From Pelagibacteraceae bacterium AG-422-B15 (GTDB lineage Bacteria > Pseudomonadota > Alphaproteobacteria > Pelagibacterales > AG-422-B15): a stretch of DNA of 51,978 nucleotides. Below the pieces are notes generated by a model, which was not told where the DNA came from, searched no databases, and saw only the letters and a list, made by a program, of their open reading frames with translations. Positions 1-51,978 of this stretch are shown one piece after another. The stretch lies in the NCBI GenBank assembly GCA_003213715.1, contig QCMN01000008.1, forward strand, positions 1-51,978, given 5' to 3'. The first letter of the stretch is position 1, and each line of letters starts with the position of its first letter. Made by a program: the position numbers and the translations under genes.

Positions 1-858
1 TTTTTAGATAAACCAAAAAATATTACATCATTTGAAGTTATTAAAAGGCTTAAAAAAATTTTAAATATTAAAAAAATTGGACACACTGGTACTTTAGATC
101 CTTTTGCGACTGGAATACTTGCAATTGCTTTAGGTGAAGCAACAAAAAGCATTCGTTACCTCAACCAAGATAAAATTTATAAATTTAATGTAGTTTTCGG
201 TGAACTAAAAGATACTGATGATGTTACCGGAAAGACTATGAAAAAATCAAATATTGTTCCTACATCATCCGAAATAGATCAATGCATTGAAAAGTTTATT
301 GGAAAACACAGACAAATACCACCGCAATTCTCTGCAGTAAAGGTTAACGGTAAAAGAGCTTATAAACTTGCGAGAAATAATCAAAAATTTGAACTCAAAG
401 CAAAAGATGTATTTATAAAAAGTTTTGAATGCTTAGGTTCTAAAAATAAAAATGAGTATTCTTTTATAATGAAATGTTCCACTGGGACTTATGTGAGATC
501 AGTAGCTAGAGATTTAGGAAAAATGCTTGGAACATATGCCTATGTTTCTGAGTTAAGAAGAGTAAAAATAGGTAAAATTGAGGAAAAAGATATTATTTTA
601 CTAGATAAATTTGAAGAATTAGTACATATTGGCGATCATTTTGAAGTAATGCATTCAATTAGAGATGTACTGGACGACATCCCAGCAGTATTGATCGATC
701 AGGAATTAAGTCTTAAATTTCGAAATGGTCTTAGCTTTGAGTATTTTAGTAAAAAATCTGAAAATGATTATTTATTAATTGAAACAAATACAAAGTTTGT
801 AGGTATAGGTAAAGCTATTGAGGGTAAAATAAAACCTGTGAGGGTTTTTAATTTATAA
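1..858 (+). CDS. truB: tRNA pseudouridine(55) synthase TruB, 5'-truncated by the window edge
   Basis: TruB isomerises uridine 55 in the T-loop of tRNAs. The frame is open from base 1, and the first visible residues ([13 protein letters not shown]) match the beginning of TruB proteins, so only about 10–15 residues lie outside the window. The catalytic motif [12 protein letters not shown] is visible, with the nucleophilic Asp encoded at 97–99. The conserved segment [15 protein letters not shown] follows, and the C-terminal part resembles a short PUA-like domain. The ATG at 238 is internal, not the start. rpsO follows 11 bases after the stop, giving the common bacterial order truB–rpsO–pnp and probably one transcript. 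Identification is firm; only the true start is unseen. Confidence 0.95.
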
Positions 859-869
859 AAGGAACAGTG

Positions 870-1139
870 ATGTCGATAAATAGAGAAAATAAGACTAAGA
901 TAATTGATGAATATGCGAGATCTGAAAAAGATACAGGATCCCCAGAGGTACAAATAGCTATTCTTAGTGAGAGAATATCTAATTTAACTGAACATTTTCA
1001 GTCACATAAAAAAGATAATCATTCAAGAACTGGTCTTATGAGACTTATAAATCAAAGGCGGAGCTTGCTAGCATACTTAAAAAAAAGTAATAAGGAATCT
1101 TACGAGAAATTAATAGAAAAGCTCGGTATTAGAAAATAA
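870..1139 (+). CDS. rpsO: 30S ribosomal protein S15
   Basis: S15 is a primary 16S rRNA-binding protein of the small-subunit platform. The protein starting [16 protein letters not shown] is 89 residues, the usual S15 length, and carries the signature regions [15 protein letters not shown] and [18 protein letters not shown] lies in frame immediately upstream at 867. I prefer ATG 870 because it gives the canonical length and is well spaced from the purine-rich AAAGGAA at 857–863. It sits between truB and pnp. In many bacteria rpsO and pnp are co-transcribed and S15 can regulate its own mRNA; I saw no obvious pseudoknot here. Confidence 0.96.
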
Positions 1140-1177
1140 AACAATGATAAATAAAAATTTTAGAGGAATGAAAGAAT

Positions 1178-3247
1178 ATGGAAAAAGCTATTTCAAGAGA
1201 AATGAATTGGGGAAACCAAGTTTTAAAAATAGAAACAGGAAAGGTAGCAAAACAAGCAACTGCTTCAACAATAGTTAGTTACGGAGACACAGTTGTTATG
1301 GCTAATGTCGTAGCTGCTAAAACTGCAAAACCCGACATTGATTTTTTTCCATTAACTGTCAGCTATCAAGAAAAATTTTATGCTGCAGGTAAAATTCCAG
1401 GGGGCTTTTTTAAACGTGAAGGTAGGCCTACTGAATTTGAGACACTTACTTCAAGACTAATTGATAGACCTATAAGACCATTATTTCCTGAGGGATTCAA
1501 AAACGAAACTCAAGTTATTTTAACTGTATTGTCACACGATACAGAAACAAACCCTGACATAGTTGCAATGATAGCAGCTTCTAGCGCCTTGACATTATCC
1601 GGAATACCATTCATGGGACCAATTGGTGGATGTAGAGTTGGTTATGACGGAAAAGATTACATATTAAATCCAAAAATTAATGAAGAAACTCAATTAGACC
1701 TTGTCGTATCTGGAACTCAAGATGCTGTTCTGATGGTAGAGTCTGAAGCTAAGGAACTTTCTGAAGAAATTATGTTGGGTGCAGTTAAATTTGGACACGA
1801 ATCGATGCAAGAAGTCATAAAAATAATTATCAATCTTGCTGAGGAGTGTGCTAAAGATCCATGGGATTTTGAACATCACGTTAATAATGAGCTGATGAAT
1901 GAGCTTAAAAGAGAATTCGAAGATCAAATCAAAAAAAGTTATTCAATTGTTGATAAGATGGAAAGACAAAACTCTCTGAGCGAAATCAAGTCTGTGTTAG
2001 AGGATAAATATGATGACATTGAAGAACAAAATATTAACGAAGTAATGTCATATTTCAAAAAAATTGAAAAAGATGTCGTTAGGTCTCAAATTTTGAATGA
2101 TAAATCTAGAATTGATGGGCGTAAGCTTGATGAAGTAAGAGATATTTCTTCAGAAGTCTCATGGTTGCCAAGAACACACGGATCTTCCTTGTTTACTAGA
2201 GGTGAAACACAGGCAATTGTTGTTGCAACTCTAGGATTTGGAGAAGACGAGCAACGAATTGAGGCACTTCAAGGTTCTTATAAAGAAAATTTCATGCTTC
2301 ATTATAATTTTCCTCCATATTCAGTTGGTGAAGTTGGAAGAATGGGTTCAGCAGGTAGAAGAGAAATTGGTCATGGTAAATTAGCCTGGAGAGCTCTTAA
2401 AGCTGTACTGCCTAATAAAGAGGATTTTGATTACACAATTCGTTTAGTGTCAGATATCACTGAATCAAATGGTTCATCATCGATGGCGACTGTTTGTGGA
2501 TCTTCACTCGCTCTAATGGATGCTGGGGTTCCAATCAAAAATTCTGTTTCAGGTATTGCAATGGGATTAATCAAAGAAGGCGATGATTTTGCCGTTTTAT
2601 CTGATATTCTAGGTGATGAAGATCATTTAGGCGATATGGATTTTAAAGTAGCAGGCACCAAAGACGGTGTTACATCATTGCAGATGGATATTAAAATCAC
2701 CGGAATCACATATGAAATTATGGAAAAAGCTCTCGACCAAGCTAAAGGAGGAAGAGAATATATCTTAAATGAGATGAATAAAGCTTTAGACTCTCCTAGA
2801 ACTGAGCTTGGACCTTACACACCAAGAGTTGAAATGATGAAAGTCAAAAGAGATAATATTGGTGAAATTATTGGAAAAGGTGGTGCAACTATAAAAGATA
2901 TAATTGAAAAATCTGGAGCAAGAATCGATATTAGTGATAGTGGCAATGTAAAAATAGCTGGAACCAATAATGAATCAATTCAAGCCGCAATTGAATTAAT
3001 AAACTCAATTATTGAAGAGCCTGAAGTTGGTCAGGTTTATGAGGGTAAGGTTGTTAAAATTATGGAATTTGGCGCATTTGTTAATTTTTTTGGAAAAAGG
3101 GATGGACTTGTTCACATTTCACAACTTTCTGAAGAGAGAGTTGAGAAAGTTACTGACGTTGTAAGTGAAGGTGATATAGTTAAAGTCAAAGTAATCGGTT
3201 TTGATAAAGGCAAGGTTAAATTATCAATAAAGGATGCTGAAATCTAA
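1178..3247 (+). CDS. pnp: Polyribonucleotide nucleotidyltransferase (PNPase)
   Basis: PNPase degrades RNA 3'-to-5' phosphorolytically and is a core degradosome-type enzyme in the cytoplasm. The 689-residue protein has the full family layout. The first RNase PH-like domain contains the [21 protein letters not shown] region. An alpha-helical linker follows, then a second RNase PH domain ([48 protein letters not shown]). A KH domain ([15 protein letters not shown]) and a C-terminal S1 domain ([19 protein letters not shown]) close it. The start is supported by GAGGA at 1163–1167, about ten bases upstream. The gene lies downstream of rpsO, as in most proteobacteria. The C-terminus ends directly after S1, without an extra tail. 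Nothing is missing. Confidence 0.98.
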
Positions 3248-3262
3248 ACAAAGGTTTCATTA

Positions 3263-4714
3263 ATGGAATACATTAATACTTCAGAAGATAAGCTTCATGA
3301 AGAATGCGGTGTATTCGGTATATTTGGAAGCCCAGACGCTTCCACACTTACTGCCTTAGGATTGCATGCCCTACAACATCGTGGTCAAGAAGGTGCAGGA
3401 ATTGTTTCATTTGATGGAGAAAAGTTTCACGGCGTTAGAAGACCAGGACTTGTTGGGGATCACTTTAATAAACAAGAGGTAATTGATAGGCTAAAGGGCA
3501 GCAATGCTATTGGTCATGTAAGATATTCAACAACTGGAGACTCAATTTTAAAAAATATTCAGCCATTGTATGCAGATTTAATGTCAGGCGGCTTTGCATG
3601 TGCGCATAATGGAAACCTTACAAATGCTTCAGCTTTAAGAGAAAAGCTTGTTAGTCGTGGATCAATTTTTCAATCTACATCTGATACTGAAACAATTTTG
3701 CAATTAGTTGCGCAGTCTGAGAGAAAGCAAATAGTTGATAAACTTATAGACGCTTTATTTCAAATCCATGGAGCCTATTCACTTGTTATTCTTACAAATA
3801 AGAAACTTATTGGTGTAAGAGATCCTTATGGAATAAGACCTTTAGTTCTTGGTGACCTTAATGGGGCCCCAGTTCTAGCTTCAGAAACATGTGCTCTTGA
3901 TATTATTGGTGCAAAATTTGTCAGAGAAATTGAAAATGGAGAAATAATAATAATTTCAGAAAAAGGGATGGAAAGCATTAGACCTTTCCCAAAAGTTGCA
4001 GAAAGACCATGTATTTTTGAGAGAATTTATTTTTCTCGACCTGACAGTATGCTCGGAGGTAACACAGTTTATTCTTATAGAAAAAATCTTGGAACAGAAT
4101 TAGCAAAAGAACATCAAGTTGATGCAGATATAGTTGTACCTGTTCCTGACTCGGGGGTTCCAGCCGCTCTTGGCTATGCTCAGCAGTCAAGCATGCCATT
4201 TGAACTTGGTATAATTAGAAACCACTATGTTGGAAGAACATTTATTGAGCCATCCCAAAGTATTAGACAATTTGGCGTAAAACTAAAACATAATGCTAAT
4301 GTTTCGTATATTAAAAATAAAAAAGTTATTTTAATTGATGACTCAATTGTGAGAGGAACTACGGCTAAAAAAATTATTAAAATGATTTATGATGCAGGTG
4401 CAAAAGAAGTACATTTGGGTATAGCATGTCCTCCGATAAAACATCCTGATTTCTATGGTATTGATACACCTGACTATAATGAACTTATTGCGTCAAAAAA
4501 CAGTATTAAAGAGATTAATAAAGCTATTGGATCTAAATCTTTATTTTTCTTATCATTAGAAGGCACTTATCAAGCTATGGGTTATGACTCTAGAAATCCC
4601 GATCAACCTCAATTTACTGATCATTGTTTTACAGGCGAGTACCCTACAAGTTTGATTGATCGTGAAAAAGGCAATATATCAAAACAGTTCTCTCTTTTAA
4701 CTGAAAAAAACTAA
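3263..4714 (+). CDS. purF: Amidophosphoribosyltransferase PurF
   Basis: PurF catalyses the first committed step of purine synthesis, transferring glutamine amide nitrogen to PRPP. The N-terminal Ntn-hydrolase glutaminase domain starts with the nucleophile Cys15 (ECGVFGIFG), so a 14-residue propeptide must be removed. The type-I PRTase domain shows the PRPP loop VILIDDSIVRGTT. The 483-residue length is normal. Of the four Cys ligands of the 4Fe–4S cluster in the Bacillus-type enzyme (recalled positions), two appear kept (RPCIFER and DHCFTG). The other two are replaced, by Asp in HPDFYG and by Thr three residues before the last Cys, so a cluster is unlikely. The stop codon shares four bases with the convergent fabI stop. 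It starts 15 bases after pnp. Confidence 0.97.
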   Translation: MEYINTSEDKLHEECGVFGIFGSPDASTLTALGLHALQHRGQEGAGIVSFDGEKFHGVRRPGLVGDHFNKQEVIDRLKGSNAIGHVRYSTTGDSILKNIQPLYADLMSGGFACAHNGNLTNASALREKLVSRGSIFQSTSDTETILQLVAQSERKQIVDKLIDALFQIHGAYSLVILTNKKLIGVRDPYGIRPLVLGDLNGAPVLASETCALDIIGAKFVREIENGEIIIISEKGMESIRPFPKVAERPCIFERIYFSRPDSMLGGNTVYSYRKNLGTELAKEHQVDADIVVPVPDSGVPAALGYAQQSSMPFELGIIRNHYVGRTFIEPSQSIRQFGVKLKHNANVSYIKNKKVILIDDSIVRGTTAKKIIKMIYDAGAKEVHLGIACPPIKHPDFYGIDTPDYNELIASKNSIKEINKAIGSKSLFFLSLEGTYQAMGYDSRNPDQPQFTDHCFTGEYPTSLIDREKGNISKQFSLLTEKN

Positions 4715-5490
4715 ATTTCTTTAGGAACACCTACAATATTATAGCCACAGTCAACGTAATGAGTTTCACCTGTTACGCCGGAAGACAAATCACTGAGTAA
4801 GTACAGGCCTGATTTTCCAACATCCTCTAAATCAATGTTTCTATTCATTAAAGAATTTTTCTCAGACCACTTCATCATGTCTTTACCACCAGAAATACCA
4901 GCCATAGCAAGTGTTTTCATTGGTCCTGCTGATAATGCATTGACCCTAATGTTTGAAGGGCCGAGATCAGCAGCTAAATATCTTACACTGGACTCAAGAG
5001 CAGCTTTTGCGACACCCATTACGTTGTAGTTCCGAATATATTTTTGAGATCCATCATAAGTAAGTGTTAGAAGTGAACCGCCATTTTTCATTATTTTTTC
5101 AGCTTCGTGAGCTACCTCTGTAAAAGAAAAACATGAAATAAGCATAGTATTTGAAAAATTATTGCGTGATGTATTCAAATATTTTCCTTTTAATTCTTCT
5201 TTTTCAGAAAATGCTATTGAATGTAATACAAAGTCAATTTCGCCCCAATGATTTCCAATTTCATCAAATGATTTTTTTACTGATCCTTCTTTTAATACGT
5301 CACATTCAATCAAAAAGTTACTTTTAATTGAATTTGCCAATGGCTTTACTCTTCGATGCAAGGACTCTCCTTGATAAGTAAAACAAAGCTCAGCGCCTTC
5401 ATCAGATAATTTTTTTGAAATCCCCCAAGCAATAGAATGGTCATTAGCAACACCCATAACCACCCCTTTTTTTCCATGCAGTAAACTCAT
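4711..5490 (-). CDS. fabI: Enoyl-[acyl-carrier-protein] reductase FabI (NADH)
   Basis: FabI reduces enoyl-ACP in the last step of each fatty acid elongation cycle. The 259-residue SDR-fold protein has the altered nucleotide-binding N-terminus of FabI enzymes ([12 protein letters not shown]). It has the catalytic Tyr155-x6-Lys162 pair within [14 protein letters not shown], with the accompanying Tyr145, and the conserved stretch [19 protein letters not shown]. Residue 93, equivalent to E. coli Gly93, is Ala (HSIAF). Its ATG overlaps the fabB stop by four bases (ATGA), indicating translational coupling in a fabA–fabB–fabI operon. Its stop overlaps that of convergent purF. Confidence 0.97.
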
Positions 5491-6698
5491 CCTTCAAACC
5501 TCTTAAACACTAATGATGCATTTGTACCGCCAAATCCAAAGCTATTACTCATTGCGGTATCAATTTTTTCATCATGACGTGAAGTTAGAATATTCATTCC
5601 AATTGCTTCATCATCCAACTCATCAATATTAGCAGACTCTGAAACAAAATTATTATTCATCATTAATAAAGTATAAATTGACTCGTGAACACCAGCAGCG
5701 CCTAAAGAATGCCCACTTAAAGATTTTGTAGAACTGATAAGAGGTAAATCATCTTTAAATACTTTTTTTATTGCTTTCAATTCAGCAATATCACCTACAG
5801 GTGTTGATGTTCCGTGAGCATTAATGTAATCAATTTTTTCAATATCTTTTTTTGCCATCATCATGCATCTTTCAGCACCTTCTCCTGATGGCTGAACCAT
5901 GTCATGACCATCTGATGTAGCTCCATAACCGACTATCTCCGCATATATCTTGGCATTTCTTTTTGCCGCTGTTTCTAAATCTTCCAAAACGACTACCCCA
6001 CCTCCGCCAGCAATTACAAAACCATCACGATGTTTATCAAAAGCCCTGGAAGATTTTGAAGGTTGATCATTATATTTTGAAGATAAAGCGGGCATTGCAT
6101 CAAAGAGTGCTGACAAAGTCCAATCTAATTCTTCACCACCCCCAGCAAATATACGATCCTGTTTTCCCATTTGTATAATTTCAAAAGCGTTACCTATACA
6201 ATGAGCGCTAGTAGAACACGCTGAACTTATTGAATAATTTATACCTTTAATTTTAAAATACGTTGATAAAGTTGCAGAGTTGGTGCTGCACATGACTTTT
6301 GGAACGCTTGTAGGACCAATTTTTTTTGGACCTTTTTCTCGAGTGATGTCAAACGCTCTTAGTAAGCTTTTAGTAGATGGTCCGCCTGATCCCATAATTA
6401 AACCTGTCATATTATTCGATATTTCACCTTCATTAAGTCTGGAGTCCTCAATGGCCTCATTCATAGCAATATAATTATAGCTTGCTCCATCTCCCATAAA
6501 TCTAAGAAACTTTCTTTCTATAGTCTCCTCTAAATTGAGATCTATTTGGCCACTCACCTGGCTTCTAAAACCCATTTCTTTTTGTGATTGGTCAAAAGAA
6601 ATACCGGACGAAGCATTGTATAATGATGATTTTACTTCATCCTTATTATTTCCAAGAGATGATACGATTCCAAGACCTGTAATTACAACTCTTCTCAT
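5487..6698 (-). CDS. fabB: Beta-ketoacyl-ACP synthase I (FabB)
   Basis: This condensing enzyme extends acyl-ACP with malonyl-ACP and, paired with FabA, is needed to elongate unsaturated intermediates. The 403-residue thiolase-fold protein carries the Cys–His–His triad: Cys161 in [12 protein letters not shown], His295 in [11 protein letters not shown] and His330 in [14 protein letters not shown], with Lys325 nearby. The SACSTS nucleophile context and the fabA neighbour favour FabB over FabF. The start codon overlaps the last base of the fabA stop (TAATG arrangement), and the stop overlaps the fabI ATG. The three genes therefore form a tightly coupled anaerobic-type unsaturated fatty acid operon, the same order seen beside irr in rhizobia. 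Confidence 0.96.
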
Positions 6699-7198
6699 TA
6701 TTTAATCAGTCCTACCTTTAATCCTTCGGCAGAATATATTTGCTTACCATCTACTTCTACCACTCCATCGCCTACTCCTACAATAACGCCTCTTTTTATT
6801 ATTTTTTTCATTTCAATTTTATATTCAACCAATTTTGAGTCCTTTAAAATTTCACCACCAAACTTTACGTTTCCTGAACCTAGCGCCCTACCGCGTCCAG
6901 GTTCACCAATCCATCCCAAATAGAATCCAACTAATTGCCACATTGCATCCAAGCCTAGACATCCTGGCATTACAGGATCCATTTCAAAATGACAATCAAA
7001 AAACCATAAGTCTGGTGTTACGTCCAATTGAGCAACAATTTCACCTTTGCCGAATTTACCACCACTATCAGTAATTTTTGTTATTCTATCAAACATTAAC
7101 ATTGGGGGAAGTGGAAGCCGTGCATTTCCAATTCCAAACATTGTGCCGTGAGCGCAATCTAAAAGATCTTCTTTTGTAAAGCTTGATTTTTTTTCCAC
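6698..7198 (-). CDS. fabA: 3-hydroxydecanoyl-ACP dehydratase/isomerase FabA
   Basis: FabA dehydrates 3-hydroxyacyl-ACP and isomerises trans-2- to cis-3-decenoyl-ACP, the branch point to unsaturated fatty acids. The 166-residue hot-dog-fold protein has His70 ([16 protein letters not shown]) and Asp84 ([16 protein letters not shown]), the same numbers as the catalytic residues of the E. coli enzyme as I recall them. It is the first gene of the leftward fabA–fabB–fabI operon and diverges from irr across 91 bases that contain a perfect inverted repeat. No obvious Shine–Dalgarno precedes the ATG. Confidence 0.97.
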
Positions 7199-7239
7199 AA
7201 GGTTTATCTATCTTATTGTTTTATATGAAGTTTGTAAGA

Positions 7240-7269
7240 TTAATGTATTATTATTGTAAAATACATTAA
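7240..7269. promoter_or_regulatory. Perfect 10-bp inverted repeat between fabA and irr
   Basis: TTAATGTATT at 7240–7249 is exactly mirrored by AATACATTAA at 7260–7269, with a 10-base spacer. It sits in the only regulatory space shared by the divergent fabA operon and irr. The symmetry suggests an operator for a dimeric regulator acting on one or both genes. It does not match the Irr (ICE) consensus. An alternative is a hairpin in the irr leader RNA, but the stem is almost all A–T and would be weak. The binding protein is unknown. Confidence 0.5.
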
Positions 7270-7289
7270 ATTTTAATAAAAATAAATTT

Positions 7290-7682
7290 ATGAAAGATAT
7301 CAAGCATTTTTTGAGACAAAACTCGCTAAGACCAACTAAGCAAAGAGTGATCATAGCTAATTACTTATTTGACGGTGTAAACAAGCATGTAACAGCTGAA
7401 ACTCTGTCAAATAAACTTTTGAAGATGAAAGCGGAAATATCCCTTGCAACAATTTATAATACCCTTCACGATTTTTACGAAAAAGGTCTTTTAAAAAAAT
7501 TAATGATTAATTCTGAACGTATTTATTTTGATACTAACACTGAGCATCATCACCACTTTTATTCTAAAAAGGATCAAAAATTGATTGATATTAATGTAGA
7601 TATGAAAGTAAGCGGCCTCCCAAAGCCTCCAAAAAATAAAAAAATTAATAAGATAGAAGTTCTAGTTCACTTAGATAATTAA
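7290..7682 (+). CDS. irr: Irr-type Fur-family iron response regulator
   Basis: This 130-residue protein is a Fur-superfamily DNA-binding regulator. The winged-helix half contains RPTKQRVIIANYLF and the recognition region EISLATIYNTLHDF. The dimerisation half has RIYFDTNTEHHHHF with four consecutive His (86–89). The LATIYNTLH and YFDTNT-HHH signatures separate Irr from Fur, Mur and Zur. Irr binds DNA under iron limitation and is destabilised through heme in some rhizobia. The N-terminal Cys-Pro heme motif of the Bradyrhizobium protein is absent. It sits divergent from fabA, the conserved Irr neighbourhood in alphaproteobacteria. An Irr-box-like site lies 24 bases past its stop, upstream of the rubrerythrin. 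No clear ribosome binding site is seen. Confidence 0.88.
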   Translation: MKDIKHFLRQNSLRPTKQRVIIANYLFDGVNKHVTAETLSNKLLKMKAEISLATIYNTLHDFYEKGLLKKLMINSERIYFDTNTEHHHHFYSKKDQKLIDINVDMKVSGLPKPPKNKKINKIEVLVHLDN

Positions 7683-7683
7683 T

Positions 7684-7698
7684 TGATAATAATTCTCA
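7684..7698. promoter_or_regulatory. Fur-type 7-1-7 box-like sequence upstream of rubrerythrin
   Basis: TGATAATAATTCTCA matches the symmetrical 7-1-7 Fur-family consensus TGATAATNATTATCA at 13 of 14 defined positions. It also fits the looser TGA-N9-TCA pattern described for rhizobial RirA operators. It begins one base after the irr stop codon and lies 8 bases upstream of the Irr-box-like site. Which regulator, if any, binds is unknown; Fur/Mur-type or RirA proteins are candidates. In an AT-rich genome some chance matches are expected. Confidence 0.4.
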
Positions 7699-7705
7699 AT
7701 ATCAG

Positions 7706-7722
7706 TTTAGAACGATTCTAAT
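7706..7722. promoter_or_regulatory. Irr operator (ICE)-like palindrome
   Basis: TTTAGAA-CGA-TTCTAAT is a 7-3-7 palindrome with one imperfect end pair. It closely matches the iron control element recognised by Irr in alphaproteobacteria (TTTAGAA N3 TTCTAAA type). It is centred about 66 bases upstream of the rubrerythrin ATG and ends 3 bases before a TTGACT element. irr itself is immediately upstream, so cis context and motif agree. Sitting at or just above the –35 region, it could give either repression or activation. Confidence 0.65.
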
Positions 7723-7725
7723 GTA

Positions 7726-7751
7726 TTGACTTTTTTTGAATCAATTATATC
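7726..7751 (+). promoter_or_regulatory. Probable sigma-70-type promoter of the rubrerythrin
   Basis: TTGACT at 7726–7731 is a good –35 element. TATATC at 7746–7751 is the best –10 candidate, although the 14-base spacing is short. A start near 7758 would leave a leader of about 20 bases containing the strong AAGGAGAG ribosome binding site before ATG 7780. The adjacent Irr-box-like site supports a regulated promoter here. Confidence 0.4.
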
Positions 7752-7779
7752 TTTGTATTAACTTATTAAGGAGAGACAA

Positions 7780-8199
7780 ATGACTGAATTAAAAGATAGC
7801 AAAACTTTGGATAACCTAAAAGCGGCATTCGCAGGTGAGAGCCAAGCAAATAGAAGATATTTATACTTTGCACAAAAAGCAGATGTAGAAGGCCACAATG
7901 ATGTAGCGGCTGTATTTAGATCAACTGCAGAAGGTGAAACAGGACATGCTCATGGACATTTAGAGTTTATGGAAGAAGTAGGTGATCCTGCAACAGGAGA
8001 ACCAATTGGTTCAACAGAGGATAATCTAAAAGCTGCTATAGCTGGAGAAACTCATGAGTATACTGATATGTATCCAGGCATGGCGAAGACTGCAAGAGAA
8101 GAGGGTTTTGACGAAATAGCTGATTGGTTTGAAACATTGGCTAAAGCTGAAAAGTCTCACGCAGGCAAATTCCAAAAAACATTAGACTCAATCGATTAA
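7780..8199 (+). CDS. Rubrerythrin (di-iron peroxide reductase), without rubredoxin domain
   Basis: Rubrerythrins are ferritin-like four-helix di-iron proteins that reduce hydrogen peroxide to water. The 139-residue protein shows the iron ligand pattern: Glu20 ([11 protein letters not shown]), Glu53-x2-His56 (EGETGHAH), Glu90 with Glu93 nearby ([13 protein letters not shown]), and Glu124-x2-His127 (AEKSHAGKF). The usual C-terminal rubredoxin domain is absent, so electrons must come from another protein. The Fe–S protein encoded next is an obvious candidate. A strong AAGGAGAG ribosome binding site precedes the ATG. The promoter region carries Irr- and Fur-box-like sites, and a strong intrinsic terminator follows. 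High expression under iron-dependent control is likely. Confidence 0.93.
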
Positions 8200-8201
8200 T
8201 T

Positions 8202-8229
8202 AAAAAGGGGCTAAAATAGCCCCTTTTTT
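8202..8229 (+). terminator. Intrinsic terminator after rubrerythrin
   Basis: AAAAAGGGGCTA, a three-base AAA loop and TAGCCCCTTTTTT form a 12-bp stem with a G+C-rich core and a T tract. It is a textbook factor-independent terminator and nearly symmetrical, so it may also act leftward. It ends only 5 bases before the ATG of the next gene at 8235, so expression of that gene must come from read-through or from a start site within this element. Confidence 0.92.
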
Positions 8230-8234
8230 CTATC

Positions 8235-9575
8235 ATGGAAATAAAAAAAGAAGGCAGTTTAGCTGCACCTACACGTGATATTGTAGATTGGAACTCAGAT
8301 GAATATCTAAATGAAAAAGCTTTAGATGCTGAGATGCGTCGACAGTTTGAAGTTTGTCATAGTTGCCGAAGGTGTTTTAATCTCTGTGATAGTTTTCCGA
8401 CATTATTTGATTTTATTGACGACTCCCCAAATGAGTCAGTTGACGATTTAACAAAAAAACATTTTGAGGATGTTACAGATAAATGCACATTATGTGATAT
8501 GTGTTTTATGACTAAATGTCCTTACGTACCGCCCCATGAATTTAATATCGATTTTCCTCATCTGATGCTCAGATACAGAACATATCAAGAAAGTCAAAAA
8601 AAATTATCTAAAATTCCAAAAGAACTTGCAAAGGTAGATCGAAATGCGAGTCTCGCAAGACTGTCGCCCAGTATAGCTAATTGGTCATCTGATAAAAAAA
8701 ATAAATTAACAAGAAGTCCGTTGGAACTTATGACAGGTATAGATAAAGATGCTGAATTACCTAAGTTCGAAAAAAAGTCATTTCATGATAACTTTAAAAA
8801 TATTTCTAAAAAGCTAAATAAAAATGCTCCAGCCTATGGAAGAAAGGTTGCAATTTATTCAACATGTTATGTTAACCATAATAATTCAAAAGTAGGAGTA
8901 GCAGCTAATAATGTTTTAAATTTTAATGGTGTGGACACAATATCAACGTACCCAGGTTGTTGTGGAATGCCACATTTAGAGCAAGCGCAGCATGAAAAAG
9001 TAAAAATTCAATCAGAAAATATCTCAGTAGAACTATGTAAACTTATCGATCAAGGTTATGACATAGTAACTCTCACAGCCAGTTGTGGTTTAATGTTAAA
9101 ATTTGAATGGCCATTAATTAACCCAGAAAATAAAAATGTTAAACGGCTATCAAAGCATGTTTTTGATATTGATGAATATATTGTTGATATAGCTAAAAAA
9201 GAAGGACTTGCTGATGGTTTACAATCTTTTGATGATGGAATTACTGTTCACAACGCCTGCCATGCTCGGGCACAAAATATGGGCAATAAAGCGCTAGAAA
9301 TGTTGAAAAAAATTCCCGAGACCAAAGTAGATGTCGTTGAAAAGTGCGCTGGACATGGTGGAACTTTTGGGGTTATGAAAAAAACAAGAAAGTCGGCAAT
9401 TAAATATGGCAGGGCGACAGCTCGTCAAATCCGAAACAAAAAAAACAAGTATATGGTTTCCGATTGTCCGCTCGCTTGCAAACACTTAAATGAATTTTTG
9501 AATGATGACAAAGAAGCAAATTATATTTCTATGCACCCAATAGAAGTTATAGCAAAATCCTATAATTTAACTTGA
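8235..9575 (+). CDS. CCG-domain iron–sulfur oxidoreductase subunit, heterodisulfide-reductase/GlpC-like
   Basis: Probable electron-transfer protein of 446 residues. Two ferredoxin-type motifs are near the N-terminus: Cys41-x2-Cys44-x2-Cys47-x3-Cys51 (CHSCRRCFNLC) and Cys84-x2-Cys87-x2-Cys90-x4-Cys95. The C-terminal half has one good cysteine-rich CCG motif (Cys211, Cys242–Cys243, Cys284). A degenerate second one has CAGHGG in place of CCGG (Cys342, Cys371, Cys411, Cys415). No flavin domain is present, so a partner must be the oxidase or reductase. It sits between a rubrerythrin lacking rubredoxin and a DUF3501 gene, an arrangement I recall from other proteobacteria; reducing the rubrerythrin is the natural hypothesis. 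The N-terminus EGSLAAPTR appears conserved, supporting this start despite no visible ribosome binding site. Substrate unknown. Confidence 0.8.
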   Translation: MEIKKEGSLAAPTRDIVDWNSDEYLNEKALDAEMRRQFEVCHSCRRCFNLCDSFPTLFDFIDDSPNESVDDLTKKHFEDVTDKCTLCDMCFMTKCPYVPPHEFNIDFPHLMLRYRTYQESQKKLSKIPKELAKVDRNASLARLSPSIANWSSDKKNKLTRSPLELMTGIDKDAELPKFEKKSFHDNFKNISKKLNKNAPAYGRKVAIYSTCYVNHNNSKVGVAANNVLNFNGVDTISTYPGCCGMPHLEQAQHEKVKIQSENISVELCKLIDQGYDIVTLTASCGLMLKFEWPLINPENKNVKRLSKHVFDIDEYIVDIAKKEGLADGLQSFDDGITVHNACHARAQNMGNKALEMLKKIPETKVDVVEKCAGHGGTFGVMKKTRKSAIKYGRATARQIRNKKNKYMVSDCPLACKHLNEFLNDDKEANYISMHPIEVIAKSYNLT

Positions 9576-9605
9576 TATTTAATGATTAATTATTAGGTAA
9601 GTGAT

Positions 9606-10199
9606 ATGCCAATCGAACAAAAACAAATCGACTCGTCAGATTTATTAGACTTAACTACCTATTCAAAAGAGCGTAAGGCAATTCGAAAAGAAGTTGTTGC
9701 AATGAAAAAAAATAGACGAGTAGAGTTAGGACCACATTCTACTTTCTACTTTGAAAATTTTTTTACAATGAAGGCTCAGATACAGGAAATGCTTTATATT
9801 GAAAAAGGTGGAGACGAACAATTAAGAGATGAATTAGAGGCGTATAATCCCCTAATACCAAATGGTTCAGAATTAGTTGCTACATTCATGTTTGAAATAG
9901 ATAATCCATTAACTAGAAAAAAAGTTTTGTCATCTTTAGGTAATGTAGAAAATAAGACATATATAAAGGTTAATGGAAATAAAATTTTTGCTGTGCCTGA
10001 AAATGACGTAGATCGTACAGACAACTCAGGAAAAACATCATCAGTTCATTTTCTACACTTTAAGTTTGAAGATCATCATATTAAAGATTTTAAAGACATG
10101 GATTGCTCTGTTGAGATTGGAACCGACCACGAACACTATCCACATATTTCTGTTCTTACTAATGAGGTAAAAGCTGCACTAATAAAAGATTTTGATTAA
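9606..10199 (+). CDS. DUF3501 family protein
   Basis: This 197-residue soluble protein resembles DUF3501 proteins, which have no established function. It has no signal peptide or membrane segment. It opens with a charged helical region, followed by the conserved-looking LGPHSTFYFENFFTMKAQIQ, and ends with acidic and His-rich stretches (HFKFEDHHIKDFKDMDC, GTDHEHYPH). AGGTAAGT provides a ribosome binding site before ATG 9606, 30 bases after the Fe–S gene, so the two are probably co-transcribed. Co-occurrence with rubrerythrin and the CCG Fe–S protein suggests a role in that redox module. Its stop overlaps the convergent dut stop by four bases. Confidence 0.78.
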   Translation: MPIEQKQIDSSDLLDLTTYSKERKAIRKEVVAMKKNRRVELGPHSTFYFENFFTMKAQIQEMLYIEKGGDEQLRDELEAYNPLIPNGSELVATFMFEIDNPLTRKKVLSSLGNVENKTYIKVNGNKIFAVPENDVDRTDNSGKTSSVHFLHFKFEDHHIKDFKDMDCSVEIGTDHEHYPHISVLTNEVKAALIKDFD

Positions 10200-10657
10200 T
10201 CTTTTCCTGTAGATCCAAATCCTCCATCTCCCCTTTTTGTTTGATCAAGATTTTGAACTTCTTTAAACTTTACTTGTATAGCATTTGTGAAGACCATTTG
10301 AGCAATTCTATCTTTTGGATGAATGGTAAACTCATCTTTGCTTAAATTTATTAATACAACTTTTATTTCACCCCTGTAATCACTGTCTATTGTTCCAGGA
10401 GTATTCAAAATTGTTATACCATGTTTAAATGCTAAACCGGATCTTGGCCGAATCTGAGCCTCCAAACCTTTTGGCATTGCAATTGAAATTCCACACGGAA
10501 TAATTTCTCTTTCCCATGGACGAATTTTAATTGAATTTTCAATGGATGCGCTTAAGTCGACTCCTGCGGCCTCATCAGTCTGATAAGAAGGAATATCAAA
10601 ATCCTTAAGTTTTGAAGTTTTTTTTATTTGTACTTCTGAGAATGGTAGATTAGCCAA
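10196..10657 (-). CDS. dut: Deoxyuridine 5'-triphosphate nucleotidohydrolase (dUTPase)
   Basis: Dut hydrolyses dUTP to dUMP, preventing uracil incorporation into DNA and feeding dTMP synthesis. The 153-residue protein has the trimeric dUTPase motifs in order: DEAAGVDLSA, RPRSGLAFKHG, NTPGTIDSDYRGE, a short motif 4 region (KDRIAQMVF), and the C-terminal RGDGGFGSTG loop that closes the active site. It is the last gene of the leftward ubiE–ubiB–coaBC–dut group, 10 bases after coaBC. coaBC–dut adjacency is common in proteobacteria. Confidence 0.97.
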   Translation of the reverse strand: MANLPFSEVQIKKTSKLKDFDIPSYQTDEAAGVDLSASIENSIKIRPWEREIIPCGISIAMPKGLEAQIRPRSGLAFKHGITILNTPGTIDSDYRGEIKVVLINLSKDEFTIHPKDRIAQMVFTNAIQVKFKEVQNLDQTKRGDGGFGSTGKD

Positions 10658-10667
10658 ATCAATAATA

Positions 10668-11864
10668 TCAATTATTCAAGTGAAGAGAAATTTTTTGACA
10701 CAGTTTCTTGGCTACTTCTTTTTTTGTCATCAATTCCCAGTTTTCAGAATATAGTTTTGATGTAAAGTATATTTTGTTTGTATCCTGATTAAATACACTG
10801 TTTTCTGAAACATCGTTGCCTAGAACCCAATCACAGCCTTTTTTATTTAGTTTTTCATTGGAGTTTCTCTCAAGATTACTGGTCTCAGCTGCGAATCCTA
10901 CTACTAGTTTTGGTCTTAGATGGTTTCTTTTACTCAGTCTTTCCAAAATATCTGGGTTTTCTTCTAAAATCATATTTTGACGTGATCCATCTTTCTTTAT
11001 CTTTGTAATCTCTTTATTAGCAATCTTATAATCTGCTACGGCAGCAGCACATACGGCTATATCTGCTGGCAGTGAACTTTCGCAAGCTTCTAACATTTGA
11101 TCAGCTGAGTCCACGTTTATGACCTGTTCTACATTAGGCCTGGTTAAGCTCGTTGGGCCAGAAACTAAAGTTGTTTTTGCGCCTAAGCTTTGTAATGTTT
11201 CTGCTATTGCATAGCCCTGTTTTCCAGAGGACTCATTAGAGATAAATCTTACAGGGTCTATCATTTCTTTAGTTGGACCAGCAGTAACTAAAGCAGTTCG
11301 GTTTACAAGAGGTTTATAATCAAGTGCATCAAAATATTTTTTAATGAATTTTACCACTTCATTTGGTTCAGCCATACGGCCTTCTCCGTATTCACCGCAA
11401 GCCATTTCACCGTTATCCGGACCGATAAATTCGATGCCATCGTTTTTCAATGTCTCAACATTTCTTTGTGTAGAATTATTCAACCACATTCTTACATTCA
11501 TTGCTGGTGCAATCAGTATTGGCTTGTTTGTAGCCATGAGAACGGTGGATGCAAGATCATCAGCTACCCCGTAAGCCATTTTTGAAATTATATTTGCAGT
11601 TGCTGGAGCAACTAAAATAATATCTGACAATCTAGAAAGTTGAATGTGACCCATTTCATGCTCATCTGTTAAATTAAACAAGTCAGTATAAACTTTGTTT
11701 CCTGAGAGACTCTCAATAGATAAAGGTGTTACAAATTCAGACCCAGATTTTGTTAAAATACATGTTACGTCTACATTATTTTTTTTTAATTCACGTATTG
11801 TTTCTAGAGACTTATATGCAGCAATACCTCCAGTAATAATCAATAGAACTTTTTTATTTTGCAT
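10668..11864 (-). CDS. coaBC: Bifunctional phosphopantothenoylcysteine synthetase/decarboxylase CoaBC
   Basis: CoaBC performs two steps of coenzyme A synthesis: CTP-dependent ligation of cysteine to 4'-phosphopantothenate, then FMN-dependent decarboxylation. The N-terminal CoaC half shows the flavoprotein start KKVLLIITGGIAAYKS, the active-site His in HEMGHIQLSR, the PAMN segment (APAMNVRMW) and the Cys-containing loop ACGEYGEGRMAEP. The CoaB half begins with ALVTAGPTKEMIDPVRFI and has SNESSGKQGYAIA. A GTG lies 9 bases further upstream; I chose the ATG (11864), giving 398 residues. It is 55 bases downstream of ubiB. Confidence 0.96.
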   Translation of the reverse strand: MQNKKVLLIITGGIAAYKSLETIRELKKNNVDVTCILTKSGSEFVTPLSIESLSGNKVYTDLFNLTDEHEMGHIQLSRLSDIILVAPATANIISKMAYGVADDLASTVLMATNKPILIAPAMNVRMWLNNSTQRNVETLKNDGIEFIGPDNGEMACGEYGEGRMAEPNEVVKFIKKYFDALDYKPLVNRTALVTAGPTKEMIDPVRFISNESSGKQGYAIAETLQSLGAKTTLVSGPTSLTRPNVEQVINVDSADQMLEACESSLPADIAVCAAAVADYKIANKEITKIKKDGSRQNMILEENPDILERLSKRNHLRPKLVVGFAAETSNLERNSNEKLNKKGCDWVLGNDVSENSVFNQDTNKIYFTSKLYSENWELMTKKEVAKKLCQKISLHLNN

Positions 11865-11919
11865 TTTGTACACGTATACTTTTTTTTTCTAAATGACTAG
11901 TAATAAACGAAAAATTTAT

Positions 11920-13455
11920 CTAAATGAATACAAAAGCGAGCATTATTCCAACTATAAGGGCTACACCGCCTATTACATATGAGTTGCTAGTGCTATTTTT
12001 TGGAGTCTTATCCTCTTCATTCTTTACAATCAAATCAAAGGCTTGATCAGCTCTTGAGATAAAGTCGGGAATGTCAGGAACTTTTCTTGCTATACTTTGT
12101 AATGCTTGTTGTGTTTGTTGAAGTCTATTTTTTATTCCTAACTCATCTTTTAGCCATGTTTCAATTTCAGGTTTCGATACTTCCCAAAAATTAATATCTG
12201 GATCCAACTTTCTGGCAACGCCCTCAACCGTTATCATTGTTTTCTGTAAAAGCAAAAGCTGTGGTTGTAAAAACATATTAAATTGCTTTGTTATATCAAA
12301 TAACTGAAGAAGCACATTTCCCATTGAAATATTTTTAGCTTTTTGATTTATGATTGGTTCCCCGATCGATCTCAAAGCTTGTGAAAAATCCTCTATAGAT
12401 TGATTTTTGTCAATCAAGCCTGCTTCTTGATGAATTTTTGCAATATGTAAATAATCTTGTTTTATAAAACCATAAATAATTTCTGCTAAATAAGATCTAT
12501 TTTTTTTATCTAATCTACCCATAATACCAAAATCAACCGCTAAAAGTTTACCTTTTGGATTAAGGAACAAATTACCTTGATGAAGGTCTGCATGAAAATA
12601 TCCATCTCTTATTGACTGTCTTAAAAAATTTATAATCAGATTTTCAGCTGCCTGTTTTTTATTTACTTTTTTTTCGTTCAACTCATCAATTTTATCTGCT
12701 GGAATACCAATAATTTTTTCCATCGTGAGTATTTTTTGAGTAACTTTATCCCAATAAACTTTTGGTACATAAAAACTCTCATCCATATTCGTATTCTCAG
12801 ATAACTCTGAAGCAGCCGCAGCCTCATATCTTAAATCCAGCTCGAACTTTATGACTTCCTTTGCTTTTTTTATTATAGAATTAGGCCTTAACCTTTGAAA
12901 TTCAGTAAAATTTTCCATGAAAGTGGTAAGCCACTCAAGCCTTTCCATTTCCTGATTGATTATTTTTTCTATTTCTGGCCTTAGAACTTTCACCGCCACA
13001 TCAATTTCTGTATTAGATGACTTTATTTTAGCAAAATGCACTTGAGCAATTGAAGCTGCTGCAATTGGTTCGCTAAATTGCGAAAAAACATTATCAATAT
13101 TTGTTCCAAACTCATCTTCAATAATTTCAATAGCTGTTTTTCTTGAAAAGGGCGGTAAATTATCTCTTAATAATGATAGGTCCTCCGCAATTGTATTGCC
13201 TACGATATCAGGCCTTGTAGATATTAACTGTCCTAGTTTAACGAATGAAGGACCAAGTTCGTTCAATGCTTGCGCAATCCTTAACCCGTCAGATTTATTC
13301 TTATGGTTTCTATCATAAGACACACCTATAGAAATTAAATTCGTGAAAAAAATAAATAAAAATTTAAATCGTATATTTTTATTTATTAAGATTAATACAT
13401 TGTACTTTTTTAGTACTCTAATCAGTTTGATCAAAAAAAGTAAATTACTGAGCAT
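11920..13455 (-). CDS. ubiB: UbiB family atypical kinase/ATPase (ubiquinone biosynthesis)
   Basis: UbiB proteins are membrane-anchored atypical kinase-like ATPases that support ubiquinone biosynthesis, perhaps by extracting lipid intermediates. This 511-residue protein contains the family KxGQ motif (FVKLGQLISTRPDI), the VAVKVLRPEI segment, the HADLHQGNLF catalytic-loop equivalent and AVDFGIMGRL replacing the DFG region. A hydrophobic C-terminal helix (YVIGGVALIVGIMLAFVFI) is the usual membrane anchor. The N-terminal 45 residues are hydrophobic and basic. The start overlaps the end of ubiE by 11 bases, so translation is likely coupled. The order ubiE–ubiB–coaBC–dut is typical of alphaproteobacteria. 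Confidence 0.94.
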   Translation of the reverse strand: MLSNLLFLIKLIRVLKKYNVLILINKNIRFKFLFIFFTNLISIGVSYDRNHKNKSDGLRIAQALNELGPSFVKLGQLISTRPDIVGNTIAEDLSLLRDNLPPFSRKTAIEIIEDEFGTNIDNVFSQFSEPIAAASIAQVHFAKIKSSNTEIDVAVKVLRPEIEKIINQEMERLEWLTTFMENFTEFQRLRPNSIIKKAKEVIKFELDLRYEAAAASELSENTNMDESFYVPKVYWDKVTQKILTMEKIIGIPADKIDELNEKKVNKKQAAENLIINFLRQSIRDGYFHADLHQGNLFLNPKGKLLAVDFGIMGRLDKKNRSYLAEIIYGFIKQDYLHIAKIHQEAGLIDKNQSIEDFSQALRSIGEPIINQKAKNISMGNVLLQLFDITKQFNMFLQPQLLLLQKTMITVEGVARKLDPDINFWEVSKPEIETWLKDELGIKNRLQQTQQALQSIARKVPDIPDFISRADQAFDLIVKNEEDKTPKNSTSNSYVIGGVALIVGIMLAFVFI

Positions 13456-14134
13456 TTATAGTTTTTGTGGCATTGTGTATGGCTACTATTCCATTAAAAA
13501 TATTACGATAGTTTACATCTTTAAATTTTGTACCCTCAATTATTTTTTTAAAATTTTCTTGTGATGGGAAATTACTAATTGTTTTTGTTAAGTACTCATA
13601 AGGCTTTTCATCTCCAACAATAATTTTACCCATTACTGGTATAATTGAAGAATAAAAATTATACACACTTGAAATTGTTTCATTCTCAGCTTTAGAAAAT
13701 TCCAAGCAATAAAATTTTCCCCCCGGTTTTAAGACTCTGTATGCTTCACTCAGTGATTTTTCAATATTAGAAAAATTCCTAACACCAAATGATACGAGGT
13801 ATGCATCAAATGTATTTTCTTTAAAAGGGAGATCTTCTGCTGGTGCAACAATCCATTCAATTTTATCTTTAAAGGTGTGATTTTTTTTTCCTTCTTCAAC
13901 CATAAGTTCATTTGGATCACAAACAGTAGCCTTTCCTTTGCCTTTAACCCTTTTTAAAAATCGTCTTGCTACATCACCAGTCCCTCCGGCTACATCAATT
14001 ATATGCATCTCTTTTTCTGGAGAAAGCCAATCGATTAGTAATTCTTTCCAATATCTATGTGCACCAAGTGACATAATATCATTCATGATATCGTATTTGC
14101 TCGCAACTTTTTCAAAAACTTCTTTTGTTTCCAT
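13445..14134 (-). CDS. ubiE: Demethylmenaquinone/2-methoxy-6-polyprenyl-1,4-benzoquinol methyltransferase UbiE
   Basis: UbiE is the SAM-dependent C-methyltransferase of ubiquinone (and menaquinone) synthesis. The 229-residue class I methyltransferase has the early signature VASKYDIMNDIMSLGAHRYW, the SAM-binding motif IIDVAGGTGDVARRF, the FKENTFDAYLVSFGVRNF region and LKPGGKFYCLEFS. It heads the leftward ubiquinone/CoA operon and is divergent from mutM across about 53 bases. Menaquinone genes are not visible here, so the ubiquinone role is the more likely one. Confidence 0.95.
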   Translation of the reverse strand: METKEVFEKVASKYDIMNDIMSLGAHRYWKELLIDWLSPEKEMHIIDVAGGTGDVARRFLKRVKGKGKATVCDPNELMVEEGKKNHTFKDKIEWIVAPAEDLPFKENTFDAYLVSFGVRNFSNIEKSLSEAYRVLKPGGKFYCLEFSKAENETISSVYNFYSSIIPVMGKIIVGDEKPYEYLTKTISNFPSQENFKKIIEGTKFKDVNYRNIFNGIVAIHNATKTINAQ

Positions 14135-14187
14135 AATACGCTTATTTATTTAATATCTTATAAACTAAAAAAGTATAAATGTAATAT

Positions 14188-15015
14188 ATGCCAGAGCTAC
14201 CAGAAGTCCAAACAGTTGTAAATGGTATAAAAAGCAAAATTAATAAGCATAAAATTTTACGATTCAAGAAATATATAAGTAAATTAAGATATCCTATCCA
14301 AAAAAATTTATCTTCAAAAGTAGAGAGCTCTACAGTTACAACTGTTTTTCGAAGAGCAAAATATATAATTATAAATTTATCAAATAACAGATCCTTAGTA
14401 ATACACTTAGGCATGTCAGGAAGGATTATTATTGTAAAAAATAATAAAAAAAAATTTAAACACACACATTTCTCTATCTTATTTAACAAGAACTTAGTTA
14501 TTCAATTTATTGACCCAAGAAGATTTGGATATATTTTCGTTACGGAAACGGCCTCATTAGAAAGACATAGGTTCTTTGTGAACCTCGGAGTCGAGCCTCT
14601 TATTGGACAATTTAATGACCGATACCTTATAAACGTAACGAAAAATAAAAAATCGCCGATTAAAAATATTATTATGAATCAAAAATATATTGTTGGGGTG
14701 GGAAATATTTATGCGTCTGAAGCATTATTTATGTCAGGTATTCATCCATCCAGGTTAGGTAAAGATATTACAAAACGGGATTGTGAAAAATTGGTACGCG
14801 CTATTAAAAGTGTACTAAAAAAATCTATAAAATTAGGCGGTTCAAGCATAAACGATCATACGATGGTTTCTGGGAAGATGGGATATTTTCAAAATAAATT
14901 GTATGTTTATGGTAGAGAAGGATCAAAATGTGTAAAAAGATCTTGTCAGTCGCCCATAATACGAATAGTAATAGCGCAACGTTCATCATTTTATTGTTCT
15001 GAATGTCAAAGATAA
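14188..15015 (+). CDS. mutM: Formamidopyrimidine-DNA glycosylase (Fpg/MutM)
   Basis: MutM removes 8-oxoguanine and formamidopyrimidines, with AP lyase activity. The protein begins MPELPEVQTVV, with the catalytic Pro2 and Glu3 after Met removal. It keeps the FRRAKYIIINL lysine region, the NIYASEALF helix and a C-terminal zinc finger (CVKRSCQ ... YCSECQR), where the first Cys pair is spaced by four residues. The usual GGSSINDHTMVSGKMGYFQ segment is present. Length 275 is normal. It is basic and lysine-rich, as expected in this AT-rich genome. rpsT follows 16 bases after it, the standard alphaproteobacterial order. Confidence 0.96.
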   Translation: MPELPEVQTVVNGIKSKINKHKILRFKKYISKLRYPIQKNLSSKVESSTVTTVFRRAKYIIINLSNNRSLVIHLGMSGRIIIVKNNKKKFKHTHFSILFNKNLVIQFIDPRRFGYIFVTETASLERHRFFVNLGVEPLIGQFNDRYLINVTKNKKSPIKNIIMNQKYIVGVGNIYASEALFMSGIHPSRLGKDITKRDCEKLVRAIKSVLKKSIKLGGSSINDHTMVSGKMGYFQNKLYVYGREGSKCVKRSCQSPIIRIVIAQRSSFYCSECQR

Positions 15016-15031
15016 AAAAATATAATTAATT

Positions 15032-15295
15032 ATGGCCAATACAAAATCTGCACAAGGTAAAGTAAGAGAAATTTCTAAAAAAACAGATATTAATAAATCC
15101 GTAAGGAATAGATATCGTACCTATATCAAAAAAGTAGAACTAAATATTGTTAAAGGTGATAAGGCTAAGGCCAGAGAGTCTCTAAAGCAGGCAGAGTCAG
15201 AGATGATGTCAGCTGTTTCAAAAAAGATCGTTCATAAGAACACTGCCTCAAGAAAAATTTCACGTCTATCAAGTCAAATAAAGTCTCTCAAATAG
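15032..15295 (+). CDS. rpsT: 30S ribosomal protein S20
   Basis: S20 is a small basic protein binding the 5' and 3'-minor domains of 16S rRNA. The 87-residue sequence begins MANTKSAQGKVREISKK and contains NKSVRNRYRTYIKKVE and KKIVHKNTASRKISRLSSQIK, which are typical of S20. Long basic helices and absence of Trp and Cys fit the family. It lies between mutM and dnaA, as in many alphaproteobacteria. The ribosome binding site is weak. Confidence 0.96.
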   Translation: MANTKSAQGKVREISKKTDINKSVRNRYRTYIKKVELNIVKGDKAKARESLKQAESEMMSAVSKKIVHKNTASRKISRLSSQIKSLK

Positions 15296-15483
15296 ATTCA
15301 TTAAACTTTTCCGTAGCTTATGATAAGCAGTGAAAGTTACACGCAAACATATCACAGTAATTTAACTCTAAATTTTATAAGTATCTTAATTCCTTTTCCT
15401 ATTGCGATTCATTTTTAGAGAAGCTAGTTTAATTTAAATTAAAAAATATCTTTTTTAATTATTCAGAGAAAATAATTTTTTAA

Positions 15484-15519
15484 GACTAAATTATTAAAAA
15501 ATTTAGTCAGGGCTTTTTT
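15484..15519 (+). terminator. Possible intrinsic terminator or hairpin between rpsT and dnaA
   Basis: GACTAAATT (15484–15492) pairs perfectly with AATTTAGTC (15500–15508) around a 7-base loop, followed after AGGGC by six T (15514–15519). The stem is A–T rich and the T run is offset by five bases, so termination strength is doubtful. It could end the mutM–rpsT transcript or act as a structured element upstream of dnaA. Confidence 0.4.
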
Positions 15520-15602
15520 GATCAAATTTTAAATTCATCAAAAAAATTTAAAAAAGGCATATGTTTTTTTTGTAAATTAGATAAGATTTTATTAGGGCTA
15601 TT

Positions 15603-15609
15603 GGAGGGG
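15603..15609 (+). promoter_or_regulatory. Strong dnaA ribosome binding site that decides the start
   Basis: GGAGGGG at 15603–15609 is among the strongest Shine–Dalgarno sequences in the window. The in-frame TTG at 15611 is only one base beyond it, too close for initiation. ATG 15620, ten bases after the purine run, is therefore the likely dnaA start. Confidence 0.7.
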
Positions 15610-15619
15610 CTTGCAAAAA

Positions 15620-17029
15620 ATGTATCAAGATCTTAATCAGAATCAAGCTTCATCAGTAAATCTAAAAGATCAATGGAATTCAGTCTTAAAAAAGCTCAAT
15701 ACAGAATATGGAAATGAGATATTTAATAGTTGGATCAAGAATATTTCAATAAGAAACCTAGAGGAAGATGTTTTATACTTCACTGTGCCTACAAGATTTA
15801 TTAGAGATTGGATTACTTCACATTACTTAGATAAAATTATTTTTTTTCTAAACCAAGAAAATTCACAAATCAAAAGAGTAAAAATAAATATTGATAATTC
15901 GCTTACTGCTAATATGCTTAATATTGACAAAGATCCAAGTGACCAAAGAAAAATAAATTATAATACAAACAATTCTAATTACATTGATGATTGGCCGTTA
16001 GATGACAGATTTAAGTTTGATAAATTTGTTGTTGGTCCTTCTAATGAACTTGCTTTTGCTTCTTCAAAAAGATTTTGCTCAACTGACGTAAATGATTTTA
16101 ACCCTCTTTACATTTATGGTGGTGTTGGTTTGGGTAAAACTCACTTACTCCATGCAATTGGATGGAAATTAAAAGAAGAAAATACAGCTAACAGCGTTTT
16201 ATATCTTTCGGCTGAAAGATTCATGTTCCAATTTATAAAATCTCTAAGACAAAAAGATACAATGTCATTTAAGCAAAAATTTAGATCCGTAGACGTGTTA
16301 ATACTCGACGATATCCAGTTCATGATTGGTAAAGTTTCAACACAAGAGGAGTTTTTTCATACATTTAATTCACTATTGGATATGAACAAAAAAGTCATAA
16401 TTTCAGGTGATAGATCCCCAAGTGAACTAGCCAGCTTTAATGAGAGAATGAAGTCAAGATTATCAGGTGGACTGGTAGTAGATATTATGCCTGCAGATTT
16501 TAATTTAAGATTTTCAATTATTAAAAATAAATATGATGAACTTGTTAATAGAAATAAAAATTCATTAAGTCTAGATGAGGAGGTGTTATCGTTTTTAGCT
16601 AGAACAGTAACCTCCAATGTAAGAGAACTTGAAGGTGCTCTAAATAAAGTTTATACATTTTCAAATATTTTGGGTAAGAAAATCGATGTTGAACTAACTA
16701 AGTCGGTTTTAAAAGACTTACTTAAGTCTAATGATAGAAGAATTACTATAGATGAAATTCAAAAGAAAGTATCAAGTTATTATAACATAAAGCTTGACGA
16801 TCTCATATCTAGCAGAAGAATAAGAACTTTTGCAAGACCAAGACAAGTAGCAATGTATTTATCAAAAAAACTTACAACTAGGTCACTACCTGAGATTGGA
16901 AGAAAATTTGGAGGGAGAGACCATACGACTGTTATTCATGCAGTAAAAAAAATTGATGAATTAAAAGAACATGACTCTAAATTTGATGAGGATGTAAACT
17001 TGATTACTCAAATGATAACTTCTATTTAA
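15620..17029 (+). CDS. dnaA: Chromosomal replication initiator protein DnaA
   Basis: DnaA is the AAA+ ATPase that unwinds the chromosomal origin. The 469-residue protein has the N-terminal interaction domain (WNSVLKKLNTEYGNEIFNSW), a short Asn-rich linker and the AAA+ domain. That domain has Walker A GGVGLGKTH, Walker B VLILDDIQF and sensor region SNVRELEGALNKV. Domain IV carries the DnaA signature GGRDHTTVIHAVKKI. The strong ribosome binding site at 15603 selects the ATG. It heads dnaA–dnaN–recF–gyrB, the ancestral replication cluster. The preceding repeat-rich gap probably carries its promoter. Confidence 0.97.
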   Translation: MYQDLNQNQASSVNLKDQWNSVLKKLNTEYGNEIFNSWIKNISIRNLEEDVLYFTVPTRFIRDWITSHYLDKIIFFLNQENSQIKRVKINIDNSLTANMLNIDKDPSDQRKINYNTNNSNYIDDWPLDDRFKFDKFVVGPSNELAFASSKRFCSTDVNDFNPLYIYGGVGLGKTHLLHAIGWKLKEENTANSVLYLSAERFMFQFIKSLRQKDTMSFKQKFRSVDVLILDDIQFMIGKVSTQEEFFHTFNSLLDMNKKVIISGDRSPSELASFNERMKSRLSGGLVVDIMPADFNLRFSIIKNKYDELVNRNKNSLSLDEEVLSFLARTVTSNVRELEGALNKVYTFSNILGKKIDVELTKSVLKDLLKSNDRRITIDEIQKKVSSYYNIKLDDLISSRRIRTFARPRQVAMYLSKKLTTRSLPEIGRKFGGRDHTTVIHAVKKIDELKEHDSKFDEDVNLITQMITSI

Positions 17030-17053
17030 TCAATTACTGATGCTTAATACTTT

Positions 17054-18181
17054 ATGGAATTTAAAATAAATAGTTCAGATCTATTGAAGGCACTGTCTCA
17101 TATTCATGGAATTGTCGAAGTTAGACACACTTTGCCAATACTCTCAAACATTATATTAAAAGCTAAAGATAATGAATTAACTCTGTCATCGACTAATTTA
17201 GATATATATTGTGCAGACAAAATCAAAGCAGAAGTCTCTATAGCAGGTGAAATTTCAGTTTCAGCAGTAACATTTTTTGAAATCGTTAAACGACTTCCAT
17301 CAGGTTCAGAAGTATTGATGTCAATGGAAGAAGGTGAAAATGAAATTACACTAAAATGTGGAAGATCTAAATTCAACTTATCAACTCTTAAAACTGATGA
17401 TTTTCCAATTATTTCTGATAATGATTTATCAACAAACTTTATCATAAGCGCTGATGAATTGATTAGAATTATAGACAAAACTAAATTTGCAGTGTCAAAC
17501 GAGGAAACGAGATATTATTTAAATGGTATTTTTCTGCATAAAGCTGATAGGAATTCCATACAATTTTTAAGGGCTGTTGCTACAGACGGTCATCGCTTGG
17601 CACAATATGATATTCCACTTCCACAGGGCGCTGAAGAGATAACTGGTATTATCATTCCAAAAAAGACTATTTTTGAATTAAGAAAAGTGCTTGATGATGC
17701 CAATGGCGACGTAAGCGTTTCGTTAAATGAAAATAAAATTAAATTTACTTTTAATGATCTAAAGATCATCTCAAAGGTTATTGATGGTACATTTCCTGAC
17801 TATACAAAAGTTATACCTCAGAATAATAACAAAAATTTTAAGACGAATAATAATGAATTAAAAAATGCTATTGATCGTGTTTCAGCCGTTGCAACTAATG
17901 AAGAATCTAAATCTAAAGCAATCAAGTTATCTATTGAAGATAATAAGCTTAATCTAAGTGTTGAAAGTCAATCAAAAGGTTCAGCAAATGAGATATTAGA
18001 TATTAGCTATGATGGTGATAAAGTTGATATCGGTTTTAATTCTAAATATATTATAGATATTTGTAATGAAGTCGATGGAGAGGAAGTAGACATAAGTTTA
18101 TTAGACTCGGTCTCACCAGCCATTATTCTTGATAAGACAGATGAAAATCTATTTTTCGTTCTAATGCCAATGCGAATTTAA
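17054..18181 (+). CDS. dnaN: DNA polymerase III beta subunit (sliding clamp)
   Basis: DnaN forms the dimeric ring that tethers DNA polymerase III to the template. The 375-residue protein has three clamp folds. It shows the N-terminal start MEFKINSSDLLKALSHIHGIV, the conserved TLPILSNIILKA, ATDGHRLAQYDIP in the second domain and a typical C-terminus LFFVLMPMRI, which forms part of the peptide-binding cleft. It starts 24 bases after dnaA and ends two bases before recF. No unusual features. Confidence 0.97.
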   Translation: MEFKINSSDLLKALSHIHGIVEVRHTLPILSNIILKAKDNELTLSSTNLDIYCADKIKAEVSIAGEISVSAVTFFEIVKRLPSGSEVLMSMEEGENEITLKCGRSKFNLSTLKTDDFPIISDNDLSTNFIISADELIRIIDKTKFAVSNEETRYYLNGIFLHKADRNSIQFLRAVATDGHRLAQYDIPLPQGAEEITGIIIPKKTIFELRKVLDDANGDVSVSLNENKIKFTFNDLKIISKVIDGTFPDYTKVIPQNNNKNFKTNNNELKNAIDRVSAVATNEESKSKAIKLSIEDNKLNLSVESQSKGSANEILDISYDGDKVDIGFNSKYIIDICNEVDGEEVDISLLDSVSPAIILDKTDENLFFVLMPMRI

Positions 18182-18183
18182 TT

Positions 18184-19299
18184 ATGTATCCTAATACTAG
18201 GATTGACAAAATTTCGCTAATTAATTTTAAAAATCATTTAAATACAAATCTAAAAGATCTCAGTTCATTCGTTGTCCTTAATGGAAATAATGGATCAGGA
18301 AAAACAAATATATTAGAGGCGATATCACTTTTTTCACCTGGTCGTGGTATAAAAAATTCACGCTTTGTGGAGATGCCAAATAAGGATAAGGATCAAAAAA
18401 ATTTTAAGATTAAAATTAATGTAAAGTATGACACTGGTGAAGTTGAACTTTTTCGAAGTTTTTCATCTGTGGAAAAAAATAAAAACTACATTTCAGTAGA
18501 TAATGAGAAAATTACTAATTTTCAATTATTAGAATTCATAAATATATTATGGATTACACCAATTATGGAAAAAGTATTAATTCAAAGTAACTCAGAGAAA
18601 AGAAATTTTTTTGACCGTCTTATTTTCAATATAAATAAAAACCACTTAAAAAATTATGCAAAATTGCAAAAATTACTAAGCGAGAGATTAGCTTTATTGA
18701 AAGAAAAAAATTACGATACAGATTGGTTAAGTATTGTTGAAAAAAACATTGCAAACCTCTCGGTTAAATTGCTAATTGATAGGATAACTTTTATTGACCA
18801 ACTTAATAATAACTTGAGATCTGTTAAAGCTCCTTTTAATGCATGCCAAGTCGATATTTATCATGAATTATCCAAATTAGGCAATATTAGTAATTCTGAA
18901 GATTTTATAGAAAAGTATATAAATGCATTAAATAAAAATAGGGAAATAGATTCTGCATTAAACAAAACTACCTTAACAGTTAACAAGGTAGAAATTAAAA
19001 TATTCAATAACATTGAAAGGATTATTGAAGCTAGAAATTGCTCAACCGGGGAACAAAAATCTATATTACTTTCAATATTCTTATCAGTTGCTAATATGGT
19101 AAAAGACCAAAACAACTGTCGTTCCCCTATTATTTTAATTGATGAGGCAATGGCACATCTGGACACTGAACATAAAGAATTTCTATTTAGTGAGCTAGAG
19201 GGTTTAAAATCACAAGTATGGTTCTCTGGTGTTTCAAAAGATCTATTTGAGAATATTAATAACCAAACTGTTTTCTTTGACATGAAAAATGTTGTATGA
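18184..19299 (+). CDS. recF: DNA replication and repair protein RecF
   Basis: RecF is an SMC-like ATPase that helps load RecA at single-strand gaps. The 371-residue protein shows the N-terminal Walker A (LNGNNGSGKTNILEAISLFS), the signature-region equivalent STGEQKSILLSIFLSVAN and the Walker B/D-loop PIILIDEAMAHLD. The central arm is Asn/Lys-rich and less conserved. ATG 18184 lies two bases after the dnaN stop, indicating translational coupling. gyrB follows 22 bases downstream. Confidence 0.95.
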   Translation: MYPNTRIDKISLINFKNHLNTNLKDLSSFVVLNGNNGSGKTNILEAISLFSPGRGIKNSRFVEMPNKDKDQKNFKIKINVKYDTGEVELFRSFSSVEKNKNYISVDNEKITNFQLLEFINILWITPIMEKVLIQSNSEKRNFFDRLIFNINKNHLKNYAKLQKLLSERLALLKEKNYDTDWLSIVEKNIANLSVKLLIDRITFIDQLNNNLRSVKAPFNACQVDIYHELSKLGNISNSEDFIEKYINALNKNREIDSALNKTTLTVNKVEIKIFNNIERIIEARNCSTGEQKSILLSIFLSVANMVKDQNNCRSPIILIDEAMAHLDTEHKEFLFSELEGLKSQVWFSGVSKDLFENINNQTVFFDMKNVV

Positions 19300-19321
19300 T
19301 GCAATAAAATAAAACATATAA

Positions 19322-22437
<3,116 letters not shown>

Positions 22438-22503
22438 TTTTTTAATGATTGAAAGTATATAGAATATTATTAGATTAACATGTCTAATGATAGGAAATAA
22501 ATT

Positions 22504-23802
22504 TTGACTGACTTGCTTAAACAATCTTTTGATGAAGAAATTAATTTAAAATTAAGAACTTTAAACCTAATACACTGGACAGCAATATTTGGTCAGTTCT
22601 TTGCCGTTATAATTGCATATTTTTATTTTGAAATAAGTTTTAGTATATATCTCTGCATATTTTTAATACTTTTTAGCGTTGTATTAAATATTCTTGTTAG
22701 TTTTTTTTACCCTCTAACAAAAATACTTAATTATAACGAAACTTTTTTTATTCTTGTATTCGATTTACTTCAATTAGTGGGCCTTCTTTTTTTAACCGGA
22801 GGTCTAACCAATCCATTTTCTGTATTAATACTTGCGCCCCTTGTAATCGCAGCAACCTATCTTGATTTAAAACGAATAATTATTATTACGTTGATAGCCA
22901 TTATTTCATTAAATTTTCTTGCTTTTTTTTACTATCCACTAGAAAGCACTGTACTGGGTATTAGTCAGAATGAATTTTCAAGATTTGAGATATTTTTGAT
23001 ATGGTCGGCATTAATAATTGCAACAATATTTCTCACATTTTATTGTTTTAGGGTTGCAGATGATGCTAGAAAAACTCGTAAGGCACTAAAAGAAACTCAA
23101 CTTTCTCTTTCAAATGAGGAAAAAATTTCTGCATTGATGGGATTAACAGCTGCAGCAGTGCACGAATTAGGTACTCCATTATCAACTATTTCAGTGATTA
23201 CAAAAGAACTTGTCAATAATAACAATGATGAACAAGTAAAAGAAGATTTAAATGTGATACAATCTCAGCTTAAAAGATGTAGTAATATATTAGAAAGATT
23301 AAGATCAAATAGTTTAGATGACAAAAATAATGAATTTATAAATCAGTTAGACTTTATTCGTTTGATTAATGAAATAACATCTTCTTATGATAATAATAAT
23401 GTTAGCATTATAATTACTAATGATCCTTATTTTGAGAATATAAATGTCACAATTCCCAGGTCAGCTGAAATCGTTCACTCAATTACCAATGTAGTTGATA
23501 ATGCATTTAAATTTGCAAACTCACAAATTGACATCAATTTAATTAATGAAGAAGATAATATCATTATTGAAGTTGCAGATGATGGTCCTGGGTTTGCACC
23601 AGAAATATTCCCCTTTCTTGGGGAACCGTATGTCAGAAATAATAATAAGGCTAAAAAACAGGGTCTTGGCTTAGGTTTATTCATTTCAAAAAACTTACTT
23701 GCAAAGTCCCAAGGTGAGATTAAATTTTCTCACAGGGAAGGTGGTGGCGGATTGGTAAAAATAGTTTTATCAAAAAATTACCTCAATTTAATTAATGAGT
23801 AA
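22504..23802 (+). CDS. regB: Redox-sensing histidine kinase RegB/ActS (PrrB)
   Basis: RegB is a membrane histidine kinase that senses respiratory redox state and phosphorylates RegA. The N-terminal half has about six membrane helices (residues 22–185) with the quinone-binding heptapeptide GGLTNPF at 99–105. The H-box is GLTAAAVHELGTPLSTIS with His220. Cys259 in LKRCSNIL corresponds to the redox-active Cys of RegB proteins. The ATPase domain shows NVVDNAFKFA, VADDGPGFAPEIF and GLGLGLFIS. The start must be non-ATG: an in-frame stop at 22498 lies just upstream and the next Met is residue 212. TTG 22504 has AGGAAAT eight bases before it. It overlaps regA by 8 bases. Confidence 0.93.
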   Translation: MTDLLKQSFDEEINLKLRTLNLIHWTAIFGQFFAVIIAYFYFEISFSIYLCIFLILFSVVLNILVSFFYPLTKILNYNETFFILVFDLLQLVGLLFLTGGLTNPFSVLILAPLVIAATYLDLKRIIIITLIAIISLNFLAFFYYPLESTVLGISQNEFSRFEIFLIWSALIIATIFLTFYCFRVADDARKTRKALKETQLSLSNEEKISALMGLTAAAVHELGTPLSTISVITKELVNNNNDEQVKEDLNVIQSQLKRCSNILERLRSNSLDDKNNEFINQLDFIRLINEITSSYDNNNVSIIITNDPYFENINVTIPRSAEIVHSITNVVDNAFKFANSQIDINLINEEDNIIIEVADDGPGFAPEIFPFLGEPYVRNNNKAKKQGLGLGLFISKNLLAKSQGEIKFSHREGGGGLVKIVLSKNYLNLINE

Positions 23803-24349
23803 TGTAAAAGAAGTTTATATGAATAATGAGAAATCATTAATAATTATTGATGATGATGATGTATTCAGAAATAGGTTAATTACTGCAATGAAACGTAAGG
23901 GCTACGATGCTTTTGGGGCTTCATCAGTTTCAGAAGCTATATCATTGGTTAACACTAATGCTCCAAAATATGCTGTAATTGATTTACGCCTAAATGATGG
24001 TAATGGTTTGGAGGTTGTTTCAATTTTATCAAATAAAAGGCCAGACAGTAAAATAGTAATGCTTACAGGATATGGAAATATACCAACTGCAGTAGCTGCA
24101 GTAAAAGAAGGAGCTTGTGATTATCTCGCTAAACCGGCGGATGCTGATGATATTGAGGCTGCACTAAAGGCTCCTTATTCATCTACACCTGAACCTCCAC
24201 AAAATCCAATGTCTGCGGATAGGGTAAAGTGGGAGCATATACTTAGAGTGTATGAGCTGTGTAACCGAAATGTTTCTGAGACTGCTAGAAGATTAAAGAT
24301 GCACAGGCGAACTTTACAGAGAATACTTCAAAAAAAGTCTCCAAAATAA
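23795..24349 (+). CDS. regA: Redox response regulator RegA/ActR (PrrA)
   Basis: RegA is the partner regulator of RegB, controlling respiration, carbon and nitrogen metabolism genes in alphaproteobacteria. The receiver domain has the acidic cluster IIIDDDD, phosphoacceptor Asp63 (YAVIDLRLNDGNG) and Lys113 in YLAKPAD. A proline-rich hinge (STPEPPQNP) leads to a Fis-type helix-turn-helix, NVSETARRLKMHRRTLQRIL, characteristic of RegA. Length 184 fits the family. ATG 23795 overlaps the end of regB; ATG 23819 (MNNEKSL) is an alternative. It ends four bases from the convergent di-iron gene. Confidence 0.94.
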   Translation: MSNVKEVYMNNEKSLIIIDDDDVFRNRLITAMKRKGYDAFGASSVSEAISLVNTNAPKYAVIDLRLNDGNGLEVVSILSNKRPDSKIVMLTGYGNIPTAVAAVKEGACDYLAKPADADDIEAALKAPYSSTPEPPQNPMSADRVKWEHILRVYELCNRNVSETARRLKMHRRTLQRILQKKSPK

Positions 24350-24353
24350 TTAG

Positions 24354-25553
24354 CTAAGCAGTTTTCTTTAATTGATTGATTTCACTTAAGGCGCTTACAC
24401 CTTGATCAGCAATTTCCTGGCCAGCAACAGTATCGCTTTCATTATTTAATTCATCCATGTTAACAAATTCTGCATAAGTTGCTCTAGTTCTATCAGTAAT
24501 TATGTGGGCCTTTAAAAGTGTTTTGACAAGAACTCTAAAGATATTATTTTGATTTTTCATCTCGTCCTTTATCACTTCGCCCTGGTCTATATATTTATGG
24601 AATTCCCGGTCGACCCACTTATGATCCAAGCCAACGCAGGAATATACATGTTTCTTTTCAAATGGATTAACTAGGTTAAACAGAAGTTCAACAAATATTT
24701 TTTCAGCCCAATCTTCTACTTTGATATGCTCTTTCTTAGTCAATTTTGGCACTGTTCTATCTGCCCATATTTTGCCAAATTTATGATGGAAAGCTTCATC
24801 GCTCATTGTATATTTTAATAAAGTTTTCAATACTGGGTCATTCGTATTTTCATATGCCATTGCAAACGCTCCCATGGCCAATCCCTCGATCATCATCTGC
24901 ATTCCGATAATCTTTTTATAAACTAGATCAGATGAAACAATCTCGTTAGCTACCCTACCTAAAGTTGGTCCAACCTTGTAAGGCGAGCCCCATCTTGCTT
25001 GTATATATTTAGTAAAACCTGCAACATGTCTAGCTTCTTCTCTTGTTTGATTAGCTGCATATTCTTGAGCACCCGGGTCTCTTAACACGTGACATAAGCT
25101 TGCACTTAATGAAAGGGCAGCCTGTTCGCCATGAAGTATTTGGGATAATACAAATCTAAAACTCTCATTATTTAATTTGATTAATTGCTGCTTTGACAAC
25201 TTTTCTTTAATACTCGGTATTTGAATTTCAATTCCGAAAGGTCCGTCAGGGTCAACAATGTTTTCATTTTCTGTATCAAATGGAATATCAAAATCAATAT
25301 ATTTTTTATCGTTGGGATCCCAGAAATGTTTGTGTGTAGCGCTGATTATTTTATCAAATGCATCTGATCGATCACTGTAGCGATCTTCATCCATCATAGG
25401 GATAAAGTGTTTAGGGTTTGCCGCATTATATGCAGGGTCTTTTGTAAGAGAGTTCTTACCTGATTTGGAAGTTTGCCATTTTTCTTGAACTTTATAAACT
25501 TGGTCTTTAGCTACAATTTTTGCAATCTGTATTTTCTGAGATAATTCAACCAT
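24354..25553 (-). CDS. Ferritin-like di-iron protein of unknown substrate
   Basis: A 399-residue soluble protein with a ferritin-like four-helix core. The carboxylate-bridged di-iron pattern is clear: Glu143 (ILHGEQAAL), Glu173-x2-His176 (REEARHVAGF), Glu223 (MMIEGLAMGAF) and Glu253-x2-His256 (MSDEAFHHKFG). This E, ExxH, E, ExxH set resembles ribonucleotide reductase R2-like oxidases and oxygenases more than ferritin. An N-terminal extension of about 130 residues and a C-terminal helical tail flank the core. No signal peptide. It diverges from a large MMPL/RND exporter across 233 bases containing a perfect palindrome, suggesting shared control. It might modify a lipid or small molecule, but the substrate cannot be told from sequence. 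Confidence 0.72.
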   Translation of the reverse strand: MVELSQKIQIAKIVAKDQVYKVQEKWQTSKSGKNSLTKDPAYNAANPKHFIPMMDEDRYSDRSDAFDKIISATHKHFWDPNDKKYIDFDIPFDTENENIVDPDGPFGIEIQIPSIKEKLSKQQLIKLNNESFRFVLSQILHGEQAALSLSASLCHVLRDPGAQEYAANQTREEARHVAGFTKYIQARWGSPYKVGPTLGRVANEIVSSDLVYKKIIGMQMMIEGLAMGAFAMAYENTNDPVLKTLLKYTMSDEAFHHKFGKIWADRTVPKLTKKEHIKVEDWAEKIFVELLFNLVNPFEKKHVYSCVGLDHKWVDREFHKYIDQGEVIKDEMKNQNNIFRVLVKTLLKAHIITDRTRATYAEFVNMDELNNESDTVAGQEIADQGVSALSEINQLKKTA

Positions 25554-25596
25554 GGTTACAATTATAATGAATTTTAATAATTATAAAATATATTTG

Positions 25597-25610
25597 TGAA
25601 CATTTGTTCA
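25597..25610. promoter_or_regulatory. Palindromic operator-like site TGAACA-TT-TGTTCA
   Basis: TGAACA and TGTTCA are perfect inverted arms separated by two bases. The site lies 44 bases from the start of the di-iron gene and 177 bases from the MMPL start, in their shared 233-base promoter region. Size and symmetry suit a TetR- or GntR-family dimer. No such regulator gene is adjacent, so this is inference. Confidence 0.4.
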
Positions 25611-25786
25611 TTTTTATATTTAAAATATCAATTAATTTCAATATCTTAAAGAATTAACAAAATTTTGTCATTATTGTCCTATAGATCGCTAACTTGAAAT
25701 AATTTTTATACATTCTAATTTAAACGTATACAAAGCTATGATTTTCTCATATTTTTTCCCCTATCACATATTAACTCTATAGAAAA

Positions 25787-28468
25787 ATGCTGCAAAAAAT
25801 TGAAAATTGGTTTTTTAAATTCCGTTTTTGGGTACTAGCAAGTTTTGTACTTTTAACAATTGTAATGGGTTACTTTGCAATTCAAATCCGAATGGATGCG
25901 GGGTTCTATAAGCAATTACCAAGCAGCCATTCATTTGTAAAAACTTACTATGAGTATCAAGATGATTTAAGTGGGACCAATAGTATTACTGTTGCTTTAA
26001 GAACTACAGAAGGAGATATTTTTAATAAAGAGTATTTTAGTAAACTTTTTGAGTTGAACCAATCTATTAGATATTTACCAGGAGTTAACCAAGGCTCAAT
26101 GCAATCACTTTGGACACCTAATGTGAAAGTGATGCGTGTTACAGAGGAAGGCTTTGAAAGCACAGAAGTCATTCCGGGCAATCTAACTCCAGAAAAATTA
26201 TCAGTAGAAGAAATCAATAAGATTAAGGAAAGAATATTAACAGGCGGGCATGTAGGCAGCATCGTTTCAAACGACTTTACTTCATCACTTATCAAAGTTG
26301 AATTAACAGAGTTTAATAGAAAAACCGGAGAAAAATTAGATTACTTGCAACTAGGCAAAGATATTGAAGAAATCAGAGATGAATTTGAACAAGGAATATA
26401 CAGAGTTGAGATAACTGGCTTTGCAAAAATGATATCTGACATTGCTAGCGAAGCATACAATGTCGTAATATTTTTTGCTCTAGCTTTCTTACTTACTGTG
26501 TTAGCAGTTTATTGGTACTCACGCTCCTGGACGCTTACCTTTCTTCCCCTTGTTTGCTCATTAACATCATTAGTATGGCAATTTGGAATGCTGAAAATTT
26601 TAGGTTTTGGACTAGACCCTCTAGCGATTCTAGTGCCTTTCTTAGTATTTGCTATCGGTGTTTCACATGGAATTCAACAAGTTAATCAGATTACAAAAGA
26701 AGTTATAGAAGGACAATCAGCTGAGTATGCTGCAAGGGCTTCGTTCTCAAGATTATTAGTACCTGGTACGATGGCATTAATTACTGATTTAGTTGGGTTT
26801 GGAACACTTATTTTGCTTCCAATTGGGATGATACAAGAACTTGCAATTACTGCATCAATTGGAGTTGCTTTCAAAATAATCACTAACCTCGTTATGCTCC
26901 CACTTGCTGCTTCATATGCAAGGTATAACGAAAGTTTTGCAACTAGAGCACAATCTGCCATTACATATCGACAGAATTTGATGGGATTTTTTGGAAAATT
27001 AGCTAAACCGAAACCGGCTGTAATAACTCTATCATTTAGTGCATTATTATTTGCTGGAGCTACATATTTAGCTAGTGAGAGACATGTTGGAGATCTCCAT
27101 GCAGGCGCTCCAGAGCTTCGAGCAGAAGCAAGGTACAATCAAGATATTACAGAATTAACTAAAAGATATAATGTTACAACTGATGTATTAGTTGTTATAG
27201 CAGAAGTTGGAGCCGCTGTTGGAATTAATCCTTGTAGATCTGATGAGGTAATGGCAGCACAGGATAATCTTCATTGGTATCTAGAAAATATTGAGGGAGT
27301 CACGAAAGTAATTTCCTTATCAAGTGTTGCAAAAAGAGCTTTAAGCGGTTACGCAGAGGGTAATCTTAAGTGGACATATTTACCAAGAAATGAAAGAGCA
27401 TTAGCTTTTGCAACAAGTGTTGTAGACCCCTCAACAGGATTAATTAATGAAGCATGTTCTATTATGCCTATTTATGTTTTCACTAAAGATCATAAAGCGA
27501 CAACTATTAGTAATATTATTGAAACTGTTGAGTCATATAATAATAATTATCGAGACCTTGACGAGTCAATCACGTGGAGGGTGCAGATACAAAAACCAAC
27601 AGAAGGTACTGATATAATTCCTTTTGCAGCCTTTTCAGGTACAACAATGCAACCATTCGAGGTTCTTGGTTTAAAAAATCCAGCTGTCTTTAGTGATGAC
27701 GAATTCACTGACTTTGCATATGAAAATGGATTTAATAGTCGAAATCTCTGGGTCGGAAGCCTTGGAAATTATTATAGAGACATAGATTCATTTGACGAAA
27801 ATGTAAATTTTAGAGTTAAAGATATCAAGCAGTCAGAAAAAGTATTTAAAAAATTTTTTGAGGATAATCCAGAGTATTCAGATATCGTATTCGAGTCAGA
27901 TGAAATTAAATATAGGCTTGCTAGTGGTACAGTTGGTATTCAACACGCAACTAATGAAGTTATTGAAAAAGGTGAATTGCCTATGATGGTTGCAGTTTAT
28001 ATTGTTATTATTATCCTAGTATTTACTACTTATTTGGATTGGAGAGCTACAATTTGTTGTACAGTCCCTCTAACTTTTGCAACGATGCTGGGTTATGCTT
28101 TCATGGAATTAGCCCAAATTGGATTAAAGGTTTCTACTTTGCCAGTGATGGTCCTTGCAGTAGGAGTAGGAGTTGATTATGCATTTTATATTTACAACAG
28201 ACTAAATATGAGAATGAAAGAAGGGTTAGATATCACAGAAGCATTTGAGCATACTTTTGCAAATACAGGTGCTGCAGTAGTATTTACCGCTATTACTCTG
28301 GCAATAGGTGTTTCTACGTGGTCATTCTCTGCGCTAAAATTTCAGGCAGATATGGGATCGTTACTTACATTTATGTTTATAATAAATATGGTTTGTGCGA
28401 TGACTACACTGCCTGCTCTTGCTGTTGTACTTGATAAATTATTTCCAAGAAAAAAAATTAATTCTTAG
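25787..28468 (+). CDS. MMPL/RND-superfamily exporter (COG1033-like)
   Basis: Inner-membrane transporter of 893 residues with the duplicated RND layout. TM1 is at about 13–33 and a large periplasmic domain runs to about 220. Five helices to about 385 and TM7 at about 408–428 follow, then a second periplasmic domain to about 730 and five final helices. The hallmark GVGVDYAFYIYNR is in the second half, and the first half has FAIGVSHGIQQVNQ. COG1033-type proteins are often linked to lipid or sterol export, driven by proton motive force, but the substrate is unknown. No membrane-fusion or outer-membrane partner is adjacent. Divergent from a di-iron enzyme; it overlaps the convergent ABC gene by 11 bases. 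Confidence 0.85.
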   Translation: MLQKIENWFFKFRFWVLASFVLLTIVMGYFAIQIRMDAGFYKQLPSSHSFVKTYYEYQDDLSGTNSITVALRTTEGDIFNKEYFSKLFELNQSIRYLPGVNQGSMQSLWTPNVKVMRVTEEGFESTEVIPGNLTPEKLSVEEINKIKERILTGGHVGSIVSNDFTSSLIKVELTEFNRKTGEKLDYLQLGKDIEEIRDEFEQGIYRVEITGFAKMISDIASEAYNVVIFFALAFLLTVLAVYWYSRSWTLTFLPLVCSLTSLVWQFGMLKILGFGLDPLAILVPFLVFAIGVSHGIQQVNQITKEVIEGQSAEYAARASFSRLLVPGTMALITDLVGFGTLILLPIGMIQELAITASIGVAFKIITNLVMLPLAASYARYNESFATRAQSAITYRQNLMGFFGKLAKPKPAVITLSFSALLFAGATYLASERHVGDLHAGAPELRAEARYNQDITELTKRYNVTTDVLVVIAEVGAAVGINPCRSDEVMAAQDNLHWYLENIEGVTKVISLSSVAKRALSGYAEGNLKWTYLPRNERALAFATSVVDPSTGLINEACSIMPIYVFTKDHKATTISNIIETVESYNNNYRDLDESITWRVQIQKPTEGTDIIPFAAFSGTTMQPFEVLGLKNPAVFSDDEFTDFAYENGFNSRNLWVGSLGNYYRDIDSFDENVNFRVKDIKQSEKVFKKFFEDNPEYSDIVFESDEIKYRLASGTVGIQHATNEVIEKGELPMMVAVYIVIIILVFTTYLDWRATICCTVPLTFATMLGYAFMELAQIGLKVSTLPVMVLAVGVGVDYAFYIYNRLNMRMKEGLDITEAFEHTFANTGAAVVFTAITLAIGVSTWSFSALKFQADMGSLLTFMFIINMVCAMTTLPALAVVLDKLFPRKKINS

Positions 28469-29387
28469 TTAATTTAAGAAACACATCTTCAAGTTTAGTC
28501 TCATTTATTATTAAATCTTTAATCTGAATATTCGATAATTGTAATGCATCTAAAATTTTATTGAAACTTATCTCGCTAGGTTTGTAATTTATTATTAGAT
28601 TGTCACTATTTATTTCACATTCTACATCTAGTCCCATTATTGGTTCTAGATTAAAACTTTTACTATCTAATGAAATAATTATTTGCTTTCTGTCAATTAA
28701 TGATTTTATGCTTGATGTTGTATCCTTTGTTATTAAATTACCATTATCAATTATTGCAATTTCATTACATAACTCTTCTGCTTCATGTAAATAATGAGTT
28801 GTAATAATAATTGTTTTACCTTCATTGTTTAATTTATTAATATTGTTCCATAAATTTGCCCTAAGCTCAACATCCACTCCTGCGGTTGGTTCATCAAGAA
28901 TCAGTATTTTAGGATCATGAACCATTGCTTTAGCTATAAGCAACCTTCTTCTCATGCCTCCTGATAGTGTTCTAGCGTATGCATGAGATTTATCTTCCAG
29001 CGCAAGAAGCTTTAGGATCTCATTAGTTCTTCTATTTTTTTTTGGAACACCAAATAAACCAGCCTGAATTTCTAGTAACTCATATGGAGTAAAAAAAGGA
29101 TCAATATTTAATTCTTGAGGAACTATACCCATTAATTTTTTTACATCTTTTAAATTTTCATGATGGCTCATTCCAAATATGTCTATGTGCCCAGATGTTT
29201 TTCTTACCAGATCAGCTAAAATATTAATAAATGTTGATTTACCCGCTCCATTAGGTCCTAGCAATCCAAATATCGAACCTTTCTTTATTTGAAGTGAGAT
29301 ATTATTTAGAGCTACCTTTTCATTTTTAGATCCTGAGCCGTAAATTTTATTTAAATCTCTTACAGATATAGCGACATCGCTTGACAT
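28458..29387 (-). CDS. ABC transporter ATP-binding protein (ABC-2 type, YadG-like)
   Basis: Cytoplasmic ABC ATPase of 309 residues. It shows Walker A GLLGPNGAGKST (44–52), a Q-loop (GIVPQELNIDPFFT), the signature LSGGMRRRLLIAKA, Walker B ILILDEPTAGVD and the switch His in IITTHYLHEAEE. The sequence is closest in style to YadG/CcmA/DrrA-type subunits that pair with an ABC-2 permease. No permease gene is next to it, so the partner must be elsewhere. The C-terminal 80 residues form an accessory domain common to this class. Divergent from the zinc-finger gene at 29450; its 3' end overlaps the MMPL gene. Confidence 0.88.
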   Translation of the reverse strand: MSSDVAISVRDLNKIYGSGSKNEKVALNNISLQIKKGSIFGLLGPNGAGKSTFINILADLVRKTSGHIDIFGMSHHENLKDVKKLMGIVPQELNIDPFFTPYELLEIQAGLFGVPKKNRRTNEILKLLALEDKSHAYARTLSGGMRRRLLIAKAMVHDPKILILDEPTAGVDVELRANLWNNINKLNNEGKTIIITTHYLHEAEELCNEIAIIDNGNLITKDTTSSIKSLIDRKQIIISLDSKSFNLEPIMGLDVECEINSDNLIINYKPSEISFNKILDALQLSNIQIKDLIINETKLEDVFLKLTKN

Positions 29388-29449
29388 AAAAAAATAATAA
29401 ATATTAGAATTAATAGTTTTTCAAAGTAATTTCTTGTATCATTCTGATT

Positions 29450-29626
29450 ATGAATTCTCCAGAAATAAAAAGTGAACAAAATAAAGATGTTGAATATGTA
29501 AATTCAAAAAAATTAAGCTGCGCTGGAGTCGAAGGTCCATTAGGTCACCCAAAAGTATACCTTGATATGGGAGATGATAATCAGATCGTTTGTCCGTATT
29601 GTAGTAAACTATTCATACTTAAATAA
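29450..29626 (+). CDS. Small zf-CHCC zinc-finger protein, complex I NDUFS6-like
   Basis: A 58-residue protein beginning MNSPEIKSEQNKDVE. It carries the Cys–His–Cys–Cys pattern of the zf-CHCC family: Cys24, His33, Cys48 and Cys51, within KLSCAGVEGPLGHPKVYL and QIVCPYCSKLF. The family includes the mitochondrial complex I accessory subunit NDUFS6 and its alphaproteobacterial counterparts, so a role in NADH dehydrogenase assembly or stability is the best guess. It lies directly against polA: the stop ends at 29626 and the polA ATG is at 29627. No other complex I gene is near. Its short length makes it easy to miss in annotation. Confidence 0.85.
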   Translation: MNSPEIKSEQNKDVEYVNSKKLSCAGVEGPLGHPKVYLDMGDDNQIVCPYCSKLFILK

Positions 29627-32443
29627 ATGGCAGAAAAAAATCACCTATTTTTGGTTGATGGATCAGGATATATTTTTAGAGCATATTACGCATTGCCGCC
29701 ACTATATCGAAAAAGTGATGGGCTGCCAACAGGGGCAGTGAATGGTTTTTGTAATATGCTTTATAAATTAATTGAAGATACTGACAAAAAGATTAGCCCG
29801 ACACATCTAGCGGTAATTTTTGACAGTGCCAGAAAAACTTTCAGAAATGATATTTATAAAGAATATAAAGCTAATAGAGGTGATCCACCAGAAGACTTAA
29901 TACCACAATTTAAAATAATTAAGGATGCTGTGAAAGCCTTTGGTATACCATCTATTGAATTAAGTGGTTATGAAGCAGATGATATTATTGCAACATATGC
30001 ATCACTCGCAGAAAATAAAAAATGGAGTGTATCCATAGTTTCCTCCGATAAAGATCTAATGCAAATTGTTTCAAATCAGGTGAAATTAATTGATACAATG
30101 AAAAATAAAACTATTGGACCAAGTGAAGTAATTGAAAAGTTTGGAGTCACCCCTGAATATGTAATCGATGTTCAAGCTCTAGCTGGCGATAGTTCAGACA
30201 ACGTTCCAGGAGCTCCAGGCATAGGAGTAAAAACAGCAGCACAGCTGATAAACGATTTTGGTAATTTAGAAAGTCTTCTTGATAACTGTGATAATATTAA
30301 GCAGCAAAAGAGAAGAGAAACAATTAAAGGTAATAAGAAAAATATTCTTATTAGTAAAGAACTAGTAACTTTGCGAAAAGATGTAAAGGACATTCCAGAA
30401 CTCAATGATTTAATTAAAAAAGAAGTTTCCGTTGAAAAATTGATACCTTTTTTAGACGAGCTTGAGTTAAAAAAACTCTCTGAGAGAATTAGAAAAAAAA
30501 ATCCTAGCGTAAAAATAATAGCGAAGAGTCAAATAAAAACAAATAAACAAAGAAATTCAAGCGGCGATAATAAAATTCCTGATAGAAATTTGAAAAATCA
30601 AATCAAAATTTCTAAATCTAAATCTTCTTATATTTTAATAAATGATGAAGAAAATCTTAAAAATTTGATTAGTGAAATCTATAATGTAGGCGAGTTTGTG
30701 TATGATGTTGAAACTAACTCGCTAAATATAATTGAAGCTAATTTAGTTGGAGTTTCTTTATGTTTTAACCAAGAAAATGCGTACTATATTCCACTTCAGC
30801 ATGTTGACCAGGAAGAAAAGACTGTTAAAAGTCAAATTTCTCTAAAAAACTTTCTAACAATTATTTCTCCTTTGATGAATGATGAGTCCATCATAAAAAT
30901 AGGCCACAATATTAAATATGACAACTCGATTTTAAATAAATATGGAGTCGATGTTAAAGGCTTTCACGATACTATGTTAATGTCTTATGTGCTTGATGCA
31001 GGTGTCAATCGACATAGCATGGATGAACTAGCCAGTATCCATTTAAATAGACAAACAATTAAATTCAAAGATGTAGTTGGTAGTGGTAAGTCCCAGATAA
31101 CTTTTGATAGGGTTAAAATTGAAGATGCGTTAAATTATGCAGCTGAAGATGCAGAAATTACTTTTAAACTGTATCTTTTTTTAAAGAAAAGAGTTAACCA
31201 GGAGAGAGGTAATTACATTTATACTAACATTGAAAGAGAACTAATAAATCCAATCCAATCAATGGAGATTAATGGAATTAAAGTTGACAAGAAATATCTT
31301 AGTAATTTATCAATTAAATTTTCGCAAAGAATAGAAAAACTTGAGAAAAAAATATACAAAGAAACAGGCTCAGAATTTAATATTGGTTCTCCAAAACAAT
31401 TATCAGAGATCCTTTTTGATAAATTAAAACTGAAGCCTCCGAAAAAAACTAAAACTGGCGAAAAATCAACGGGTATCGAAGTTTTAGAGGACCTTGCATA
31501 CGAAGGAAATAAAGTTGCTGACAATATTATTCAGTGGCGACAACTCTCAAAACTCAAGAACACTTATACTGACGCACTCCAAAATCACATTGTCAGAGAA
31601 ACAGGTAGAATACATACTTCATTTGCTATGGCTTCAACTAATACGGGAAGACTTGCATCATCAGATCCAAATTTACAAAATATTCCGATAAGAACTGAAG
31701 AAGGAAAGTCAATTAGAAAAGCTTTTGTACCTGATGAAGGGTTTGTCATGCTAGCTGCTGATTATAGTCAAATTGAACTAAGAGTTCTTGCTCATATGGC
31801 TGATGTTAAACAATTAAAGGAAGCATTCATAAATAATGAAGATATTCACCAAATTACAGCTGCAGAAATTTTTAATGTAAAATTAAAAGAAGTTGATAAT
31901 GAATTAAGGAGAAAAGCAAAAGCAGTTAACTTTGGTATAATATATGGCATTTCAGCTTATGGACTTGCGAAGCAGCTCGCAATTTCAAACTATGAAGCGG
32001 GAGATTTTATAAAAAGATATTTTCAGAAATTTTCAGGTATTAGAGAATTTATGGATCATACTAAAGAGTTTTGTCGGAAAAATGGCTATGTAGAAACAGT
32101 CTGTGGAAGAAAATGTTTTTTCCCAAGAATAAAGGATAAAAATTTTGCGCTTAGATCATTTCAGGAAAGAGCAGCAATAAATGCTCCAATTCAGGGTACT
32201 GCAGCAGATATAATAAAATTAGCTATGATAAAAATAAATGGTAAAATCAAAAATTCAAAGGACTGCAAAATGTTACTGCAGGTTCATGACGAATTAATAT
32301 TTGAAATAAAAAAGAATAAATTAAACCAATTCAAGGAGATAATAATAAAGGAAATGGAAAATGCTTTAAAACCTAAATTTGATTTTTCAGTTCCTCTAGT
32401 AGTTGAATACAACCATGCTTCAAATTGGAGTGATGCTCATTAA
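29627..32443 (+). CDS. polA: DNA polymerase I
   Basis: Pol I fills gaps and removes RNA primers. The 938-residue protein has all three domains. The 5'-nuclease (VDGSGYIFRAYYALPP, GYEADDIIATYA, DSSDNVPGAPGIGVKTA) is N-terminal. The 3'–5' exonuclease follows, with catalytic Asp360-x-Glu362 (YDVETNSLN), GHNIKYDNSIL and YAAEDAEITF, so proofreading looks intact. The polymerase domain has ADYSQIELRVLAHMAD, the O-helix RRKAKAVNFGIIYG and motif C QVHDELIFE. A Lys-rich linker lies around residues 300–325. The stop codon overlaps the next ATG by one base (TAATG), coupling it to the nucleotidyltransferase–cupin gene. Confidence 0.97.
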   Translation: MAEKNHLFLVDGSGYIFRAYYALPPLYRKSDGLPTGAVNGFCNMLYKLIEDTDKKISPTHLAVIFDSARKTFRNDIYKEYKANRGDPPEDLIPQFKIIKDAVKAFGIPSIELSGYEADDIIATYASLAENKKWSVSIVSSDKDLMQIVSNQVKLIDTMKNKTIGPSEVIEKFGVTPEYVIDVQALAGDSSDNVPGAPGIGVKTAAQLINDFGNLESLLDNCDNIKQQKRRETIKGNKKNILISKELVTLRKDVKDIPELNDLIKKEVSVEKLIPFLDELELKKLSERIRKKNPSVKIIAKSQIKTNKQRNSSGDNKIPDRNLKNQIKISKSKSSYILINDEENLKNLISEIYNVGEFVYDVETNSLNIIEANLVGVSLCFNQENAYYIPLQHVDQEEKTVKSQISLKNFLTIISPLMNDESIIKIGHNIKYDNSILNKYGVDVKGFHDTMLMSYVLDAGVNRHSMDELASIHLNRQTIKFKDVVGSGKSQITFDRVKIEDALNYAAEDAEITFKLYLFLKKRVNQERGNYIYTNIERELINPIQSMEINGIKVDKKYLSNLSIKFSQRIEKLEKKIYKETGSEFNIGSPKQLSEILFDKLKLKPPKKTKTGEKSTGIEVLEDLAYEGNKVADNIIQWRQLSKLKNTYTDALQNHIVRETGRIHTSFAMASTNTGRLASSDPNLQNIPIRTEEGKSIRKAFVPDEGFVMLAADYSQIELRVLAHMADVKQLKEAFINNEDIHQITAAEIFNVKLKEVDNELRRKAKAVNFGIIYGISAYGLAKQLAISNYEAGDFIKRYFQKFSGIREFMDHTKEFCRKNGYVETVCGRKCFFPRIKDKNFALRSFQERAAINAPIQGTAADIIKLAMIKINGKIKNSKDCKMLLQVHDELIFEIKKNKLNQFKEIIIKEMENALKPKFDFSVPLVVEYNHASNWSDAH

Positions 32444-33219
32444 TGTCTGAAATAATTGTACTTGTAACCGGGGGATTTGATCCGATTCACAGCGGGCATA
32501 TTGCATATCTAAAGGACGCAAGAAAATTAGGTGATAAACTTATTGTAGGAGTCAATTCTGATCAATGGTTGACACAAAAAAAAGGAAGCTCTTTTCTCCC
32601 AATAGCGGAAAGAATTGAAATAGTATCAAATTTATCCGTAGTGGATGAAGCGATTGAATTTAATGATGATGAATTAAACTCGGCATCTGATGCAATTCAA
32701 AAAGTAATAGATAAATATCCAGATAATAAAATAATTTTTGCAAATGGAGGCGATAGAACATCAGATAATATTCCTGAGATGGAAAAATTTAAAAATAATA
32801 ATAATGTAATATTTGAGTTTGGTGTTGGAGGTGATTTTAAAAAAAATTCATCCAGTTGGATATTAAAAAATTGGCAAGGACCACTTGAGTACAGACCTTG
32901 GGGTTGGTTTAGAATAATTGATGATAGTGATGATCATAAAATTAAGGAAATACAAGTAAATCCAAATTCAAGACTTAGTTATCAGTCACATGCCAAGAGA
33001 TCTGAAGTATGGACGGTTATCAAGGGCGACGCTACTGTACTGATTGATGACATTCAGCATAATTTAAAAATTAATAATTCAATTTTTATTCCGGTAGGCA
33101 GTAAACATCGACTTGAAAACAACACTGATTCACCGCTAAATATAATTGAAGTGCAGACAGGTACATATTTTGGTGAGGATGATATTATCAGATACGAAGA
33201 CGATTATGACAGAAATTAA
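32443..33219 (+). CDS. Nucleotidyltransferase–cupin fusion (TagD/HldE-C-like plus mannose-6-phosphate isomerase type II cupin)
   Basis: A two-domain protein of 258 residues. Residues 1–140 form a cytidylyltransferase-like domain: VLVTGGFDPIHSGHIAYLKD contains the HxGH nucleotide site (His16, His19), and FANGGDRTSDNIPEME fits the later substrate region. Residues 150–258 match the type II phosphomannose isomerase cupin: EYRPWGWFRI, QSHAKRSEVWTVIKGDATV, SIFIPVGSKHRLEN and the hallmark IIEVQTGTYFGEDDI. The combination suggests synthesis of a nucleotide-activated sugar or sugar phosphate, but the substrate is unknown. It is translationally coupled to polA and 5 bases before an MFS gene. Fusion by sequencing error is unlikely, as one frame spans both domains. 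Confidence 0.82.
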   Translation: MSEIIVLVTGGFDPIHSGHIAYLKDARKLGDKLIVGVNSDQWLTQKKGSSFLPIAERIEIVSNLSVVDEAIEFNDDELNSASDAIQKVIDKYPDNKIIFANGGDRTSDNIPEMEKFKNNNNVIFEFGVGGDFKKNSSSWILKNWQGPLEYRPWGWFRIIDDSDDHKIKEIQVNPNSRLSYQSHAKRSEVWTVIKGDATVLIDDIQHNLKINNSIFIPVGSKHRLENNTDSPLNIIEVQTGTYFGEDDIIRYEDDYDRN

Positions 33220-33224
33220 AACAA

Positions 33225-34493
33225 ATGAGTAAGCTTCCTGCAAATAAGTATTTAGCTTTCTTTCTTCTGCTTAATATCTTTAATTTTGTTGATAGAAACT
33301 TATTAATGGCTTTTGCTAATGAAATAAAAAGTGATTTTAATCTTTCAAATGTTGAATGGGGTCTTTTAACAGGCGTTTATTTTCTTTTCTTCTATTCGAT
33401 ATTTGGAATTTTTATGGGAGTTCTTGGAGATAAATTTAATAGAATGAAAATTATTGCAGTAGGTGTCTTCTTGTGGAGTCTTATGACTGCATTTACGGGT
33501 ATAGCAAAAAGTTTTATTCATTTGATTATTGCAAGGGCCTTAATTGGTATCGGCGAGTCAGCTCTAACTCCAAATGCAGTTTCAATGCTTTCAGACCTAT
33601 TCCCACAAAATAAAAGAGCGACAGCATCAGCAATTTATTATCTAGGTATCCCACTTGGTGTTGGAGTTGGTTTAATTATAGCCTCTGTATTTGGACCTTT
33701 ATTTGGATGGAGAGCAGTTTTTATAACATTGGGTTTAATTGGTATGTTTTTAGCAGTAATAACATATTTTCTTACTGTACCCAAAAGAGGTGAACAAGAA
33801 AATTTACAAAATATAAATCAGAAAAGTTTATCAACTAAAGAAATAATTTCGAAAACTTTTGAGACTTTTTCAAATTCAAAATCAATTATATTTTTAATAA
33901 TTGGTGGTATATTTATGCACATACCTCTTGGTACAGGAAATTTTGAACTCCTATGGGCAGTTAATGAAAGAGGTTTCACAAGCTCGTCTTACAATTTAAT
34001 GTTTGGAACTTTCTTTATAGTAGGCGGAACGTTTGGCGCTATTGTAGGCGGAATTGTAACAGATAAGTTTGGTCCTAAATTTGAGGGTGGTGCAATGACA
34101 GTTCTGACCATCTCATATCTAATATTAACGCCTCTGACTATAAGTTATAGGTTTATCGAACCGAGTGGATTATTTTTCTATTTTACTTTATTTTTTATAT
34201 CTGTGAACGTTACATTTTGGGTAGGGCCTATATTTGCAGCAATGCAAACACTTACACCATATAAAGTAAGATCAACAATGTTGGCAGTATTTATCTTAGG
34301 CGTAAATATAATAGGTATGGGATTAGGTAGCTTCGTTACCGGGTACCTTGCCGATTATGTATTTAATGATACAGCCTCACCATACACTTGGTCACTAGTT
34401 GCTGTAGGAGCAACAGGAATTGTATCAATACTTTGTTTTTATATTGCTAGTTTTAATTATAAAAAAGACGCAGAATTTGCTATGCAATCTTAA
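33225..34493 (+). CDS. Major facilitator superfamily transporter
   Basis: Inner-membrane secondary transporter of 422 residues with about 12 hydrophobic segments. The first half contains [19 protein letters not shown] and the loop 2–3 motif [11 protein letters not shown]. Helix 4–5 has [18 protein letters not shown], resembling the spinster-like branch of the MFS. The second half repeats the motif as [15 protein letters not shown]. The substrate cannot be assigned; related proteins carry organic acids or lipids. It starts five bases after the fusion gene, so may be in the same transcript. Its stop shares four bases (TTAA) with the convergent pckA stop. Confidence 0.85.
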
Positions 34494-36070
34494 ATTTGAG
34501 AAGGTCCTGAATTTAGTATTTTTTCTTCGACATCAGATTCAAACTTTACAAAATTGTCTATGAACATGCTTACTAATTTTTTTGCTTGTAAATCATACTC
34601 AGATACTTCAGCCCACGTGCTTCTTGGGTCTAAGACGTTTCCATCAATTCCGTTAACTTCTAATGGTACGAAAAAACCAAAATTTTTATCCTTTCTCATT
34701 TCTACATTAGAAAGCTCACCAGATAATGCTGCATCCAACAACCTTCGGGTATTTTTTATTGATATTCTTTCTCCCACGCCGTAAACACCACCAGACCAAC
34801 CTGTATTTACTAGCCAACAATCTACATTATATTTAGAAATTTTCTCTTTGAGTAAGTTACCATATTCTATTGGATTTCTTGGCATAAACGGAGCTCCAAA
34901 GCATGTAGAAAATGTTGCCTGCGGTTCATTTGATAGTCCAATCTCTGTTCCAGCGACTTTAGCTGTATAGCCTGAGAGAAAATGATACATAGCTTGATCA
35001 GGTGACAGTTTTGCAATCGGAGGCAATACACCAAAAGCATCAGCTGTTAACATAATTATATTTTTTGGATGATTTGCTTTACCTGATTTTATTACACCAG
35101 GAATATAATCTAAAGGATATGCACCTCTTGTATTTTCTGTAAGAGAATTATCATTAAGATCTAAAATGCCATCATCTTTCATTACCGCATTTTCTATGAC
35201 TGTTCCCTTCATTTGAGTAGTTTGATATATTTCAGGTTCAGCTTCTTCTGATAAACGAATAAGTTTTGCATAGCATCCCCCTTCAAAATTAAAAAGACCA
35301 TCGTCAGACCAACCGTGCTCATCATCACCTAATAGAGATCTTTTTGGATCAGCACTTAATGTTGTTTTGCCAGTTCCAGAAAGACCAAAAAAGATTGCCG
35401 AATCACCATTATTTCCAGAATTAACTGAACAATGCATTGGCATAACTTTTTTTTCTGGCAACAAAAAGTTAAGGAGAGTAAAAACTGATTTTTTTGTCTC
35501 ACCTGCATACTCAGTTCCTGAAATTAGAATTACCTTCTCTTTTAAATTTACAATAATCGCTGTTTCACTATTGGTTCCATGATACTTTGGATCCATCTTT
35601 AAACTTGGAAAGTTAATTATAGTAAAGTCAGCAATAAAACTATCAACTTCTTCGGACGTCGGCCTTACTAAAAGATGTCTTGCAAACAGACCATGCCATG
35701 CGTATTCAGTAATTATTGTAACCTTTAGAGAATGATTTCTATCTGCTCCACCCATTAAATCATGAGCGTATATCGATTTACCTTTAGCAAATTCTAAAAA
35801 TGAACTAGCTATTTTTTGATAATTTTCCTCAGAGATGGGCACGTTGGTATCACCCCAGTGGATTTTATCTTCATTATCATCTTCCTTTACAAAAAATTTA
35901 TCGTTTGCTGAACGTCCTGTGTGTTTTCCTGTTTCAACAACTAACGCACCGTGTTTAGACAACTGTCCTTCACCACTCTTATGAGATATTTCATATAGTT
36001 CCTCAGAACTTAAGTTACGGTTTACTTTAGACGCATTTTCTATAATTTGATTATTTAGTTGATTATTCAT
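34490..36070 (-). CDS. pckA: Phosphoenolpyruvate carboxykinase (ATP)
   Basis: PckA converts oxaloacetate plus ATP to phosphoenolpyruvate, the entry to gluconeogenesis. The protein shows [20 protein letters not shown] near the N-terminus, MHCSVNSG, the kinase P-loop [18 protein letters not shown], the metal-binding [13 protein letters not shown] and [13 protein letters not shown] chose ATG 36070 (526 residues); ATG 36094 adds MFLSQTHI and is possible, as neither has a ribosome binding site. It is divergent from chvI, the conserved alphaproteobacterial arrangement. That fits the known tie between ChvI-type regulators and gluconeogenic growth. Confidence 0.96.
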
Positions 36071-36207
36071 GATATGAGTTTGTGATAAAAACATATAATT
36101 ACATTTATGTTAAGGGCAAATATTTACAAAGTTAATATACCTGTTAGTTATATTTTTATGATTTTCTGCCATTTTAATGCCATAACTCATTATTAATAAA
36201 AAGAAGT

Positions 36208-36906
36208 ATGAAGACTTTAATTGCACTCGTAGATGATGACCGAAATATTTTGATTTCCTTGGAAGAGCTGCTGAAAAAAGAAGAATTTGAAATTCATACT
36301 TATGCTGATGGTCAATCTGCTTTAAATGGGATGTTTAGATATCCCCCCGCCTTGGCTGTAATTGACATTAAGATGCCTCGTATGGATGGTTACGAGCTTT
36401 TTAGAAAGATAAGAGAAAAACTCAAAATACCAGTAATATTTCTAACATCAAAAGATCAAGAAGCAGATAAGTTGAAAGGTTTAATGCAGGGTGTTGACGG
36501 CTATGTTACAAAAGGAGGTAATTTTTCTAAAGAAATTTTAATTGAAACAATTAAAAATACTCTAAATCGAGTTAAAATTGACTCTGATAGTAAGAATGTA
36601 AATGAAATAATTCTACATGGTGATTTAAGACTAGACTGCTTAAGACATTCTTGTGAATGGAAAGAAGTTCAACTTGATGAAGATTTAACTACAACAGAAT
36701 TCAAAATAATTAGAGAGTTAGTTGAGAGACCCGGAATTGTAAAATCCAGAGATCGTCTAATGGAGATAGCATATAATGATGAGCTTGATGTAGACGACAG
36801 GACGATCGATAGTCATATAAAAAGGATTAGAAAAAAATTTCGTAAAATAGATCCTCAGTTCAATGCTATTCACACATTATATGGTTCAGGATATCAATGG
36901 AAATAA
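36208..36906 (+). CDS. chvI: Response regulator ChvI (OmpR/PhoB family)
   Basis: ChvI is the transcription factor of the ChvG–ChvI system, which responds to acid and envelope conditions in alphaproteobacteria. The 232-residue protein has a receiver domain with acidic residues in ALVDDDRNI, phosphoacceptor Asp53 (AVIDIKMPRMDGYELF) and Lys in a VTKGG context. The winged-helix effector ends DDRTIDSHIKRIRKKFR and HTLYGSGYQW. It is divergent from pckA across about 137 bases and followed by chvG after 27 bases. AAAGAAG upstream may serve as ribosome binding site. A general PhoB/OmpR assignment is certain; the ChvI name rests on sequence style plus neighbours. Confidence 0.9.
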   Translation: MKTLIALVDDDRNILISLEELLKKEEFEIHTYADGQSALNGMFRYPPALAVIDIKMPRMDGYELFRKIREKLKIPVIFLTSKDQEADKLKGLMQGVDGYVTKGGNFSKEILIETIKNTLNRVKIDSDSKNVNEIILHGDLRLDCLRHSCEWKEVQLDEDLTTTEFKIIRELVERPGIVKSRDRLMEIAYNDELDVDDRTIDSHIKRIRKKFRKIDPQFNAIHTLYGSGYQWK

Positions 36907-36933
36907 AATATATTTCTGTTTAAAATAAAAGAG

Positions 36934-38454
36934 TTGAACAGCTTATTAAAAAAATATTTATTTTACAATTTGCTAGGACTAGTTCTGCTAGCTGTTGCAA
37001 CTACAGTATTAATAGTTTTTTTGAATAACTATCAATTGAATAAAAGACTCAAGGAGATCGATAATCAAAATTTAATAATTTATAATTTTTTAAATTCATC
37101 AAATTTTTTTAGAAATAATGAGTCTGAAAGTATATACGAAGCTATTTTATCTAAGCTAGAGATTAAAAATTTATCTATATTAATTTTAGATAATGAAGGA
37201 AATGTGGTGATTGATACAAAAGGGTATGATGTTGCTTCAGGCAGCATTACTCCAAGCCCGCTTATTGAGATTGAGGAGCTTGGTAAAAATTCTAATGATA
37301 ATGAAATTTTGAGTTTGGACAAAAAAAGCGCTAGCTTTAGGGACTTTCTTAATAACGAAATCTTTATTGAAAAATATAATAATTCAAAAAAAGGAATAAA
37401 GAGTAGTTTTTCCGTTCAACAGGAAAATAAAAAGTTAGAACTATTTTCAATTTTACCTGTGAGTCTAAATGACGATGTTTTTCATATAGTTGCTTACGAA
37501 GATAACACTGAAATTCAAAGAATTAATAATCAAATAAGGTTTAATGTACTTTTGGCTGGTCTAGCTATTGCATTTAGCCTTATTCTTTTTTCTTTTTTTT
37601 TAAATTTCATAATTCTTAAGCCAATAAAAAAATTAGCAAAAGCTGCTGAAAATGTAGATGCAGATGTTAAATCGAAACCATTAATTACTGTTCTTGATAG
37701 GAGAGAAGATGAAATTGGTCAACTTTCAAAAATTATTAATACCATGCTTAAAAACCTATATCAAAAAATAGATAATGCCGAAAATAATTCAGCTGATCTA
37801 ATGCATGAGATAAGAAATCCACTTGCATCCATAAGAATGGCCACTGATGTAATCAATGATAAATTAGATGATGAGCAGAAAAAATTTCTTGATTTAATCT
37901 TAAATGATATTTCAAGAATTGAAAATATTATCACTGATTATTCATCAATGATTAAAGATGAAGTTAATTTATACAAAAGTCAGTCTAATGTTTTTAATAT
38001 TAGGGAACTTTTAGATGAGTTAATTCATAATTATAAAGAGAATGTTTCCAATAAATTAAATATAAAATTTTTTGCCAATGAAAATCAAAATCTTCTGGTC
38101 AATGGCCAAAAATCTTTTCTTTATCAAGCCTTAGACAATATCATAATGAATGCCGCCTCATTCTCCCCATCAGGCGGTATTATAGAGATTGTATTATCGT
38201 CAACGGAAAACTATCTTAGCGTTTCTATTTCTGACGAAGGCCCAGGAATTAAGGATCCAAACATAAAAAGAATTTTTGATAGATTTTATTCTTTTAGAGG
38301 CAATAAAAGTGGTCAAGGTCATTCAGGTTTAGGCCTAAGTATTGCTAAGCAAATTATAGATGCTCATGATGGCTATATATCTGCGGACAACGTTATAGAC
38401 GGTGGGAATATAATGGGCGCTAAGTTCATTGTTAATTTACCATTGGCAGATTAG
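36934..38454 (+). CDS. chvG: Sensor histidine kinase ChvG (ExoS-like)
   Basis: Membrane histidine kinase of 506 residues. TM1 spans about 11–32 and TM2 about 203–228, framing a periplasmic sensor domain of about 170 residues. A HAMP-like linker (ILKPIKKLAKAAENVD) leads to the H-box SADLMHEIRNPLASIRMA with His291. The ATPase domain carries NIIMNAASFSPSGG, SDEGPGIKDPN and HSGLGLSIAKQIID. The start is TTG 36934: no in-frame ATG exists before Met269, and upstream the frame runs back to the chvI stop. In many alphaproteobacteria chvG is followed by hprK and PTS genes before ahcY; here ahcY follows directly. The sensor domain is acidic and Asn-rich. Confidence 0.91.
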   Translation: MNSLLKKYLFYNLLGLVLLAVATTVLIVFLNNYQLNKRLKEIDNQNLIIYNFLNSSNFFRNNESESIYEAILSKLEIKNLSILILDNEGNVVIDTKGYDVASGSITPSPLIEIEELGKNSNDNEILSLDKKSASFRDFLNNEIFIEKYNNSKKGIKSSFSVQQENKKLELFSILPVSLNDDVFHIVAYEDNTEIQRINNQIRFNVLLAGLAIAFSLILFSFFLNFIILKPIKKLAKAAENVDADVKSKPLITVLDRREDEIGQLSKIINTMLKNLYQKIDNAENNSADLMHEIRNPLASIRMATDVINDKLDDEQKKFLDLILNDISRIENIITDYSSMIKDEVNLYKSQSNVFNIRELLDELIHNYKENVSNKLNIKFFANENQNLLVNGQKSFLYQALDNIIMNAASFSPSGGIIEIVLSSTENYLSVSISDEGPGIKDPNIKRIFDRFYSFRGNKSGQGHSGLGLSIAKQIIDAHDGYISADNVIDGGNIMGAKFIVNLPLAD

Positions 38455-38505
38455 ATGAAATATTAAGATTGATTAATGTTGTATATAACCTATATTTTAT
38501 GATCT

Positions 38506-39798
38506 ATGGCAAAAGAGGATTACAAAGTAGCAGATATAAATCTTGCAGATTTCGGTAGAAAAGAGATTTCACTTGCTGAAACTGAAATGCCTGGATTAAT
38601 GGCATTAAGAAGTGAATATAAAGGAAAAAAACCACTTGAGGGGGCAAGAATTCTAGGCTGTCTTCATATGACCATACAAACTGCTGTGCTAATTGAAACA
38701 TTAGTAGAATTAGGTGCTGATGTTAGATGGTCATCGTGTAATATATTTTCAACACAAGATCATGCTGCAGCTGCAATAGCAAAAGCAGGTATACCAGTTT
38801 ATGCATGGAAAGGTGAAACAGAAGAAGAATATTGGTGGTGTGTAAGACAAACAATTGAAGGTAAAGAGGGTTGGAAACCAAATATGATTCTCGACGATGG
38901 TGGTGACCTTACAAGTTTGATGCATGAAGAATATAATGACTTATTAAAAGAAGTAAAAGGGCTCTCAGAGGAAACAACAACAGGCGTACTCGCATTAAAA
39001 AAAATGGAGAGTGAAGGTACGTTAATGGTTCCAGCTATTAATGTAAATGACTCAGTCACCAAATCTAAATTCGATAATCTTTATGGCTGTAGAGAAAGTT
39101 TAGTTGATGGAATTAAAAGAGCAACTGATGTCATGATGTCAGGTAAAGTTGCTATAGTTGCTGGCTTTGGTGATGTTGGCAAAGGCAGTGCTGCTTCATT
39201 ACGTCAAAGTGGTGCAAGAGTAATGGTTACTGAAACAGATCCAATTTGCGCATTACAAGCGGCAATGGAAGGCTATGAAGTTGTATTGATGGATGAAATG
39301 ATTAAGGAAGCAGATATAGTTGTTACTGCTACTGGAAATAAAGATATTGTTACCGCAGACCACATGAGAGATATGAAAGATAGAGCAATTTTATGCAACA
39401 TTGGTCATTTCGATAACGAAATTCAAGTTGATGCACTTAGAAATTATAAATGGGATGAGATCAAGCCTCAAGTACATGAAATTACTTTTCCTGATGAAAA
39501 AAGAATCATTTTATTAGCTGAAGGAAGGCTTGTAAACTTAGGTTGTGCAACTGGGCACCCAAGCTTTGTAATGAGTGCTTCTTTTACAAACCAGGTAACA
39601 GCACAAATTGAATTGTGGAATAATTCGGAAAATTATGAAAAAAAAGTTTATGTACTTCCAAAACATTTGGATGAAAAGGTTGCGCGTCTCCATTTAGAAA
39701 AGGTAGGAGCTAAACTTACACAATTATCCAAAGATCAAGCTGATTATATTAGTGTAACTCCAGAGGGTCCTTATAAACCTGAAGCTTATCGATACTAA
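38506..39798 (+). CDS. ahcY: Adenosylhomocysteinase (S-adenosylhomocysteine hydrolase)
   Basis: AhcY hydrolyses S-adenosylhomocysteine to homocysteine and adenosine, completing the methyl cycle. The 430-residue protein begins [16 protein letters not shown] and has [37 protein letters not shown] and DDGGDLT. The NAD-binding segment is [17 protein letters not shown], with [10 protein letters not shown] and [14 protein letters not shown] downstream. The C-terminal helix ends PYKPEAYRY, as in active enzymes. It is shorter than the roughly 465-residue form common in bacteria, consistent with absence of the internal insertion. Only 51 bases separate it from chvG; I see no SAH riboswitch there. Confidence 0.97.
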
Positions 39799-39825
39799 AT
39801 TTTATTTTAGTGTTAGAGTTTATTT

Positions 39826-40275
39826 ATGCTTCTGAAAAATGAGAGGGATACTCAACTTTTTGCTAGAAAATTAGTCAAGTTTTCTAAAGGTAGTAATATA
39901 GTAATTTGTCTTAATGGTAATTTAGGATCTGGAAAAACCACATTCAGTAGGTATTTTATTCAAGAGTATTTAATAGATGCAAAAATAAAAGAAATACCAA
40001 GTCCAACCTTCACCTTATTGCAGGTGTATGAACATAGAAATATTAAAATAAATCATTTTGATTTTTATAGACTAAATTCAGCTGCAGAGTTAGTTGAGTT
40101 AAATTTTATGGAGTCTACATTTGACGATGCATGTTTAATAGAATGGTCTGATAAATTTAAAGAAATTCTTCCATCAGATCGAATAGAAATTATATTTAAA
40201 ATTTTAAAAAATAATAATCGTAATGTTGACATAAAAAAATTTGGTAGGTTTAAAAATTTAAAAATCGATGGATAA
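39826..40275 (+). CDS. tsaE: tRNA threonylcarbamoyladenosine biosynthesis protein TsaE
   Basis: TsaE is the small ATPase that works with TsaB and TsaD to form t6A37 in tRNAs reading ANN codons. The 149-residue protein has the P-loop LNGNLGSGKTTFSRYF. It also has SPTFTLLQVYEH, the HFDFYRLNSAAELVEL region and the catalytic-side CLIEWSDKF. It is the first of a run tsaE–amgK–murU with overlapping ends, common in alphaproteobacteria. amgK begins 8 bases before its stop. The length is normal. Confidence 0.94.
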   Translation: MLLKNERDTQLFARKLVKFSKGSNIVICLNGNLGSGKTTFSRYFIQEYLIDAKIKEIPSPTFTLLQVYEHRNIKINHFDFYRLNSAAELVELNFMESTFDDACLIEWSDKFKEILPSDRIEIIFKILKNNNRNVDIKKFGRFKNLKIDG

Positions 40276-41248
40276 TCGTTTCAATAAGCTATTATTATAT
40301 TTAGAGCAACAGAAAATCTCTACTAAAAATTTAGTTGCAATTAAAAGTGATGCATCTTTCAGAAAATATTATAGATTAGAAAATAATATCCTAGCCATGG
40401 ATGCAGCGCCTGAAAAGGGTGAGTCAGTTTCAAAATTTTCAGAAATTGCAAGTATACTTCATTCATTTAGTTTAAGTGCTCCTAAGATAATAGATGTAAA
40501 TGACAAGGAAGGTTTCATTCTTCTAGAGGATTTTGGAGATAAAGTTTTTTCTAAACATATGAATAAAGAAAATAAAAAAAATTTATACAAAAAAGCAATT
40601 GATGTTCTAATAGATATAAAAATTAAATCTCATCAAAATAAATCTTATTTAAGTAAATTAAAAAATTATAACTTTGAGGAGCTATATAGAGAGTCAATTT
40701 TATTTATTGAATGGTTCATTGAGAAAAAACTTGGAATGCAGATAAGCAATAAAAAAAGAGATGAATTTTATCAAATTTTACAACAAGCTTTCTTAAATAT
40801 AAAATCTCAAAACGATACTCTTGTTCTTAGAGATTACCACGTTGATAATTTAATTCTAAAGGATCATAAGGAGCCTCTAAAACAAGTTGGTTTAATAGAT
40901 TTTCAAGACGCATTATTAGGTTCATCATTTTATGACCTTGCTTCGCTATTGGAGGACGTACGCATGCCCTTAAATGAAAATGAAAAAGAAGAATTAATTA
41001 AATACTATATTAAAATGACGAATGAAAATTATGATATGGTTCTTAGAGAAATCAACTTTTTTTCTCTCCAGAGAAACCTAAAAATTCTTGGGATATTTAC
41101 TAGACTTTCGATTAGAGATGGAAAAGAAAGATATTTAGAGTATTTTCCCACAACTTTTAATTTTATTAAATCAAATTTAAAATCATCATTGTTTTGTGAT
41201 ATGAAGAAATGGATTGAAGAATTGCAGATAAAAGAGCTTCAATTATGA
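40268..41248 (+). CDS. amgK: N-acetylmuramate/N-acetylglucosamine kinase AmgK-like phosphotransferase
   Basis: AmgK phosphorylates the anomeric position of MurNAc (and GlcNAc) in a peptidoglycan recycling route that bypasses de novo UDP-MurNAc synthesis. The 326-residue aminoglycoside phosphotransferase-fold protein has KSDASFRKYYRL near the start. Catalytic and metal motifs are LVLRDYHVDNLIL and VGLIDFQDALLGSSFYDLAS. It is sandwiched between tsaE (8-base overlap) and the MurU-like gene (4-base ATGA overlap). That is the same order as known amgK–murU pairs, which supports this over a generic phosphotransferase. Confidence 0.87.
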   Translation: MDNRFNKLLLYLEQQKISTKNLVAIKSDASFRKYYRLENNILAMDAAPEKGESVSKFSEIASILHSFSLSAPKIIDVNDKEGFILLEDFGDKVFSKHMNKENKKNLYKKAIDVLIDIKIKSHQNKSYLSKLKNYNFEELYRESILFIEWFIEKKLGMQISNKKRDEFYQILQQAFLNIKSQNDTLVLRDYHVDNLILKDHKEPLKQVGLIDFQDALLGSSFYDLASLLEDVRMPLNENEKEELIKYYIKMTNENYDMVLREINFFSLQRNLKILGIFTRLSIRDGKERYLEYFPTTFNFIKSNLKSSLFCDMKKWIEELQIKELQL

Positions 41249-41937
41249 AGTCTTCAATTATTCTTGCTGCAGGGTTAGGTAAAAGGGTAAGAGAATATTC
41301 TTTGGATCTACCAAAGCCACTGATTGAGGTAAACGGAAAACCCTTTATAGAATATTCAATAAATATTATGGAGGAGTTAGGCTTTGAGGAAATCTTCATT
41401 AACGTTCATTACAAATCTGACCAAATTATCTCGTATTTAACAAATCTAAATAATCCAAAAATCAAAATTTCTGATGAGACAGATTGCCTATTAGATACTG
41501 GTGGTGGAATAAAAAAAATTATGGATGAAAATAGAATAGAACATGTGTTTATTTTAAATTGTGATAATTTATGGGAAGATGAAGACACTGTCTTCTTTAG
41601 GGAAATGATAGTGAATTTTCCAAAAGATACAATGTCGTTACTTGCTCTAACGCCGATAGATCTTATAAGTGGCTATGATGGTAAAGGTGATTTTTCATTT
41701 ACAAAAGATGACTATATACAAAGATATAATGATACAACTAGTAAAGGCTACGTATTTAATGGTGCTCAGATTATTAGAAAAGAAGCATTCAAAGACTTAA
41801 AAAGTAATGTTTTTTCAATTAATCAAGTATGGGATGATTTAATTTCAAAAAATTTGATCAAAGGCTACAAATTCAATAAAAATGTTTTACATCTTGGTAC
41901 TACAGCAGCTTTAAAAAAATACGACGAGAAATTATGA
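41245..41937 (+). CDS. murU: N-acetylmuramate-1-phosphate uridylyltransferase MurU-like
   Basis: MurU makes UDP-MurNAc from MurNAc-1-phosphate and UTP, the step after AmgK. The 230-residue nucleotidyltransferase has the signature IILAAGLGKRVREYS followed by LPKPLIEVNGKPFIEYS. It also has NVHYKSDQI, DTGGGIKKIM and the metal-binding Asp in FILNCDNLW. Size and signature fit MurU rather than the longer RmlA or GalU. The ATG overlaps the amgK stop (ATGA), and its own stop overlaps the DsbA-like gene start (ATGA), so four genes are coupled. Sugar specificity is inferred from context. Confidence 0.86.
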   Translation: MKSSIILAAGLGKRVREYSLDLPKPLIEVNGKPFIEYSINIMEELGFEEIFINVHYKSDQIISYLTNLNNPKIKISDETDCLLDTGGGIKKIMDENRIEHVFILNCDNLWEDEDTVFFREMIVNFPKDTMSLLALTPIDLISGYDGKGDFSFTKDDYIQRYNDTTSKGYVFNGAQIIRKEAFKDLKSNVFSINQVWDDLISKNLIKGYKFNKNVLHLGTTAALKKYDEKL

Positions 41938-42533
41938 TTAAAAGAATAAATATATTTATAATCACCACACTTCTGATGACTATCTCAACTTTAGCATCTG
42001 CACAAGATGACCAGAATCTTGCAAGTTTCATCCTTCGAAATCACGAAGCGAGCGCTCTCCCAACAGTTGGAAACAGTAATGCTGAAATTACAGTTGTAGA
42101 ATTTTTCGATTATAGATGTGGCTATTGTGCAAAACAGGCAAAAGATTTTGAAAAAATATTAAATGAGTCAGAAAATGTTAAAATTGTTTATCTTGAATGG
42201 CCAATTTTTGGTGACATATCAGATACAGCGGCAAAAATTGCACTAATTATTTGGGATAATTATCCTGAAATGTATTTTGACATTCATAATGGACTAATGA
42301 AACTTGGACCAAGAATGAAAAAAGATTCAATAATTACTCTATTAAATGAAAGCAATTTTGATGGTGAGAAAATTTTTAATCAGGCGCTGGATCAAACTGA
42401 AAATGAAGTGATTAATGAAAATTTTAAATTAGCACAAAGTTTAGGATTAAGAGGAACTCCAGCATCTGTAATTAATGATTCGATTTATCCCGGGTATATT
42501 AAATACGAAGTGTTAAGTAATTTAGTTAAATAG
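41934..42533 (+). CDS. DsbA-family periplasmic thiol oxidoreductase
   Basis: A 199-residue exported thioredoxin-fold protein. A Sec signal peptide (residues 1–23, TLLMTISTLASA before the cleavage site) precedes a region ending in the active site FFDYRCGYCAKQA, with Cys62 and Cys65. The cis-Pro loop is LRGTPASVI. It resembles the DsbA/Com1/Scs-type oxidoreductases with an inserted helical domain. It could oxidise or isomerise disulfides in exported proteins. The cysteine-rich DUF3604 protein at 48772 is a conceivable client, but that is inference. It overlaps murU by four bases. Confidence 0.9.
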   Translation: MIKRINIFIITTLLMTISTLASAQDDQNLASFILRNHEASALPTVGNSNAEITVVEFFDYRCGYCAKQAKDFEKILNESENVKIVYLEWPIFGDISDTAAKIALIIWDNYPEMYFDIHNGLMKLGPRMKKDSIITLLNESNFDGEKIFNQALDQTENEVINENFKLAQSLGLRGTPASVINDSIYPGYIKYEVLSNLVK

Positions 42534-42595
42534 TTATTTCATAAATAAAATTTCGATGCTTGAATTTCATCACGAATACAGTAACCTCTTTATTA

Positions 42596-42922
42596 ATGAT
42601 TAATAAGGCAAAATTTCAAATAGGTTCTATTGTAAAGCATAAGTACTTTGACTTTAGAGGAGTAATTTTTGATGTTGATCCAGAATTTAATAATACTGAA
42701 GAATGGTATCAATCTATTCCGTTACAAGTAAGGCCTAGAAAGGATCAACCTTTTTATCATTTGTTGGCCGAAGCACCTAGCCAACCTTCTTATGTTGCTT
42801 ACGTCTCTCAACAAAATTTATTACCAGATGAAACAGATGATCCTGTTTCACATCCACTTGTTAAAGAGATGTTTACTGGAATAAAAAACGGAAAATATAT
42901 TTCTAAGACAAAACATAACTAA
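42596..42922 (+). CDS. hspQ: Heat shock protein HspQ (hemimethylated DNA-binding YccV-like)
   Basis: HspQ is a small protein that modulates Lon-dependent proteolysis and, in E. coli, was first described as affecting dnaA expression. The 108-residue protein beginning MINKAKFQIGSIVKHKYFDF has the YccV-like core: FRGVIFDVDPEFNNTEEWYQ, RPRKDQPFYHLLAE and PSYVAYVSQQNLL. The open frame reaches back to a TTG at 42560, but ATG 42596 gives the family length and N-terminus. It lies 10 bases before yciB and 62 bases after the DsbA-like gene. Confidence 0.92.
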   Translation: MINKAKFQIGSIVKHKYFDFRGVIFDVDPEFNNTEEWYQSIPLQVRPRKDQPFYHLLAEAPSQPSYVAYVSQQNLLPDETDDPVSHPLVKEMFTGIKNGKYISKTKHN

Positions 42923-42932
42923 ATTAAATTTA

Positions 42933-43475
42933 ATGAGAAGTTCACTAAAACAAGTATTTGAGCTCGGCCCTCTTGTAGTATTCTTTTATTTTTTTATCAA
43001 GACTGGTAAAATTGAAGAAGCTATTCTTCCTCTAATGATTGCTGCAGGAGTTGCAATTGTAGGATCATACATTATAGACCGAAAAGTTTCTCCAATGCTG
43101 TTGTTTAGCACTATTTTAATATTTATTTTTGGAGCTTTAACAATATATTTCAATGATCCCTTTTTTATTAAATTTAAGGTTACCTTGGTTAATCTCATTT
43201 TTTCTTTTGTATTATTTGGAGGTTTATATTTTAAAAAGCCACTATTAAAGTCTTTAATGGGTACTGCAATAAAACTCACTGATTATGGCTGGATACAATT
43301 AAGTAAAAGATGGGCTTATTTTTTCCTATTCTTGGCAGCTGCCAATGAAATAGTTTATCGAAATTTTTCTGATGCAGTTTGGGTAAACTTCAAATTATTT
43401 GGAATTATGGGTCTTACTTTTATATTTATTTTCTCACAAGCATTTTTTATACAAAAAAACTTGGCCGATAATTAA
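42933..43475 (+). CDS. yciB: Inner membrane septation protein YciB/IspZ
   Basis: YciB is a small inner membrane protein linked to septation and envelope maintenance. The 180-residue protein opens LKQVFELGPLVVFFYFF. It has about five membrane helices, KFKVTLVNLIFSFVLFGGL and the conserved DYGWIQLSKRWAYFFLFLAAANE, all typical of the family. Genuine family members also end in hydrophobic helices like the one here. It follows hspQ closely and shares four bases (TTAA) with the convergent EamA gene stop. Confidence 0.93.
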   Translation: MRSSLKQVFELGPLVVFFYFFIKTGKIEEAILPLMIAAGVAIVGSYIIDRKVSPMLLFSTILIFIFGALTIYFNDPFFIKFKVTLVNLIFSFVLFGGLYFKKPLLKSLMGTAIKLTDYGWIQLSKRWAYFFLFLAAANEIVYRNFSDAVWVNFKLFGIMGLTFIFIFSQAFFIQKNLADN

Positions 43476-44347
43476 TTAATTTTTTCTTTCTCAATAAACT
43501 GATCCACAAGTCTCCACGTTACAAATGCAAAAACTATAAGGCCACCAACTAATTCTATCATCGGAGGTTTCTCACCAACACCAGCCCATGCCCAAATTGG
43601 AGCCAAGACAGGCTCTAATAAAATATACAAAGCCGCTCGATGGGGAGGAATATAGCGTGATCCAATTGTAATAAACATAAAACCAAGACCTACTTGAAAT
43701 GCACCCATGAATAAAACAAGCAATAAGTCTCTCGTACTTATCGAATGGTCTTGAATAATTAATAAGCCAACAATGATAACCAATATACCTGAAAGAAAAG
43801 TTGATGGCATAAAGTCAATATCTGACCGTCTATTAATTAACGTGAGCTGTAATGCAAAACAAATTGGAACACCAAGTATGATTAAATTACCAAGACTGTT
43901 AGCTGTTTCTAATCCCTGGGAAAACATAATTGCAATTCCAATCATCGACCCTGCTATTGCAACAATAGTTTTAGTGCCAACAATTTTTTTTAGAAAAAAA
44001 TAACTAGCTAAGGCAGCCCAGAGAGGTCCAGTACTCATTAAAAAAACAGCATTCGCAACTGAAGTGTTACTCATCCCAAAAACAAAAAAAATATTACTTA
44101 GTCCTAAAATTACAGCAAGTAGTAATCCGTCTTTACCAATATTAATAAAGGCCTTTGGTGTTTCAGATTTAAATTTTATTAAAATATAAATTAAAGCTAC
44201 TAAGCAAAATGTAATCGATCTATAGGAAGTTACTTGCATTGTAGTTGCGTCATCTACAAGCCTGATAAGCAAACCACCAAAACTTAAAAAAAATCCAGCC
44301 GCTAGAAGACAAATTGCACCAAAAATTTCATTGTTGTATTTTTTCAT
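43472..44347 (-). CDS. EamA/DMT-family permease
   Basis: Drug/metabolite transporter superfamily protein of 291 residues with about ten membrane helices in two EamA repeats. The first repeat starts AICLLAAGFFLSFGGLLIRL, with SYRSITFCLVALIYI. The second has a PPHRAALYILLEPVLAPIWAW segment near the end, a hallmark of these exporters. The substrate is unknown; family members export amino acids, purines or other metabolites. It stands alone on the minus strand between yciB (overlapping stops) and the lipoprotein gene at 44394, which diverges from it across 46 bases. Confidence 0.87.
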   Translation of the reverse strand: MKKYNNEIFGAICLLAAGFFLSFGGLLIRLVDDATTMQVTSYRSITFCLVALIYILIKFKSETPKAFINIGKDGLLLAVILGLSNIFFVFGMSNTSVANAVFLMSTGPLWAALASYFFLKKIVGTKTIVAIAGSMIGIAIMFSQGLETANSLGNLIILGVPICFALQLTLINRRSDIDFMPSTFLSGILVIIVGLLIIQDHSISTRDLLLVLFMGAFQVGLGFMFITIGSRYIPPHRAALYILLEPVLAPIWAWAGVGEKPPMIELVGGLIVFAFVTWRLVDQFIEKEKIN

Positions 44348-44393
44348 TTTTTCGTAGAAAATATTTCAATACTTATTTCTTAATAATCAATTC

Positions 44394-46109
44394 ATGAAAA
44401 TATTAATAAGCTTTTTCTTTTTTACTTTTTTGGTTTCATGTGGTGATCAAAACCAGTCTAATGAGACATTTAGCTCAGATCAAGGATTGTCTCAGGAGCA
44501 TAAAAAAGAATTTAAAAAGGATTTAATTGAAGTAACCGAGGATATTTATGTTGGCGTAGGATATGGCCTTGCGAACTCAATTATGATTGAAACGGAAAAC
44601 AGTTTAGTAATTGTTGATACATTGGGTTCTGTTGAAAGAGCGGAAGAATTATATCAAGATTTTAGAGAAATTTCAGAAAAACCAATTGTAGCTATCGTTT
44701 ACACTCATAATCATTTAGATCATCTTGGTGGTGCAACTGTTTTCTATATCGAAAATGAAACAGAAATATATGCGCAAGAAAATATAATTTATAATTTAGA
44801 TAATATAGCAACAACTATAAGACCTATAATCTTTCAAAGATCGGCAAGGCAGTTTGGAATACCTCTACCCGAGGAAGAAATAGTTCATCAAGGCATTGGA
44901 GGATTTTTAGAAATTAATGATCAAGAAACACTTGGCCTTGTCAGACCAACTATACTTTTTGATGATGAGTTAACTATTGAAATTGATAATCTTACATTTG
45001 TCTTAGCACATGTGCCTGGTGAGACAGATGATCATCTATATGTGTGGATACCAAAGAAAAAAGCTGTGATGGTTGGTGATAATTTTTATAGATCATTCGC
45101 AAATTTATACGCAATAAGAGGAACAAAATTTAGAAATCCTATGGAATGGGTCGATAGTCTCGATAAAATCAGATTACTTAATGCGGAGCATCTGGTTCCA
45201 AGTCACTCGCGTCCTATAAGTGGAAAAGAAAATGTAGAAAAAGCTCTCACTGATTATAGAGATGGCATTCAGTTTGTTCATGACCAAACTATAAGATATG
45301 CAAATAAAGGATTAACGCCTGATGAGATTGTGCAAAAAGTAAAATTACCAAAGCACCTAGCTGAGTCTCCATACTTACAACCTTTTTATGGCTCTATATC
45401 GTCTTATGTTAGATCAACATTTAGTGGGTATATTGGCTGGTTTAGTGGAAATATATCTGACCTTCATCCTCTGACTGTTGAAGAGAGAGCTAAAAAACTT
45501 GAGGTTATGGCTCAAAGGCAAACTAAAATATCTGATGAGGCACAAAATGCTCTTGATAATGGAGAATATCAGTGGGCCTTGGAACTAGCAGATATGTTAA
45601 TTGCACTTGATGCAAACAATACACAAGCCAAAAATATAAAAGCTGCAGCAGCTGATCAATTAGCCAAGTTTCAACTTGCATCTAACGATTACTATTTTTA
45701 TAAAACAGTTGCAGGTGAATTAAGGAATGAAATTGATGTAAATCCATCAACTCCGAATAGAGTTACGTCTGAACAATTACAGGCTACACCAATGAAAGCA
45801 ATAATGAAGTCACTTCCCGTAAATCTTAACGCGGATAAATCTGTTGAAATAACAAAAAAATATGAATTTAGATTTATCGATAGCGAAGAAGTATACACTA
45901 TACATATTAGAAAAGGAGTAGCCCAGTTAAGTAAAATACCAGATTCTAGCGCTGAAGTTAAAGTCATCACTGATCAACAAACTCTTAAGGAAGTATTTGC
46001 CGGTTTAAAAAATGTAGCTGCTATCTCTCTTCTCCTAGCAAATAACACGATTGAAGTAGAAGGTGGAAAACTTGAATTTCTAAAATTCTTGGGATTATTT
46101 ACCGACTAG
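44394..46109 (+). CDS. Metallo-beta-lactamase-fold alkylsulfatase-like lipoprotein
   Basis: A 571-residue exported lipoprotein: signal peptide with lipobox LVSC, Cys16. The MBL domain carries the zinc motif THNHLDHLGG (His105, His107, Asp109, His110), HVPGETDDHLY and VPSHSRPISG. It is followed by an alkylsulfatase dimerisation-type helical domain (residues about 320–430) and a C-terminal SCP2-like domain. That arrangement matches the SdsA1/BDS1 alkylsulfatase family, which cleaves sulfate esters of fatty alcohols, though other esters are possible. It appears shorter than SdsA1. It would act in the periplasm attached to a membrane. DUF3429 follows after two bases. Confidence 0.83.
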   Translation: MKILISFFFFTFLVSCGDQNQSNETFSSDQGLSQEHKKEFKKDLIEVTEDIYVGVGYGLANSIMIETENSLVIVDTLGSVERAEELYQDFREISEKPIVAIVYTHNHLDHLGGATVFYIENETEIYAQENIIYNLDNIATTIRPIIFQRSARQFGIPLPEEEIVHQGIGGFLEINDQETLGLVRPTILFDDELTIEIDNLTFVLAHVPGETDDHLYVWIPKKKAVMVGDNFYRSFANLYAIRGTKFRNPMEWVDSLDKIRLLNAEHLVPSHSRPISGKENVEKALTDYRDGIQFVHDQTIRYANKGLTPDEIVQKVKLPKHLAESPYLQPFYGSISSYVRSTFSGYIGWFSGNISDLHPLTVEERAKKLEVMAQRQTKISDEAQNALDNGEYQWALELADMLIALDANNTQAKNIKAAAADQLAKFQLASNDYYFYKTVAGELRNEIDVNPSTPNRVTSEQLQATPMKAIMKSLPVNLNADKSVEITKKYEFRFIDSEEVYTIHIRKGVAQLSKIPDSSAEVKVITDQQTLKEVFAGLKNVAAISLLLANNTIEVEGGKLEFLKFLGLFTD

Positions 46110-46111
46110 TT

Positions 46112-46561
46112 ATGGGCCAAAAACAATCATTTATTTTAGGTGGACTTGGATTAATTCCATTTATCTTAATTTTAATTGCATGCGCAATATCACCTCCAAC
46201 TGAAGAATTGTATGGATTACTTTTATTTATTTATGTTGCTTATGCAGCAATCATCTCATCATTTCTGGGCGGTATTCAGTGGGGCCTAATCACAGCTTTT
46301 GCTGACAAAATTTACTACGTCTTTATTCCACTTTTTATTTCTGTTATGCCCCCATTGATTGCTTGGTCTGCACTTTTGAGTATTGAGAATTTAAATCTCT
46401 CATTAGGTTTAATTCTTGTAAGCTTTATAATATCTGCCGTTCATGATTATTACTTGTATCAACAGCAAAAAATCTCACAATTATGGTTTATAACAATGAG
46501 AATATCTCTTTCATCAATAGTGATAGTTATTACGAGCCTGATGTTTTTATTTGTTTTTTAA
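46112..46561 (+). CDS. DUF3429 family membrane protein
   Basis: A 149-residue integral membrane protein with four to five hydrophobic helices. It has FILGGLGLIPFILILIAC at the start and SSFLGGIQWGLITAF in the second part, both typical of DUF3429 proteins. No function is established for the family. It starts two bases after the alkylsulfatase-like gene, so the two are likely co-expressed. Its stop shares four bases (TTAA) with the convergent HupE-like gene. A link with the neighbour's periplasmic activity is plausible but unproven. Confidence 0.75.
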   Translation: MGQKQSFILGGLGLIPFILILIACAISPPTEELYGLLLFIYVAYAAIISSFLGGIQWGLITAFADKIYYVFIPLFISVMPPLIAWSALLSIENLNLSLGLILVSFIISAVHDYYLYQQQKISQLWFITMRISLSSIVIVITSLMFLFVF

Positions 46562-47781
46562 GCTATGAGTCTTTGAATAAAAAATAAGAAACCAAAGAAA
46601 ATAACCGCAAAGAATGAAAGATTTTTCATGACTTCTATTATTTTTGTAATTTTTAATGTCATTAATAATTTGTATATTAATAAAATTAATAAGACAAAAA
46701 TTATCTGACCTACTTCTACCCCTAAATTGAAACCTAACAATCCAGAGAAAATATTTTCACTACTTATTTTTGAGCCAAGTAAAAATCCTCCAAAACCAAA
46801 TCCATGAATAAGTCCAAAAATAATTGTTATAATAGATAGCAAATTATTTTCTGAATTTAAATTTTTAAGTAAGTAAAAATAACCTAGAGAAAATAGAAGT
46901 ATTCCTAATATTAAGAAATATGGAAAATTTGGATTGATTAAATTGCCAAATATTAAAAGTAATAAACTTAGTGTCGTTATAAAGATCATACTTACTCTAT
47001 GATCATTATTTTCTTTATACAAATATTCCAAGCCCACGAACATTATTGTATAACCAATTAATGCTTCAACTAAAGAGGATTTTACTTGGATAATGTTTAT
47101 TACTGAAAGTGATAAAGTTAAACTGTGTCCAATAGTGAATCCCGTGATTACCAGAAGCAATCGTTTTACATTTGTTACTAAAAGCAACAGTCCAAGAATA
47201 AATAGCAAGTGATCATAGCCACTTAGAATATGATCAAGACCCAATGAGAAAAATTTATAAAAACTATTCGAGAAGCTATTATTTTCCTTTTCTTCATTTA
47301 AATCAATTGACTGATCATTAAAAAATAAGGCTTTTTCAGTATATAAATTATTGTCAATGTAGATACGAGCTATATGAATATGACTTTGAACAAGATTAAA
47401 CAGCGCATTATTTATAATTTTTATTTCATTGTTTGATGGACATTCAAAATTTAGTGAGAGATTTAAACTTCCTTCTTGAGAATTTAATTCTTTAATTTCA
47501 TCAACAAGAGAACAATTTTTGCCTTCTGAGGTGACTTTGAGATGCTGGCTGAGGTAGATTTTGAATACATCGGTCTCACTCAAATTCTCTTCAAACATAA
47601 TCTTCTGATAGTTTTCAACTTGAAAAATACGAGTGGACTCAAGTGTTAAAAGAGAAAAATTTGCCTCAATTTTGTTATCTACAACGTTCCATTTAGAGAA
47701 TGACTCACTAAAGTAGTGGGCATTCAATGGCGATAAAAGAAAAAAGAGGATTATGACTGTGTTTGCAATGATATAATTCAT
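46558..47781 (-). CDS. HupE/UreJ-family membrane protein with periplasmic N-domain
   Basis: A 407-residue membrane protein. A signal peptide (IILFFLLSPLNAHYF) leads to a periplasmic domain of about 170 residues. This is followed by six to seven helices with the HupE/UreJ-type motif LGLDHILSGYDHLLFILG and GFTIGHSLTLSLSV, in which His and Asp may bind a metal. A second His-rich helix has IIFGLIHGFGFGG. HupE and UreJ relatives carry nickel or other metals. The longer version with an N-terminal domain has no assigned substrate. No hydrogenase or urease gene is nearby. It follows the PpiC-like gene by three bases, with DUF3604 divergent; the stop overlaps DUF3429. Confidence 0.8.
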   Translation of the reverse strand: MNYIIANTVIILFFLLSPLNAHYFSESFSKWNVVDNKIEANFSLLTLESTRIFQVENYQKIMFEENLSETDVFKIYLSQHLKVTSEGKNCSLVDEIKELNSQEGSLNLSLNFECPSNNEIKIINNALFNLVQSHIHIARIYIDNNLYTEKALFFNDQSIDLNEEKENNSFSNSFYKFFSLGLDHILSGYDHLLFILGLLLLVTNVKRLLLVITGFTIGHSLTLSLSVINIIQVKSSLVEALIGYTIMFVGLEYLYKENNDHRVSMIFITTLSLLLLIFGNLINPNFPYFLILGILLFSLGYFYLLKNLNSENNLLSIITIIFGLIHGFGFGGFLLGSKISSENIFSGLLGFNLGVEVGQIIFVLLILLIYKLLMTLKITKIIEVMKNLSFFAVIFFGFLFFIQRLIA

Positions 47782-47784
47782 TAT

Positions 47785-48687
47785 TTATTGAAAATCATAC
47801 CTAGTGATGGATGAATTTTCTTTTAAATATATAAGGTAGTCTTTTAATTTTTGATCATCTAGTTGATTGTTATAATCAAATATAATTCTATCTTTTATTT
47901 CCTCGAAGTAATCGTCATTCACTTCTAATTTTTGAATATCGTATAGTTTAAAAATATAAAACCCATTGGTTCCAAAAATTGGTTCAGAAATAGAATTTAT
48001 CTCCATCATGGTTATCTGATTACAAATGCCTTTGCCAAATAATTGTTCACAATCTTTCAGATTTATTAATTTTTGAGGGATATCAAACAAATTGTTTTCA
48101 TTATACTTCTCCTTCACCTCAGAAAAGGTTTTAGTATCTAACTCAAGATTAATATTACTTATTTTTGTTTCAAGAGTTTTAAGATCAGACTCAGTTCCTA
48201 GCAAAACAGAATTTGGATTATTTGATTTTAAAAAAATAAAATCAAATTTAATTTTTTCTGTTGGTGCATACTTATTTATATTTTTTTTAAAATAGTCTCT
48301 CACATCAGCTTCTGTTATCTGATTATTTTCAACTTGAATAATAAAATCGATTACCTGAGTAATCATTTCCTTTCTTACACCAATATCTTTTTTGTGAAGA
48401 TTAAGTTCTATACCTCTTTGCACCAAAAGTTCCTCCTCAATCATACGTTCAAGAAGAAGATCAAGTATTTCAAAATCGTTACTAAGGTCTAAATCAGCTC
48501 CAAGATTTGTTGCATATCTGAGGAACTGGTCTTCTGTGATGACTGTCTCATTCACTAAAGCAACAGCTTTTTTATTACTGAGAGATAAGTTGTCATTAAA
48601 ACTAATTGTATCATAAAAAATCAAAAACAGTCCTGCTAAGATCGCAGTAAAAAATAATACATTTAATTTATTAAAAATTTTCATCAT
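47785..48687 (-). CDS. Periplasmic PpiC/SurA-like peptidyl-prolyl isomerase
   Basis: A 300-residue protein with an N-terminal membrane anchor or signal (VLFFTAILAGLFLIFY) and a SurA-N-like helical region (ITEDQFLRYATNLGAD, LLLERMIEEELLVQRG). A parvulin-like domain from about 130 contains IKFDFIFLKSNN and ends SEPIFGTNGFYIFKLYD. A Cys pair is present (LKDCEQLFGKGIC). It probably folds a periplasmic or outer-membrane client. It starts a two-gene operon with the HupE-like gene and is divergent from DUF3604 across 84 bases, so one of these is a plausible client. Isomerase activity itself is not certain. Confidence 0.8.
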   Translation of the reverse strand: MMKIFNKLNVLFFTAILAGLFLIFYDTISFNDNLSLSNKKAVALVNETVITEDQFLRYATNLGADLDLSNDFEILDLLLERMIEEELLVQRGIELNLHKKDIGVRKEMITQVIDFIIQVENNQITEADVRDYFKKNINKYAPTEKIKFDFIFLKSNNPNSVLLGTESDLKTLETKISNINLELDTKTFSEVKEKYNENNLFDIPQKLINLKDCEQLFGKGICNQITMMEINSISEPIFGTNGFYIFKLYDIQKLEVNDDYFEEIKDRIIFDYNNQLDDQKLKDYLIYLKENSSITRYDFQ

Positions 48688-48771
48688 TTTAGAGAGATTA
48701 CCATAGGTTTTTTTATCATTATAACGAAAATACTTTTGACATAAGCAGTGCCAGAACTATACTTTTTTTAT

Positions 48772-51177
48772 ATGAATATTTTAAAAGTTATAAGATATTT
48801 TTTTATTCTATCTATTCTCTTTATCATTAGTTGTCTTGTTGTTTTACAATTTGGTTTATTCAGTGAAGACCTTGGACCCGGTGAAATCACTGGAAAAATA
48901 AATACAGTTGAATTTGTTGAAGATAAGAAAAAACGACAACTTCAGGCCATGGAGTCATTAAATGAAATACCGACAAAGCAAATCCTATTTGGTGATTTAC
49001 ATGTTCATTCTACTTTTTCTGCAGACGCGCATGCTATGAGCTTGCCTATTACTGGAGGGAATGGCGTACATCCTGTTGCAGATGCCTGTGATTTTGCAAG
49101 ACATTGTTCAGCATTAGATTTTTGGTCAATTAATGATCATGCAGAAGCAACAACTCCAAAGAGATGGATGGAAACAAAAGAAACTATTAGAAAATGTAAT
49201 GCCTTGAACGTTGACCCAGCAAATCCTGATTGTGTGGCATTCTTAGGTTGGGAATGGACACAAGTCGGGGTTGTCAGAGGTAATCATTGGGGGCATCACA
49301 ATGTAATTTTAAAGGAAGAAGATGATCAATTGGTACCACCTCGAGCAATCGCATCATTATCTGTAGCACGACAAGCAATGACTGCAAGACCATTGCTGCC
49401 AGGGACACTGTACCCTTTTGTCGATCTTGAAAATTTCAAACGTTACAATGACTTTCAACGTTATCAGGTGGAAACAGTTAAAGTACCTGATTGTAATTTA
49501 AGAACACCGTCAAAAGATTTGCCGCTTGATTGTTACGAACAAGCGGTCACGCCACTTGATTTAGTTACAAGATTAGAGATGTACGATAGTGACTATATGG
49601 TTATACCTCATGGCCAATCATGGGGACTTTATACACCCGCTGGCTATACTCTTGATAAAAGTTTAGAGCACTCAAAAAAATTTCCAAAAATGTTTGAGCT
49701 TCTCGAAACCTATTCTGGGCACGGTAACGCTGAAGAGTATCGCTCTTGGCGTGGTGTTGATGTTGTCAGAAATGGCCAACAAGAGTCAAGGCCTTTTACT
49801 TTTACAATGGGTGATATTGATTTAAATCAAGGAACTTTTACCATTGAAAACCCTGATGGTTCGGAAGAAGTAATCGATATTGGAACTCAAACATGTCCTG
49901 ATCCATCTGACAATTACATTCCTCAATGTTGGCAGGCCGGCAAGATAATATATGAGAGATGCATCGATGAAGGCACAGATGAGTCTGAGTGCGCATCAAG
50001 AAGAGAAGAAACAAAACAGTCAGTGGTAGATAGGGGTCGAGCTGGTTATCAAGTTGTCCCAAAAAATACTTTCTTAGATCGTAATATTTCTGGCCAATGT
50101 ACTGATTGTTACAGTCCCCCAATGAATCACGTACCTGGAGCAAGTGCTCAATACGGTTTGGCTCTCACTAAATTCAAAGATGATGGCACAAAACATAGGT
50201 TTCGATACGGCTTTATAGGCTCAAGTGACAATCACTCTTCTGCGCCGGGAAGTGGATATAAAGAATTATTTGGAAATAACATTGATGGAAGCGGTCCACC
50301 TACTAAATTTTTTGATAGACTACTTCATATGGATCCTTGGTATTTTCCAAAAAGTCTAAGCCCCACCGGCAAGAATTCAAACCCTATTAAAGACTCATAC
50401 ATATCTGACTCTCAACCTCAACAATATGAAATCCCAGAGTTGATTGTTGGATTTAATACAATTGAATGGGAAAAACAAAGAGGCTTCTTCACTACAGGTG
50501 GATTAGCTGCTGTACATTCAGATGGACGTTCAAAAGAAGAAATATGGGATGCTCTTAAAAGAAAAGAAACCTATGCAACAAGTGGAACTAGAATTCTTCT
50601 ATGGTTCAATATGATTAGTGGTGATAAAAAAATTCCTATGGGCTCATCTGTTGAAATGTATGCTGTACCAGAATTTGAAGTCAAGGCTATGGGATCATTT
50701 GAACAAAAGCCAGGATGTCCAGAAGATGCGTATAATGCTCTTGGAGAAGACAGAGTAGATGAATTGTGTTACAACGAATGTTATAATCCAAGTGATAAAA
50801 GAAATTTTATACAACGCATTGAAGTCATAAAAGTTTTACCTCAAGAATATTCTGATCAACCTATAGATGACCGTATAATTGATACGTGGAAAGTACATTA
50901 TTGTAATCCAGATGATGTTGGGTGTACGTTTAGATTTAAGGATGAGGATTTCCTTAAAGATCAAAAAGACGCAAGTTATTATGTCCGCGCTATTGAATTG
51001 CCATCACCTCAGATAAATGTGAAGGGTGGTGTATGCACTTTTGATGATGAAGGTAATTGTGTAGAATTTAAATTGTGTACGCAAGACTGGAGACATCCGA
51101 GAGATATTGAAACTTGTTCTGAAATTGATGAACATCGCGCATGGTCGTCACCAATTTATGTAGATTTTCTCTCTTAA
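48772..51177 (+). CDS. DUF3604 (PHP-superfamily-like) periplasmic protein, cysteine-rich
   Basis: A large 801-residue protein of the DUF3604 family, related to PHP metal-dependent phosphoesterases. A signal anchor (residues about 7–28) is followed by the metal-site pattern FGDLHVHSTFSADAH (His77, His79), then WSINDHAEATTP, WGHHNVIL and GFIGSSDNHSSAPG. These supply His and Asp ligands as in PHP domains. It has 22 Cys, 21 of them outside the membrane segment, which suggests extensive disulfides in the periplasm. I chose ATG 48772 over the GTG at 48748. It is divergent from the PpiC-like and HupE-like genes. The reaction is unknown; hydrolysis of a phospho- or other ester is a guess. Confidence 0.85.
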   Translation: MNILKVIRYFFILSILFIISCLVVLQFGLFSEDLGPGEITGKINTVEFVEDKKKRQLQAMESLNEIPTKQILFGDLHVHSTFSADAHAMSLPITGGNGVHPVADACDFARHCSALDFWSINDHAEATTPKRWMETKETIRKCNALNVDPANPDCVAFLGWEWTQVGVVRGNHWGHHNVILKEEDDQLVPPRAIASLSVARQAMTARPLLPGTLYPFVDLENFKRYNDFQRYQVETVKVPDCNLRTPSKDLPLDCYEQAVTPLDLVTRLEMYDSDYMVIPHGQSWGLYTPAGYTLDKSLEHSKKFPKMFELLETYSGHGNAEEYRSWRGVDVVRNGQQESRPFTFTMGDIDLNQGTFTIENPDGSEEVIDIGTQTCPDPSDNYIPQCWQAGKIIYERCIDEGTDESECASRREETKQSVVDRGRAGYQVVPKNTFLDRNISGQCTDCYSPPMNHVPGASAQYGLALTKFKDDGTKHRFRYGFIGSSDNHSSAPGSGYKELFGNNIDGSGPPTKFFDRLLHMDPWYFPKSLSPTGKNSNPIKDSYISDSQPQQYEIPELIVGFNTIEWEKQRGFFTTGGLAAVHSDGRSKEEIWDALKRKETYATSGTRILLWFNMISGDKKIPMGSSVEMYAVPEFEVKAMGSFEQKPGCPEDAYNALGEDRVDELCYNECYNPSDKRNFIQRIEVIKVLPQEYSDQPIDDRIIDTWKVHYCNPDDVGCTFRFKDEDFLKDQKDASYYVRAIELPSPQINVKGGVCTFDDEGNCVEFKLCTQDWRHPRDIETCSEIDEHRAWSSPIYVDFLS

Positions 51178-51193
51178 TCAATTTTCTGAATTC

Positions 51194-51358
51194 ATGAAAT
51201 TTTTAATTCCAAGTATAATATCTGTTGTCGTAGGTTCCTTGTTTAGCTGGGCATATTTGACTGCATATGGACTCACTATTTTATACTTTGTTTACTTATC
51301 GATGATGATTGGTGTAGTTTTTCTTGCTGCAGATGCTTGGAGGAATCGAGATAAATGA
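51194..51358 (+). CDS. Small two-helix membrane protein (54 residues)
   Basis: ATG 51194 opens a 54-residue frame, MKFLIPSIISVVVGSL to the end WRNRDK, with two hydrophobic helices separated by a short polar turn. The C-terminus is charged, as in small inner membrane proteins. It lies 16 bases after the DUF3604 stop and 151 bases before the ammonium transporter. I do not recognise the family. Possible roles are a partner of the DUF3604 protein or an independent small membrane protein. Clean hydrophobic pattern and a compact position favour a real gene, but short length leaves doubt. Confidence 0.55.
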   Translation: MKFLIPSIISVVVGSLFSWAYLTAYGLTILYFVYLSMMIGVVFLAADAWRNRDK

Positions 51359-51509
51359 ATATTTAACATTAGAAAGTCATTGCTAAATTATTGATTTTAT
51401 TAAATATTAATTTTTTTCCACACGTTGTCATATTGGCATTCAACCATAATTGTGAATCCCGCCATTTAATAAATGATGCCGGTATCAAAAAAAAATAGGG
51501 AGAAAATAC

Positions 51510-51978
51510 ATGTTTAAAAAAGTTATACTTTATACAGTATTATTTTCATCACTATTATCCGCTAATGCTTTTGCAGCTGTCGATGACGAAACGGCATATG
51601 CTTTAAACACACTTTTGTTTTTAATTAGTGGTTTCCTAGTGATGTGGATGGCTGCTGGATTCTGTATGTTAGAGTCTGGTTTAGTTACATCAAAAAGTGT
51701 ATCTACGATAGCCGCAAAAAACATTGGCCTTTATTCAATCGCTGGAATTATGTTCTGGCTAGTAGGATATAATTTGGCCTATGGAATACCAGAAGGTGGA
51801 TATATTGGATCATTTACAGCTTGGAGTGACGGCTCTGCTATTGCTACAGGTTATTCTGACGGATCTGACTGGTTTTTTCAGATGGTTTTCTGTGCAACAA
51901 CAGCATCAATTGTTTCAGGAACATTAGCTGAAAGAATAAAAATTTGGCCATTCTTTTTATTCGTAGCAATTTTAACGG
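51510..51978 (+). CDS. amtB: Ammonium transporter Amt, 3'-truncated by the window edge
   Basis: Amt proteins are trimeric inner membrane channels for ammonium uptake, important for nitrogen acquisition. 156 residues are visible: a cleavable signal peptide ending about SANAFA, then the first Amt helices. Key stretches include GFCMLESGLVTSKSV and IAAKNIGLYSIAGIMFWLVG, with the segment DWFFQMVFCATTASIVSG following, as in Amt/AmtB. A ribosome binding site AGGGAGA is at 51497–51503. No sigma-54 promoter was seen in the 151 bases upstream. The rest of the gene and any glnK neighbour lie outside the window. Confidence 0.92.
   Translation, partial: MFKKVILYTVLFSSLLSANAFAAVDDETAYALNTLLFLISGFLVMWMAAGFCMLESGLVTSKSVSTIAAKNIGLYSIAGIMFWLVGYNLAYGIPEGGYIGSFTAWSDGSAIATGYSDGSDWFFQMVFCATTASIVSGTLAERIKIWPFFLFVAILT

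Follow-up and report, generated by a model that had tools for sequence, protein, structure and literature searches.

The window analyzed here, a stretch of 51,978 nucleotides from Pelagibacteraceae bacterium AG-422-B15, carries between polA and an MFS transporter gene a gene that joins a HIGH-type nucleotidyltransferase to a type II phosphomannose isomerase (PMI) cupin (Table 1). As an earlier sequence-only reading had proposed, both domains lie in one intact chain, which starts with ATG, comprises 258 residues and lacks internal stops; a domain-architecture search placed the two far above the Pfam cut-offs, and the hallmark motifs claimed for them were found as HxGH (H16-S-G-H19) and VQTGTYFGEDDI (residues 237-248). 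Because the chain recurs at 47 loci of the window's lineage (61-96% identity) and in phages and SAR86, whose homologues share 42-55% identity with the window protein, neither a random ORF nor faulty assembly can account for the fusion.

Table 1. Features of the fusion locus (positions in the window)
Feature	Coordinates	Strand	Remarks
polA	29627..32443	+	directly upstream of the fusion gene; ORF, named by sequence
Fusion gene	32443..33219	+	HIGH-type nucleotidyltransferase and type II PMI cupin; ORF, Pfam, NCBIfam, AlphaFold2
Nucleotidyltransferase domain	32452..32877	+	residues about 4-145; PF01467 at 8-121
Type II PMI cupin domain	32890..33201	+	residues 150-253; PF01050
MFS transporter	33225..34493	+	5 bases downstream of the fusion gene; ORF, PF07690 (E 7.8e-47)

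The N-terminal half matched CTP_transf_like (E 2.9e-16, 60.3 bits versus a gathering score of 21) and showed the GxFDxxHxGH signature of this superfamily, with the motifs GGFDPIHSGH (10-19), KKG (46-48), ANGGDR (100-105) and VGGDFKKNSSSW (128-139). In an AlphaFold2 model built from 92 sequences, each half of the fusion matched solved structures, and those of the nucleotidyltransferase were 3glv (Z 16.6 over 121 residues), the CTP-using enzyme 1coz (Z 16.2) and the HldC structure 5xf2 (Z 15.2). The best NCBIfam model of a defined enzyme was HldE domain II, with 71.1 bits against a cut-off of 181.5, and the glycerol-3-phosphate cytidylyltransferase model (TIGR01518) reached 43 bits against 165.4. 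HldE domain II uses ATP and glycerol-3-phosphate cytidylyltransferase uses CTP. The earlier term cytidylyltransferase-like names only the superfamily, the nearest defined-enzyme model being HldE domain II and far below its cut-off.

The C-terminal half matched MannoseP_isomer (E 2.4e-35, 121.7 bits versus a gathering score of 23.6). Residues Q181, H183, E188 and H222, the putative metal-binding and catalytic residues of the cupin, were kept in 92/92 alignment rows and constitute the set expected of a metal site. The putative active-site residues of both halves were invariant in these 92 relatives, down to 42% identity. The modeled cupin matched the PMI of Thermococcus barophilus (7zvm) with a Z of 16.7 and 1.5 A over 101 residues, and other cupins tied with it, CapF cupins among them (Z 16.1-16.5); as modeled, the cupin fold by itself does not single out PMI. 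The arginine preceding LSxQxH, R177 in the window protein, was present in just 17 of the 92 rows and can tentatively be equated with R408 of the Pseudomonas type II PMI (PMC9602691). This position was also variable among the ManC copies examined. The AlphaFold2 model had a mean pLDDT of 92.4, and its pTM of 0.69 gives no firm domain arrangement.

The fusion scored 126.7 bits with the ManC model TIGR01479, whose curated cut-off is 372.95, and only model positions 359-466 of 467 matched. Thus, the C-terminal type II PMI cupin of ManC is present with its conserved residues and the N-terminal GDP-mannose pyrophosphorylase domain is missing, in agreement with the earlier view that the cupin is paired here with a nucleotidyltransferase of another fold. 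A literature search, to which subscription papers and preprints were mostly out of reach, found no characterized fusion of this architecture.

The fusion was detected in 32 of the 36 genomes of the window's genus (Pelagibacterales), the other four also lacking a match to the neighboring polA end, and in none of 23 sister-family genomes. Of 121 genomes sampled from the SAR86 order, at least 64 had it, and it also occurs in many IMG/VR contigs. When a phage fusion served as query, none of 50,697 cultured-phage records covered 80% of it at a single location; when the window protein was the query, one Acinetobacter phage did so at 24.9% identity, and its cupin looks different. Of 402 matching plasmid records, none reached 80% coverage. 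Stop codons were observed inside two of the 64 SAR86 fusions (G128 and G177).

In a cupin tree from which five long-branch rows and L147, which misses the cupin motif, had been left out and in which one in five phage rows was kept (one in three in another run, and one in four in the nucleotidyltransferase tree), the window clade grouped with ManC and SAR86b cupins with a support of 99/100. However, a tree forced to hold all fusion cupins in a single clade was not rejected (p-AU 0.19), and therefore the capture of PMI cupins more than once by the same nucleotidyltransferase is a mere possibility.

The distribution of the fusion was then compared with that of ManC. Among the 121 SAR86-order genomes, 80 had a ManC-model match at a threshold of 1e-8 and 41 had none; 64 of the former carried the full-length fusion, 16 carried ManC and none carried both. 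The chance of such a lack of overlap is 1.6e-6 if the genomes are assumed to be independent, which they are not. One of the 16 ManC-bearing genomes (G175) contains an N-terminal piece only. The ManC pyrophosphorylase domain was absent from all 18 genus genomes searched and present in 22 of the 23 sister-family genomes. Second, weaker cupin matches were read in two genomes. In G010, a fusion-bearing genus genome outside those 18, the match is not ManC but a PMI-like cupin of 113 aa that stands alone, with a separate gene of nucleotidyltransferase type next to it; in G184, of the SAR86 order, it lies in a longer protein that, judged by eye, resembles a sialic-acid-synthase-type enzyme with a cupin.

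Regarding the gene neighborhood, polA upstream and the MFS transporter gene downstream flank the fusion at 47/47 loci of the window's lineage, and at 42 of them the polA stop overlaps the fusion start by one base (TAATG), as it does in the window. The MFS transporter gene is probably on the same transcript as the fusion gene. In the sister family, a response regulator follows polA directly in 15/15 genomes read (of 23). Inverted repeats flanking the fusion gene were looked for, and none were found. A functional tie to polA was rejected because the SAR86 fusion genes sit in several unrelated genomic places, and the adjacency is treated here as position, not function. The claim that no surface polysaccharide cluster is adjacent held for the window's lineage but not for some SAR86 and phage relatives. 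In two SAR86 genomes the gene order is fusion-wzz-gmd-fcl, and in phages, where DNA-replication genes lie near the fusion gene, 60 of 106 fusion loci have clusters c1/c4 within six genes, the c4 representative being a family 8 glycosyltransferase.

Bacteria draw on GDP-mannose as a central precursor for their surface glycans. We propose, with a probability of roughly 0.6, that the fusion is a bifunctional enzyme that acts as a non-orthologous replacement of ManC (AlgA/CpsB type) and gives GDP-mannose. The C-terminal cupin would turn fructose-6-phosphate into mannose-6-phosphate, from which a separate mutase of the PMM/PGM family would form mannose-1-phosphate, and the N-terminal HIGH-type domain would transfer a nucleotidyl group, most likely GMP from GTP, onto the latter to yield GDP-mannose for surface glycans. 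Where ManC has a pyrophosphorylase domain of another fold, the PMI type that it shares with the fusion is here joined to a nucleotidyltransferase of the HldE/TagD superfamily. The domains, the conserved residues, the distribution, the exclusion with ManC and the gene context are observations; both enzyme activities, the metal binding of the cupin, the mannose-1-phosphate substrate and the GTP specificity are inferred. To our knowledge, the enzymes of the HIGH superfamily take ATP or CTP, and GTP use by such a domain would therefore be unusual. Also counting against the proposal are the tie with CapF cupins, the variable arginine, the SAR86-order genomes without a ManC-model match, the SAR86 fusion genomes without a GDP-mannose 4,6-dehydratase match, the additional cupin of G010, an RmlA-like nucleotidyltransferase of genus genomes and the stop codons in two SAR86 fusions.

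GDP-mannose is favored as the product because of the exclusion with ManC, the wzz-gmd-fcl neighborhood in two genomes and the presence of GDP-mannose 4,6-dehydratase (GMD) above its curated cut-off in 13 fusion genomes (8/14 genus, 5/28 SAR86). A GMD match at 1e-60 was missing from 23 of the 28 SAR86 fusion genomes, and therefore any general use of the fusion there would involve another mannose route. A mutase for the middle step is at hand, as two PGM/PMM-family genes were found in 14/18 genus and 23/28 SAR86 genomes, and the second one of the window genome matched PgmG best, below its cut-off. The distinct nucleotide sugar suggested by the sequence-only reading is less supported; the fusion probably reaches the usual nucleotide sugar along a new route.

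The distinct-sugar idea survives best as an enzyme at the same pathway position that uses ATP or CTP, the HIGH domain making ADP-mannose or CDP-mannose and the GDP-mannose for GMD coming from an unrecognized enzyme. The sub-cut-off matches to HldE domain II and glycerol-3-phosphate cytidylyltransferase, the solved structures matched and an RmlA-like 289-aa nucleotidyltransferase present in genus genomes (L236-L238) are in agreement with it. Nevertheless, we regard it as rather unlikely, since the ManC exclusion and the fusion-wzz-gmd-fcl order indicate GDP-mannose, and in two GMD-bearing SAR86 genomes (G087 and G090) the PF00483 matches scanned with NCBIfam (four of eight) scored best as RmlA, GalU, MurU and RfbF, none as a guanylyltransferase.

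It is less probable still that only one half is catalytic. The protein could then be, for example, a nucleotidyltransferase whose cupin serves to bind or sense a sugar phosphate, or an isomerase regulated by a half that binds nucleotides. The pTM of 0.69 would allow this, and the nucleotidyltransferase can stand alone, since cyanophages have it without a cupin; in the three records examined, DNA polymerase lies on one side of it and recA/uvsX genes on the other. However, neither half varies at its putative active-site residues in the 92 sequences, and S-SCSM2R carries both halves as separate genes.

A heptose route, in which the cupin would replace GmhA as sedoheptulose-7-phosphate isomerase and the HldE-like domain would form ADP- or another NDP-heptose, was considered first because HldE domain II was the best defined-enzyme model, and the heptose name of PHROG 7878 and the analogous ketose-to-manno-aldose chemistry, by reasoning, would fit it, but it is very improbable because heptose kinase is scarce (at E<=1e-25 in 1/18 genus and 3/28 SAR86 fusion genomes, and none in the 85.5% complete window genome), GmhA is patchy (at E<=1e-10 in 7/18 and 10/28) and sometimes found alongside the fusion, and the exclusion partner is ManC.

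Returning to the replacement of ManC, a broader scenario is possible but only tentative: a GTP-dependent HIGH-fold mannose-1-phosphate guanylyltransferase joined to a PMI may have displaced ManC in SAR86 and in a family of the SAR11 order, both of them major marine lineages, with phages carrying the gene in surface-glycan cassettes and maybe moving it between hosts. ManC is a usual genome marker for GDP-mannose synthesis. If the fusion does its job, many SAR86 and SAR11-order genomes would be scored as lacking a step that they possess, and phage contigs carry the fusion too. Such a protein would represent a second fold for mannose-1-phosphate activation and a directly testable non-orthologous displacement.

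When compared with known systems, the fusion shares with ManC/AlgA/CpsB the C-terminal type II PMI cupin and, as proposed, the overall role, whereas its nucleotidyltransferase half belongs to the HIGH type and is unrelated to that of ManC, and its length is 258 aa versus about 470 aa in ManC. With HldE domain II/HldC (TIGR02199) the N-terminal half shares the superfamily and the fold of 5xf2, but it has its own motifs NGGDR and VGGxxKxNSSSW and a score under the cut-off, and most fusion-carrying genomes searched had no match to the heptose kinase model. TagD/GCT (TIGR01518) has the same fold (1coz_A) and GxFDxxHxGH motif, and differs in lacking the attached cupin and in its low-scoring model. 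The stand-alone nucleotidyltransferases of cyanophages S-SSM7 (SSSM7_186), S-SCSM2R, P-TIM68 and Sf-FS3 are 50-55% identical to fusion residues 1-144, with the family motifs retained in S-SSM7 and S-SCSM2R, and the cupin is in the same chain only in the fusion. Conversely, the type II PMI cupins that stand alone in archaea and cyanophages (7zvm, 7zvy and the S-SCSM1 MPI of PMC9602691, the latter 35% identical to the fusion over residues 151-240) share the cupin fold, and the nucleotidyltransferase is attached only in the fusion.

The gene in which the sequence-only reading had seen a cytidylyltransferase-like domain joined to a phosphomannose isomerase (PMI) cupin, perhaps making a distinct nucleotide sugar, is genuine: it runs uninterrupted from its ATG to its stop codon (table), and both domain families were matched. 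The Pfam family CTP_transf_like covers residues 8-121 of this fusion (E 2.9e-16), and the mannose-6-phosphate isomerase C-terminal family covers residues 150-253 (E 2.4e-35). Among the best 25 of 36 NCBIfam matches, no model fitted the whole chain; the top match was to the C-terminal quarter of TIGR01479, the bifunctional GDP-mannose pyrophosphorylase/PMI ManC (126.7 bits versus a cut-off of 372.95), and the best match of the first half was to HldE domain II, TIGR02199 (71.1 bits versus 181.5). Both families are known; their pairing is fitted by no model among these matches, and no description of it appeared among the papers listed in literature searches. The most economical account of the fusion is that it replaces ManC, to which we give a probability of about 0.6; the boldest form of this reading is more tentative and falls somewhat short of an even chance.

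Features located in the window and in two other loci
Feature	Sequence	Positions	Description
Fusion gene	Window	32443-33219	258 aa, from the ATG at 32443 to a stop at 33219; 0 internal stops
Phosphotransferase gene, then MurU-like nucleotidyltransferase gene	Window	40268-41937	Directly behind a TsaE-like gene; read as an AmgK-MurU-like cell-wall recycling pair
Consecutive genes reading as dnaA, dnaN, recF, gyrB	Window	15611-21739	Suggest that the window may be close to a replication origin
Stand-alone PMI-like cupin gene	L286 (G010)	960-1301	113 aa
Gene for HIGH-type nucleotidyltransferase half and different cupin	L252 (Acinetobacter phage vB_AbaM_3098)	3956-4729	Annotated hypothetical

A TIGR01479 profile search of 69 genomes (18 of the window's genus, 23 of the sister family and 28 of SAR86 that had been selected for having the fusion) found the pyrophosphorylase part of ManC in 22 of the 23 sister-family genomes, in none of the 18 genus genomes, where the start of the model was matched only below 20 bits, and in none of the 28 SAR86 genomes. 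To escape selection by the fusion, a sample of 121 genomes of the SAR86 order was drawn. A ManC-model match at 1e-8 was obtained in 80 of them, and a fusion HMM applied to those 80 identified the full fusion in 64, ManC in 16 and both in none; one of the 16 ManC copies is a mere fragment close to the end of a contig, and stop codons occur in 2 of the 64 fusions. The chance of such zero overlap is 1.6e-6 assuming independence, and the true chance is higher because these genomes share ancestry. The 41 genomes without a match at 1e-8, with neither ManC nor a PMI-type cupin, are either incomplete assemblies or lineages that lack this mannose route. Three genomes of the order (G070, G131 and G142) have two fusion copies each, the second copy of G131 being of the divergent SAR86b type. 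A second cupin match in G010, a fusion-bearing genus genome outside the 18, was rejected as ManC, since it is a stand-alone PMI-like cupin (table) and the nucleotidyltransferase-like gene is separate; that gene and a glycosyltransferase-like gene are its neighbours. G010 shows that a second PMI-like protein is able to coexist with the fusion.

The fusion is single-copy in the window genome and was present in full in 32 of 36 genus genomes. In the other four (G005, G016, G021 and G022) a search at 1e-40 did not detect the C-terminal region of polA either, so the fusion stretch is probably unassembled there. The gene order polA-fusion-MFS was found at all 47 loci of the window lineage, with a one-base overlap of polA and the fusion gene in 42. 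Between polA and a response regulator gene, the window has the fusion, the MFS gene and a phosphoenolpyruvate carboxykinase gene, the last read from sequence; in the sister family, the response regulator gene follows polA directly, 42-58 bases on (15/15 genomes inspected). The SAR86 fusion occupies several genomic positions, including the edge of surface-polysaccharide clusters. At loci L113 and L126 the order is fusion-wzz-gmd-fcl, with two short ORFs ahead of wzz in L126; gmd, for GDP-mannose 4,6-dehydratase (GMD), scored 609 and 583 bits, respectively, versus a cut-off of 415, and fcl 512 and 480 bits versus 500.

GMD was above its curated cut-off in 10 of the 18 genus genomes, 8 of these being among the 14 with the fusion, and in 5 of the 28 SAR86 fusion genomes, and no GMD-positive genome of either group matched the pyrophosphorylase part of ManC at more than 20 bits; the GMD-like protein of the window genome falls slightly below the cut-off (398.6 versus 415). 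Two PGM/PMM-family genes, enough for one GlmM and one phosphomannomutase, were found in 14/18 genus, 23/23 sister-family and 23/28 SAR86 genomes. Five GMD-positive fusion genomes gave 20 PF00483 nucleotidyltransferase matches. The 10 scanned with NCBIfam scored best as RmlA, GalU, MurU or RfbF, L242 excepted, several being fragments or below cut-off, and the matches of 450-460 aa were read as GlmU from length and sequence. An RmlA-like sugar nucleotidyltransferase of 289 aa occurs in the three genus genomes inspected (L236 in G023, L237 in G027 and L238 in G001); L236 and L238 look alike by sequence, and the NCBIfam scan covered L237, which scored well below the RmlA cut-off (275 versus 361).

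If the fusion replaces ManC, its cupin would convert fructose-6-P to mannose-6-P, a mutase would supply mannose-1-P, and the HIGH domain would transfer a nucleotidyl group onto mannose-1-P, probably from GTP. GTP is the probable donor because GMD is kept in 13 fusion genomes and lies beside the fusion gene in two. GTP use would be unusual in the HIGH nucleotidyltransferase superfamily, and ADP- or CDP-mannose as the product therefore remains the main rival. A heptose route does not fit, since the fusion is general in the genus and neither the heptose kinase (model match at 1e-25 in 1/18 genus, 5/23 sister-family and 3/28 SAR86 genomes) nor GmhA (at 1e-10 in 7/18, 8/23 and 10/28, respectively) is.

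Named relatives of the fusion were represented by 80 loci kept of 287: 47 from Pelagibacteraceae/Pelagibacterales single-cell genomes and MAGs, some labelled AG-422-B15, and the others from SAR86, from other Gammaproteobacteria or Pseudomonadota, and from two contigs of a single Neomarinimicrobiota MAG. These two contigs (L108 and L109, MAG RS350) carry the same fusion locus with neighbours of the phage-type gene clusters c1, c4, c12 and c20, and are perhaps viral for that reason. IMG/VR yielded at least 600 pattern-matching stretches; at least 594 of these code for a relative of all or part of the fusion query, and 80 kept stretches match almost the entire query; an earlier scan gave 30 loci matching almost the entire fusion and one truncated by a contig end. 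In 67 of 106 phage loci a member of cluster c2 or c3 (uvsY and uvsX, as judged from their sequences) lies within six genes of the fusion, and in 60 of 106 a member of c1 or c4 does. Cluster c4 is represented by a family 8 glycosyltransferase, whereas the representative of c1 had no match in Pfam; of the representatives of other neighbouring clusters, one is an FkbM methyltransferase, one an epimerase and one a UDP-glucose/GDP-mannose dehydrogenase, and four further ones had no match. The nucleotidyltransferase half occurs alone in cyanophages S-SSM7, S-SCSM2R and Sf-FS3 (L052, L053 and L253), S-SCSM2R having a separate PMI cupin elsewhere in its genome. These stand-alone genes are flanked by DNA polymerase and recA/uvsX genes and adjoined in two of the three by 2OG-Fe(II) oxygenase genes, and their database names vary between heptose kinase/adenylyltransferase and glycerol-3-phosphate cytidylyltransferase. 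The much more divergent Acinetobacter phage protein (table) is perhaps a second, independent joining of nucleotidyltransferase and cupin folds. The window cupin clusters with its own lineage and, in the more careful tree, with the cupins of ManC and SAR86b (99/100), whereas most fusion cupins of phages and SAR86 lie elsewhere; a single clade of all fusion cupins was not rejected (p-AU 0.19), and the nucleotidyltransferase-half tree was poorly resolved.

In an alignment of 92 sequences, the invariant residues of the first half are G10, G11, F12, D13, P14, H16, G18, H19, K46, K47, R57, N101-R105, K133, S136 and S137; those of the second are Q181, H183, R186, E188, H222, E236, E245, D247 and R250. 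The Q/H/E/H of the cupin is presumably the metal set of phosphomannose isomerases. A lack of metal ligands would have counted against the sequence-only reading; at the sequence level the candidate set is present, being invariant in all 92 sequences. According to PMC9602691, three residues (Ser, Gln and His) within a shared 9-residue motif are important; R408 is also mentioned there. The window has these three residues in S179-Y-Q181-S-H183, with S179 conserved in 91/92, and the position preceding LSxQxH (R177) is tentatively taken to be that of R408; although R in the window, it is R in just 17/92 rows, and the residue is also variable among the ManC copies inspected.

Structure prediction of the fusion by AlphaFold2, with an alignment of 92 family members, gave a mean pLDDT of 92.4 and a pTM of 0.69. 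When the predicted structure was compared by VIA-align, the cupin resembled the Thermococcus barophilus phosphomannose isomerase 7zvm (Z 16.7, 1.5 A, 101 residues), with which the CapF cupin ties (Z 16.1-16.5), and the PMI assignment is therefore based on sequence family and not on fold alone. The N-terminal half resembled 3glv (Z 16.6, 121 residues), the B. subtilis glycerol-3-phosphate cytidylyltransferase 1coz (Z 16.2) and HldC 5xf2 (Z 15.2).
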